35,643 nucleotides of DNA from a virus. Below, in pieces: positions 1-35,643 of this stretch. The stretch is taken from IMG/VR virus record IMGVR_UViG_3300043786_000688, positions 1 to 35,643 of that record; one strand, 5' to 3'. The number at the start of each line of letters is the position of its first letter. Position 1 is the stretch's first letter. The notes below the pieces were generated by a model that was not told the origin of the DNA, did no database searches, and saw only the letters and a list, made by a program, of their open reading frames with translations. Both the position numbers and the translations under genes were made by a program.

Positions 1-379
1 CCCCCAGCGCCGCCCGCAGCGCGCTAATTGCCGATGCCGTCTCCTGCACATCTCGATCAAGTGCGGCGTGCTTGTGCGGCCGGTATCCAGCCATTGCAGC
101 ATGGAACGCATCGGCTTCGGCTTTGACGTAGCAATAGCTCATCTCCAGCGCCTCCAGCGCCATCCGCATCGCTTCGCGGTGGTCGGACGGGCCGTTCAAC
201 GCGCACCAGTTCGTCGCCTGCTCGCCCGTGCCGCTGCTGCGGATGTACGGGCACCGCTGCTGCGCAAGCTCGGCGCGAAGCCGCTCGATTTCCTCGCACG
301 CGCGGCGCAGGATGTGGTCGGGCGCCACGTCCGCTAGGTGGTAGGCCTGGCGCAGGCGTTGCACGATGTCGTCGGTCAT
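1..379 (-). CDS. Conserved phage protein, 3' end cut off by window edge
   Basis: An open frame reads leftward off the window edge from ATG at 379, with 126 residues visible. The start is decided by an ATGA overlap with the stop of the upstream methyltransferase gene, which implies translational coupling. The N-terminal 40 residues are helical and charged (MTDDIVQRLRQAYHL...). A middle segment carries Cys and Trp (RCPYIRSS, NWCALNG) and is followed by another long helix (REAMRMALEALEMSYCYV). I do not recognise a functional family; small proteins of this style (two charged helices around a short Cys-containing insert) are common fillers of phage early operons. As the last visible gene of the left operon it is probably expressed early from pL. 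No function is assigned. Confidence 0.75.
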   Translation of the reverse strand, partial: MTDDIVQRLRQAYHLADVAPDHILRRACEEIERLRAELAQQRCPYIRSSGTGEQATNWCALNGPSDHREAMRMALEALEMSYCYVKAEADAFHAAMAGYRPHKHAALDRDVQETASAISALRAALG

Positions 380-1281
380 GCGTTCGACTCCATGATCGCG
401 CGCCCAATCACTTCGACCACTTGCGGTACAACTGCGTTGCCGAGAGCCTGCAGTCGGGGTCGGTCCAATCGGGCGGCAACCCCATCATCCACTCCACGAA
501 GCGCGGGTTCAGTCGTCCACTCGTCCCAGTCAAGTCCTGCATCGTCGCGTCCAAGTAGCCGCGCGAGAGGCGGTGCAAGTGCGACTTCGACCCGATCGGC
601 CCCGTGCCTTTCCACTCCGCGGCCCTCGGCGTCGGCAGCAGACGCCGAGGGCCGCTGGCTTTGGGATTCCCGCCCCTGCCCCCCCCGCCATCCCCGCGCG
701 CCCAGTCCGTCAGCGACAAGCCATGATGCGCGTTGCTGGTCGGCGTGTTTCTTGATCCCGATCCGTACGCGTCGCTTGCAACCGGCGTCGGCAGCAACGA
801 TCCAGACTCGGTCGCGTCGGTGAGGCGCACCAACGGCGGCAGCAGGTATGCAGTGCCACTCGACGTCATACCCGAGCGCGGCCAGGTCTCCGAGTACCTC
901 GCCATGCCCTCGACCAAGCAGAGCTGCGACGTTCTCCACGATGACGTGTCGCGGTCGAACGTCGCCAATAATGCGGGCGAACTCACGCCATAGTCCGCTG
1001 CGCTCGCCAGCAAGACCGGCCCCCTTGCCAGCGACGCTGATGTCCTGGCACGGGAATCCGCCGACGACGAGGTCGATGTGGTCGATTCCGTCGGCTCGCA
1101 GCCGGGCAGCGTCAAGGTCTCGGACATCTTCGTAGATCCTCACGCCGGGCCAGCGTACGGCCAGCAGTTGCCTGCACCACTCGTCGCGCTCGACGAACGC
1201 GACCGGAGCGTCGGCGACGCCGGCCCGCATCAAGCCAAGACTCATGCCGCCGATCCCGCTGAACAGATCCAGCACGTTCAC
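376..1281 (-). CDS. C5 cytosine-specific DNA methyltransferase
   Basis: This 301-aa protein is a SAM-dependent DNA (cytosine-5) methyltransferase. The family motifs appear in order: motif I LDLFSGIGG (residues 4-12, SAM binding), motif IV GGFPCQDIS (74-82) with catalytic Cys78, motif VI VENV (115-118), motif VIII around RRDRVW (155-160), and a C-terminal motif X-like LGNAVVPQ near residue 280. The target-recognition region between VIII and X is Arg/Ala/Gly rich with repeated ADA stretches. Length matches compact phage Dcm-like enzymes. The GTG start lies 2 nt after the stop of the SSB-like gene. No cognate restriction endonuclease is adjacent, so it is probably an orphan enzyme protecting phage DNA from host restriction. 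The same DNA is open in a second frame that also looks conserved (see 408-1127). Target site unknown. Confidence 0.95.
   Translation of the reverse strand: MNVLDLFSGIGGMSLGLMRAGVADAPVAFVERDEWCRQLLAVRWPGVRIYEDVRDLDAARLRADGIDHIDLVVGGFPCQDISVAGKGAGLAGERSGLWREFARIIGDVRPRHVIVENVAALLGRGHGEVLGDLAALGYDVEWHCIPAAAVGAPHRRDRVWIVAADAGCKRRVRIGIKKHADQQRASWLVADGLGARGWRGGQGRESQSQRPSASAADAEGRGVERHGADRVEVALAPPLARLLGRDDAGLDWDEWTTEPALRGVDDGVAARLDRPRLQALGNAVVPQVVEVIGRAIMESNA
408..1127 (-). CDS. Alternate-frame ORF inside the methyltransferase gene (possible overprinted gene)
   Basis: A 239-codon frame lies wholly inside the methyltransferase gene on the same strand, in another frame. It does not look like random shadow sequence. 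It carries LLPTP twice, a YSETWPRSGMTSSGTAYLLP stretch and, near its C-terminus, LNPRFVEWMMGLPPDWTD. These are hallmark strings of a family of phage/prophage hypothetical proteins and of the C-terminal region of another C5-methyltransferase subfamily. The LLPTP and ADA repeats are the same bases read one nucleotide apart. It may be translated as an overprinted gene, be a relic of a frameshift between methyltransferase subfamilies, or only be the conserved out-of-frame echo that databases have annotated. No clear ribosome site was identified. I cannot choose from one sequence. Confidence 0.3.
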   Translation of the reverse strand: MSETLTLPGCEPTESTTSTSSSADSRARTSASLARGPVLLASAADYGVSSPALLATFDRDTSSWRTSQLCLVEGMARYSETWPRSGMTSSGTAYLLPPLVRLTDATESGSLLPTPVASDAYGSGSRNTPTSNAHHGLSLTDWARGDGGGGRGGNPKASGPRRLLPTPRAAEWKGTGPIGSKSHLHRLSRGYLDATMQDLTGTSGRLNPRFVEWMMGLPPDWTDPDCRLSATQLYRKWSK

Positions 1282-1283
1282 GA

Positions 1284-1538
1284 CTAGAACGGGATGTCGT
1301 CTTCGTCGCGCGCCGGCTTGCGGCTCGGGGCGGGCGCGGGTTTCGCGGCGGATTCTTCCTTCGGGCTGACGCTAAGACTCATGTACTTCTCGCCCGACTT
1401 GCTGACCTTCAGCCAGGACGACAGCCAGTACTCGGTGCCGCCGACGTTGATGCTGCCCTTGTAGTCCGGGTGCCGCTCGCTGTCTTTCTTAGTGTTCTTA
1501 AACAACGCGCCTCGGTTGGTGTCGTCAAAATCGCTCAT
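1284..1538 (-). CDS. Small SSB-like / DUF736-like protein with acidic DDIPF tail
   Basis: This 84-aa protein ends in DEDDIPF, the acidic-aromatic tip by which bacterial SSB proteins recruit replication and repair partners. The body (GALFKNTKK, then a strand-rich GSINVGGTEYWLSSWLKVS) resembles small phage OB-type or DUF736-like proteins, and a Pro/Ala/Lys linker precedes the tail. A GTG at 1556 is in frame, but ATG at 1538 has GAGG six bases upstream and is preferred. It lies between the 105-aa gene and the methyltransferase and shares an operon with ERF, so a role in handling single-stranded DNA during early recombination or replication is a reasonable inference. The single-stranded-DNA-binding fold itself is not proven here. 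Confidence 0.75.
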   Translation of the reverse strand: MSDFDDTNRGALFKNTKKDSERHPDYKGSINVGGTEYWLSSWLKVSKSGEKYMSLSVSPKEESAAKPAPAPSRKPARDEDDIPF

Positions 1539-1545
1539 TGTGTCC

Positions 1546-1863
1546 TCATGCGGCACGCAGGCCGCGCTGTTGTGTCTGCCATGCGCTGACGCGCGTCTCG
1601 GCTGCGGTCATCAGCCACCGCATCCGTTCGTCCTGCTCGACCGCCGTCCGCAGCGCGTCCAGGTGCGCGACGTAGCGCGGGTCCGCGTACGCCTCGCGTT
1701 CCTGCGCCGCCAGCGGCAGCGTGACGTGTTCCTGCATCAATTGCGCCTTGAGCGTCTTTCTCCACTGCTCGCAGTGTTCTCGCTGCGCGCGGGCCACAGC
1801 GGCCTTGTCGGCATTGGAGATCATCCATTCGATGGCGCGCTCCACGTCAGCCTCGGTTATCAA
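1546..1863 (-). CDS. Conserved phage hypothetical protein (105 aa)
   Basis: The product is an all-helical, charged 105-aa protein starting MITEADVERAIEWM. It contains a recognisable phage-type block, YVAHLDALRTAVEQDERMRW, followed by LMTAAETRVSAWQTQQ. Proteins with this block occur in many proteobacterial phage early operons; no biochemical role is known to me. The start overlaps the end of the HNH gene by 17 nt, and the stop lies seven nucleotides upstream of the SSB-like start, consistent with one polycistronic early message. There is no signal peptide, membrane segment or metal-binding motif. A coiled-coil or dimeric helical protein is likely. Confidence 0.8.
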   Translation of the reverse strand: MITEADVERAIEWMISNADKAAVARAQREHCEQWRKTLKAQLMQEHVTLPLAAQEREAYADPRYVAHLDALRTAVEQDERMRWLMTAAETRVSAWQTQQRGLRAA

Positions 1864-2362
1864 GATGCCTCCATATCCGCCTGCTCACGAGCGCATACAA
1901 GGTCGTTCTCGGGATGCCGGTTTCTGCGCTCAGGTCGCACACCCGCTCTCCTTTTTGCGCGCGCTCCAACATTGAACGCATCGTCTGCTCGGAGTGCTTG
2001 TTGATTGGCACGGCTTCACCGCGACGACGGGTGCCGTGCCTTAACTGATCGCTCATGTTCCCCTTGCGGGTGTCGATCCGCAGGTTGTCGGCGCGGTTGT
2101 TTGTCCGGTTGCCATCGTTGTGGCAGACGTGCAGGTCGCCGGGGTCGCCGATGAAGGTGAGCGCCACGAGCCTGTGGACGGTGTACTCGACGCGCTTCGC
2201 ATCGCGGCACAGCGACACCTTGTAGTACCCGTTAGCCAGCAGCGTTGGTTTGAGAATCCGGCCCGCTGTTGTGCCCGGTGCCGCCGTGTCGCGCCGCATG
2301 CGGCCAAGCGTGCTGGCCGAATACTCGGGCCAGCCCGGAATCGCTCGCCATTCTTCGTTCAC
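1847..2362 (-). CDS. HNH homing-type endonuclease (NUMOD4-HNH)
   Basis: This 171-aa protein begins with a NUMOD4-like segment (EEWRAIPGWPEYSASTLGRM) that binds DNA in homing enzymes. An HNH nuclease core follows: HRLVALTF with first His at about residue 63, CHNDGNRTNN (80-89) and ADNLRI. The C-terminal 50 residues (KHSEQTMRSMLERAQKGE, then SAETGIPRTTLYALV) form a helix-turn-helix of the NUMOD1 type. The GTG start at 2362 overlaps the ERF stop (GTGA) and is preceded by AAGGTGG; an open frame continues further upstream, but those residues read as ERF shadow. It is a free-standing mobile nuclease inside the early operon, with no intron or intein seen around it. Confidence 0.88.
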   Translation of the reverse strand: MNEEWRAIPGWPEYSASTLGRMRRDTAAPGTTAGRILKPTLLANGYYKVSLCRDAKRVEYTVHRLVALTFIGDPGDLHVCHNDGNRTNNRADNLRIDTRKGNMSDQLRHGTRRRGEAVPINKHSEQTMRSMLERAQKGERVCDLSAETGIPRTTLYALVSRRIWRHLDNRG

Positions 2363-3096
2363 GCCGCCACCTTCGATTTCTCGGCGTTGGCATAGCCTGC
2401 GTACTCCTTGATCGCGGCCCGCACGGCCGAATGTTTGTTCAACATCTCCCACAACACCATCCGGTCCTCGCCCGTCACGCGGCTGGCAGCGCGGTGCAGT
2501 TCCCAGAAGCCGGCCGTGTCGCCGTCCTTGTCGAACTGCGTGACGGCAGCGGCGTGCAGCGCGATACAGGCGTCCGCAACGTCTCGGATGGCGCGAACCT
2601 TGTCGGCCTCTTCGGCGACGGCGCTACGGCCGTTCTGGCGGCTGCTAGCGACCTCGTGCGTCGTCGCGTCGGCGTCGTTGTCGCCTTCGGTCGGGATCGC
2701 GAAAGTCTGGATCGCCATATATTTGTACGCGGCGCTCATGGCCTTGTTCGTCGCCTTGTCGCCGCTGTCCATCGCCTCGCCCACGGTGCGGACGGTGTGC
2801 GCGCTTCCGTCGCGGGCCGACACGAGGTCGAACTCGACCTCCAGCACGACGTAGAACAGCGCGTTCCCGCGCGAGTTCGCGCGCTCGGTCACGGCCCGCG
2901 AGATGACGCGCGGCAGGATGCAGAGTTCGTGGTCGGCCAGCACCCGCGACAGCGCGTTCAGCACGTCATCGATGCCTCGGAACTTGAAGCCCTGCGCGTC
3001 GTTCTTGCGGTCTTTCGAGATGCCAGTCTTCGCCATTTCGCGCATTACCTGCGCTATCGCTGCATAGACGTGCTTCGACGTTGCAGTCGTGGTCAT
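2359..3096 (-). CDS. erf: ERF-family single-strand annealing recombinase
   Basis: The 245-aa product matches the ERF (essential recombination function) superfamily of phage single-strand annealing proteins. The signature run is in place: an N-terminal helix (VYAAIAQVMREMAKTG), FKFRGIDDVLNALSRVL, a beta-rich core, and the family hallmark GEAMDSGDKATNKAMSAAYK followed by FAIPTEGDNDADATTHEV. The remaining C-terminal third is helical and variable, as usual. ERF proteins form rings on ssDNA and promote RecA-independent annealing, often for circularisation of the incoming genome. ATG at 3096 has a strong AGGAGG seven bases upstream. Its operon partners include the SSB-like protein, with which it probably cooperates. 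Confidence 0.93.
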   Translation of the reverse strand: MTTTATSKHVYAAIAQVMREMAKTGISKDRKNDAQGFKFRGIDDVLNALSRVLADHELCILPRVISRAVTERANSRGNALFYVVLEVEFDLVSARDGSAHTVRTVGEAMDSGDKATNKAMSAAYKYMAIQTFAIPTEGDNDADATTHEVASSRQNGRSAVAEEADKVRAIRDVADACIALHAAAVTQFDKDGDTAGFWELHRAASRVTGEDRMVLWEMLNKHSAVRAAIKEYAGYANAEKSKVAA

Positions 3097-3153
3097 CGTT
3101 TTCCTCCTTGTTGAGTTTTGCCGTCACTTCTGCGTGGAAGCGGTCCTGGTCGT

Positions 3154-3402
3154 TCAAAGCGACCCCAGCACCGTCCACAACATCCACAACCACGTACCCG
3201 ACAGCGCCGCTGCGCCGACGACCTCGAGCAGCGTCCACGCGCGCCGCTCGCGCGCTGCCGGCCTGTACAGCGGCCCGCCGAGCACCGGTCCGGCGCGGCG
3301 CGTAATGAACGGCGCGGGCTCGGTCGGCAGCGGGTCGCGCACAGGGCGCACCGGGTGCGGCAGGCGCCCGAAGGGATCGCCGGGGTACTTGGGCGCAGCC
3401 AT
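3154..3402 (-). CDS. Small single-TM protein, unknown
   Basis: An 82-aa protein starts with a Pro-rich cytoplasmic-looking stretch (MAAPKYPGDPFGRLPHPV...). It ends in one hydrophobic helix (LLEVVGAAALSGTWLWMLW), giving an N-in tail-anchored topology with almost nothing outside. The start at 3402 is set by a one-base stop/start overlap with the 131-aa gene (TGATG). An in-frame extension to 3642 is rejected because it reads as shadow of that neighbour. Unknown small membrane proteins in the early-left operon of temperate phages often concern host takeover or exclusion, but nothing in this sequence shows that. Confidence 0.65.
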   Translation of the reverse strand: MAAPKYPGDPFGRLPHPVRPVRDPLPTEPAPFITRRAGPVLGGPLYRPAARERRAWTLLEVVGAAALSGTWLWMLWTVLGSL

Positions 3403-3797
3403 CAAAAGCCCCCCGCCCGTTCCCAGAGCAGCGTCTCGTACGCCTCGTCGTGCCACGACACGTCGCGCTCGCGCACGGTGGCGTCGGCCCGCGCCCGCGC
3501 GGCGCAGTAAGCCTCGACGAGCCGCGTGCGGTCGATGGCCGAGAACACGGCCAGCGCGACGTCGCGGTGGTCTTGCATTGCCAGCCACGCGGCGAAGTCT
3601 TCGCCGATCGGCAGGTCGTCGCCGGAAACGCAATACGCCCAATTGGGCGCGATGCGCGCGGACAGCGGGCGCAGCATTAGCCGCTGCAGCTCGCGCTCCC
3701 GGTCAGCAAGCCAGTCGTTGCGCGCTTGCTCGGCGCGCACGGCTTGCGCCGTGTAGGCGTAAGCGTCGCGGATTTCGGGGTCGGTGGTGCGGTACAT
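3402..3797 (-). CDS. Conserved hypothetical protein (131 aa)
   Basis: A soluble, mostly helical 131-aa protein starting MYRTTDPEIRDAYAYTAQAV. ATG at 3797 follows an excellent ribosome site (GAGGAGGT, about five bases upstream); the in-frame extension to 3842 lacks one and is not used. The sequence is rich in Ala, Arg and Asp, with two Cys (in AYCVSGDD and EAYCAARA), and ends with a Trp-containing acidic helix (SWHDEAYETLLWERAGGF). I do not recognise a family. It is the second gene after pL and its stop touches the start of the one-TM gene, so it should be made early. Confidence 0.75.
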   Translation of the reverse strand: MYRTTDPEIRDAYAYTAQAVRAEQARNDWLADRERELQRLMLRPLSARIAPNWAYCVSGDDLPIGEDFAAWLAMQDHRDVALAVFSAIDRTRLVEAYCAARARADATVRERDVSWHDEAYETLLWERAGGF

Positions 3798-3807
3798 AGC
3801 GACCTCC

Positions 3808-3954
3808 TCAGATACAGGTGGTCGTGCAGTGCCCGCCGGCACAGCAAGTGGTGCAGGTAATCATCCGGCCGTCGCGGATGACGGTGTGCGTGGTGCAAGC
3901 CCATGCCGCCGACGCGGCGGTTGCGAGGACCAAGGCGGCAACGATGCGGGTCAT
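3808..3954 (-). CDS. Exported cysteine-rich mini-protein (48 aa)
   Basis: This 48-aa peptide begins with a clear Sec signal (MTRIVAALVLATAASAAWA) ending at a likely signal-peptidase I site before Cys20. The mature part of about 29 residues carries six Cys (20, 34, 37, 38, 43, 47), enough for disulfides or a metal site. The residues before Cys20 (AWA) do not make a standard lipobox, so a lipoprotein is less likely. ATG at 3954 has GGGAGAAG upstream; a longer in-frame start at 4020 lies inside the operator and upstream of the predicted transcription start, so it is excluded. It is the first gene from pL. Similar CTTCC-type small secreted proteins occur in proteobacterial phages; function unknown. 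Confidence 0.72.
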   Translation of the reverse strand: MTRIVAALVLATAASAAWACTTHTVIRDGRMITCTTCCAGGHCTTTCI

Positions 3955-3986
3955 GTCGGCTTCTCCCGCCGCGTGAGTGCGGCATG

Positions 3987-4028
3987 AAGCAAGCTTAAGG
4001 TCGCTAACCCCGGATGTCAAGCATGCTT
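3987..4028. promoter_or_regulatory. Left operator pair (OL-like)
   Basis: Two copies of a palindrome lie here: AAGCAAGCTT at 3987-3996 (one mismatch) and AAGCATGCTT at 4019-4028 (perfect), with centres 32 bp apart, about three helical turns. The wider consensus is TGAAGCATGCTTGA. The same element flanks the other side of the repressor gene (4495-4528) and was not noticed elsewhere in the window, which is what CI/Cro binding sites should look like. The inner site overlaps the -35 box of pL and the outer site overlaps its -10 box. Confidence 0.75.
3992..4020 (-). promoter_or_regulatory. Early-left promoter pL
   Basis: On the minus strand, a perfect -35 hexamer TTGACA (4020-4015) is followed after 17 bp by a weaker -10, TAAGCT (3997-3992). 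Predicted transcription starts near 3985, 31 bases before the first gene of the left operon. Both boxes are embedded in the operator palindromes, so repressor binding should block polymerase directly. The repressor's own terminator ends 21 bases upstream of the -35, insulating pL. Confidence 0.7.
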
Positions 4029-4040
4029 CACGTCGGCGGC

Positions 4041-4065
4041 AAAAAAAAGCCGGGCGCGCGCCGGC
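4041..4065 (-). terminator. Intrinsic terminator of the repressor gene
   Basis: Read on the minus strand, GCCGG - 7-nt loop - CCGGC is followed directly by eight T residues. It begins 13 bases after the repressor stop codon and ends just before the left operator. It should stop repressor transcripts from running into the early-left operon in the lysogen. Confidence 0.8.
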
Positions 4066-4078
4066 CGCTGACGAATGC

Positions 4079-4486
4079 TTACTGTAGCCGCTTGCGGGGG
4101 TTTGGCATGTCGAAGTCGTCGTCGGGCTTGCCCGGAGACTCTCGCGAGGCCATCCATTCCAAGTGCGAGAGCGCCGCGGCCTGGCCGCTTGCGCCCAGCC
4201 GGCGGAACAGCAGCAGTGCCTGCGCCTCGGATTCGGTTTCGGCCTCCACGTGCTTGCGCGGGCCGGTGCCAGTGATCAGCCAGAAGATTGACACGTCAAA
4301 GAACCTCGATGCGGCCAGCAGTGTGTCTGGCCTTGGGTTTTTCGTTGTGCCTCTCTCGAGCTGCGACAGCGCCGAAGGGGTGATCTTCAACGCACGCGCG
4401 ACGGCGGCGGCTTCGAGGCCGTCCCGTTCCCGTCGCAACTGCAGCAGCCGTTCTCCTATTGCGCTCATGTGGTAAGCGTACTTCAT
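4079..4486 (-). CDS. CI-like HTH repressor without cleavage domain
   Basis: A 135-aa HTH_3 (Cro/C1-type) DNA-binding protein. The helix-turn-helix lies at about residues 27-46 (AAVARALKITPSALSQLERG), followed by the usual helices through RPDTLLAASRFFDVSIFWLITG. The C-terminal 60 residues are short and helical and lack the Ser/Lys peptidase S24 domain, so RecA-stimulated self-cleavage is not expected. ATG at 4486 has GGAGG about six bases upstream; an in-frame ATG at 4468 is a weaker alternative. The gene lies between two operator clusters, diverges from the Cro-like gene and has its own terminator. It most likely maintains lysogeny by blocking pL and pR; how it is inactivated is unknown. Confidence 0.88.
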   Translation of the reverse strand: MKYAYHMSAIGERLLQLRRERDGLEAAAVARALKITPSALSQLERGTTKNPRPDTLLAASRFFDVSIFWLITGTGPRKHVEAETESEAQALLLFRRLGASGQAAALSHLEWMASRESPGKPDDDFDMPNPRKRLQ

Positions 4487-4494
4487 CGGGCCTC

Positions 4495-4528
4495 CAGCAT
4501 GCTTGACCGCATGAGATGAAGCATGCTA
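4495..4528. promoter_or_regulatory. Right operator pair (OR-like)
   Basis: Two palindromes of the same type as the left operator are present: CAGCATGCTT at 4495-4504 and AAGCATGCTA at 4519-4528, with centres 24 bp apart. The first runs into the -35 box of pR and the second covers its -10, exactly as on the left side. The first site also lies within 10 bases of the repressor start codon, so repressor or Cro bound there could regulate repressor synthesis. No good -10 for the repressor promoter could be assigned. Confidence 0.75.
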
Positions 4529-4531
4529 ATG
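4503..4531 (+). promoter_or_regulatory. Early-right promoter pR
   Basis: TTGACC (4503-4508) is followed after 16 bp by GCTAAT (4525-4530), or after 17 bp by CTAATG. Predicted initiation falls around 4537-4538, only two or three bases before the ATG at 4540. Both boxes overlap operator palindromes. The architecture mirrors pL. Confidence 0.65.
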
Positions 4532-4539
4532 TCGTGCCT

Positions 4540-4752
4540 ATGGACATGGCGATCAAACCCCGAATTTCCAAGTCGTCCGCGATTGCGTGGGCGGGATCGC
4601 AGGCGCTGCTGGCCGAGCGGCTAGGCGTGACGCCGTCGGCGGTCAGTCAATGGGATGAAGAGCTCCCCGAGGGTCGTGTGTGGCAGTTGACCGTTCTCGG
4701 CTGCCCGCAGGACTGCGCTGCAGAAAGCGGCGAAAACGTGTCAAAAGTATGA
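4540..4752 (+). CDS. Cro-like / YdaS-like HTH regulator, probably leaderless
   Basis: A 70-aa protein with one helix-turn-helix: AIAWAGSQALLAERLGVTPS then AVSQWDEELPEGRVWQLTVL. This is the Cro/YdaS type found opposite a CI gene. In phage switches it binds the same operators and blocks the repressor promoter. The frame is open from ATG 4516, but that codon lies inside the second operator, between the -35 and -10 boxes, and cannot be on the pR transcript. ATG 4540 or 4546 is therefore the start. No Shine-Dalgarno sequence is present, so the mRNA should be leaderless or nearly so, as for lambda cI from pRM. It is divergent from the repressor and heads the early-right operon. Confidence 0.8.
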   Translation: MDMAIKPRISKSSAIAWAGSQALLAERLGVTPSAVSQWDEELPEGRVWQLTVLGCPQDCAAESGENVSKV

Positions 4753-4843
4753 AGCGGGGGGGCGGGGGGTGTCAATGTCACTGGCCGATCCCCCACTGCG
4801 CGCGCTGGCGATTTGCGTGCCGCCTAGCTCGGGTGGGTGAGCT

Positions 4844-5299
4844 ATGAGCGACGGGGTCGACCTTTCCAGGCGCTTGGCGCACGGCCACATGCCGCGCGAG
4901 CAGGCCGAAGCGCACCGCCGTCTGGCCTCGCTGCCCACGACGCGCCACGTGCGCGGGGAGCGCGACGAAGGCGAGATCGCGCGGGCGCGAGCCGAAGTCG
5001 CAGAGCGCATCCGCAGGACGCGGCTCGAGCGCGAAGAGGCCCGCGAGGCCGCTGCCACGCCGCGAGAGCGTGGTGCGAGCCAGCCGCGGATGTCCGGCCG
5101 CACGCAGCGCGAGGCGATCCTCGAGGCGCTGCGCGACGGGCCGATGACGGCGGCTGAAATTTCCGAGCGGTTTAGCTGCACGCGAGCGTCCGGGCGCATC
5201 GCGGACCTGCGCGACGCAGGCCACGACATCGCGACGGATCGCGTGGAGACGGGCGCGGGCGTGCTGTACCGGTACCGGCTGGTTAAGGAGGCGAAATGA
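4844..5299 (+). CDS. Winged-helix protein with basic N-terminal region (HTH_39-like)
   Basis: This 151-aa protein has a highly charged helical N-terminal half (Arg/Glu/Ala, residues 1-80). A C-terminal winged helix follows, about residues 87-148: TQREAILEALRDGPMTAAEI, then a recognition helix around CTRASGRIADLRDAGHDI and a wing ending in VLYRYRL. This pattern fits the phage HTH_39 type. The same domain is repeated as a separate protein in the next gene, which starts in an ATGA overlap with this stop. The ATG at 4844 has only a G-rich, weak ribosome site. Probable role: DNA-binding regulator or replication accessory; not proven. Confidence 0.75.
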   Translation: MSDGVDLSRRLAHGHMPREQAEAHRRLASLPTTRHVRGERDEGEIARARAEVAERIRRTRLEREEAREAAATPRERGASQPRMSGRTQREAILEALRDGPMTAAEISERFSCTRASGRIADLRDAGHDIATDRVETGAGVLYRYRLVKEAK

Positions 5300-5493
5300 C
5301 GCAGACGCAAATGGTGCTCGACGCGCTTAGGCGCGGGCCGCTGACGCCGCTGGAGGCGCTGGAGCGGTTTGGCGTGTTCCGGCTGGCGGCGAGGTGCCAC
5401 GAGCTGCGCGAGCAGGGCCACGCGATCAGCGTGGAGCGGCTGAAGCTGCCGAACGGCAAGCGGGTAGCGCGCTACTACATCGGCCGGCCATGA
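5296..5493 (+). CDS. Small winged-helix protein (HTH_39-like), paralogue of upstream gene
   Basis: The 65-aa product is little more than one winged-helix domain: TQTQMVLDALRRGPLTPLEA, LAARCHELREQGHAISVERL and a terminal strand VARYYIGRP. It aligns with the C-terminal domain of the preceding protein from the first TQ residues to the final aromatic strand, so the two appear to be tandem paralogues. Its start has a strong AAGGAGG site and overlaps the upstream stop. The stop overlaps the replication protein start (ATGA), so all three are translationally coupled. DNA binding is likely; the target is unknown. Confidence 0.82.
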   Translation: MTQTQMVLDALRRGPLTPLEALERFGVFRLAARCHELREQGHAISVERLKLPNGKRVARYYIGRP

Positions 5494-6407
5494 ACGCGCG
5501 GGCGCACTTGTCCGTAGTGGCCGATTCCGTCGCGCCTGAGCCGCCGTATCCGGCCGACGTGCTGGCGAAGGGCTGGCGCTTTGAGTTGGATCTTGAGCGC
5601 ATCCGGCGCAGCGACACTTGGGCGCTGACGCCCGCCGAGGTCAGGCCGTGGCTGCTAATGCTATGGGCCGTCGCATGGGAGCAGTCGCCATGCGGATCGC
5701 TGCCCAACGACGACGCGCTGATTGGCGCTCACATGGGAATGCCCGCGCGGCAGTTCAGCGCGGACCGCGAGGTTCTGCTGCGTGGTTGGCGGCTGCACGC
5801 TGACGGACGCCTGTATCACGCGACGATCACCGAGCGCGTGCTGTCGATGGTCGACCGCCGCAAGACCGAGGCGGCGAGGGTGGCGGCGTGGCGTGAAAAG
5901 CGTCGTGCAGCGGCTCAGGAAAGCGATGTAACGCGTAACCAACGCGTGAGTACGACACCAGAACCAGAACCAGTACCTATAACTACTACCCAACACTACG
6001 TGTTGGGAGTGCCCGCCGACCCCGAGGGGTCGCCGGCACCTACACCGCCGCCGGATGAAATCCGACGCGAGGCTCCCGAATCGGTGCTGCTGGCGTGCCC
6101 AGCGCAGAAGCTGGTCGACCTGTACCACCAGAGACTGCCGACGCTGCCGCAGTGCTTGGTGCTGACGCAGGCGCGGCGCGGCTACCTACGGGCGCGATGG
6201 CGCGAGTACGCACTGCTGCACGGCTGGCAAAGCGAGGACGAGGGGTTGGCGTTCTTCGCCGACTACTTCGCGCATGTTTCCAAGTCGAAGTTCCTCACCG
6301 GCAGGGCACGGGGGCGCGACGACCGCCCGCCGTTCACCGCCGACATTGAGTGGCTGTTTAGACCGACCAACTTCGCGAAGGTCGTCGAAGGGAAATATCA
6401 CCAATGA
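5490..6407 (+). CDS. Phage replication protein (DUF1376/YdaU-like)
   Basis: A 305-aa protein. Its N-terminal 110 residues (PPYPADVLAKGWRFELDLER, SDTWALTPAEVRPWLLMLWA, EQSPCGSLPNDDALIGAHMG) match the DUF1376/YdaU-type domain of phage replication initiators. A Lys/Arg helix (DRRKTEAARVAAWREKRR) follows, then a Pro/Thr-rich linker and a C-terminal helical domain ending in FTADIEWLFRPTNFAKVVEG, a typical end for lambda O-like or helicase-loader-like proteins. ATG 5490 overlaps the upstream stop; a longer frame to 5394 is a shadow. The gene sits where lambda has O/P. The DNA encoding its linker carries repeats and palindromes that could form an origin (see 5930-6035). Confidence 0.8.
   Translation: MNARAHLSVVADSVAPEPPYPADVLAKGWRFELDLERIRRSDTWALTPAEVRPWLLMLWAVAWEQSPCGSLPNDDALIGAHMGMPARQFSADREVLLRGWRLHADGRLYHATITERVLSMVDRRKTEAARVAAWREKRRAAAQESDVTRNQRVSTTPEPEPVPITTTQHYVLGVPADPEGSPAPTPPPDEIRREAPESVLLACPAQKLVDLYHQRLPTLPQCLVLTQARRGYLRARWREYALLHGWQSEDEGLAFFADYFAHVSKSKFLTGRARGRDDRPPFTADIEWLFRPTNFAKVVEGKYHQ
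5930..6035. other. Candidate replication origin inside the replication gene
   Basis: Within the linker-coding part of the replication gene lie three imperfect hexamer repeats (CCAGAA, CCAGAA, CCAGTA; 5958-5975) and a relatively AT-rich stretch (5970-5995). Two strong palindromes follow: CCCAACAC-TAC-GTGTTGGG (5989-6007) and CGACCCC-GA-GGGGTCG (6017-6032). This combination inside an initiator gene recalls lambdoid origins, which lie within gene O. It could also simply reflect a low-complexity linker; function is inferred. Confidence 0.4.
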
Positions 6408-6757
6408 AGCCGATGAAGCGCGAAACCTTCAGCCGCGTAGCCGACCGCATCTCGCAGTCCACGCTCGCGGAAGGCGAGGGCGGCGGCAGCGACGCGCCCG
6501 ACTACATGTGCGCCGCGCACGGCTGTCCTGTGTGGGGGCCGATCAGCGACGGCAAGCGGTGGTGCCGGTTCCACTTCGGAGAAGGCGGGCGGCACCTCGA
6601 CGCGATCACGACGGCGCTGCGGCGCAACCGACCGCTGGTGGACGAGGTGCAGCGCCTGCGCGCTAGGTGCGCGAGCAGCAGCGCCACGCCGGACGACCGG
6701 CCCGCGCTGCTGGCGGCCGAGAAGGCGCTCGCGGTTGCGGTGCAGGCCGCGCGGTGA
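6404..6757 (+). CDS. Small Cys/His protein, putative zinc-binding, unknown
   Basis: A 117-aa protein with a Cys/His cluster, CAAHGCPVWG followed 14 residues later by RWCRFHFGEG, suitable for one zinc ion. A long Arg/Leu-rich helix makes up the C-terminal half (residues 65-115). It starts in an ATGA overlap with the replication protein gene, so it is probably co-translated with it. Small zinc-binding proteins downstream of phage initiators sometimes assist helicase loading or recombination, but I see nothing that identifies this one. Confidence 0.75.
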   Translation: MKPMKRETFSRVADRISQSTLAEGEGGGSDAPDYMCAAHGCPVWGPISDGKRWCRFHFGEGGRHLDAITTALRRNRPLVDEVQRLRARCASSSATPDDRPALLAAEKALAVAVQAAR

Positions 6758-6777
6758 CCGGAGTCAAGTAACGGCAA

Positions 6778-6823
6778 GCCGGCGGCCGATTTCGCCGGCA
6801 TATGCGCGTACCGCGCAAAGGAG
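6778..6823 (+). promoter_or_regulatory. Two tandem hairpins before a strong ribosome site
   Basis: GCCGGCG - 8 nt - CGCCGGC (6778-6799) is followed three bases later by TGCGCG-TAC-CGCGCA (6803-6817), then AAAGGAG and ATG 6830. Neither hairpin is followed by a T tract, so they are not classical terminators. They may protect or regulate the downstream message. Confidence 0.45.
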
Positions 6824-6829
6824 TGGGTT

Positions 6830-7480
6830 ATGGCAGTCGCAAGAGCCAAGGCAAGCAACGTCGTCGAGATGAAGCAGATGCGCCTTGAGCGCATCGAGAT
6901 TCCGATCATCGGCACCGCGCCGCTCATCATGCACGCGTGGTCGCACAAGGCGAAGGAGCAGATGCTTGCCAAGCAGATGAAGCGCGCGACGACGGGCAAG
7001 GAAGCGAAAGACCCGCAACGCGACTTTGAGGAGTCGATCTACGTCGACAGCACCGGCCTGCCGGCGTTCCCCACGATCGCCTTTAAGGCGTCGGCGGTCG
7101 ACGCGGCCGTCGCGATGGACTTTAGAAAGACCAATCTGCGGCAGGCATTCCACATCGACGGCGAAATGGTGCCGGTTGTGGGCAGCGCGCCCGAGCCGCG
7201 CGAGGACATGGTGCGCGTCGGGATGGGCACGGCCGACATCCGCTACCGCGCGCACTTCAAGACGTGGGGCACGGTGCTGCCGGTGACGATCAACCTGTCG
7301 ATGCTGTCGGTCGAACAGCTCGTGAACTTGTTCGACGCGGCCGGCTTCGGCATCGGGATCGGCGAGTGGCGCCCGCAGAAGGACGGCCAGTTCGGGCGGT
7401 TCAAGGTCGCGAGCGACGCCGAGGCCAAGCAGATCGGCGAGTGGATCAAGGCGCGCAACGAAGGAGCGAAGGCTGCATGA
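6830..7480 (+). CDS. Conserved phage protein with Gly-rich loop (possible RAMP-like fold)
   Basis: This 216-aa protein belongs to a widespread but uncharacterised phage family that I recognise by pattern: EIPIIGTAPLIMHAWSHKAK near the N-terminus, a conserved KEAKDPQRDFEESIY block, FPTIAFKASAVDAA, EDMVRVGMGTADIRYRAHF, and a C-terminal glycine-rich loop FGIGIGEWRPQ...GQFGRF (172-191). The alternation of strands with a late Gly-rich loop resembles RRM/RAMP (Cas7-like) proteins that coat single-stranded nucleic acid, but this is only an impression. A strong AAAGGAG site precedes ATG 6830, and the next gene overlaps its stop (ATGA). Its place between replication and nuclease genes suggests a role in DNA metabolism. 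Confidence 0.8.
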   Translation: MAVARAKASNVVEMKQMRLERIEIPIIGTAPLIMHAWSHKAKEQMLAKQMKRATTGKEAKDPQRDFEESIYVDSTGLPAFPTIAFKASAVDAAVAMDFRKTNLRQAFHIDGEMVPVVGSAPEPREDMVRVGMGTADIRYRAHFKTWGTVLPVTINLSMLSVEQLVNLFDAAGFGIGIGEWRPQKDGQFGRFKVASDAEAKQIGEWIKARNEGAKAA

Positions 7481-8019
7481 AAACCGTCTACAGGTTCAAG
7501 CCGTGGGCGCGGCTGTCCGGCGACCCGCAGAGAGTCGGCGAGGAGATCGAGAGGTTGCGAGAGGTCGAAGGAACGATCGCGCCGGAACGGATTGTGGATC
7601 ACGCGCGAGAGCCTGAGTCGGTGCTTCACGGCTACTTCACCTGGGACGACTCCACTGCGGCGGAAGCGTTTCGGGTGCAGCAGGCGCGGCATCTCCTGCG
7701 GTCGATCGTGGTCGTGCAGGCCGAGGGCGTGAACGTGAAGGCGCCCGTGCGGGCGTTCGTCGCGCTGCGCCCCGCTGCCGACGATGCGGTCGAGGACGGC
7801 GCGGACGAGTCGACGGTGGGTTCGTACACGTCGATCAGTGCCGCCGTCCGGGTGGTGCGCTACCGCGAGCAGATGATGCGCGACGCGCTGCGCGACCTTG
7901 ACGCCTACCGGCTCAAGTACCAGCTACTTAGCGACGTGTCGGGCTGGGGGTCGGCGCTAGAGCGGGCGCGGGCCGAGTTGCAGCGGGTGATGGATGAAGC
8001 GGCGAAGCAGGCTGCTTAG
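7477..8019 (+). CDS. Conserved phage hypothetical protein (180 aa)
   Basis: A 180-aa soluble protein with the recognisable layout of a common phage family: MKTVYRFKPWARLSGDPQRV at the N-terminus, then LREVEGTIAPERIVDHA, then the block ESVLHGYFTWDDSTAAEAFR followed by HLLRSIVVV and PVRAFVALR. The C-terminal third is a long helix (residues 130-180). It is always seen beside the partner encoded just upstream, as here with an ATGA overlap, which suggests that the two act together. No enzyme motif is visible. The gene ends immediately before the GGCNN array. Confidence 0.8.
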   Translation: MKTVYRFKPWARLSGDPQRVGEEIERLREVEGTIAPERIVDHAREPESVLHGYFTWDDSTAAEAFRVQQARHLLRSIVVVQAEGVNVKAPVRAFVALRPAADDAVEDGADESTVGSYTSISAAVRVVRYREQMMRDALRDLDAYRLKYQLLSDVSGWGSALERARAELQRVMDEAAKQAA

Positions 8020-8336
8020 GCAGGCAAGGCGGGGCAAGGCCCGGCATGGCGAGGCGGGGCACGGCGCGGCGAGGCAGGGCAGGCAGGGCGAGGCGCGGCG
8101 TGGCGGGGCCCGGCCTGGCGAGGCGGGGCACGGCAGGGCAGGCGGGGCACGGCGTGGCGCGGCAAGGCTTGGCGGGGCGAGGCAGGGCAGGCAGGGCGCG
8201 GCTTGGCATGGCGAGGCGGGGCCAGGCATGGCAGGGCAGGGCAGGCAGGGCGTGGCGAGGCGGGGCGCGGCAGGGCATGGCACGGCGTGGCAGGCACGGC
8301 GCGGCACGGCACGGCGAGGCGGGGCATGGCACGGCA
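8016..8336. repeat. Degenerate GGCNN pentamer array with ~50-bp superperiod
   Basis: About 320 bp consist almost entirely of 5-bp units in which GGC is fixed and the last two bases vary freely (AA, AT, AC, AG, GA, GC, GT, GG, TT, CC...), roughly 60 units in a row. At fairly regular intervals a 4-bp GGCA unit interrupts the phase within a GGCAGGGCAGGC string (near 8075, 8133, 8182, 8236), giving superunits of about 49, 54 or 59 bp. No stop codon interrupts several frames on either strand, but the translations are only Gly/Ala/Arg repeats. This is the only stretch over 300 bases without a convincing gene. On the plus strand the regular GG tracts could form two-tier G-quadruplexes or G-rich RNA. 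Confidence 0.9.
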
Positions 8337-8351
8337 GGAAAGGAAACGACG

Positions 8352-8585
8352 GTGGAACTTTGTATGGACTGCATCCGCGCCGAGCGCGATCCGTGGTTCA
8401 TCGGCGTGATCGTTCACGGCCGGCTGTGCTGCAAGGCCCGCTCGATCGCGCTATCGCTGCGGAAGGACTTGAAAGACGAGTTCGACAAAGCGACCGCCGA
8501 ACTGTCGCCCGAGGATGTCGCCGCAGTCCGCGTACGCGCGCGGGCAATTTGGGACGCGCTGCAGAAACGGGGGATTGAGCAATGA
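8352..8585 (+). CDS. Small Cys-containing protein after the repeat array
   Basis: The 77-aa product starts at GTG 8352, preceded by AAAGGA at a suitable distance. Long in-frame extensions through the GGCNN array are considered artefacts. The N-terminus carries a Cys pattern, CMDC then HGRLCCKAR, that could hold a metal. The remainder is two charged helices (SIALSLRKDLKDEFDKATAE and VAAVRVRARAIWDALQKRGI). The stop overlaps the next start (ATGA). No family recognised. Its promoter or leader would have to include or follow the array. Confidence 0.7.
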   Translation: MELCMDCIRAERDPWFIGVIVHGRLCCKARSIALSLRKDLKDEFDKATAELSPEDVAAVRVRARAIWDALQKRGIEQ

Positions 8586-8767
8586 GCGCACACGACACCG
8601 AGCAAGTCGTGCGGATGCTGGAAGCGGCGATCGTCGCAGCGCTGGCCGGCGGCATGGTCGGCGTCGTGATCGTCCTGACCGACCAAGACGGCAGGCAGTG
8701 GCCGTCGGGCTGGCGGCCGGTGCCGAGCGAGCAGCAGTCGCCGCGGCCGGTGGCGGGGGTGCAGTGA
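8582..8767 (+). CDS. Small single-TM protein, unknown
   Basis: This 61-aa protein has one hydrophobic segment (AAIVAALAGGMVGVVIVL, about residues 15-32) and a polar C-terminal tail rich in Trp, Pro and Gln (QWPSGWRPVPSEQQSP). It is coupled on both sides, with an ATGA overlap upstream and a TGATG overlap with the VRR-NUC gene downstream. The N-terminal part is acidic/amphipathic and the helix is Gly/Ala-rich, so insertion is plausible but not certain. No recognised family. Confidence 0.6.
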   Translation: MSAHDTEQVVRMLEAAIVAALAGGMVGVVIVLTDQDGRQWPSGWRPVPSEQQSPRPVAGVQ

Positions 8768-9144
8768 TGGCGGACCAGCGCGCAGACGAGCACGCGCACC
8801 AGGTGGCGCTGTTTTCATGGCGCGACCGCGTGATCCGCCAGCACCCCGAGCTGCGAATGCTCTACGCCGTGCCGAACGGCGGCCTACGCAGCCCCAGGAC
8901 AGCCGCGCGGCTCAAGGCCGAGGGCGTGCGGGCGGGCGTGCCCGACATCGCGCTAGACGTGCCGCGTAACGGCTGGCACGGGCTGCGAATCGAGCTAAAG
9001 CGCCCCGGGCGGCACAGCGTGACGCAAGCACAGCGCGAATGGATCGAGTCGCTGCGCGAGTACGGCTATCGGGCCGAGGTGGCCGTCGGCTGGGACGCGG
9101 CGCGCGAATTGATCGTCGACTACCTGCGGCCGACTCAGGACTGA
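8767..9144 (+). CDS. VRR-NUC domain nuclease
   Basis: A 125-aa stand-alone VRR-NUC (virus-type replication-repair nuclease) protein of the PD-(D/E)XK superfamily. The visible motifs are an N-terminal helix with Glu8, YAVPNGGLRS (33-42), the catalytic GVPDIALD (57-64) with Asp60, GLRIELKRPG (72-81) with Glu76 and Lys78, and SVTQAQREW (84-92). Phage members of this size cleave branched or flapped DNA and are thought to resolve replication or recombination intermediates before packaging. ATG 8767 overlaps the previous stop (TGATG). It complements ERF and the SSB-like protein of the left operon. Confidence 0.92.
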   Translation: MADQRADEHAHQVALFSWRDRVIRQHPELRMLYAVPNGGLRSPRTAARLKAEGVRAGVPDIALDVPRNGWHGLRIELKRPGRHSVTQAQREWIESLREYGYRAEVAVGWDAARELIVDYLRPTQD

Positions 9145-9145
9145 C

Positions 9146-9343
9146 ATGACCGATGCCATCGCCCACCGCCTCGAGCGACTCATCCGCGAGCTGACCGCGG
9201 ACCGTCATGACATCGACCCGCCGGATCACGAGCTGCGCGCACTGCTGCGGCGCGAGCTAGACGACGTGCGGCTGTCGATGGCGCGGGCGGATGCGCTGCG
9301 GCTCGAGGTGCTGATCGACCGGCTGACGGGGGCGCAGCGGTGA
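9146..9343 (+). CDS. Short helical protein, unknown (65 aa)
   Basis: A 65-aa, strongly charged protein (MTDAIAHRLERLIRELTADR..., then ELRALLRRELDDVRLSMARA) predicted to be two or three helices, possibly a coiled coil. It starts one base after the VRR-NUC stop and ends in a GTGA overlap with the following gene. No motif or family is recognised. The coupled position and typical base composition support a real gene. Confidence 0.65.
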   Translation: MTDAIAHRLERLIRELTADRHDIDPPDHELRALLRRELDDVRLSMARADALRLEVLIDRLTGAQR

Positions 9344-9549
9344 AACGCGGTGACGCCGTGCTGGTGCGGCGCTATGCGCGCCCTGGCAAGCCCCGCGCAA
9401 CCGACGTGCCGACAGTCGTGTACGGGAGCGTCATCAAGGCCGTGAGCGGCGTCGTGTGGGTGGACGTCAACGGCGACGTCGTGCGCGCATGGCGCAGCCA
9501 AGTGCAAAAGGTGAGCAATGAACGACCAACGACTGAGTTACTTGCTTGA
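9340..9549 (+). CDS. Small beta-rich protein, SH3-like (69 aa)
   Basis: The 69-aa product starts at GTG 9340 in a GTGA overlap. Its core alternates short strands and turns: MKRGDAVLVRRYARPGKPR, TVVYGSVIKAVSGVVWVDVN and GDVVRAWRSQVQKV. This resembles a small SH3/KOW-like barrel of the kind seen in RNA- or protein-binding adaptors. The gene overlaps the start of the next ORF by 32 bases. The last 15 residues may be non-essential. Function not identified. Confidence 0.6.
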   Translation: MKRGDAVLVRRYARPGKPRATDVPTVVYGSVIKAVSGVVWVDVNGDVVRAWRSQVQKVSNERPTTELLA

Positions 9550-9850
9550 ATCGTGGCGCGACTGGATGCGTGAGAGCGATCACCGCGCGGAACTCGGCTA
9601 CCCGTCGACCGCCGCCGGCATCCGCTGGCGCCCGCCGGGCGACTTTGACTCGATGGTCGCGACGCTCGACGACACCATGGCGCTCGCGGTCGACGCTGCA
9701 GTCGACTCGCTGCCGGCGCTTGAGCGCGCAGCCGTCAACGCCGTCGTCATCGGGCCGATGCGCTGGAAACGCTACGAGAGCGTCTATGAGGTTTACGAGC
9801 GCGCACGCGGGCTGCTGAAGATCACGCTGCACGCTCGTGGCGTCGAATAA
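9518..9850 (+). CDS. Possible Q-like late antiterminator (110 aa)
   Basis: A 110-aa protein with the layout of phage Q-type regulators: an N-terminal LLESWRDWMRES helix, a LGYPSTAAGIRWR segment, then DAAVDSLPALERAAVNAVVI and a helix around RARGLLKITL ending in RGVE. Q-type antiterminators commonly carry such a 'W..W...LGYP...D..VD..V..LP...R.AV' skeleton, but similarity here is by eye only. Position supports it: last gene of the early-right operon, immediately before a promoter-like sequence and a strong terminator that stand before the packaging genes, as lambda Q stands before pR'-tR'. The ribosome site is AAGGTGAGCA (9508-9517), just before ATG 9518. Confidence 0.5.
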   Translation: MNDQRLSYLLESWRDWMRESDHRAELGYPSTAAGIRWRPPGDFDSMVATLDDTMALAVDAAVDSLPALERAAVNAVVIGPMRWKRYESVYEVYERARGLLKITLHARGVE

Positions 9851-9954
9851 TCTATGACATTTAGGCGTGGCATTTATGCCAGGCCCGCGTGATAATTGGT
9901 CCGGGTCATTGTCCCCGCAGTGACCGTGTGCAGACTCCTCCTCGTTGTGGGTTA
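9851..9954 (+). promoter_or_regulatory. Early/late junction with promoter-like GATAAT and palindrome
   Basis: This untranslated stretch holds the palindrome TGGCAT-TT-ATGCCA (9868-9881) and, 10 bases later, GATAAT (9891-9896), which could be the -10 of a late promoter. No convincing -35 is visible, so an activator at the palindrome may be needed. CCCCGC at 9913-9918 could pair with GCGGGG at 9968-9973 and so compete with the terminator stem. Transcripts starting near 9903 would have a leader of about 80 nt before the terminator. Confidence 0.4.
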
Positions 9955-9984
9955 ACGCCTCGCAGTCGCGGGGCGTTTCTTTTT
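9955..9984 (+). terminator. Intrinsic terminator before the late genes
   Basis: ACGCCTCGC-AGTC-GCGGGGCGT forms a 9-bp stem (one G-T pair) with a 4-nt loop and is followed by TTCTTTTT. It separates early-right from late transcription and is the expected target of an antiterminator made by the gene just upstream. Confidence 0.85.
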
Positions 9985-9993
9985 GGACGCGCC

Positions 9994-10119
9994 ATGCCGA
10001 CAGCACGCAAGCCCGCGCCGAAGCGCAAGACCCCGCCCGCGCCTGCAATGGCGGTCTGCAAAAGCTGCCCGAATCCGGCGCGCTGTCAGAAACTCGGCCG
10101 CTGTGCGAGGGCGATGTGA
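9994..10119 (+). CDS. Tiny Cys4 protein (41 aa)
   Basis: ATG 9994 opens a 41-codon frame. It has a Lys/Pro-rich N-terminus (MPTARKPAPKRKTPPAPAMA) and a four-Cys cluster (CKSCPNPARCQKLGRC) that looks like a small zinc ribbon. It begins ten bases after the terminator T tract, has no good Shine-Dalgarno sequence and ends in an overlap with the next micro-ORF. The Cys spacing (C-x2-C-x5-C-x5-C) and position at the head of the late operon argue for a real gene, but a match by chance is possible. A similar arrangement of tiny basic ORFs precedes terminase genes in other phages. Confidence 0.5.
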   Translation: MPTARKPAPKRKTPPAPAMAVCKSCPNPARCQKLGRCARAM

Positions 10120-10169
10120 AGGGCAAGAAGAAGGGCGGCAAGGGCAAGGGCGGCAAGAAGTCTTACTGA
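10116..10169 (+). CDS. Lys/Gly-rich micro-peptide (17 aa), tentative
   Basis: GTG 10116, in a GTGA overlap with the Cys4 gene, opens a 17-codon frame made almost only of Lys and Gly and ending in SY (VKGKKKGGKGKGGKKSY). It could be a micro-protein, for example DNA-neutralising, or the remnant C-terminus of the upstream gene after a one-base frameshift: read through, the two would form one Cys/Lys-rich protein of about 58 residues. Listed as tentative. Confidence 0.3.
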   Translation: MKGKKKGGKGKGGKKSY

Positions 10170-10200
10170 CCGGCGAGTCAATTACTTAGGTTGTAGAACA

Positions 10201-10488
10201 ATGGCTGGCGCACCTGCTGGCAATCAGAACGCTCGCAACGGCCGAATCTGGCGCGACACGCTGCGCCGGGCGTTGCTGGCCGAGGACGCAAAAAACCTGC
10301 GGGCGATTGCCGACGCGCTGGTGACAAAGGCCACCGAAGGCGACGTGGCGGCAATTCGCGAGATCGGCGACCGACTAGACGGCAAGGCTGTGCAGTCCGT
10401 CGAAATGGGCGGCGTGAACGGCGGCCCGATCAAGGCGCGGCTTGAAGTGATCTTCCGCGATGCAGGCCGAGTTCCCGGCGAAACTTAA
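10201..10488 (+). CDS. terS: Putative terminase small subunit
   Basis: A 95-aa protein beginning MAGAPAGNQNARNGRIWRDT, the N-terminal pattern typical of short phage TerS/DUF5681-like proteins. It continues with LRRALLAEDAKNLRAIADAL and GDVAAIREIGDRLDGKAVQS. The final part overlaps the large-subunit start by 29 bases in another frame. The helical core would recognise packaging-site DNA and oligomerise; the large subunit supplies ATPase and nuclease. Identification rests on this pattern and on adjacency to TerL, not on a catalytic motif. Confidence 0.78.
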   Translation: MAGAPAGNQNARNGRIWRDTLRRALLAEDAKNLRAIADALVTKATEGDVAAIREIGDRLDGKAVQSVEMGGVNGGPIKARLEVIFRDAGRVPGET

Positions 10489-11698
10489 GTTCCTGTTCAA
10501 GCCCGCGCGATACAAAGTCGCCTATGGCGGACGGGGATCGGCGAAGTCGTGGTCCTTCGCCCGCGCGCTGTTGATCTTGGGCGCCGAACGCCCGCTGCGC
10601 ATCCTGTGCGCCCGCGAGTTCCAGAACAGCATTCAAGACTCGGTTCACGCGCTGCTGTCCGACCAGATCCGCGTGATGGGGCTGGAAGGGCATTACGAGA
10701 TCCAGCGCACGCGCATCGTGGGCGCGAACGGCACCACGTTCGGCTTTGAGGGCTTGCGGCACAACATCGCGAGCATCAAGAGCTACGAGGGCGCGGACGT
10801 CTGCTGGGTCGAGGAAGCGCAGACGGTCAGCAAGGAATCCTGGGACACGCTGATTCCAACCATCCGCCGGCCCGAGTCTGAAATCTGGGTGAGCTTCAAC
10901 CCGGAACTGGACAGCGACGAAACCTATCGGCGCTTCGTACTTCGCCCGCCGCCGGAAGCGGTGGTCGCGAAGGTGAACTGGGACGACAACCCGTGGTTCC
11001 CGGACGTCCTGGCGGCCGAGAGAGACCACATGAAGGCGACCGACCCGGACGCGTACCTGACGGTCTGGGAAGGCCATTGCCGGCAAGTGCTCGACGGCGC
11101 GATCTACGCCAGCGAGATCCGCGCAGCGACCGAGGCCGATCGCATCACCAGCGTGCCATCGGACAAGGCCAAGCCGGTCGACGTGTACTTCGACATCGGC
11201 TGGGCGGACTACACCTCCGCGTGGTTCGGGCAGTGGGTCGGGCAGGAATTCCACTTGGTCGACTACATGCAGGGGCACCTGAAGCCGTGGTCCGAGTACC
11301 TGGCCGACATGCAGCGACGCGGCTACGTGTATCGGACGGTTTGGCTGCCGCATGACGCGCAAGCCAAGGAACTCGGTACTGGCAAGTCGATCGAGGACCA
11401 GACGCGCGCTGCAGGCTACCGCGTCCAGATCGTGCCGGCGCTGTCGGTGCTGGACGGCATCAACGCAGCGCGCGAGCTGTTCAACCGCTGCTGGTTCGAC
11501 GCCACGCGCTGCGCCGATGGGCTGCAATGCCTGCGGCGTTATCGGTGGGACAAAGACGAAGGCACGGGCGGCTTCAAGCGCCGGCCGCTGCATGACGAGT
11601 ATTCGCACGGGGCCGACGCCTTCCGGTATGCGGCGGTCGCCGCGAAGCGCGATGTGAAGGCTAAGCCGATCGCGTATCCGAAGGTCTGGGCCGCATGA
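10460..11698 (+). CDS. terL: Terminase large subunit
   Basis: The 412-aa packaging motor has an N-terminal ATPase with Walker A GGRGSAKS (23-30), Walker B VCWVEEA (114-120, catalytic Glu) and coupling motif EIWVSFNPE (141-149). The C-terminal RNase H-like nuclease has acidic residues in VYFDIGWAD (Asp245), VWLPHDAQ (Asp299) and HDEYSHGADAFRY (Asp386). It is the Terminase_3/PBSX-like type. It cuts concatemeric DNA and pumps it into the prohead through the portal encoded downstream. Start ATG 10460 lies inside the end of terS and the stop overlaps the next ORF (ATGA). Length is normal and all key residues are present. Confidence 0.95.
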   Translation: MQAEFPAKLKFLFKPARYKVAYGGRGSAKSWSFARALLILGAERPLRILCAREFQNSIQDSVHALLSDQIRVMGLEGHYEIQRTRIVGANGTTFGFEGLRHNIASIKSYEGADVCWVEEAQTVSKESWDTLIPTIRRPESEIWVSFNPELDSDETYRRFVLRPPPEAVVAKVNWDDNPWFPDVLAAERDHMKATDPDAYLTVWEGHCRQVLDGAIYASEIRAATEADRITSVPSDKAKPVDVYFDIGWADYTSAWFGQWVGQEFHLVDYMQGHLKPWSEYLADMQRRGYVYRTVWLPHDAQAKELGTGKSIEDQTRAAGYRVQIVPALSVLDGINAARELFNRCWFDATRCADGLQCLRRYRWDKDEGTGGFKRRPLHDEYSHGADAFRYAAVAAKRDVKAKPIAYPKVWAA

Positions 11699-11904
11699 GT
11701 CGCCTGCTACACGCCAAAGTCGAACGCCTCGAGCGCGAGTTCCTGGCGCTGTTCACGAATTATCAGTCACTTCAATCGGAGTTAGCCGCACTCAGGTCCG
11801 CGTATGAGCAAAATGGACGACAAGGATCTGGTGCGGGCGATCGAGCACCTCGAGACAGCAGCCGAGGACGGGACGCTCGCGGACAACAGGACGCAGGCGC
11901 TTGA
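11695..11904 (+). CDS. Possible small coiled-coil protein between terL and portal
   Basis: ATG 11695 overlaps the terL stop. The first 40 residues look genuinely coding (a coiled-coil-like MSRLLHAKVERLEREFLALF, then SLQSELAALRSAYEQ) and fill the otherwise empty 105 bases between terL and portal. The last 30 residues overlap the portal start in another frame and look like shadow sequence, so the protein may have a variable tail. A tentative real gene of 69 aa; no function known. Confidence 0.5.
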   Translation: MSRLLHAKVERLEREFLALFTNYQSLQSELAALRSAYEQNGRQGSGAGDRAPRDSSRGRDARGQQDAGA

Positions 11905-13828
11905 CTACTACAGAGGCGAGAACGTCAACCCGGCGCCCGAGGGCCGCTCGCAGGTTGTCGACCGCAGCGTCTACGACGTCTGCGAATCGCTGAAGGGACC
12001 GATTCTCAAGCTGTTCCTCTCGGGCGACGAGGTCGTCAAGTTCACGCCGCGCGGCCCGGAGGACATCCAGGCGGCCGAGCAGGAGACGGCTTACGTCAAC
12101 TGGGTGCTGACCGAGAAGAACGACGCATTCAGCCTTTTCAGCGGCTGGCTGCACGACGCGCTGCTGCAGAAGAACAGCTACGTGCTCGCGTACTGGAAGG
12201 ACGACGAGTACGAGCGCGAGAAGTACAAGGGGCTCTCGCTTGAGGAGTTCCAGGCGCTGCTGCAGTCGGGTGACGCGCAGCCGGTTGAGATTGCCGAGAC
12301 GATCGACGATTACGGCACGCTGACGATCGACGCGACGATTCAGCGCACGACCGCGCAGGGCTGCGTGCATGTCGTCAACGTGCCGCCCGAGTCGGTGCTC
12401 GTCGACCCGAACGCGACGACGGTGTCGCTCGCGCAGAGCGCGTTCGTGATGCGCCGCGAGGACAAGACCATCAGCGAGTTGCGCGCGATGGGCTTCGACG
12501 TCGAAGACGACATCAGCGACGGCGGGAACAGCGTCGAGGACTTCGAGCGCGACGCCCGGAAAGAGCGTTCGTGGCAACTGCACGACGAGGACGTCGAGCC
12601 CGACCCGTCGATGCGCCGCGTGAAGGTTCGCGAGTGCTGGATTCGCTGCGACTACGACGGCGACGGCGAGGCCGAACTGCGCCACGTGATCGTGGTTGGC
12701 ACGACGGTGCTGCTGAACGAGGAAGCGGACTTGATCCCGCTCGTCGCATTCAGTGCCAAGCCGCTGCCGCACCAGCATTACGGCGAGTCGCTGTACGACG
12801 AGATCAAGGAAGTCCAGGACGCTAAGACTGCGCTGTTGCGTGGCGTGCTGGATGCGCTGTATCTGGCGAACTCGCCGCGACACGCGATCAACGCGGACAG
12901 GGTGAACCTCGACGACATGCTGGTGTCGCGTCCCGGCGGCCTGGTGCGCGTCGAGGGCGACCCGATGGGCGCGGTGTTGCCGCTCTCCGAGGCGTACAAC
13001 CCGGCCCCGGCTCTGTCGACGCTCGAGTACATGGACACGGTGCGCGAGACGCGTACGGGCGTCACCAGGGTCGGCACGGGGCTTGATCCGAATGCGCTAA
13101 ACCGGACCGCGAGCGGCATCGCGATGCTGCAGGGCGCACAGAGCCAGCGTATCGAACTTGTGGCGCGCTACTTCGCCACCGCCGTCACCGAACTGTGCAG
13201 CGTCGTCCACGCGCTGACGTTGAAGCACTCGCGCCGCGCGTCGATCGTGCAGCTTCGCAACGAGTGGGTTCCGGTCGATCCGCGCCAGTGGACGCGTCGG
13301 AAAGACATGAGCATCAACGTCGGGTTGGGCACCGGCAATCGTCAGGAACAGATGGCGTTCTTGATGCAGATGCTGCAGCTTGCGCTTGGCCCGGGCGTGC
13401 AACTCGGGTTTAGCGCGCCCGACAAGCTGTACGCGATGTTGACGAAGCTGTCGAACGCGGCGGGCTTCAAGAATGCGGAGGAGTTCTGGGTCAACCCGAA
13501 GAACGCGCCGCCGCCGCAGCCGCAACAGCCGCCGCCGCCCGACCCGAAGCTGATCGAGGTGCAGCAGCGCGGGCAGATTGAGCAGGCGAAGCTGCAGCAG
13601 TCGGCGCAGTTCGAGCAGGCAAAGGCGCAGCAGGACGCGCAGATGGAAATGAGCCGCGCGCAGGCGGAAATGATGCTGGAGCGCGAGAAGGCGCAGATGC
13701 AGGCCGAGATCGCGCGCTACAAGGCCGAACTCGACGCGCAGGTCGCGCTAGAGGTCGCGCGTATCCGGGCGCAGGCGGACGTGATGCGGCCGATTAACAC
13801 AATGGGAATGAGCGATGGGCTTTCGTGA
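11804..13828 (+). CDS. Portal protein
   Basis: This 674-aa protein has the size and patterns of podovirus-type portals: the N-terminal LDYYRGENVNPAPEGRSQVV and SVYDVCESLKGPILKLFLSG, a long alpha/beta body with FSLFSGWLHDALLQKNSYVL, TAQGCVHVVNVPPESVLVDP, the wing/stem region HYGESLYDEIKEVQDAKTAL, and TRTGVTRVGTGLDP. The C-terminus (540-660) is a Gln/Ala/Glu-rich coiled coil after a Pro-rich hinge, reminiscent of the P22 portal barrel. Twelve copies should form the DNA channel at one capsid vertex, docking TerL during packaging and the adaptor afterwards. It follows terL and overlaps the next gene by 14 bases. Confidence 0.93.
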   Translation: MSKMDDKDLVRAIEHLETAAEDGTLADNRTQALDYYRGENVNPAPEGRSQVVDRSVYDVCESLKGPILKLFLSGDEVVKFTPRGPEDIQAAEQETAYVNWVLTEKNDAFSLFSGWLHDALLQKNSYVLAYWKDDEYEREKYKGLSLEEFQALLQSGDAQPVEIAETIDDYGTLTIDATIQRTTAQGCVHVVNVPPESVLVDPNATTVSLAQSAFVMRREDKTISELRAMGFDVEDDISDGGNSVEDFERDARKERSWQLHDEDVEPDPSMRRVKVRECWIRCDYDGDGEAELRHVIVVGTTVLLNEEADLIPLVAFSAKPLPHQHYGESLYDEIKEVQDAKTALLRGVLDALYLANSPRHAINADRVNLDDMLVSRPGGLVRVEGDPMGAVLPLSEAYNPAPALSTLEYMDTVRETRTGVTRVGTGLDPNALNRTASGIAMLQGAQSQRIELVARYFATAVTELCSVVHALTLKHSRRASIVQLRNEWVPVDPRQWTRRKDMSINVGLGTGNRQEQMAFLMQMLQLALGPGVQLGFSAPDKLYAMLTKLSNAAGFKNAEEFWVNPKNAPPPQPQQPPPPDPKLIEVQQRGQIEQAKLQQSAQFEQAKAQQDAQMEMSRAQAEMMLEREKAQMQAEIARYKAELDAQVALEVARIRAQADVMRPINTMGMSDGLS

Positions 13829-14105
13829 CGAACTGCGGGGCGAGATCCCTGGCAGCACCGCAGTGACGGTGCCGATGCTTGCTGTGGCGTATCCCGCGAC
13901 GGTGGCCGTCATCCCGGCTTCGGGTTGCTCCATCTATACCGAGTACACGGTAGACGGCGGCACCTGGGCCTCGTGGACTAACGGCACCGCTACGGCGTTC
14001 TCCGTTGACGTGCTGGACAGCGCGGTAAAGGCGTTGCGGTTCTCGCGCACGGCGGGCACGGCTACCACCAGCGTCTACATGGTGCTCCCGGAGCGCCAGC
14101 GGTAA
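13815..14105 (+). CDS. Small beta-rich virion-associated protein (96 aa)
   Basis: A 96-aa protein of mainly strands (VTVPMLAVAYPATVAVIPAS, YTEYTVDGGTWASWTNGTAT, VKALRFSRTAGTATTSVYMV), with no charged coiled coil and no Cys-rich motif; it looks like a small immunoglobulin- or jelly-roll-like module. It lies between portal and the spike gene, coupled to both (14-base overlap and TAATG), so a structural or decoration role is likely. I do not recognise a named family. Confidence 0.65.
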   Translation: MGFRDELRGEIPGSTAVTVPMLAVAYPATVAVIPASGCSIYTEYTVDGGTWASWTNGTATAFSVDVLDSAVKALRFSRTAGTATTSVYMVLPERQR

Positions 14106-15982
14106 TGGTCTCGCCGTTCCGTGTCGACGGTCCGTTTCGGGGCCGTGGCCCGTTTCGTGGTCGTGGACCGTGGGCGGGTAAGGGGCCGTGGGGGTTCAAC
14201 GTCGGGATTCCGTTCGCCATTGACGCGACCGGCGAGCATATCCGCGCCGCGATCAGCGACCCGGCGGCGTATGCGAGCGGCGGCTACCGCCTCCCCGGCC
14301 TCGGCGGCGCAAGGCTCAACGCCAGCGCACGGTCGAGCGTGGCGATGCAGCAGAAGTCGGACGGGACTTATGAGTATGCGGCGCATAACCTGCATGTGCA
14401 GTCGTCCGAGTTTGGAAATGCGGCGTGGTCGACAAACAGCGCCGCAGTTACCAGCAACACGCGGCCGGCTCCCGATGGGACGACAACTGGCGATCTGCTG
14501 ACAGCAACGAGCGCGGGCGGCGACGTTCAGCACAACGTCCAGACGACCACGCCGATCGCGGTGCCAACCGGCGCGCAGATCACCGCGTCGGTGTACGTGG
14601 AGTACACGAATACGCAGTGGGTCGCGGTCGGCATTTTCGATACCGCGTGGCGGCTGGCGGTGTTCGACGTGCAAGCGATAGCCGCCGGCCTGACGAGCGC
14701 AGGCACGACCGGCGCGATCACCGCAGTCAACTCGGGGCGAGCGCGGATCTCCGTGTCATGCGTATCCGCAGCCTCGACGGTCTATGTCGGGGTGTTCCCG
14801 CTTCCATCCAACACGCTTACGCGCAATTGGGTCGCGGCCGGCACGGAGACGGTCGGGATCTGGGGCGCACAACTCAACCTCGGCCCCACCGCCCTCCCAT
14901 ACGTCCCCACCACCTCCGCCGCCGTCTACGCACCCGCCGTCGACTGGCTCGCAGCGCAGGGCGTGTATGGGCTTAGGAGCGAGGCTGCGGCGACGAATTT
15001 GGTGCTGTGGTCGACGGCGTTTGATGACGCGGCGTGGAATAAAACGGACGCAACAATCACTGCAAACGCAGGCGTAGCGCCGGACGGCACAACGACGGCC
15101 GATTTACTTTATCCGACTACGACAGGCACGATTCGCGGCGCTTACCAAGGATTTACCGCAGCCGCGACAACGTATACGGCGTCGATTTTTGCTAAGGCGG
15201 CTGGCAAATCGTCTATTAGGTTTATCGAATTCCCCGGTTCGCTGACAGCGGGTACTGTAGACCTAAGCACCGGCGCGGTGACGGGTGTTCTTGCGGGCTA
15301 TACCTTTACCGTGTCCGACAGCAATAGCGGATGGCGGCGGATTCAGATGACAGCCGCCGCAACTGCCGGCACCCGTTACCTGCAATTTATGGTGACGGAT
15401 TCTGCGGGGACAGCGACCGCAACCGTCAACGGCACCGATGGCGTGCTGCTATGGGGCGCGCAGATTGAAACCGGCTCCCGCGCATCGTCCCCGATTCTGA
15501 CGCTTGGGGCGACGGCGACGCGGGCGGCTGATGCGCTGGTGGTGCCGCTGGGGTCGCTGGCGGGGCTGACGGAAGGGACGTTGGTGGTGGATTACGTGCG
15601 GGGGGGCAGCACTGCGTACCAAAACGCGGCGCAGCTTGGTGACGGCACAGCCAACAACAGAATTGACGTTGGCACAACATCTGGTCTGGAGTATCTCAGC
15701 CTAATCGCGGGCGGCTCACAATGGGCGTTTTCAGGCGCGGCTACGATATCTAGTTCAGCCGTCAATCGGTCGGTTATTGCATTCAAAGTCAACGATACAT
15801 TCCTAGCGTCCAATGGCGCTTCTGGTGCGTTGTTTAGTTCTGGCGCGGCTCCGAGTGGCGTGGTTAATCTTTATTTGGGCACTGACCATCTAGGGCGCAC
15901 GCTGGACGGCGGTGTAGTTCGACGCGTCCGCCTGACCAATCGGCGCCTGCCGAATGCCGCTGCACGAGGGCTGACAGCATGA
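14105..15982 (+). CDS. Head-spike/tail-fibre-like protein with duplicated carbohydrate-binding module
   Basis: This 625-aa protein starts with a Gly/Arg/Phe repeat (PFRGRGPFRGRGPWAGKGPW, residues 10-29). It contains two copies of a module recognisable in phage head-spike fibres: NLHVQSSEFGNAAW...APDGTTTGDLL (about 96-150) and NLVLWSTAFDDAAW...APDGTTTADLL (about 297-345). Each ends in a WGAQ strand. The C-terminus (about 470-620) is LamG/concanavalin-like (GTLVVDYVRG, RSVIAFKVND, NLYLGTDHLG). Together these suggest host-surface glycan binding. It lies between portal and scaffold rather than in the tail block, which fits a head-spike or vertex-associated fibre. Confidence 0.75.
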   Translation: MVSPFRVDGPFRGRGPFRGRGPWAGKGPWGFNVGIPFAIDATGEHIRAAISDPAAYASGGYRLPGLGGARLNASARSSVAMQQKSDGTYEYAAHNLHVQSSEFGNAAWSTNSAAVTSNTRPAPDGTTTGDLLTATSAGGDVQHNVQTTTPIAVPTGAQITASVYVEYTNTQWVAVGIFDTAWRLAVFDVQAIAAGLTSAGTTGAITAVNSGRARISVSCVSAASTVYVGVFPLPSNTLTRNWVAAGTETVGIWGAQLNLGPTALPYVPTTSAAVYAPAVDWLAAQGVYGLRSEAAATNLVLWSTAFDDAAWNKTDATITANAGVAPDGTTTADLLYPTTTGTIRGAYQGFTAAATTYTASIFAKAAGKSSIRFIEFPGSLTAGTVDLSTGAVTGVLAGYTFTVSDSNSGWRRIQMTAAATAGTRYLQFMVTDSAGTATATVNGTDGVLLWGAQIETGSRASSPILTLGATATRAADALVVPLGSLAGLTEGTLVVDYVRGGSTAYQNAAQLGDGTANNRIDVGTTSGLEYLSLIAGGSQWAFSGAATISSSAVNRSVIAFKVNDTFLASNGASGALFSSGAAPSGVVNLYLGTDHLGRTLDGGVVRRVRLTNRRLPNAAARGLTA

Positions 15983-16830
15983 CCCGCCACCTCCTCAAGC
16001 TTGCCCTGCCGTCCGAGTCCGCATGGCTCACCCTCTACCGCACGCACTTCGCAGTCGAGCGCGACGGCGAGTGGCAACCGCGCCCCGGCGTCGAGGTCGT
16101 CATCCTCGGCACGCTGTGGCGCGAGACCGGGCAGATGGTCACCGTAGCCGGTCCCGGCGGCGACATGCAGGTGCCCGAGCGGGTGGCGACCAATTCGCTG
16201 TATCACGTTGACTTGATCGTGCCGGTGGTGCCGGTGGCGCTGTACCCGTTCCTCGTCAACCCGGTCGAGCCGCGCCACGTCTGGTACGGGCACCAACTCG
16301 TCGCCATGCCCGAAGTGCTGGAGGATGACGGCGACACGCTGATGATGACTCGCGGGATCGGTGCTGCGGTGGCCGACCAGCAGCGCGATGCGGCCGAGAT
16401 CGAGTACGTCCGCGCAAAGCTGACGCAGGAGCAGCGAGAGGACCGCCGTGCGCGGCGAGAAGCGGCACTGGCTGTCGTCGTGCAGCGTGTGGCGAGGAAT
16501 GTCGCAGCGGCCGAGCGCGAGCGGCTGACGGCGCTTGTGCAGACTGCTGTCGCTGCGCGGGATGCGCTAGTGGCCGAGAGGGCCGCCGAGATCGTGAAGC
16601 GCGATGCAGCCACCGCGTCGCTGTCGGGGCTGACTGGCGCGGCTCGCATCCCGTTCGTCGCGGCGCGTGACGCAGCGACCACCGAGATTCAGCGCCTCGC
16701 GCCGCTCATCACCACGGCCACCGCGCAGGTCCAGGCGGTGCAGGCCGAGCGGGCGGTCGCGGGCGATGCGACGGTGGCGGCCAATGTGGAGTTGGTGCGG
16801 CTGCGGGCTGTGGCAGACGCGCTCAGATAA
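15979..16830 (+). CDS. Virion-associated protein with C-terminal coiled coil (283 aa)
   Basis: The N-terminal 110 residues are beta-rich (AWLTLYRTHFAVERDGEWQP, GVEVVILGTLWRETGQMVTV, SLYHVDLIVPVVPVALYPFL). They resemble a small binding domain repeated in other phage spike regions. The C-terminal 150 residues form a long Ala/Arg/Glu/Gln coiled coil. ATG 15979 overlaps the upstream spike stop, and a strong terminator follows the gene. It may be a chaperone or stalk partner of the adjacent spike, but this is inference from neighbourhood and shape; no family is recognised. Confidence 0.65.
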   Translation: MTRHLLKLALPSESAWLTLYRTHFAVERDGEWQPRPGVEVVILGTLWRETGQMVTVAGPGGDMQVPERVATNSLYHVDLIVPVVPVALYPFLVNPVEPRHVWYGHQLVAMPEVLEDDGDTLMMTRGIGAAVADQQRDAAEIEYVRAKLTQEQREDRRARREAALAVVVQRVARNVAAAERERLTALVQTAVAARDALVAERAAEIVKRDAATASLSGLTGAARIPFVAARDAATTEIQRLAPLITTATAQVQAVQAERAVAGDATVAANVELVRLRAVADALR

Positions 16831-16847
16831 CCGGCACCAAGCCATAC

Positions 16848-16872
16848 AAGCCGCCTTCGGGCGGTTTTTTTT
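16848..16872 (+). terminator. Intrinsic terminator after the spike-partner gene
   Basis: CCGCC-TTCG-GGCGG followed by eight T residues: a short, very stable UUCG tetraloop hairpin. It separates the first spike pair from the pectate-lyase-like spike that follows. Confidence 0.88.
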
Positions 16873-16914
16873 CGTTCACTTGTCAGATGCGTCGCGTGTG
16901 GTTCGGAGTCTGAG

Positions 16915-18321
16915 ATGACCAAGCTAGCCGGAACGAAGTTCACCCTTGGGCAGGACTTCCGCATCACCGACCGCCAGGTGATCGAGCTGTCGCAGAGCGC
17001 GACCGGCAGCGTCAGCGTGCTGGACTACGGCGCCGTGGGCGACGGGGTGACGGACGATACGGCGGCCCTGCAAGCGGCGGTCGCGCAGATTGCGATTAGC
17101 GGCGGAACGCTTGTCGTAGACGCGCCCGTGGCGGTATCGACGACGCTTGTGCTTAAAGACAACGTTGATGTGCGTTTTGGGCCGAGCGGCAAGATTGTCT
17201 GGATTGGATCTCGCAGTGGCATAGCCGTACAAACCGACCCGGCGGATGTGGTCAAGAGCGTGCGCTGGGAAGGTTTGACGATAGACACCGGAGCAAGCTT
17301 CACGGGCACCGCTCTGGCAATCCATTCAGCCCACAATATATGGGCCGACGCGATTACGCTCATCACGACCGGGACAACTAGCAAAGCGCTGACGTTTGCA
17401 GCAGATTCGACCGGCGGAGATTCCGCACTGACCAAGCGCAACATTACGCAATGCTGGTTCGGCGCAATCGTGCAACAAGGTACCTGCGGTACCGCGATAG
17501 AATTTTCGGGCGTTTCGTCAGGGTATGACTCGACCCCGCAGGTTGTGACGCTGAACACGTTTGCGAGCGTGTTTGTTGAAAACGCTTACGCTTACGGAAT
17601 CAATTTCAAGAACTGGACAGACAATAATACGTTTAGCGGCTACACGCGGCTGTCGATTGTAGGAAATAACTCTATTGGCGTTCAGATTGGCGGCACCAGT
17701 GACACGACGAATCTGGGCGTTTACTCAAATACCTTTGTACAGCTTGCGGTTGACGCATTTGGTACATATACCGGCCGCCAAGGTGTAGTGCCATCTCGGT
17801 CAAAACTGACCAAGATTGTAACTTTGTACGCAAATCCGGAGCCCGAGGGCGGCGTATTAGTGCCTGATGCGTACGCGCAAAGTTACGAGGTCGATCATCA
17901 GATTGATTCAAGCGCGTCGGTTGTCAAATATCAGCGCGGGGTGTCGCACGTCCAAGGTTTCGGTTTCAATAGCAGCGCGCTAATCACGCTCAATGACGAC
18001 GCTGCTGCATCAATCACGGTGTCTGACCCGTCGGCGGCCGGAAGCAACATTTGCGGAATTGTCAGCATTGCGACCGACAGCGCAAACGGAAACGGCAGCG
18101 GGTGGTTTAAGGTAAAACCGTCGGGCGGCGCTGGCGCGTCTACAGTGAAGCATTCTGGCGACGTCTACTTCGAAATGACAACCGGCGCACTGTCTGGGAC
18201 AACCGGGACGGATGTGCGAGTAACGGTTTCCGCGCATAACGACGGCAAGTTGTACATTGAAAACAGAATCGGCTCGGCAATCAATGCGCGAATTACTATT
18301 TTCGCGCTGACGCAAACGTGA
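16915..18321 (+). CDS. Tailspike with pectate-lyase-like beta-helix
   Basis: This 468-aa protein has a short head-binding N-terminus (MTKLAGTKFTLGQDF...). The hallmark pectate_lyase_3 entry follows: SVLDYGAVGDGVTDDTAALQ (35-54), then repetitive strands of a right-handed beta-helix (residues 60-330). The C-terminal part (about 340-468) looks like a small trimerisation or receptor domain (YFEMTTGALSG, KLYIENRIGSAINARITIFA). Such spikes bind or cleave capsule or O-antigen. The gene has clearly lower GC than its neighbours and terminators on both sides (16848-16872, 18637-18660), as expected for a receptor gene exchanged between phages. Confidence 0.88.
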   Translation: MTKLAGTKFTLGQDFRITDRQVIELSQSATGSVSVLDYGAVGDGVTDDTAALQAAVAQIAISGGTLVVDAPVAVSTTLVLKDNVDVRFGPSGKIVWIGSRSGIAVQTDPADVVKSVRWEGLTIDTGASFTGTALAIHSAHNIWADAITLITTGTTSKALTFAADSTGGDSALTKRNITQCWFGAIVQQGTCGTAIEFSGVSSGYDSTPQVVTLNTFASVFVENAYAYGINFKNWTDNNTFSGYTRLSIVGNNSIGVQIGGTSDTTNLGVYSNTFVQLAVDAFGTYTGRQGVVPSRSKLTKIVTLYANPEPEGGVLVPDAYAQSYEVDHQIDSSASVVKYQRGVSHVQGFGFNSSALITLNDDAAASITVSDPSAAGSNICGIVSIATDSANGNGSGWFKVKPSGGAGASTVKHSGDVYFEMTTGALSGTTGTDVRVTVSAHNDGKLYIENRIGSAINARITIFALTQT

Positions 18322-18608
18322 CGCCGTTGCCTCCCATCCGCCGCGCCGAACAGGCCACGCGCCTGCTCGAGCACGACCTTGTGCGCGAGGCCCGGGAGCA
18401 CATGCGCGAGAGCCTCACGCGCGCCATGTGGCGCCGGCACACGTACACCGAAGCGGACCAGGCGAAGCTTGACGCCTACGTGCGGCACTACAGCGACTTC
18501 TTCGCGTGGTTCGACCGCGTACTGGCCGACGGCAAGGTAGCCGAGGCTGATCTACAGGCCAAATCGCGCATCCGGCAGATCGCCGAGCGCGCACGCAGCA
18601 AGTTCTAG
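18318..18608 (+). CDS. Small conserved phage protein (96 aa)
   Basis: GTG 18318 overlaps the tailspike stop (GTGA). The 96-aa product is highly charged and helical (MTPLPPIRRAEQATRLLEHD, REHMRESLTRAMWRRHTYTE, SDFFAWFDRVLADGKVAEAD). No family recognised. It lies between a receptor gene and the head genes and its own 3' end is followed by a hairpin, so it may travel with the spike. A chaperone role is possible but unproven. Confidence 0.7.
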   Translation: MTPLPPIRRAEQATRLLEHDLVREAREHMRESLTRAMWRRHTYTEADQAKLDAYVRHYSDFFAWFDRVLADGKVAEADLQAKSRIRQIAERARSKF

Positions 18609-18636
18609 CGGTTCACGCGCCGCCGCAATGAAACAG

Positions 18637-18660
18637 AGCCGCCCGCGAGGCGGCTTTGTC
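18637..18660 (+). terminator. Moderate intrinsic terminator before the scaffold gene
   Basis: AGCCGCC-CGCGA-GGCGGCT followed by a short interrupted T stretch (TTGTCATTTC). The stem is strong but the T tract is poor, so it may only attenuate. It ends 30 bases before the scaffold start. Confidence 0.6.
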
Positions 18661-18689
18661 ATTTCTGGCGCGGGCATTCAAGGCACTCC

Positions 18690-19694
18690 ATGAATCAAGA
18701 CACGACCACGCCTGCGGAACCGCAGGAAGTCGCGTATCACACGACCGAGGACGCCGCACAGGCGCTTCTGGCGCGCTGGAACAGCAGGGCGGACACGCCT
18801 ACGGCTGACGACAGCGAGTCCGAGGCGCAAGACGCGGATGAGCCCGCAGACGAACCCGTTGCAGAGCAGGCCGACGAGGCTACGGCAGACGCAACGGGCA
18901 CCGAGGCGCGCGAAGTTGACGAGGTCGAGATCGACGTCGCAGGCGAGAAGTTCAAGCTGCCCAAGACGTTGCAGGAACAGGCGCAGCGAATCCAGCAGAA
19001 GGCCAAAGACCTCGAGGCTGGCACGACGCGCAAGTTCCAGGAGGCCGCGGAGATTCGCAAAGCCGTCGAGGCCGAGCGCGAGCTGACGTCGTTCATCGGC
19101 AAGCTCGCGGTCCAGCAGACCGACGCACTGGCGGATCTACGGTCGACGGTGCGGGAAGTCGAGCGGCTGCAGGGGATGGACCTGCAATCGCTGCACGACA
19201 CCGATCCGGTGACCGCGTCGAAGGTGACGGCACGGCTCGTCCAGTTGCAGGCCGCTCAACGGCAGATTGAACAGCAACTCGCGCAGGCGACGCAGCAGAT
19301 CAAGCAGGCCGAGCAGCAGCACCGCGCGCAGATGATGGAGCGCGGGCAAGCGCAGCTGGCGAAGCTCGTCCCGAACCTCACCGACGCAACCAAGCAGGAA
19401 CTCGCGCAGTACATCGCGCAGCGGTCGCTGACGCCCGAAGGGCAAGCGGCACTGTACGACCCCGAGGTTGTCGCGGCGTTTCACGACGCTAAGCGATATC
19501 GGGACGCGATGGCCGCGAAGCCTGTTGCCAAGCGGACGATCGAACCGTCCAAGACGCTGAAGCCTGGCACGGCTGCAGCACCGTCAACGAGCGCGAAAGC
19601 GCGCGTCGAGGCTCTGAAGACCCGGGCGTTCAAGACCGGATCGACGGAGGACATCGCCGCTGCGTTGCTCGCGCGAGCGAATCTTAGGAAGTAA
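18690..19694 (+). CDS. Capsid scaffolding protein
   Basis: A 334-aa acidic, low-complexity and helical protein just before the coat gene. Residues 1-85 are disordered and rich in Asp/Glu/Ala/Thr. A short EVEIDVAGEKFKLPKTLQEQ strand follows, then about 150 residues of Gln/Ala/Lys coiled coil (VQLQAAQRQIEQQLAQATQQ). The basic C-terminus (TSAKARVEALKTRAFKTGST...) is the usual coat-binding end of scaffolds. Scaffolds of this kind direct prohead assembly and are then expelled. Length and position immediately upstream of the coat gene (2-nt gap) fit well. Confidence 0.88.
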   Translation: MNQDTTTPAEPQEVAYHTTEDAAQALLARWNSRADTPTADDSESEAQDADEPADEPVAEQADEATADATGTEAREVDEVEIDVAGEKFKLPKTLQEQAQRIQQKAKDLEAGTTRKFQEAAEIRKAVEAERELTSFIGKLAVQQTDALADLRSTVREVERLQGMDLQSLHDTDPVTASKVTARLVQLQAAQRQIEQQLAQATQQIKQAEQQHRAQMMERGQAQLAKLVPNLTDATKQELAQYIAQRSLTPEGQAALYDPEVVAAFHDAKRYRDAMAAKPVAKRTIEPSKTLKPGTAAAPSTSAKARVEALKTRAFKTGSTEDIAAALLARANLRK

Positions 19695-19696
19695 TC

Positions 19697-20692
19697 ATGG
19701 CCGAATCGGCTACCAAGACGTTTGACCTTGAAGGCATCGCAGAAGACTTCGAGGACATGATCTTCAACATCTCGCCTATGGACACTTGGATGCTGTCCAA
19801 CGCCAAGCGAGTGAAGGTCACCAACACCACGCATCAATGGCTCACCGACTCGCTCGCGAGCGCGTCGGCGAGCAACGCTCAACTCGAGGGCGACGACGCC
19901 ACCTTCACGACCGCCACCACCGCGGTGCTGTACAGCAACCAGAGCCAGATCGCCCGCAAGACGATCGACGTCTCGCGTACCGCCGACACAGTGAGGAAGC
20001 ACGGTCGCGGCGAGACCTTCGCCTACGAGATGGCGAAGAAGATGAAGGAGATCAAGCGCGACGTCGAAGCGACGCTGCTCTCCAACAACGCGTCGACCGC
20101 CGGCTCGGTAGCAACCGCCCGTGTGGCGGCCGGTCTCGCGGCGATGATCGGTGGCCCGCTCGGCGCCGGCAATCGCGTGATCGCTGGCAGCGGCACGACC
20201 AGCACCGTCCCCGGCTACGCGTCGGGGCAGTGGGCGGCGTCGGTGGACGGCACTGCTGCGGCGCTCACCGCGCTGACGGAGACGCACCTGAAGTCCGCGC
20301 TAGAACTGGCGTGGACGGACGGCGGCGACCCGTCGGTGATCCTTGTGTCGCCGTTCCAAAAGGCTCGCATCGCGACCTTTGGCGGTGCGCAGGCGTTCGC
20401 TGGGTTTTACAACCCGCAGGCAAAGGCGGTGCAAGGCGCGGTGGTCGGCGCGGTCGACGTGTACGTGAGCGACTTTGGTAACCACAAAGTCATGCTTTCG
20501 CGGTACATGCCGGCGGGCCGAGTGTTCTGTGTCGACCCCGACTACGTCGCGGTGGGCTTCCTTGACTCGTTCAAGGTCGAGCAGCTCGCGAAGACCGGGG
20601 ACGGCACGAAGGGCATGATCGTCTGCGAGTTCACGACCGTGGTGCAAAACCCGGACGCGCACGCGCAGATCATCGGCGCGACGACCTCGTAA
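19697..20692 (+). CDS. Major capsid protein (SU10/DUF5309 type)
   Basis: This 331-aa coat protein matches the DUF5309/SU10-like family by pattern: an N-terminal DLEGIAEDFEDMIFNISPMD with the conserved TPR-like position, VKVTNTTHQWLTDSLA, AVLYSNQSQIARKTIDVSRT and KKMKEIKRDVEATLLSNNAS. The C-terminal part includes DPSVILVSPFQKARIATFGG, VDVYVSDFGNHKVMLSRYMP and FCVDPDYVAVGFLDSFKVEQ. It will adopt the HK97 fold and form the shell. The start has TAGGAAG upstream. It directly follows the scaffold and is closed by a strong terminator, giving the usual high-expression unit. Confidence 0.93.
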   Translation: MAESATKTFDLEGIAEDFEDMIFNISPMDTWMLSNAKRVKVTNTTHQWLTDSLASASASNAQLEGDDATFTTATTAVLYSNQSQIARKTIDVSRTADTVRKHGRGETFAYEMAKKMKEIKRDVEATLLSNNASTAGSVATARVAAGLAAMIGGPLGAGNRVIAGSGTTSTVPGYASGQWAASVDGTAAALTALTETHLKSALELAWTDGGDPSVILVSPFQKARIATFGGAQAFAGFYNPQAKAVQGAVVGAVDVYVSDFGNHKVMLSRYMPAGRVFCVDPDYVAVGFLDSFKVEQLAKTGDGTKGMIVCEFTTVVQNPDAHAQIIGATTS

Positions 20693-20704
20693 GCAGTAAC
20701 CACG

Positions 20705-20732
20705 GCGGGCGGGCTTCGGCTCGCCCGCTTTT
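20705..20732 (+). terminator. Strong terminator after the capsid gene, abutting the next start
   Basis: GCGGGCGGGC-TTCG-GCTCGCCCGC is a 10-bp stem (one G-T pair) with a UUCG loop and four T residues. The next gene starts only three bases after the T tract, so any read-through transcript has its ribosome-binding region folded into this hairpin. Confidence 0.88.
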
Positions 20733-20735
20733 CAC

Positions 20736-21065
20736 ATGAAAACTATCCACACCGAAACCGATCCGCATACCGGCCTGCGCCGCGAGGTGCAGACCGACGG
20801 CCGCGGCGTGCGCGAAGTCACAAGCTCAAACGCGGCGACCACGCAGCAGACGCTCGACCATCTGCAGCGCCTGCGCAGCGACGAGAGCTACGCGAAGGAA
20901 GGCATCCGCGAAGGCTGGCATCACGCCGCCAGCGTGCCGGCTGAAGTCTGGCTGCAGTGGAAGAACGAGGGCTTCGACATCTTCACAGCCCACCCGAGCG
21001 AGATCATCAAGCGCCTGCGGGCGCGAGAGTACGAGAAGCTGCGTGCAACCAGCGGACGCATCTGA
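20736..21065 (+). CDS. Conserved phage protein downstream of capsid (109 aa)
   Basis: A 109-aa soluble protein with N-terminal strands (MKTIHTETDPHTGLRREVQT) and a C-terminal helical half whose block HHAASVPAEVWLQWKNEGFD, followed by EIIKRLRAREYEKLRATS, is repeated in proteins located next to capsid genes of other podo-like phages. No function known to me; a head-completion or assembly role is possible. It begins directly after the capsid terminator without a visible Shine-Dalgarno sequence, and its end overlaps the TPR glycosyltransferase start by 23 bases, so its translation probably feeds into the glycosyltransferase cassette. Confidence 0.75.
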   Translation: MKTIHTETDPHTGLRREVQTDGRGVREVTSSNAATTQQTLDHLQRLRSDESYAKEGIREGWHHAASVPAEVWLQWKNEGFDIFTAHPSEIIKRLRAREYEKLRATSGRI

Positions 21066-22542
21066 CCGCCTGCTGCAGCGCGCCGCCGCGCTGATCGAGT
21101 CCGACCCGGACGAGGCGCATCGGCTGCTGCTGGAGCGCCTGCATAAAGATCCGGACGACGCGAAAGTCCTGTTCTTGATCGCGCGCCTGTACGTACACAG
21201 CGGACGGTTCGCGATTGCGCTGCATTTGCTGCGCCAGGTCGTGCGGCTCGCACCGCACCGTGACCACGCGTGGAACGACCTCGGCATGGTGCTGTCGTCG
21301 CTGCAGCGGTTCCGCGAAGCGCGGGACGCGTTCCTCGAGGCGGTGAAGCGTGCGCCGCGCGAGGCCGGGCACATCGCCAACGTGGCGATGACGTACCTAG
21401 AAGAAAGCAACTGGCGCAAGGCGCTGGAATGGGCCGACAAAGCGCTTGCGATCGACTCGCAGCAGCGCGGCGCACTGCAGACGCGCGGCTTTGCGTGTCT
21501 TGCGCTCGGCGACTGGTGCGAGGGCTGGGCGGGCTACGAGAAGGTTCTGGGCGGCCCGTATCGCAAGATCGTGAAGGTGCGCGACGAGCCGGTGTGGGAC
21601 GGCAAGCGCGTTGAAAAGCTGTTCGTCTACGGCGAGCAGGGCATCGGCGACGAAGTGATGATGGCGTCGTGCCTGCCGGACGTGATGCGCGACGTCGGGC
21701 ACGTCGTGCTGGAGTGCGACGAGCGGCTCGAGGGTCTGTTCCGCCGCAGCTTCCCGCAGGCGAGCGTCTACGGCACGCGTAGAGCCAAGGGCACGCCCGT
21801 GTGGGTCGATGAGCACCAGTTCGACGCCGGCTGCGCGATCGGGCAACTGCCGCAATACTACCGGCCAACGCCCGCGAGCTGCCCCGGCACGCCGTACCTA
21901 GTGGCCGACCCGGAGCGCCGCGTGCAGTGGCGGGCGCTGCTGGACTCGCTGGGGGCGCGGCCGAAGATCGGCCTCGCGTGGAGCGGCGGCAGACGGGTGA
22001 CGAACTCGGCCGGCCGTGCGATCGGGCTGGAAGCGTTCCGGCCGCTGATTGAGTCGGTGGACGCGGACTTCGTGAGCCTGCAGTACAGCAAGGGCACCGA
22101 GGACGAGATCGCCGCCTCGGGCCTGCCGGTGCGCCACTGGCCGCGTGCGGTGGCGAGCAACGATTACGACGACGCCGCCGCGCTGGTGGCCGAGTTGGAC
22201 TGCGTGGTGGGCGTGCATACCGCCGCCATGCATTTAGCGGGCGCCTTAGGGACGCCTGCGACGGTCCTGGTGCCTAGCAAGACGCTATGGATCTGGTCAA
22301 CGCCGGGAGACGCCCCCGGCGACATGCCCTGGTATCGCTCGGTGCGCCGCTTCAATCAGCGCCCTGACGAGCCGTGGGACAAGACGGTACGGCGGTTGCT
22401 GAGTGATCCCGAACATCTTCATTGGATTCGACCAGCGCGAGGCGGCAGCGTTCCACGTCTGCGTGCAGAGCATCCTAGAGACGGCGACGGTGCCGGTGGC
22501 GATCACGCCGCTGACGCTTTCCTCGCTGACTTGGTTTCCTAA
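21043..22542 (+). CDS. TPR-glycosyltransferase (GT9/GT41-like)
   Basis: About four tetratricopeptide repeats (residues 35-170, for example AWNDLGMVLSSLQRFREARD) are fused to a GT-B-fold transferase of the type in bacterial TPR-O-GlcNAc-like or heptosyltransferase-like proteins. The core motifs are VYGEQGIGDEVMMASCLPDV, PKIGLAWSGG, and the nucleotide-sugar site CVVGVHTAAMHLAGALGTPA. The transfer donor and acceptor are unknown; TPRs usually bind the acceptor protein. GTG 21043 is used. The domain should end near residue 455 (KTVRRLLSDP); the last 45 residues overlap the next gene by 140 bases and read as shadow, suggesting loss of the natural stop by a small frameshift. First of three sugar-transfer genes in the late operon. 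Confidence 0.85.
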   Translation: MQPADASDRLLQRAAALIESDPDEAHRLLLERLHKDPDDAKVLFLIARLYVHSGRFAIALHLLRQVVRLAPHRDHAWNDLGMVLSSLQRFREARDAFLEAVKRAPREAGHIANVAMTYLEESNWRKALEWADKALAIDSQQRGALQTRGFACLALGDWCEGWAGYEKVLGGPYRKIVKVRDEPVWDGKRVEKLFVYGEQGIGDEVMMASCLPDVMRDVGHVVLECDERLEGLFRRSFPQASVYGTRRAKGTPVWVDEHQFDAGCAIGQLPQYYRPTPASCPGTPYLVADPERRVQWRALLDSLGARPKIGLAWSGGRRVTNSAGRAIGLEAFRPLIESVDADFVSLQYSKGTEDEIAASGLPVRHWPRAVASNDYDDAAALVAELDCVVGVHTAAMHLAGALGTPATVLVPSKTLWIWSTPGDAPGDMPWYRSVRRFNQRPDEPWDKTVRRLLSDPEHLHWIRPARGGSVPRLRAEHPRDGDGAGGDHAADAFLADLVS

Positions 22543-23125
22543 CCACGCGGACGGCACGAACGCGTTCATCACGTCGCGTTATCTCGTGCCGGCGCTGCAA
22601 GACTTCCGGGGCTGGGCGCTGTTCATCGACTCGGACACGCTGTTCCGAGAGGACATCGCCAAGCTTTGGGGCTTGCGGGACGACCGATACGCGGTGCAGT
22701 GCGTGCGGCACGAGTACACGTCGAAGGCGCGCAGGAAGTACAGGGGCTCGCCGATTGAGGCGGACAACCTTGATTACCCGTTCAAGAATTGGTCAAGCGT
22801 GATGCTGCTGAACTGCGGGCATCCGGCGATGCGCAGGCTCACGCCGGACTACGTGGCGCGCAGTACGTCGCAGCACTTGCATCGATTCGAATGGCTGGAC
22901 CACTCGCTGATCGGCGGGTTGTGTTCCACGTGGAATCATCTGATCGGCGAGTATCCGCGGCGCGACGACGCGAAGCTTGTGCATCACACGCTGGGCATCC
23001 CGGGTTTTGGAAACTACGTCGATTGCGAACACTCGCGCGAGTGGCACCAGACGCTGCTGCGAGCAAACGAAGTGATCGGCGAGTCGCCCGCCGAGATGCT
23101 GCGCCGCGCTGAGGTGCGGGCGTGA
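22403..23125 (+). CDS. GT-A-type glycosyltransferase (GT8-like)
   Basis: This 240-aa protein begins MIPNIFIGFDQREAAAFHVC, the entry of small GT-A transferases. It has FITSRYLVPALQDFRGWALF followed by the metal/nucleotide-sugar DxD motif in FIDSDTLF (DSD at 76-78) and a late LVHHTLGIPGFGNY stretch, where a His often completes the metal site in GT8-like enzymes. It should move a sugar from a nucleotide donor to an unknown acceptor in the cytoplasm. No signal peptide or TM segment is present. GTG 22403 lies inside the 3' part of the TPR-GT frame and its stop overlaps the next GTG (GTGA). Confidence 0.85.
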   Translation: MIPNIFIGFDQREAAAFHVCVQSILETATVPVAITPLTLSSLTWFPNHADGTNAFITSRYLVPALQDFRGWALFIDSDTLFREDIAKLWGLRDDRYAVQCVRHEYTSKARRKYRGSPIEADNLDYPFKNWSSVMLLNCGHPAMRRLTPDYVARSTSQHLHRFEWLDHSLIGGLCSTWNHLIGEYPRRDDAKLVHHTLGIPGFGNYVDCEHSREWHQTLLRANEVIGESPAEMLRRAEVRA

Positions 23126-23943
23126 AGTCGGTGACGTTTCGGGTGTTTAACCTTACCTGGCCGTCGTCACGTCTGCGTGCTGCCATTCCGCAGCGTGCGC
23201 TGGCCGATGTGGGCGTGCGGCAGGGCCGGGACGTGCTGGTGATCGGCAAGCACGGCTGGGACTGGGACGTCGAGACGTGCGGCTATAAGCGCATCGTCTA
23301 CGACGTCTGCGACTCGCACTGGAGCGATCGCTGGCGCGATGAAGTCATCGACTACTGCGGGCGGGCGGACGCGGTGACATGCAACTCGCACGTGATGGCC
23401 GACGAGATCAAGGCGCACACGGGCCGCGATGCGTGGATCATCCCCGATCCGTACGAAGCGCCCGAGGGCGAGCCGCGCATTAATGAGCGGCTGTTGTGGT
23501 TTGGCTGGCATTGGAACGCGCAGGCGCTGCAGCCGTGGGCGCCGAAGTTGGTGGGGCGCGACGTCACGATCCTGATCGACAACGTCGATGCGCACGAACT
23601 GGCCCCGGGCGTGCGCGTCGTGCCGTGGTCGCCCGAGGCGATGGACGCCGAGTTTGAGCGCGCAGGGCTCGTGATTCTGCCGACCGACATGCGGCCGAAG
23701 GCCAAAAGCGGTAACCGCGCGATCGAGAGCATCCGGCGCGGCGTGTTCCCGATCTGCGGCCCGCTGCCGGCGTATGCGGACCTGGGCGTGTACATCGGCG
23801 ACATCGATCGCGGCGTCGACTGGGCGCTGGCGAACCGCGGCGAGGTGCTCAAGCGCATTCGCGCGGCGCAGGAATACGTGCGGGCCGAGTACAACCCCGC
23901 GCGAATCGGGCGGCTGTGGCGGGCCATGCTGGACACGCTGTAA
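23122..23943 (+). CDS. GT-B-type glycosyltransferase (GT4-like)
   Basis: A 273-aa protein lacking membrane segments. It has an N-terminal Rossmann half (VLVIGKHGWDWDVE, RIVYDVCDSHWSDRWRDEVI, DAVTCNSHVMADEI, DAWIIPDPYEAP). The C-terminal half carries LLWFGWHWNAQALQPW, LVILPTDMRPKAKSGNRAIE and SIRRGVFPICGPLPAYADLG. The last two correspond to the donor-binding E-x-x-R/G region of GT4-like enzymes, shortened compared with full-length members (about 350 aa). A compact phage version is common. It is coupled to both neighbours. Donor and acceptor unknown. Confidence 0.82.
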   Translation: MKSVTFRVFNLTWPSSRLRAAIPQRALADVGVRQGRDVLVIGKHGWDWDVETCGYKRIVYDVCDSHWSDRWRDEVIDYCGRADAVTCNSHVMADEIKAHTGRDAWIIPDPYEAPEGEPRINERLLWFGWHWNAQALQPWAPKLVGRDVTILIDNVDAHELAPGVRVVPWSPEAMDAEFERAGLVILPTDMRPKAKSGNRAIESIRRGVFPICGPLPAYADLGVYIGDIDRGVDWALANRGEVLKRIRAAQEYVRAEYNPARIGRLWRAMLDTL

Positions 23944-23945
23944 GC

Positions 23946-24467
23946 GTGCTGCGGCTGAATCTAGGCAGCGGCAAGAAGCGCCCTCAGGGCTACGTAAACG
24001 TCGACCTGCCGGGCAGCGGCGCGGACGTCGAGTGCGACATCCGCGCGCTGCCGTTCGCCGATGGTGTCGCCGACGAGGTGATGGCGATTCACGTGCTTGA
24101 GCACATCCCGGTGGCCGACGTGGCGGCGGTCGTTGCCGAGTGGGCGCGGGTGCTGGCGCCGGGCGGGCAGATGGTGCTCGAGCTGCCCTGCCGCGAGAAG
24201 GTGTTCGGGTTGATTGCGCAGGGCGTCACCGACCCGCGCCTGGTGCTGTTTCCACTGTACGGCGACCCGCGCACGCACCGCTCGGTCGCTGATGTTCACC
24301 GCTGGCTGTGGTCGAGCGTCGAGGTCGCGCTGCTGATGCGCGACGCGGGGCTGGTCGACGTCACCAGCGAGCAGCCGCAGTTTCACGTCCCGATGCGCGA
24401 CATGCGAATCACCGGAGTCAAGAGTGCCGATCAACACGAAAGCGACGCTACGAACGGCGGTTGCTGA
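23946..24467 (+). CDS. SAM-dependent methyltransferase (class I)
   Basis: A 173-aa Rossmann methyltransferase of the type common in sugar-modification clusters. Motif I is LNLGSGKKRP (residues 3-12), followed by VNVDLPG (acidic Asp binding ribose), DIRALPFADGVADEVMAIHV, LEHIP, and WARVLAPGGQMVLELPC (Methyltransf_11 pattern). GTG 23946 is chosen because it starts right after the preceding stop and directly before motif I. The last 14 codons overlap the adaptor gene (24424). Its position at the end of the glycosyltransferase genes suggests it methylates the sugar or sugar-bearing product they make. Confidence 0.85.
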   Translation: MLRLNLGSGKKRPQGYVNVDLPGSGADVECDIRALPFADGVADEVMAIHVLEHIPVADVAAVVAEWARVLAPGGQMVLELPCREKVFGLIAQGVTDPRLVLFPLYGDPRTHRSVADVHRWLWSSVEVALLMRDAGLVDVTSEQPQFHVPMRDMRITGVKSADQHESDATNGGC

Positions 24468-25020
24468 CTACCTGCAGCGCGGCGACTTGAACGTGCACAT
24501 CGACACGTTCATCGAACTCGCCACCGCGCGGTTCAGCGACGAGTTGCGCACGCCCGAGATGGAGACGGTCGCAACCACGACGCTTACCGGCGAGTGGACC
24601 GCGCTGCCGACGGACTTTCGCGCGATGCGGCTGCTGGAAGCCGGCGGGCAGATCCTCGAGTACCGCACGGCGTGGCAGCTTCAGCGCATGATCCAGAACG
24701 CCGCGCGCCCGCATGTGCCGGTGTTCAGCATCCAAGACATGCAGTTTCGCGTGTACCCGTTCCCGACGAACTCCACCGTCGAACTCACCTACTACGCAGC
24801 ACTGCCGGCGCTGTCGCTGGATGCGTCGAGCAATTGGCTGCTGCTGAAGCGCCCGGACGTCTACCTGCACGCGGCCATCGCTCAGGCGCGGATCTTCCTG
24901 CACGACGATCAGCGCGTCGTGCTCGCGCAGGGGATGACAGACAAGTACATCGCTGAAGCCAATCGTTCCGCGCGCCACATCGCGATCGGTGCGGCGCCGC
25001 TGCAGGTCAGGGCCGCCTGA
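24424..25020 (+). CDS. Head-tail adaptor protein
   Basis: This 198-aa protein follows the pattern of podovirus phage adaptor proteins (gp4/gp11-like): an N-terminal helical bundle (TKATLRTAVADYLQRGDLNV, IDTFIELATARFSDELRTPE), a central beta region (TLTGEWTALPTDFRAMRLLE, VFSIQDMQFRVYPFPTNSTV), then a C-terminal helix pair (RPDVYLHAAIAQARIFLHDD). Twelve copies should dock under the portal. GTG 24424 lies within the methyltransferase end; the stop overlaps the giant spike start (TGATG). It marks the return from the glycosyltransferase cassette to structural genes. Confidence 0.87.
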   Translation: MPINTKATLRTAVADYLQRGDLNVHIDTFIELATARFSDELRTPEMETVATTTLTGEWTALPTDFRAMRLLEAGGQILEYRTAWQLQRMIQNAARPHVPVFSIQDMQFRVYPFPTNSTVELTYYAALPALSLDASSNWLLLKRPDVYLHAAIAQARIFLHDDQRVVLAQGMTDKYIAEANRSARHIAIGAAPLQVRAA

Positions 25021-28000
25021 TGGCTACGTACTACTTCGACAGCATCTCGGGCAACGACTCGAATACGGGTGCGTCGTGGGCTCAGGCGTGGCAGGGCGAC
25101 ACCAAGCAGATCGCAACGTACATCGCCTCGGGCAACATCATCTGGCTACGCGGGTCGTGGTCGAACCAGGTCGGCGGCACGTTCACGGGGCTGTCAGGGT
25201 TCGAGCTGCGCGTGCATCCTGACGACGGCGCGCTGCTGGATTGTCGGACTAGACATAGCTCGGGATGGTCGAACGTCAGCAGCAGCAAGGTCTGGAAGAA
25301 GTCATTCAGCTACCAGACGCACCGGCTGTTCCTTGGCAACGGGCAGGCAACGGGGTTCACGGAAGGCTCGGACGTCGCCAAGCGGCAACTAGTTTCGACG
25401 TCGGGGTCGTGGACGACTACGGCCGCAAGCGACGGGCAAGTGGTGACGGTGCTGGATGCCGGTTCGGTGAACCAGGCGCAATTCTGGTATTGGGACGGCG
25501 TGTCGGGCACGCTGTACGTGCGCTCGACGAACAACAGCACGAACCCCGACACCGCTTATGGCGGGGTATGGACGTGCGACGGGCGCGATACCGGGTATGC
25601 GGATCGCCGCCGCTGGACGCCGTTCGAGTTCGTCAGTTGCACGAGCCTGTACATCGGCGCGGTTGAAATCCGCGGCGCGGTGCGGCCGATGCGGTTGGTC
25701 AATTGCTCGGGGACGGTGAGCCCGTTCGTGACCGACTTCCCGCATTACCAGTGGGAGACCCTTGCGCTGTACGGCTCCAGCAGCGGCTCACGCCCAACGC
25801 TGACTGTCGAGTCGCCCCAAGTGCTGATGCGCCGTCCGAACTTCACGGACGACATCATGCAGTCCAACAACGGCGGCAACTTTGACGACGGGAACGGGCA
25901 GCGCCAGCAAGGCGGCGCGGATTGTGTGGTGCTGGCCGATCGCTGGCAGTCGCTGTCCATTTACGGCGGCACGGTGCAAGGCAGCGTCCACGGCGCAATT
26001 GCGTCGCAGTGGTATCACGGGCTGGACGTGGCCGGCACGGTGCTGATCCGCGGCACGTACATCGATTCAAGGCTGGGGCGCTATGCGCGCGGGCTGAATC
26101 TGCAGCACGCGTCCGGAAAGACGATCAACGCGATCACGTTCGAGCGCATCACTGTCGACGCGCAGAACATTAGCTCGCAAGTGAATATGTCGAACCTGAC
26201 GATACGGGACTCGGTGTTCCGCAACGGCAGGCTGGGTTGGTTCTCGACTGACGGCTCGACCCCGACGTACATCGACAAATACGACCCGACGTTCAACAGC
26301 GCCTCGAGGTGGCGCAACTCGCACGCGCTTGACGTGTCTCGAATCGACGGCAATGCGATCTTCGGCGGGCCGATGACGTTCGATAACATCGTGTTCGCGG
26401 GACAGCACGATGCAGTATTCGCGTATGTGCATTACGGCAGCGGCCAGAACTCGCTCGACACGCGGGTTCGCAATTGCTGGTTCATCCAAAACCCGGCGCT
26501 AGCGGGCGCACTGCTGGGCGATCGCGTGTTCTGGAACGACAACGAGCCGTATAGCATCACGTTCGAGAACAGCAACAAGCACAGCGGCTATTCGACGGTG
26601 CCTAGCGGCACGACGACGATGAGCGCGGCCGAGGTGACGCTGTACAGCGCTCGTGCGCAGGTCTCCTCGTTCACGTTTGCGCCGACCGCAGCGACGGTGA
26701 CGGCGGGCGGATCGCAGGCGGTGACGGTGACCGCGCGCAACAACGTGGGCGCGGCAGTAGCGGACTTCGCGGGCCTAGCGACTACCTCGTCTGCGTCCGG
26801 AGTGGCAACGGCCACGGCGCCGACGACGCCGACGGGTGCGACGGGCCAGGTCGCGATGACGGTCGACGGTGTCGCGAACGGCACCGCGACGATCACGCTC
26901 AATGCGCTGATGGGCGCGGCGTCGTCCACGCTTCCGGTAACGACGGGCAGCGGTGTCCCGACTGGCGTGCGGGTGCTGCAGTCGGCCATTGCTACGGCCG
27001 AGGCGGCGGCGTCGGTGTCGTGTTCGATGTCGGCGCTGTCGACGAACAGCAAGCTCTACGCGTTTGCTGGCGGCTATCTAGACGGGGCGACCGGCGTGAC
27101 GATCACCGACTCGCGCAGCCCCGCAGCGACATGGACGGCCATCGACGGCGGGTTTCATACCGGCGGCACATCGACCAGCATCGGCATCTTCGCGCTGTCC
27201 AGCCCGATATCTTCCGGCACGCCGTCGATCACGGTAACCGCGACGCCGACAAAGTCGCCAGCCGCGACGAATGCGTATATGTCGCTCATCCTGGTCGAAG
27301 TGGCCGACGCGGGGACGGTGCAGGCAAATGCCTTTGCGATCGGGCAAAGCGCGACGCCGACGGTCGATCTGCCGTCGATCACTGCGCCCGCGCTCGTACT
27401 GGCTGGCACGGGGCAGTCTGGCGTAGGAGCGCCCATCATCGCGCCCGGTACCGGCTTTACCCTGCTGCAAGTCAAGTACGCCAACGCCGGCATTGGCGTG
27501 CAGTCGAAGAAGGTGAGCGCCACCGGCCAGAACGACCCAACGTTCTCGCTGATCTCGACCGTCGATGGGGTCGCGTCGTCTACCATCGAATGGCCGGCCG
27601 TAGCGTTTGCGCTGAACGAATCGATCCTGACGGCGCCTGCGATCACGACGAACACGCTCGCGGGCGCGACGACCGGGGTGGCGTACTCCGCGACGCTGAC
27701 CGCGACTGGCAGCGCAACGATCACGTGGGCGGTGACGGCTGGGGCCTTGCCCGCAGGGTTGTCGCTGGCCGCCAGTACGGGCGTCATCAGCGGCACGCCG
27801 ACGACAGTCGAGACAGCGTCGTTTACGGTGAGCGCTACAAACGGCGCGGGCGTTGCGGTCAAGGCGCTATCGATTGCGGTCGCGGTTCCGACGACCGCGC
27901 CTGCCATCACGACCGCCTCGCTGCCTAACGGGCAGGTTGGCGTGCTGTACACGCAGCCGCTTGCAGCGACGGGCACCGCGCCGATTACCTGGGCAATCAC

Positions 28001-28262
28001 TAGCGGCACGCTGCCGCTCGGGCTGGCGCTGAACACCAGCACCGGGGTTATCAGCGGCACGCCGACAACGGCTGGCACGTCGCCGTTTACGGTGCAGGCG
28101 TCGAACTCGGTTTCTACTGCGGCAGCCGTGCTCTCAATTGCGGTCGCTGCCGCGCCTGAGCCACCGCCGCCGACGCCCGAGCCGCCGCCGTTACAGGGCC
28201 AGTGGACCCGTGTGCCGCGTGACGCCGAGGTGTGGATTCGAGTGCCGAGGGACGAGCCGTGA
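25020..28262 (+). CDS. Giant tail spike/adhesin: beta-helix plus Ig-like domains
   Basis: This is the largest gene (1080 aa). Residues 1-540 form a right-handed beta-helix entry typical of surface-polysaccharide spikes (TYYFDSISGNDSNTGASWAQ is a frequent start; later RNCWFIQNPALAGALLGDRV). About 550-645 is a Big_1-like Ig domain (FTFAPTAATVTAGGSQAVTV). Residues 646-870 look like another beta-sandwich. Two He_PIG-type putative Ig repeats follow at about 872-955 and 958-1040 (TWAVTAGALPAGLSLAAST and TWAITSGTLPLGLALNTST, each followed by GVISGTPTT). The C-terminus has a Pro-rich hinge and the tandem RVPRD motif. Probably a receptor-binding spike in the tail; host-glycan target unknown. Confidence 0.85.
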   Translation: MATYYFDSISGNDSNTGASWAQAWQGDTKQIATYIASGNIIWLRGSWSNQVGGTFTGLSGFELRVHPDDGALLDCRTRHSSGWSNVSSSKVWKKSFSYQTHRLFLGNGQATGFTEGSDVAKRQLVSTSGSWTTTAASDGQVVTVLDAGSVNQAQFWYWDGVSGTLYVRSTNNSTNPDTAYGGVWTCDGRDTGYADRRRWTPFEFVSCTSLYIGAVEIRGAVRPMRLVNCSGTVSPFVTDFPHYQWETLALYGSSSGSRPTLTVESPQVLMRRPNFTDDIMQSNNGGNFDDGNGQRQQGGADCVVLADRWQSLSIYGGTVQGSVHGAIASQWYHGLDVAGTVLIRGTYIDSRLGRYARGLNLQHASGKTINAITFERITVDAQNISSQVNMSNLTIRDSVFRNGRLGWFSTDGSTPTYIDKYDPTFNSASRWRNSHALDVSRIDGNAIFGGPMTFDNIVFAGQHDAVFAYVHYGSGQNSLDTRVRNCWFIQNPALAGALLGDRVFWNDNEPYSITFENSNKHSGYSTVPSGTTTMSAAEVTLYSARAQVSSFTFAPTAATVTAGGSQAVTVTARNNVGAAVADFAGLATTSSASGVATATAPTTPTGATGQVAMTVDGVANGTATITLNALMGAASSTLPVTTGSGVPTGVRVLQSAIATAEAAASVSCSMSALSTNSKLYAFAGGYLDGATGVTITDSRSPAATWTAIDGGFHTGGTSTSIGIFALSSPISSGTPSITVTATPTKSPAATNAYMSLILVEVADAGTVQANAFAIGQSATPTVDLPSITAPALVLAGTGQSGVGAPIIAPGTGFTLLQVKYANAGIGVQSKKVSATGQNDPTFSLISTVDGVASSTIEWPAVAFALNESILTAPAITTNTLAGATTGVAYSATLTATGSATITWAVTAGALPAGLSLAASTGVISGTPTTVETASFTVSATNGAGVAVKALSIAVAVPTTAPAITTASLPNGQVGVLYTQPLAATGTAPITWAITSGTLPLGLALNTSTGVISGTPTTAGTSPFTVQASNSVSTAAAVLSIAVAAAPEPPPPTPEPPPLQGQWTRVPRDAEVWIRVPRDEP

Positions 28263-29716
28263 CGCCGAACATTTCCCTTGTTGCGTGGGCGCCGGATGCA
28301 GACCCGACGCAGCCGGGCGTGCTGACCGATGTCGAGAACATGCTGCCGACGCGGCGCGGGTATGCGTCTGAGCCGGGCCTAGACGACTCGTCGTCCTACT
28401 CGCTGTCGCTGGGGACTGCGCCGGCCGGAGCGGCAACGCTCACGTACAACGCCGGAACGGTGCCGTTCGTGGCGACGTCGCTGACGCTGACGGGGTTTGT
28501 CGGCGGCACGTGGTCGACGCTCAATCGCACGACGCCGGCGTACACCGCTGCATCGGCCGACACCCCGTGGCAATTTGCGTCGTTCTCGACGCCGTCGAAC
28601 GGAATCATCGCGCTGGCCGTGCAGGCGCAGAACATCCTGCAGGCGAAAGCGGATTCGACGGCTGGGCCGTTTGCAAACGTGACGGCGGCCCCGTCTGCAA
28701 GCTGCATCGCCACGCAGCGCGGCTTTGTGCTGCTCGCGAACTACACAACGGGCGGCACGACCACGACCGACGGCTGGATCTGCTCGGCGCTAGAGGACCA
28801 CACCGACTGGACGCCGGACATTGCTACGCAGTCTGCGTCGGGGCGTCTGACTGCAACGCCGGGCGAGATCGTGCGGTTGGTGCCGTTCCGGGACTATGTG
28901 GTCGCCTTCAAGCGGTACTCGATGTATCGCGGTACGTACGTGGGAGCGGCCGACAACACGTGGTCATGGCCGGTGGTGAGCCGCTCGGTTGGGCTGGTGT
29001 GGCATGACGCTGTGTGCGAAGCCGATGGGGTGCTCTACTGGCTCGGGTTCGACGGCTTCTACCGGTACGGTGGCGGCGAGGTGCTGCCCATCGAGTCGGC
29101 CCCGTGGGAATGGCTGCAAGCGACGTTCTCCAATACGGCGTTCTTGGATTACCGACAGCAGTGCGTGTACGACGGCGCGCAGCGTGTCGTGCGGTGGCAG
29201 TTGTACTACCCCATCGCGGGCACTACGCAGAAGCTGCAGCTTACGTATCACCCCGACACCGATCGGTGGGGTAAGCGCCTGACGCCGGATCTTGGCGCGA
29301 TGTTCGCGTTGCCTAACGTGAGCGTCTTCACGTCGCCGAAGGGCGTGAAAGTCTGGACGCCTGGTGTCGGCTACTTGCTCAAGGACGGGGCGAATCACGT
29401 GCTGTCGATTGCGCGTGAGACCGCAGACCCGGGCGTGTCGTCGGTGACGACCGGCGACATTGGCGACGATGAGCAGGTGTTCGCGCTGACTCGAGTGCGC
29501 GCCCGGTACACGACCTTTAACGGCGCCGGCGTCGCGACGCATTACTACCGGATGAATCTGGACGAGCCGCTGACGACGGGTGCAACGTCTTTTCGGATCG
29601 ACGGCAAATTTGACTTCACGCATTCCGCGCGCTGGCATCGGGTGAAGTTCTCGCATACGGACTTGAGTGAGATTACGGGCTTTCGAGTTGAGACACCGCA
29701 GGCGGGCAAGCGATGA
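28259..29716 (+). CDS. Tail hub / DNA stabilisation protein (P22 gp10-like)
   Basis: A 485-aa beta-rich protein resembling P22-type gp10 (about 470 aa), the tail hub that seals packaged DNA. It has a repeated blade-like pattern (TQRGFVLLANYTTGGTTTTD, VRLVPFRDYVVAFKRYSMYR, DAVCEADGVLYWLGFDGFYR, QQCVYDGAQRVVRWQLYYPI, LTYHPDTDRWGKRLTP) and ends with strands HYYRMNLDEPL and FRVETPQ. GTG 28259 overlaps the upstream spike stop (GTGA); a longer frame to 28232 is only shadow. Assignment to gp10 is by architecture and order (adaptor, spike, hub), not by a catalytic motif. Confidence 0.78.
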   Translation: MTPNISLVAWAPDADPTQPGVLTDVENMLPTRRGYASEPGLDDSSSYSLSLGTAPAGAATLTYNAGTVPFVATSLTLTGFVGGTWSTLNRTTPAYTAASADTPWQFASFSTPSNGIIALAVQAQNILQAKADSTAGPFANVTAAPSASCIATQRGFVLLANYTTGGTTTTDGWICSALEDHTDWTPDIATQSASGRLTATPGEIVRLVPFRDYVVAFKRYSMYRGTYVGAADNTWSWPVVSRSVGLVWHDAVCEADGVLYWLGFDGFYRYGGGEVLPIESAPWEWLQATFSNTAFLDYRQQCVYDGAQRVVRWQLYYPIAGTTQKLQLTYHPDTDRWGKRLTPDLGAMFALPNVSVFTSPKGVKVWTPGVGYLLKDGANHVLSIARETADPGVSSVTTGDIGDDEQVFALTRVRARYTTFNGAGVATHYYRMNLDEPLTTGATSFRIDGKFDFTHSARWHRVKFSHTDLSEITGFRVETPQAGKR

Positions 29717-29958
29717 GCCGCATCAGCGTCGAGGGCCGGATTGAGAGCCTGCCCGTCGAGGTGCAAGAGGTTCTGCGCGACATCGTGCGCGAGTTGAACG
29801 ACATCCGCCGTCGCGTGCAGCGCGGCGAGGGCGATCCGGACGGCGTCATCACTGGGGTTCGCGGCGACATCTGGCAGCGCACGGACGGGGGTGGTGGCAC
29901 CACGTTGTACGTGTTTGAAGGGACAGACGGGGCGCTTACCGGGTGGACCGCGCTCTAA
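29713..29958 (+). CDS. Small tail-associated protein (81 aa)
   Basis: An 81-aa protein with an N-terminal helix (VQEVLRDIVRELNDIRRRVQ, about 17-36) and a short beta end of the type TTLYVFEGTDGALTGWTAL, a frequent terminus of phage tail proteins. It starts in an ATGA overlap with the hub gene. It converges with the HNH gene on the opposite strand, whose stop overlaps this stop by four bases. Probably structural (fibre tip or accessory), not further identified. Confidence 0.7.
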   Translation: MSRISVEGRIESLPVEVQEVLRDIVRELNDIRRRVQRGEGDPDGVITGVRGDIWQRTDGGGGTTLYVFEGTDGALTGWTAL

Positions 29959-30623
29959 TGGTTCAGCCGGCCGATACGAGTGCGCGTCGGGCGAAACAGC
30001 CGCTCGCCGGTGTCTCCGCGTCGGATGCGGTTTTCCAGTGTCGCGTACGTGACGCCGATCAAGTCCGCAACGTCTGCCATTGGAAGTTGCTGGCCTTTGT
30101 ACTCAAGATAAAGTGTCCCTCTCTTGTTCCTTGCTTGCTGCGCTCGCGTCGCCCAACGACAGTTCCCGGGCGCGTAGTCTCCGTTAACGTCGATGCGATC
30201 AAGGGTGTGAGCGGCACTCGGGCGTGGACCCATGTCGGCGTAGAAGTTTGCGAATTGCTGCCAGCGTTCGCAGATGGCAATGCCTCGCCCGCCGTAGTTT
30301 TGAAAATCTTGGTAGGACGCTTTTGTGCAGCGTTCGCGCATCTTCGCCCAAATGTTGTACTCGGGCGCATTTCTCATGCCATGCGTGGTATTCGCTGCCT
30401 TCAGGATCTCGGCGATAGCGCAGCCGCACGACTTGATGCGCCCGGCTCGCAAGCTGGTGCCGAGGACGCGCTTTTCGGTGCCGCAGTCGCAGCGAACTCG
30501 CCAGCAAAACTCGGCTCGATACTTGCCTTCGGTGTGGAGCACGACGAGGCGGCCGAAACGCCGGCCCGTCATGTCGATGAATCGGTGGTGCGGCTTCTTG
30601 CCGCTATGATTCGAGTCAGCCAT
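29955..30623 (-). CDS. Free-standing HNH endonuclease inserted antisense in the tail operon
   Basis: A 222-aa HNH nuclease on the minus strand, opposite to every neighbour. It has an N-terminal DMTGRRFGRLVVL segment, a four-Cys zinc site (CDCG at 45-48 and CGC at 66-68) and the HNH core TLDRIDVNGDYAPGNCRWAT (140-159), then a C-terminal HTH-like helix (MADVADLIGVTYATLENRIR). ATG 30623 has GAGAGG upstream; the long upstream open frame on that strand is an artefact of high GC. It converges with the 81-aa tail gene. The pattern fits a homing endonuclease inserted between tail genes. A second, unrelated HNH lies in the early operon. Confidence 0.9.
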   Translation of the reverse strand: MADSNHSGKKPHHRFIDMTGRRFGRLVVLHTEGKYRAEFCWRVRCDCGTEKRVLGTSLRAGRIKSCGCAIAEILKAANTTHGMRNAPEYNIWAKMRERCTKASYQDFQNYGGRGIAICERWQQFANFYADMGPRPSAAHTLDRIDVNGDYAPGNCRWATRAQQARNKRGTLYLEYKGQQLPMADVADLIGVTYATLENRIRRGDTGERLFRPTRTRIGRLNH

Positions 30624-30656
30624 TGCCGAACCTCTCAACAGGTTGGTGGTGGTCAG

Positions 30657-30689
30657 AGGCCCGACAGCGTTGGCGCGCTGATCGGGCCT
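30657..30689. other. Large hairpin between HNH and ejection genes
   Basis: AGGCCCGA-CAGCG pairs with CGCTG-(A)-TCGGGCCT: 8+5 base pairs with one bulge and a 6-nt loop (TTGGCG). No T tract follows on either strand, so it is not a typical terminator. It may delimit the HNH insertion, slow polymerase, or protect the mRNA of the next gene, which starts 49 bases downstream. Confidence 0.5.
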
Positions 30690-30737
30690 CGTCATTTTAC
30701 AACGGGTAATTGGGACTCTTTCGGGATGGGTAGCTAA

Positions 30738-32255
30738 ATGACCAGAGACGAATTGCTGGCGCTGTACAACGAGCGGTTGGCGGCCGGCGCGACGCTGTAC
30801 GACCCGGAGCAAGGTTCCTTTACGGACTCGGGGCAGTACGTCGCCAACCCAAACGCGCCAAGCCCGGGCGTCTATCTGGACGACGGTAGGTTCATCAGTC
30901 GCGGGCCGGATGGGACGCTGATGCTGGGCCAACTGGACGGCGACAAGCGCACGGTTGGCACGACATACAGTCCCGATGGCACGACCGCGCCGTATGACTT
31001 CACGGGCCGGGGGTTGGACTACACCGTGCCGCTGATGATTGCGGCGTTCGGCGCTGGTGGGTATGGGCTCGATCAACTCGGGCTGCTTGGCGGGAGTGCC
31101 GCCGGAGCAACCAGCGCAGCACCAGCGGCTGCCGCGGCTACTGCGAGTCCGGCGGCTGCTGCGCCGGCCGCGGCTGCGGCACCGACTGCGGCGGGAGCGG
31201 CTGGGGCTGCGGGAGCGGCCACGCTGCCGCTCGTGGACGACTGGGCGGCGAACAACAGTCTGCTGTCTACCAACCCGCTGGCGATTACGCCCGGCGCGCC
31301 GTTCTCGCTTACCGGCACTGGCGGTGGCATCGACTACGCGCGCTTGCTGTCCAATCCTGCGCTGCTTGCTGCGGGCGCAGGCGCGCTTGCAGGCATTGCC
31401 GGCAATGGCGACATCACCAGTTCGCAGATGCAGACGGGCACTTCGTCGGGCAGCGCGAACACGACGGGCGGGCAGGCGGGCACGACGGCCACGCAATCCA
31501 TGCAGGGACTTGCGCCGTGGCTGCAGGGCTACGCGCAGGACTACGTCGGCCGCGCGCAGCAGCTCGCCAACGCGCCGACGAGCAACCAGTACCTGGACCG
31601 CGCCGGAAGCCTGCTGATGGGCTCGGCGGATGATCCGCTGGTGCAGGCGGCTCGCGCGCAACAGCAGGCGGTGATCGGCGGCGGGATGCTCAACGCGAAC
31701 CCGTACGTCGACCAAGTTGCGCGCGGGATCGGCGAGCGAATGGGCGATGCGTACGCGGTCGGCACCCGCGCAAACACCGCGGGCCGGTTTAACAACGACG
31801 GCAACAGCGTGGCGGCCAAGTCGGCGTACGGCCAGACCAACTTTCTGAACGACCGCGCGTTCGGCGACTCGCTCGGGCAAGCGATGTCGGGCTTGTACAT
31901 GGGCAACTACAACACCGAACGCGCGGCGCAGGACGCGGCGTCGCGTAACTCGCTGGCGTTCGGCAGCTACGGCCAGCAGGCGGCGAACAGCTTGTCGAAC
32001 TTCGGGCAGCAGGACTGGATGCGGCCGATCCTGCAGAACCAAGCATACGGGCAGGCGATCAACCCGGCGTTTGGCTCGCAGTCGAACGCGACGGGTAACA
32101 CCGCGCAGAACAGTTGGCAGAACCTGCTGTCGAACAACCAGACGGCCAACCAGACGACGTCTACCGTGCAGGCTCCCAACAATTGGATGGCCGGAACTGG
32201 CGGGGCGCTGTCGGCGCTGTCGATCTACAACATGCTGCAGCCCCGGAGGCCGTGA
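30738..32255 (+). CDS. Ejection/internal virion protein, Ala/Gly-rich (505 aa)
   Basis: This 505-aa protein has an N-terminal soluble portion (MTRDELLALYNERLAAGATL) and a long Ala/Pro/Gly-rich low-complexity region (about residues 125-175). Its C-terminal half, very rich in Gln, Asn, Ala and Gly, includes GLAPWLQGYAQDYVGRAQQL, GIGERMGDAYAVGTRANTAG and LSNNQTANQTTSTV. This composition, size and place (after the tail hub, before two similar proteins) are those of podovirus DNA-ejection proteins, which leave the virion with the DNA and form a channel across the cell envelope. No enzymatic motif. Coupled to the next gene (TGATG). Confidence 0.75.
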   Translation: MTRDELLALYNERLAAGATLYDPEQGSFTDSGQYVANPNAPSPGVYLDDGRFISRGPDGTLMLGQLDGDKRTVGTTYSPDGTTAPYDFTGRGLDYTVPLMIAAFGAGGYGLDQLGLLGGSAAGATSAAPAAAAATASPAAAAPAAAAAPTAAGAAGAAGAATLPLVDDWAANNSLLSTNPLAITPGAPFSLTGTGGGIDYARLLSNPALLAAGAGALAGIAGNGDITSSQMQTGTSSGSANTTGGQAGTTATQSMQGLAPWLQGYAQDYVGRAQQLANAPTSNQYLDRAGSLLMGSADDPLVQAARAQQQAVIGGGMLNANPYVDQVARGIGERMGDAYAVGTRANTAGRFNNDGNSVAAKSAYGQTNFLNDRAFGDSLGQAMSGLYMGNYNTERAAQDAASRNSLAFGSYGQQAANSLSNFGQQDWMRPILQNQAYGQAINPAFGSQSNATGNTAQNSWQNLLSNNQTANQTTSTVQAPNNWMAGTGGALSALSIYNMLQPRRP

Positions 32256-33736
32256 TGTCGCTGCTTGATGGTAACTACACGCCCGACCCGCTCTCAATGG
32301 GGCTGCTCGCGCTCGGCTCGTCGATGATGACCCCGCGCGCACTCGGCGGCGGCATCGGCCCCGGCATGAACGCGTTCGCGCAGCAGGCGATGGCCGCGCA
32401 GCAGATGCGGCGGCAGCAGGAGCAGGATGCGCTGCAGCGCAAGCTGTTCGACCTGCGGCTCGGCGAGGCGGCGGAGTCGGCGGAGGAACGCAGGCGAAAG
32501 CGCGATATGGACGCGGCGCTGCAGAAAGCCGCGCGGGACGCCTACACGCCCGCGTCGCCGGGTTCGCTCGGCGGTGGCGTGACGCCCGGGAGCGAGCAGG
32601 GCCGGATGCTGCTGTCTCAGGCAAGCGGAGACCCGGAGTTCGACGCGGCGATGCTGGGCGCGACGAACTCGGCGCTGAACACCGTCGGACCGCAGCAGCC
32701 GATCAGTGCGCCGACGGCGGGTGGGTTCAGTAGGCAGCGGTTTGTGAACAACTTGTACGGCGCGGGGCTTGCGGGCGAGGCGATGAAGGTTGAGGACTCG
32801 ATGGCGAAGGATTCGCCGTTCGGGAAGGTCGACGCCAAGGACTTCACGCCCGAGTCGATCGCCAAGTTTTCGATGACGCGCAATTACGCCGACCTGGTGC
32901 CGGTTCGCGAGCGCAAGTTTGTCAACGGCACGGCGGTCGATCCGACGGCGATCGAGCCGGGAACCGTCGTGCCGCAGCAAGCGCCGTGGGAGTACGAGAT
33001 CGGCCCCGATGGGCGACCCCGGATGCGCCCCGAGGTGTTTGCAGCAAAGCAGAGGATTGCGGCGGCCGGCGCGTCGAATATCGGGATGCCGCGCGTCGAG
33101 GTGAAGATGGGCGACAGCGTGGGCGGTCAAGTCGGCCCGATTCTGAAGGAAAGCATGACGGCTGTCGGCGGCGCAGTGAAGATGGCCGACGCAGCAGAAC
33201 GCATCATCACCGCCGTCGATCAAGGTGGCGTGATCGCTGGCCCGGCGGCGTCGCTGCGGTTGAAGGGCGCGCAGGTTGCGTCGTTGTTCGGCATCGGCGG
33301 CAAGGATGCCGTCGCGCAGACCCGCCAAGTGATTCGGGGGCTTGCCGAGTCGTCGGTCGAGGCCCGCAAGGAACTGGCCGGACAGGGCCAGGTCACCGAC
33401 AACGAGGCGAAGGCGGTCGACAAGGCGCTGTCCGGAAACATCGACGATCTGACCGTCGATGAGATCCGCGACATCGCGCGACTGAACCTGCGGCACGCCG
33501 CAATGCGCGCTCGCCAGCACCAGCAGTACCTGTCGGCCATGCCCGAGTCGATGTCGGCGGCGCGGCCGTTCTACACCGTGCCGGGCATGGAGCGGCTGCT
33601 AAACATGGACCCGGCTCGGTACGAGATCCGCCGGCCGGCCGGCGCCAACGTCGCGCCCGACGGACAGTCGGCGCGCGGAACGATCGGGCAGCCGACGGTG
33701 GACGATCTGCTGCGCAAGTACGGCGGGGGTCGGTGA
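32255..33736 (+). CDS. Ejection/internal virion protein (493 aa)
   Basis: The second large candidate ejection protein, 493 aa. The start MSLLDGNYTPDPLSMGLLAL with Ala/Gln/Met-rich helices (QQAMAAQQMRRQQEQDALQR) is followed by mixed segments. The later block KGAQVASLFGIGGKDAVAQT followed by VIRGLAESSVEARKELAGQG and EAKAVDKALSGNIDDLTVDE is a pattern seen in internal proteins of other podophages. The end (TIGQPTVDDLLRKYGGGR) is short and basic. ATG 32255 is set by TGATG coupling; the longer upstream frame is shadow. Likely ejected with DNA together with its neighbours. Confidence 0.75.
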   Translation: MSLLDGNYTPDPLSMGLLALGSSMMTPRALGGGIGPGMNAFAQQAMAAQQMRRQQEQDALQRKLFDLRLGEAAESAEERRRKRDMDAALQKAARDAYTPASPGSLGGGVTPGSEQGRMLLSQASGDPEFDAAMLGATNSALNTVGPQQPISAPTAGGFSRQRFVNNLYGAGLAGEAMKVEDSMAKDSPFGKVDAKDFTPESIAKFSMTRNYADLVPVRERKFVNGTAVDPTAIEPGTVVPQQAPWEYEIGPDGRPRMRPEVFAAKQRIAAAGASNIGMPRVEVKMGDSVGGQVGPILKESMTAVGGAVKMADAAERIITAVDQGGVIAGPAASLRLKGAQVASLFGIGGKDAVAQTRQVIRGLAESSVEARKELAGQGQVTDNEAKAVDKALSGNIDDLTVDEIRDIARLNLRHAAMRARQHQQYLSAMPESMSAARPFYTVPGMERLLNMDPARYEIRRPAGANVAPDGQSARGTIGQPTVDDLLRKYGGGR

Positions 33737-35382
33737 TGGCGACGATGGCCGAACTGGAGACGGCGCTGCGCAACGCGGACGCCGCTGGCGACGCCGACGG
33801 GGCTCGGGTGCTTGCCACCGAGATCATGCGGATGCGGCAGATGCCGCTTGAGCGCCCGGGCGCACTTGAGCGCGGCGCCCGCGGTGTCGTGCAAGGGCTG
33901 CGCGACCCTCTGGACGCCACTAAGCAAATGTTCTCGCGCGTCGGCGCGGCAATCGGACTGCCGGGCGCCGATGATGCGGTGAAATATTGGGACTCGGACA
34001 TTCGGTCGCGTAACGAGGCATACAGGCGCGACGTGCGCGGCGGGCAGGACGACCTTGACGTCGGGCGCATGGCCGGCAACATGCTCGCGACCGCGCCTAT
34101 CTCGGCGGCGATGCCGACCGGCGGCACGATGGCGCGGGCGGCGCTTGGCGGCGCAGTCGGCAGCGGCATCGCGGGCGGTTTGCAGCCGGTCATGCGGGGC
34201 GACTTCTTGACCGAGAAGATGAAACAGATCGGCTCGGGCGCTGCGGCCGGTGCTGCGTCGGGTGCTGCCGCCAACATGCTCGGCCGAGCGATTCAGCCGC
34301 GCGTGTCCGATGAGGTGCGGATGCTTCGCAGCGAAGGCGTGACGCCGACGCCGGGGCAGATTCTTGGCGGCGGTTTCAAGTCAGCCGAGGAAAAGCTCTC
34401 AAGCGTGCCGGTGCTTGGCTCGGCGATCCGGGTCGGGCAGCAGCGCGCCACCGAGCAGTTCAACGAGGCGGCGGTGAACCGCGCGCTGGCGCCGATCAAT
34501 GCGGCGCTGCCCAAGGGCACGACGGGTCGCGAGGCGATCGACTACGCCGCGACGCAACTTGGCAAGGCGTACGACGACGCGCTGTCGGCGGTCGGCCCGA
34601 TCCGGCTGGACCGGCAATTGTCTGTCGATCTGCGTGGCGTGTACGGCAACGTCGCCACGCTGCCGAAGGACAAAGCCGATCAATTCGTGCGGATCGTGCA
34701 GACGGAGATCGGCAGCCGCGCGCAGAACAACGTGCTGACGCCCGACGCAATGAAAGCGGCCGAGTCCAACCTCGGGACGCTTGCGCGCGGGTACATGCGC
34801 AGCCAGGACTTCGATCAGCGCCAGCTCGGGTCGGCGATCCTTGAGGCGCAGAGTGCGCTGCGGTCGGCCGTCGAGCGGCAGGCGCCTCAGGGCGCAGCCG
34901 ATGCCGTGCGTGCCGCGAATGCCGGCTGGGCGAACTTCAAGCGGGTGCAGCGCGCGGCCAGCTACGTTGGCGCCGAGGACGGCGTGTTCAACGCCAGCCA
35001 GTTGCAGTCTGCGGTGAAGGCGCTCGACGCGTCGAAGGACAAGGCTCGCTTTGCCCGCGGCGACGCGGTACTGCAGGACTTGTCTGAGGCGGGGAAGAAG
35101 GTACTGAGCAACAAGGTTCCGAACAGCGGCACCGCGGATCGGACGCTTGCGGCGCTGCTTGCGGGTGGTCCGCTCGCGGCGGGCGGACTAGTCAGCCCAT
35201 CAATCGCGCTGGGGGCGCTGCCGGGGCTGATGTACACGCCCGTCGGTCAGTCCGCGATGGCGGGGCTGCTTGCTGGCCGGCAGGGCGCGACGGCGGGCCT
35301 GCTGTCAGACGCGGCGCAGCGGCTTGCCGTCCCTGGCGGTCTTGCGCTCACGCCTGCGCTTCAGAGCCTTGTCTCCCAATGA
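33736..35382 (+). CDS. Ejection/DNA-transfer protein (548 aa)
   Basis: The third large virion protein. Its N-terminus (MAELETALRNADAAGDADGA then RVLATEIMRM) carries the AAGD..AA..LA..I helix motif found at the start of several phage ejection proteins. Hydrophobic Gly/Ala stretches follow (about residues 120-190, for example GAAAGAASGAAANMLGRAI), possibly membrane-inserting, then long helices. The C-terminus is again Gly/Ala/Leu-rich (TLAALLAGGPLAAGGLVSPS). ATG 33736 overlaps the previous stop; a GTG one codon upstream is possible. The amphipathic and hydrophobic segments fit a P22 gp16/gp20-like membrane-spanning DNA channel component. Confidence 0.77.
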   Translation: MATMAELETALRNADAAGDADGARVLATEIMRMRQMPLERPGALERGARGVVQGLRDPLDATKQMFSRVGAAIGLPGADDAVKYWDSDIRSRNEAYRRDVRGGQDDLDVGRMAGNMLATAPISAAMPTGGTMARAALGGAVGSGIAGGLQPVMRGDFLTEKMKQIGSGAAAGAASGAAANMLGRAIQPRVSDEVRMLRSEGVTPTPGQILGGGFKSAEEKLSSVPVLGSAIRVGQQRATEQFNEAAVNRALAPINAALPKGTTGREAIDYAATQLGKAYDDALSAVGPIRLDRQLSVDLRGVYGNVATLPKDKADQFVRIVQTEIGSRAQNNVLTPDAMKAAESNLGTLARGYMRSQDFDQRQLGSAILEAQSALRSAVERQAPQGAADAVRAANAGWANFKRVQRAASYVGAEDGVFNASQLQSAVKALDASKDKARFARGDAVLQDLSEAGKKVLSNKVPNSGTADRTLAALLAGGPLAAGGLVSPSIALGALPGLMYTPVGQSAMAGLLAGRQGATAGLLSDAAQRLAVPGGLALTPALQSLVSQ

Positions 35383-35451
35383 GATGAGCAGGCTGATGAT
35401 CGCGCCGCCGATCGCCACGCCAATGATCCGCATTTGCTGTTCTGCATCCAT
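35305..35451 (-). CDS. Possible antisense one-TM micro-protein (48 aa)
   Basis: On the minus strand, ATG 35451 has AAGGTGA about six bases upstream and opens a 48-codon frame. It holds a clear hydrophobic helix (IIGVAIGGAIISLLISLG, about 9-26) and a very basic C-terminus (KALKRRRERKTARDGKPLRR). That is the shape of a small type I holin- or spanin-like or regulatory membrane peptide. It overlaps the 3' end of the 548-aa gene by 78 bases, in the opposite direction. No plus-strand gene of quality occupies 35383-35515. Opposite orientation near the expected lysis genes is unusual, so the call is tentative. Confidence 0.45.
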   Translation of the reverse strand: MDAEQQMRIIGVAIGGAIISLLISLGDKALKRRRERKTARDGKPLRRV

Positions 35452-35515
35452 CCAATCACCTTAGCACGCCCGCCACCGCTATGAAAGCCGACTTCGCCCC
35501 GTCCAGAGGTCCGAC

Positions 35516-35643
35516 GTGACCGAAGACCACGCAGAGCGCTTGCGCACGCTCGAGGCCACCGTGTCGGAGATCCGCGTGCGCCAAAGCCAGATGGAATCGC
35601 TCCTAGAGCAGCAGATTGTGGCGGCCGGCCAGATCAAAAGCGA
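35516..35643 (+). CDS. Start of a coiled-coil protein, possible XhlA-like lysis accessory (cut by window edge)
   Basis: GTG 35516 follows a good ribosome site (AGAGGT, five bases) and opens a frame to the window end; 42 residues are visible. The sequence is an amphipathic coiled coil (HAERLRTLEATVSEIRVRQS then QMESLLEQQIVAAGQIK), as in XhlA-type holin accessory proteins that precede holin and endolysin genes. Without the C-terminal membrane helix this cannot be confirmed. It likely opens the lysis module after the ejection genes. Confidence 0.55.
   Translation, partial: MTEDHAERLRTLEATVSEIRVRQSQMESLLEQQIVAAGQIKS

Follow-up and report, generated by a model that had tools for sequence, protein, structure and literature searches.

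The locus described here raises the question of whether one stretch of a phage DNA methyltransferase gene encodes two proteins in two reading frames and, if so, what the second protein does. It lies in an IMG/VR virus record, 35,643 bases long, the whole of which was analyzed and is called the window below; the record encodes terminase, portal, and tail proteins. A preliminary description of the window had placed a methyltransferase gene at 376–1281 and, on the same strand, a second open frame of 239 codons at 408–1127, and these coordinates and contents held. The features of the locus, all on the minus strand, are as follows, with the basis for each assignment in brackets.

376–1281, minus strand: alpha frame, C5-cytosine DNA methyltransferase, 301 aa, GTG start (PF00145, E 1.2e-42; phrog_363, 1.6e-72)
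408–1127, minus strand: beta frame, nested +1-frame ORF, 239 aa, ATG start, carrying an IX-like motif (phrog_1008, 1.8e-30)
1138–1141, minus strand: Shine-Dalgarno-like GAGG, 10 nt upstream of the beta ATG (consensus match only)
1246–1269, minus strand: alpha motif I, DLFSGIGG (sequence)
1042–1059, minus strand: alpha motif IV including the catalytic Cys, GFPCQD (sequence)
928–939, minus strand: alpha motif VI, VENV (overlaps beta TSSWRTSQ, 924–947)
802–822, minus strand: alpha motif VIII, HRRDRVW (sequence)
421–441, minus strand: alpha motif X, GNAVVPQ (no duplicate in beta)
867–893, minus strand: beta conserved segment SETWPRSGM (conservation in relatives and sequence)
771–797, minus strand: beta LLPTPVASD (shares bases with alpha AADAGCK, offset by one nucleotide)
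615–641, minus strand: beta LLPTPRAAE (shares bases with alpha AADAEGR, offset by one nucleotide)
462–512, minus strand: beta LNPRFVEWMMGLPPDWT (assigned, as the probable reading, to C5-methyltransferase motif IX)
475–513, minus strand: alpha reading over the beta IX-like segment, TEPALRGVDDGVA (sequence)

The alpha match to PF00145 exceeded the curated cut-off, and with motif I, PCQ, and ENV in place, its membership in the C5-cytosine DNA methyltransferases was met. The beta ORF lies entirely within alpha, in the +1 frame, and its match to phrog_1008 extends across residues 40–225; the best-conserved segments of the beta family are SSWRTSQ, SETWPRSGMMRNG, the PTP repeats, and LNPxWVEWLMGFPxGWT. 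No match to the beta product was found in Pfam or NCBIfam, the beta family profile found no significant solved structure, and the structure model of beta was poor (pLDDT 60), giving no fold support. The statement in the preliminary description that the LLPTP repeats and the ADA repeats of the methyltransferase are the same bases read one nucleotide apart was borne out. Its further statement that the methyltransferase frame has all C5 motifs partly failed: motifs I, IV, VI, VIII, and X were present, motif IX was not clear there, and the IX-like sequence was located in the +1 frame. The methyltransferase gene is adjoined by genes for an SSB-like protein (1284–1556) and an Erf-like annealing protein (2359–3096), with a 2-nt gap between the end of the SSB-like gene and the start of alpha.

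Dual coding of the methyltransferase gene

Codons were permuted among the synonymous positions of the window enzyme (1000 shuffles), leaving both protein and codon usage unchanged, and the +1 frame was scored with a profile built from relatives, the window excluded. The +1 frame of the window scored 232 bits, against 66.8±11.8 for the shuffles with a maximum of 106, and remained open for 243 codons, against a shuffle mean of 121; this open length was reached by only 6 of the 1000 shuffles. The +2 frame was unremarkable, its open length being reached by 848/1000. The comparison was extended to viral loci gathered with the first 100 methyltransferase residues only, a choice that avoids selection for the +1 frame. 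All but one of 60 such non-redundant loci (59/60) scored above all of their 100 shuffles, while none of the 20 enzymes used as controls, which have no +1 match, did so. The median +1 open length in these N-terminus-selected loci was 229 codons against 96 in shuffles, and nothing was seen in the +2 frame.

These data bear directly on the possibility that GC-rich DNA and codon bias alone produce the second frame. Long open shifted frames are indeed frequent in GC-rich genes, as the average open length of the window shuffles illustrates. Nevertheless, the observed profile score was never attained by shuffles, which refutes this explanation; further, the +1 frame is also open in loci with 43–50% GC, and the control enzymes showed nothing. 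We therefore leave it practically no room.

Synonymous constraint was examined at the fourfold-degenerate sites of alpha, where every change is a replacement in the +1 frame. The loci of a first scan had mostly been found via the +1 frame, an ascertainment bias, and the scan was therefore repeated with the loci selected by the methyltransferase N-terminus. In this set, fourfold-site identity was 0.27–0.29 in codons 1–60 and 0.34–0.40 in codons 61–100, rose to 0.42–0.76 for most of codons 101–280 (0.76 at 261–280), and was 0.32 at codons 281–300; control windows mostly gave 0.24–0.32, with a few small-sample exceptions. Ascertainment bias as the cause of the constraint was thus rejected, as the constraint persisted in the repeat, being weaker in codons 101–160. 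In codons 261–280, position 3 of alpha, which is position 2 of beta, was better conserved than position 1. In 82 close pairs, the synonymous difference was 0.36 within the overlap versus 0.60 outside it.

Raised fourfold identity could be explained by nucleotide conservation alone, for instance by RNA structure or recombination hot spots without any translation of the +1 frame. Against this reading, the +1 frame is open far beyond the shuffles and the +2 frame is not, the amino-acid patterns of the +1 frame are conserved (as its profile score indicates), and the third position of alpha is kept better than the first in codons 261–280, so that this alternative can be set aside almost entirely. 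Alpha and beta are thus dual coded under protein-level selection, a conclusion drawn from sequence alone and without expression data.

A Shine-Dalgarno-like site followed by a +1 ATG within codons 40–70 was present in 56 of 140 loci, where 16 were expected from shuffles, a 3.5-fold enrichment. From this enrichment and the GAGG located 10 nt before the window ATG, we infer that beta is probably initiated internally.

Motif IX and the proposed two-polypeptide enzyme

The C-terminal LNPRFVEWMMGLPPDW of beta is best read as methyltransferase motif IX, which we regard as probable, the match being short. Alignment with hhalign placed LNPxWVEWLMGFPxGWT on the canonical motif IX only weakly (probability 12–58%), and the phmmer domain for this match amounted to 6 bits. 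More informative were single-chain relatives (L128, L192, L215, and L255) in which an IX-like motif occurs in frame immediately upstream of motif X; L214 likewise has an in-frame LNPxWVExLMG, and its main frame stops early. The sequence of L128 aligned without gaps to M.HhaI across motifs IX and X (KLHPRECARVMGYPDSY..GNSVV), and its predicted structure model matched M.HhaI 12..327 with a Z of 26 and an rmsd of 2.6–2.7. Alpha may possibly retain a degenerate motif IX of its own, because the alpha family profile aligned its EPxVxRVADGVP with motif IX of M.HhaI.

We propose, as the likely interpretation, that the locus is a nested gene pair for a two-polypeptide (alpha-beta) C5 methyltransferase; this rests on analogy, and the assembly, the activity, and the need for beta are inferred. 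Frame 0 would encode the large subunit alpha, with the AdoMet site, the catalytic Cys, and motifs VI, VIII, and X, and internal initiation in the +1 frame at the ATG at 1127 would give the small subunit beta, whose C-terminus would supply motif IX, a part located in single-chain enzymes after the target-recognition region and before motif X. The two subunits would together form an active enzyme resembling M.EcoHK31I, which the phage would probably use to label its DNA and so escape host restriction.

M.EcoHK31I (YGGCCR) of Escherichia coli has motifs I–VIII and X in its large subunit and only motif IX in its small polypeptide (PMC3404938). The coding sequence of the small subunit reportedly lies within the large-subunit gene, in a different reading frame (Lee, Kam and Shaw 1995). 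On the subunit reading, this anatomy, with IX alone in the small polypeptide and X in the large one, matches that of alpha and beta. A small polypeptide carrying motif IX is met by beta, within the limits of the short match, and its location in another frame inside the large gene is met as well; in alpha, motifs I, IV, VI, VIII, and X were found and IX remained unclear, apart from the EPxVxRVADGVP segment. The window version differs in being phage-borne and in that beta has the LLPTP repeats and an LNPxFVEWMMG form of motif IX. No restriction enzyme gene was recognized among the window neighbors examined. The alpha and beta of M.EcoHK31I have the accession X82231 (PMC6174562); their sequence was not recovered from 5,426 E. 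coli genomes with four DNA probes, nor could it be recognized in the 12 genomes with a +1 relative among 369 that were searched, all of one class; those of the 12 that were read by frame mostly had the relative overlapping a methyltransferase.

Three other entries were compared. M.AquI (CYCGRG) is also a two-polypeptide C5 methyltransferase, as proposed for the window enzyme, and has motifs I–VIII in one polypeptide and both IX and X in the small subunit (PMC3404938). The window fails this last point, having motif X in alpha, whereas split pairs of actinophages (e.g., L003) do match it. The hidden HNH endonuclease of the ShiLan type is a mobile insertion in a phage methylase (PMC11855218) and shares with the window a second frame within a phage methylase gene. 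Beta, however, has no Pfam HNH match and overlaps conserved enzyme motifs with no insertion, and hence does not qualify. Finally, phrog_1008, named “DNA methyltransferase”, is the family of the +1 products, including beta of the window; its name is silent on the fact that its members lie out of frame over another methyltransferase ORF.

Spread in phages and rearranged relatives

Scanning viral contigs for the +1 protein gave 258 related stretches, and in essentially all of the 80 loci fetched, the relative lay within a methyltransferase ORF, in the +1 frame and at the same place; in one locus (L056), the main frame was broken. Public phage records with a +1 relative numbered 164, mostly from actinophages, and in several of those examined the relative was annotated beside the first methylase as a second “DNA methylase” or as a hypothetical protein. 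In actinophages, frame 0 ends soon past motif VIII, and the +1 gene has the PTP repeats, IX, and X (split methyltransferases: L003, 1233–2328; L006, 1035–1980; L008, 1158–2307; L010, 1257–2307). The +1 gene is therefore plainly part of the enzyme there, and these C-terminal parts also match phrog_1008. The record of one of these phages, phiBT1 (L010), remarks that its methylase may be inactive. In a tree of the N-terminal parts, the nested and split types were interleaved, with 17 changes and many weak forks, and the direction of change was not resolved; some of the “split” labels depend on a missed motif X pattern.

The actinophage arrangement raises the possibility that programmed ribosomal frameshifting from alpha joins an N-terminal part of alpha to a C-terminal part of beta. 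With alpha ending shortly past motif VIII there, a shift would yield one complete enzyme, and some loci have a +1 frame that stays open upstream nearly to the alpha start. However, the +1 constraint spans motifs V–VIII, which any fusion would read in frame 0; +1 ATGs with Shine-Dalgarno-like sites are enriched as described above; and a fusion in the window would be without motif X. We consider frameshifting very improbable and retain internal initiation of beta as the preferred reading.

The preliminary description had offered two alternatives, that both frames are translated (overprinting) or that phage methyltransferase subfamilies have exchanged frames, and both held. Overprinting was supported by the synonymous constraint in loci not chosen by the +1 frame, the excess over shuffles, and the Shine-Dalgarno-like sites before +1 ATGs. 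Frame exchange was supported by the occurrence of LNPxWVExLMG in the methyltransferase frame of L128, L192, L215, L255, and L214 and by the split actinophage enzyme, with IX and X both in the +1 gene. The proposal was to be considered refuted if the overlap showed no excess synonymous constraint and all database relatives lay out of frame in intact methyltransferase genes, with none standing alone. Strong excess constraint was found, and the proposal is not refuted on that count; the second condition does apply to almost all relatives, which are out of frame within methyltransferase genes. The reading of the +1 motif as motif IX, which we judge the best one, and the precedent of M.EcoHK31I had both been missed.

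Several loci depart from the common arrangement. In L202 (2489–3328) and L207 (885–1706), the +1 ORF extends across almost the entire methyltransferase, and its IX-like sequence is a different one, RWLSGPESLRLQGFPPDW in L202; no such IX-like sequence was found in frame 0 of either. In L192 (2499–3842), motif IX (LNPDWVEVLMGY) is in frame 0, and the +1 frame contains many PTP repeats and stays open through 448 codons. The frames are permuted in L175 (2187–2819), with motif X (GNSIVPQ) in +1 and an LNP-like motif in +2. In L099 (2285–3046), an E. coli prophage methyltransferase, both frames stop at nearly one place.

Extended dual coding on a single strand is rare within conserved enzymes; here about 200 codons are common to two conserved proteins in many phage contigs. 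The dual coding accounts for odd phage annotations, namely pairs of “DNA methylase” ORFs that overlap, LLPTP-repeat proteins labeled hypothetical, and phrog_1008. No description of the overlap in phages was found in the literature searched, a limited collection whose silence proves little. One bacterial precedent, M.EcoHK31I, is already known; what goes beyond it is the spread in phages, the re-splitting and re-fusion of frames, and a second nested family. An old biochemical curiosity becomes a probable large family with its frames split, nested, and re-fused, in which the origin and maintenance of overprinting may be traced on a tree. There is also a practical warning, as cloning or recoding a phage C5 methyltransferase as one ORF may give an inactive enzyme.

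A second nested family

Some methyltransferases without the first +1 family (L174, L195, L218, and L238) have another +1 ORF, which matches phrog_16143. A scan with this second family found 367 relatives, and all 89 loci fetched from two scans (L276–L364) had it within a methyltransferase ORF, in the +1 frame (e.g., L279, 1399–1974). Among 38 non-redundant genes of this type, fourfold identity was 0.74–0.89 in codons 141–200 and 0.44–0.63 elsewhere in most of the +1 ORF, and about 0.32–0.40 beyond the overlap, including motifs IX and X; 37 of the 38 exceeded all shuffles in +1 open length. The set was gathered via the +1 frame, and the effect size is perhaps biased upward; such bias probably does little to explain the open-length result against shuffles. 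Several enzymes of this type (L279, L290, L291, and L303) retain the canonical motif IX in frame 0, and supplying IX is therefore not the sole reason for a +1 gene.

This bears on the alternative that beta is a real overprinted product but a separate protein, such as a regulator, a chaperone, or an anti-restriction or host-directed factor, with alpha working alone. In its favor, the phrog_16143 family is similarly constrained inside methyltransferases, several with a frame-0 IX; the bulk of beta, SSWRTSQ and SETWPRSGM included, lies outside motif IX and is without known relatives beyond PHROGs; and a segment of alpha can itself be aligned with motif IX. On the other hand, the end of beta resembles IX, and single-chain relatives have an in-frame IX instead; the actinophage +1 gene also holds motif X and is hence an enzyme part there; and M.EcoHK31I provides a precedent. 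On balance, we regard a separate protein as unlikely and prefer the two-polypeptide enzyme.

A bolder reading, towards which we lean with limited confidence, is that phage C5 methyltransferases are widely and generally accompanied by a +1 nested gene, in either an IX-carrying form (phrog_1008, as in the window) or a phrog_16143 form, the latter inside methyltransferases of which several retain IX and would be complete as single chains. If this is true, the nested protein does more than donate motif IX, and phage genomes hold hundreds of unrecognized two-protein genes.

Homology of the two +1 families, as given by hhalign at 97%, was considered and rejected, since synonymous shuffles and controls without a +1 gene gave 96–97%; the similarity is an artefact, because the methyltransferase frame is common to both. 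When shifted frames of homologous genes are compared by profile, even synonymous shuffles yield high probabilities, and a control of this kind is required.
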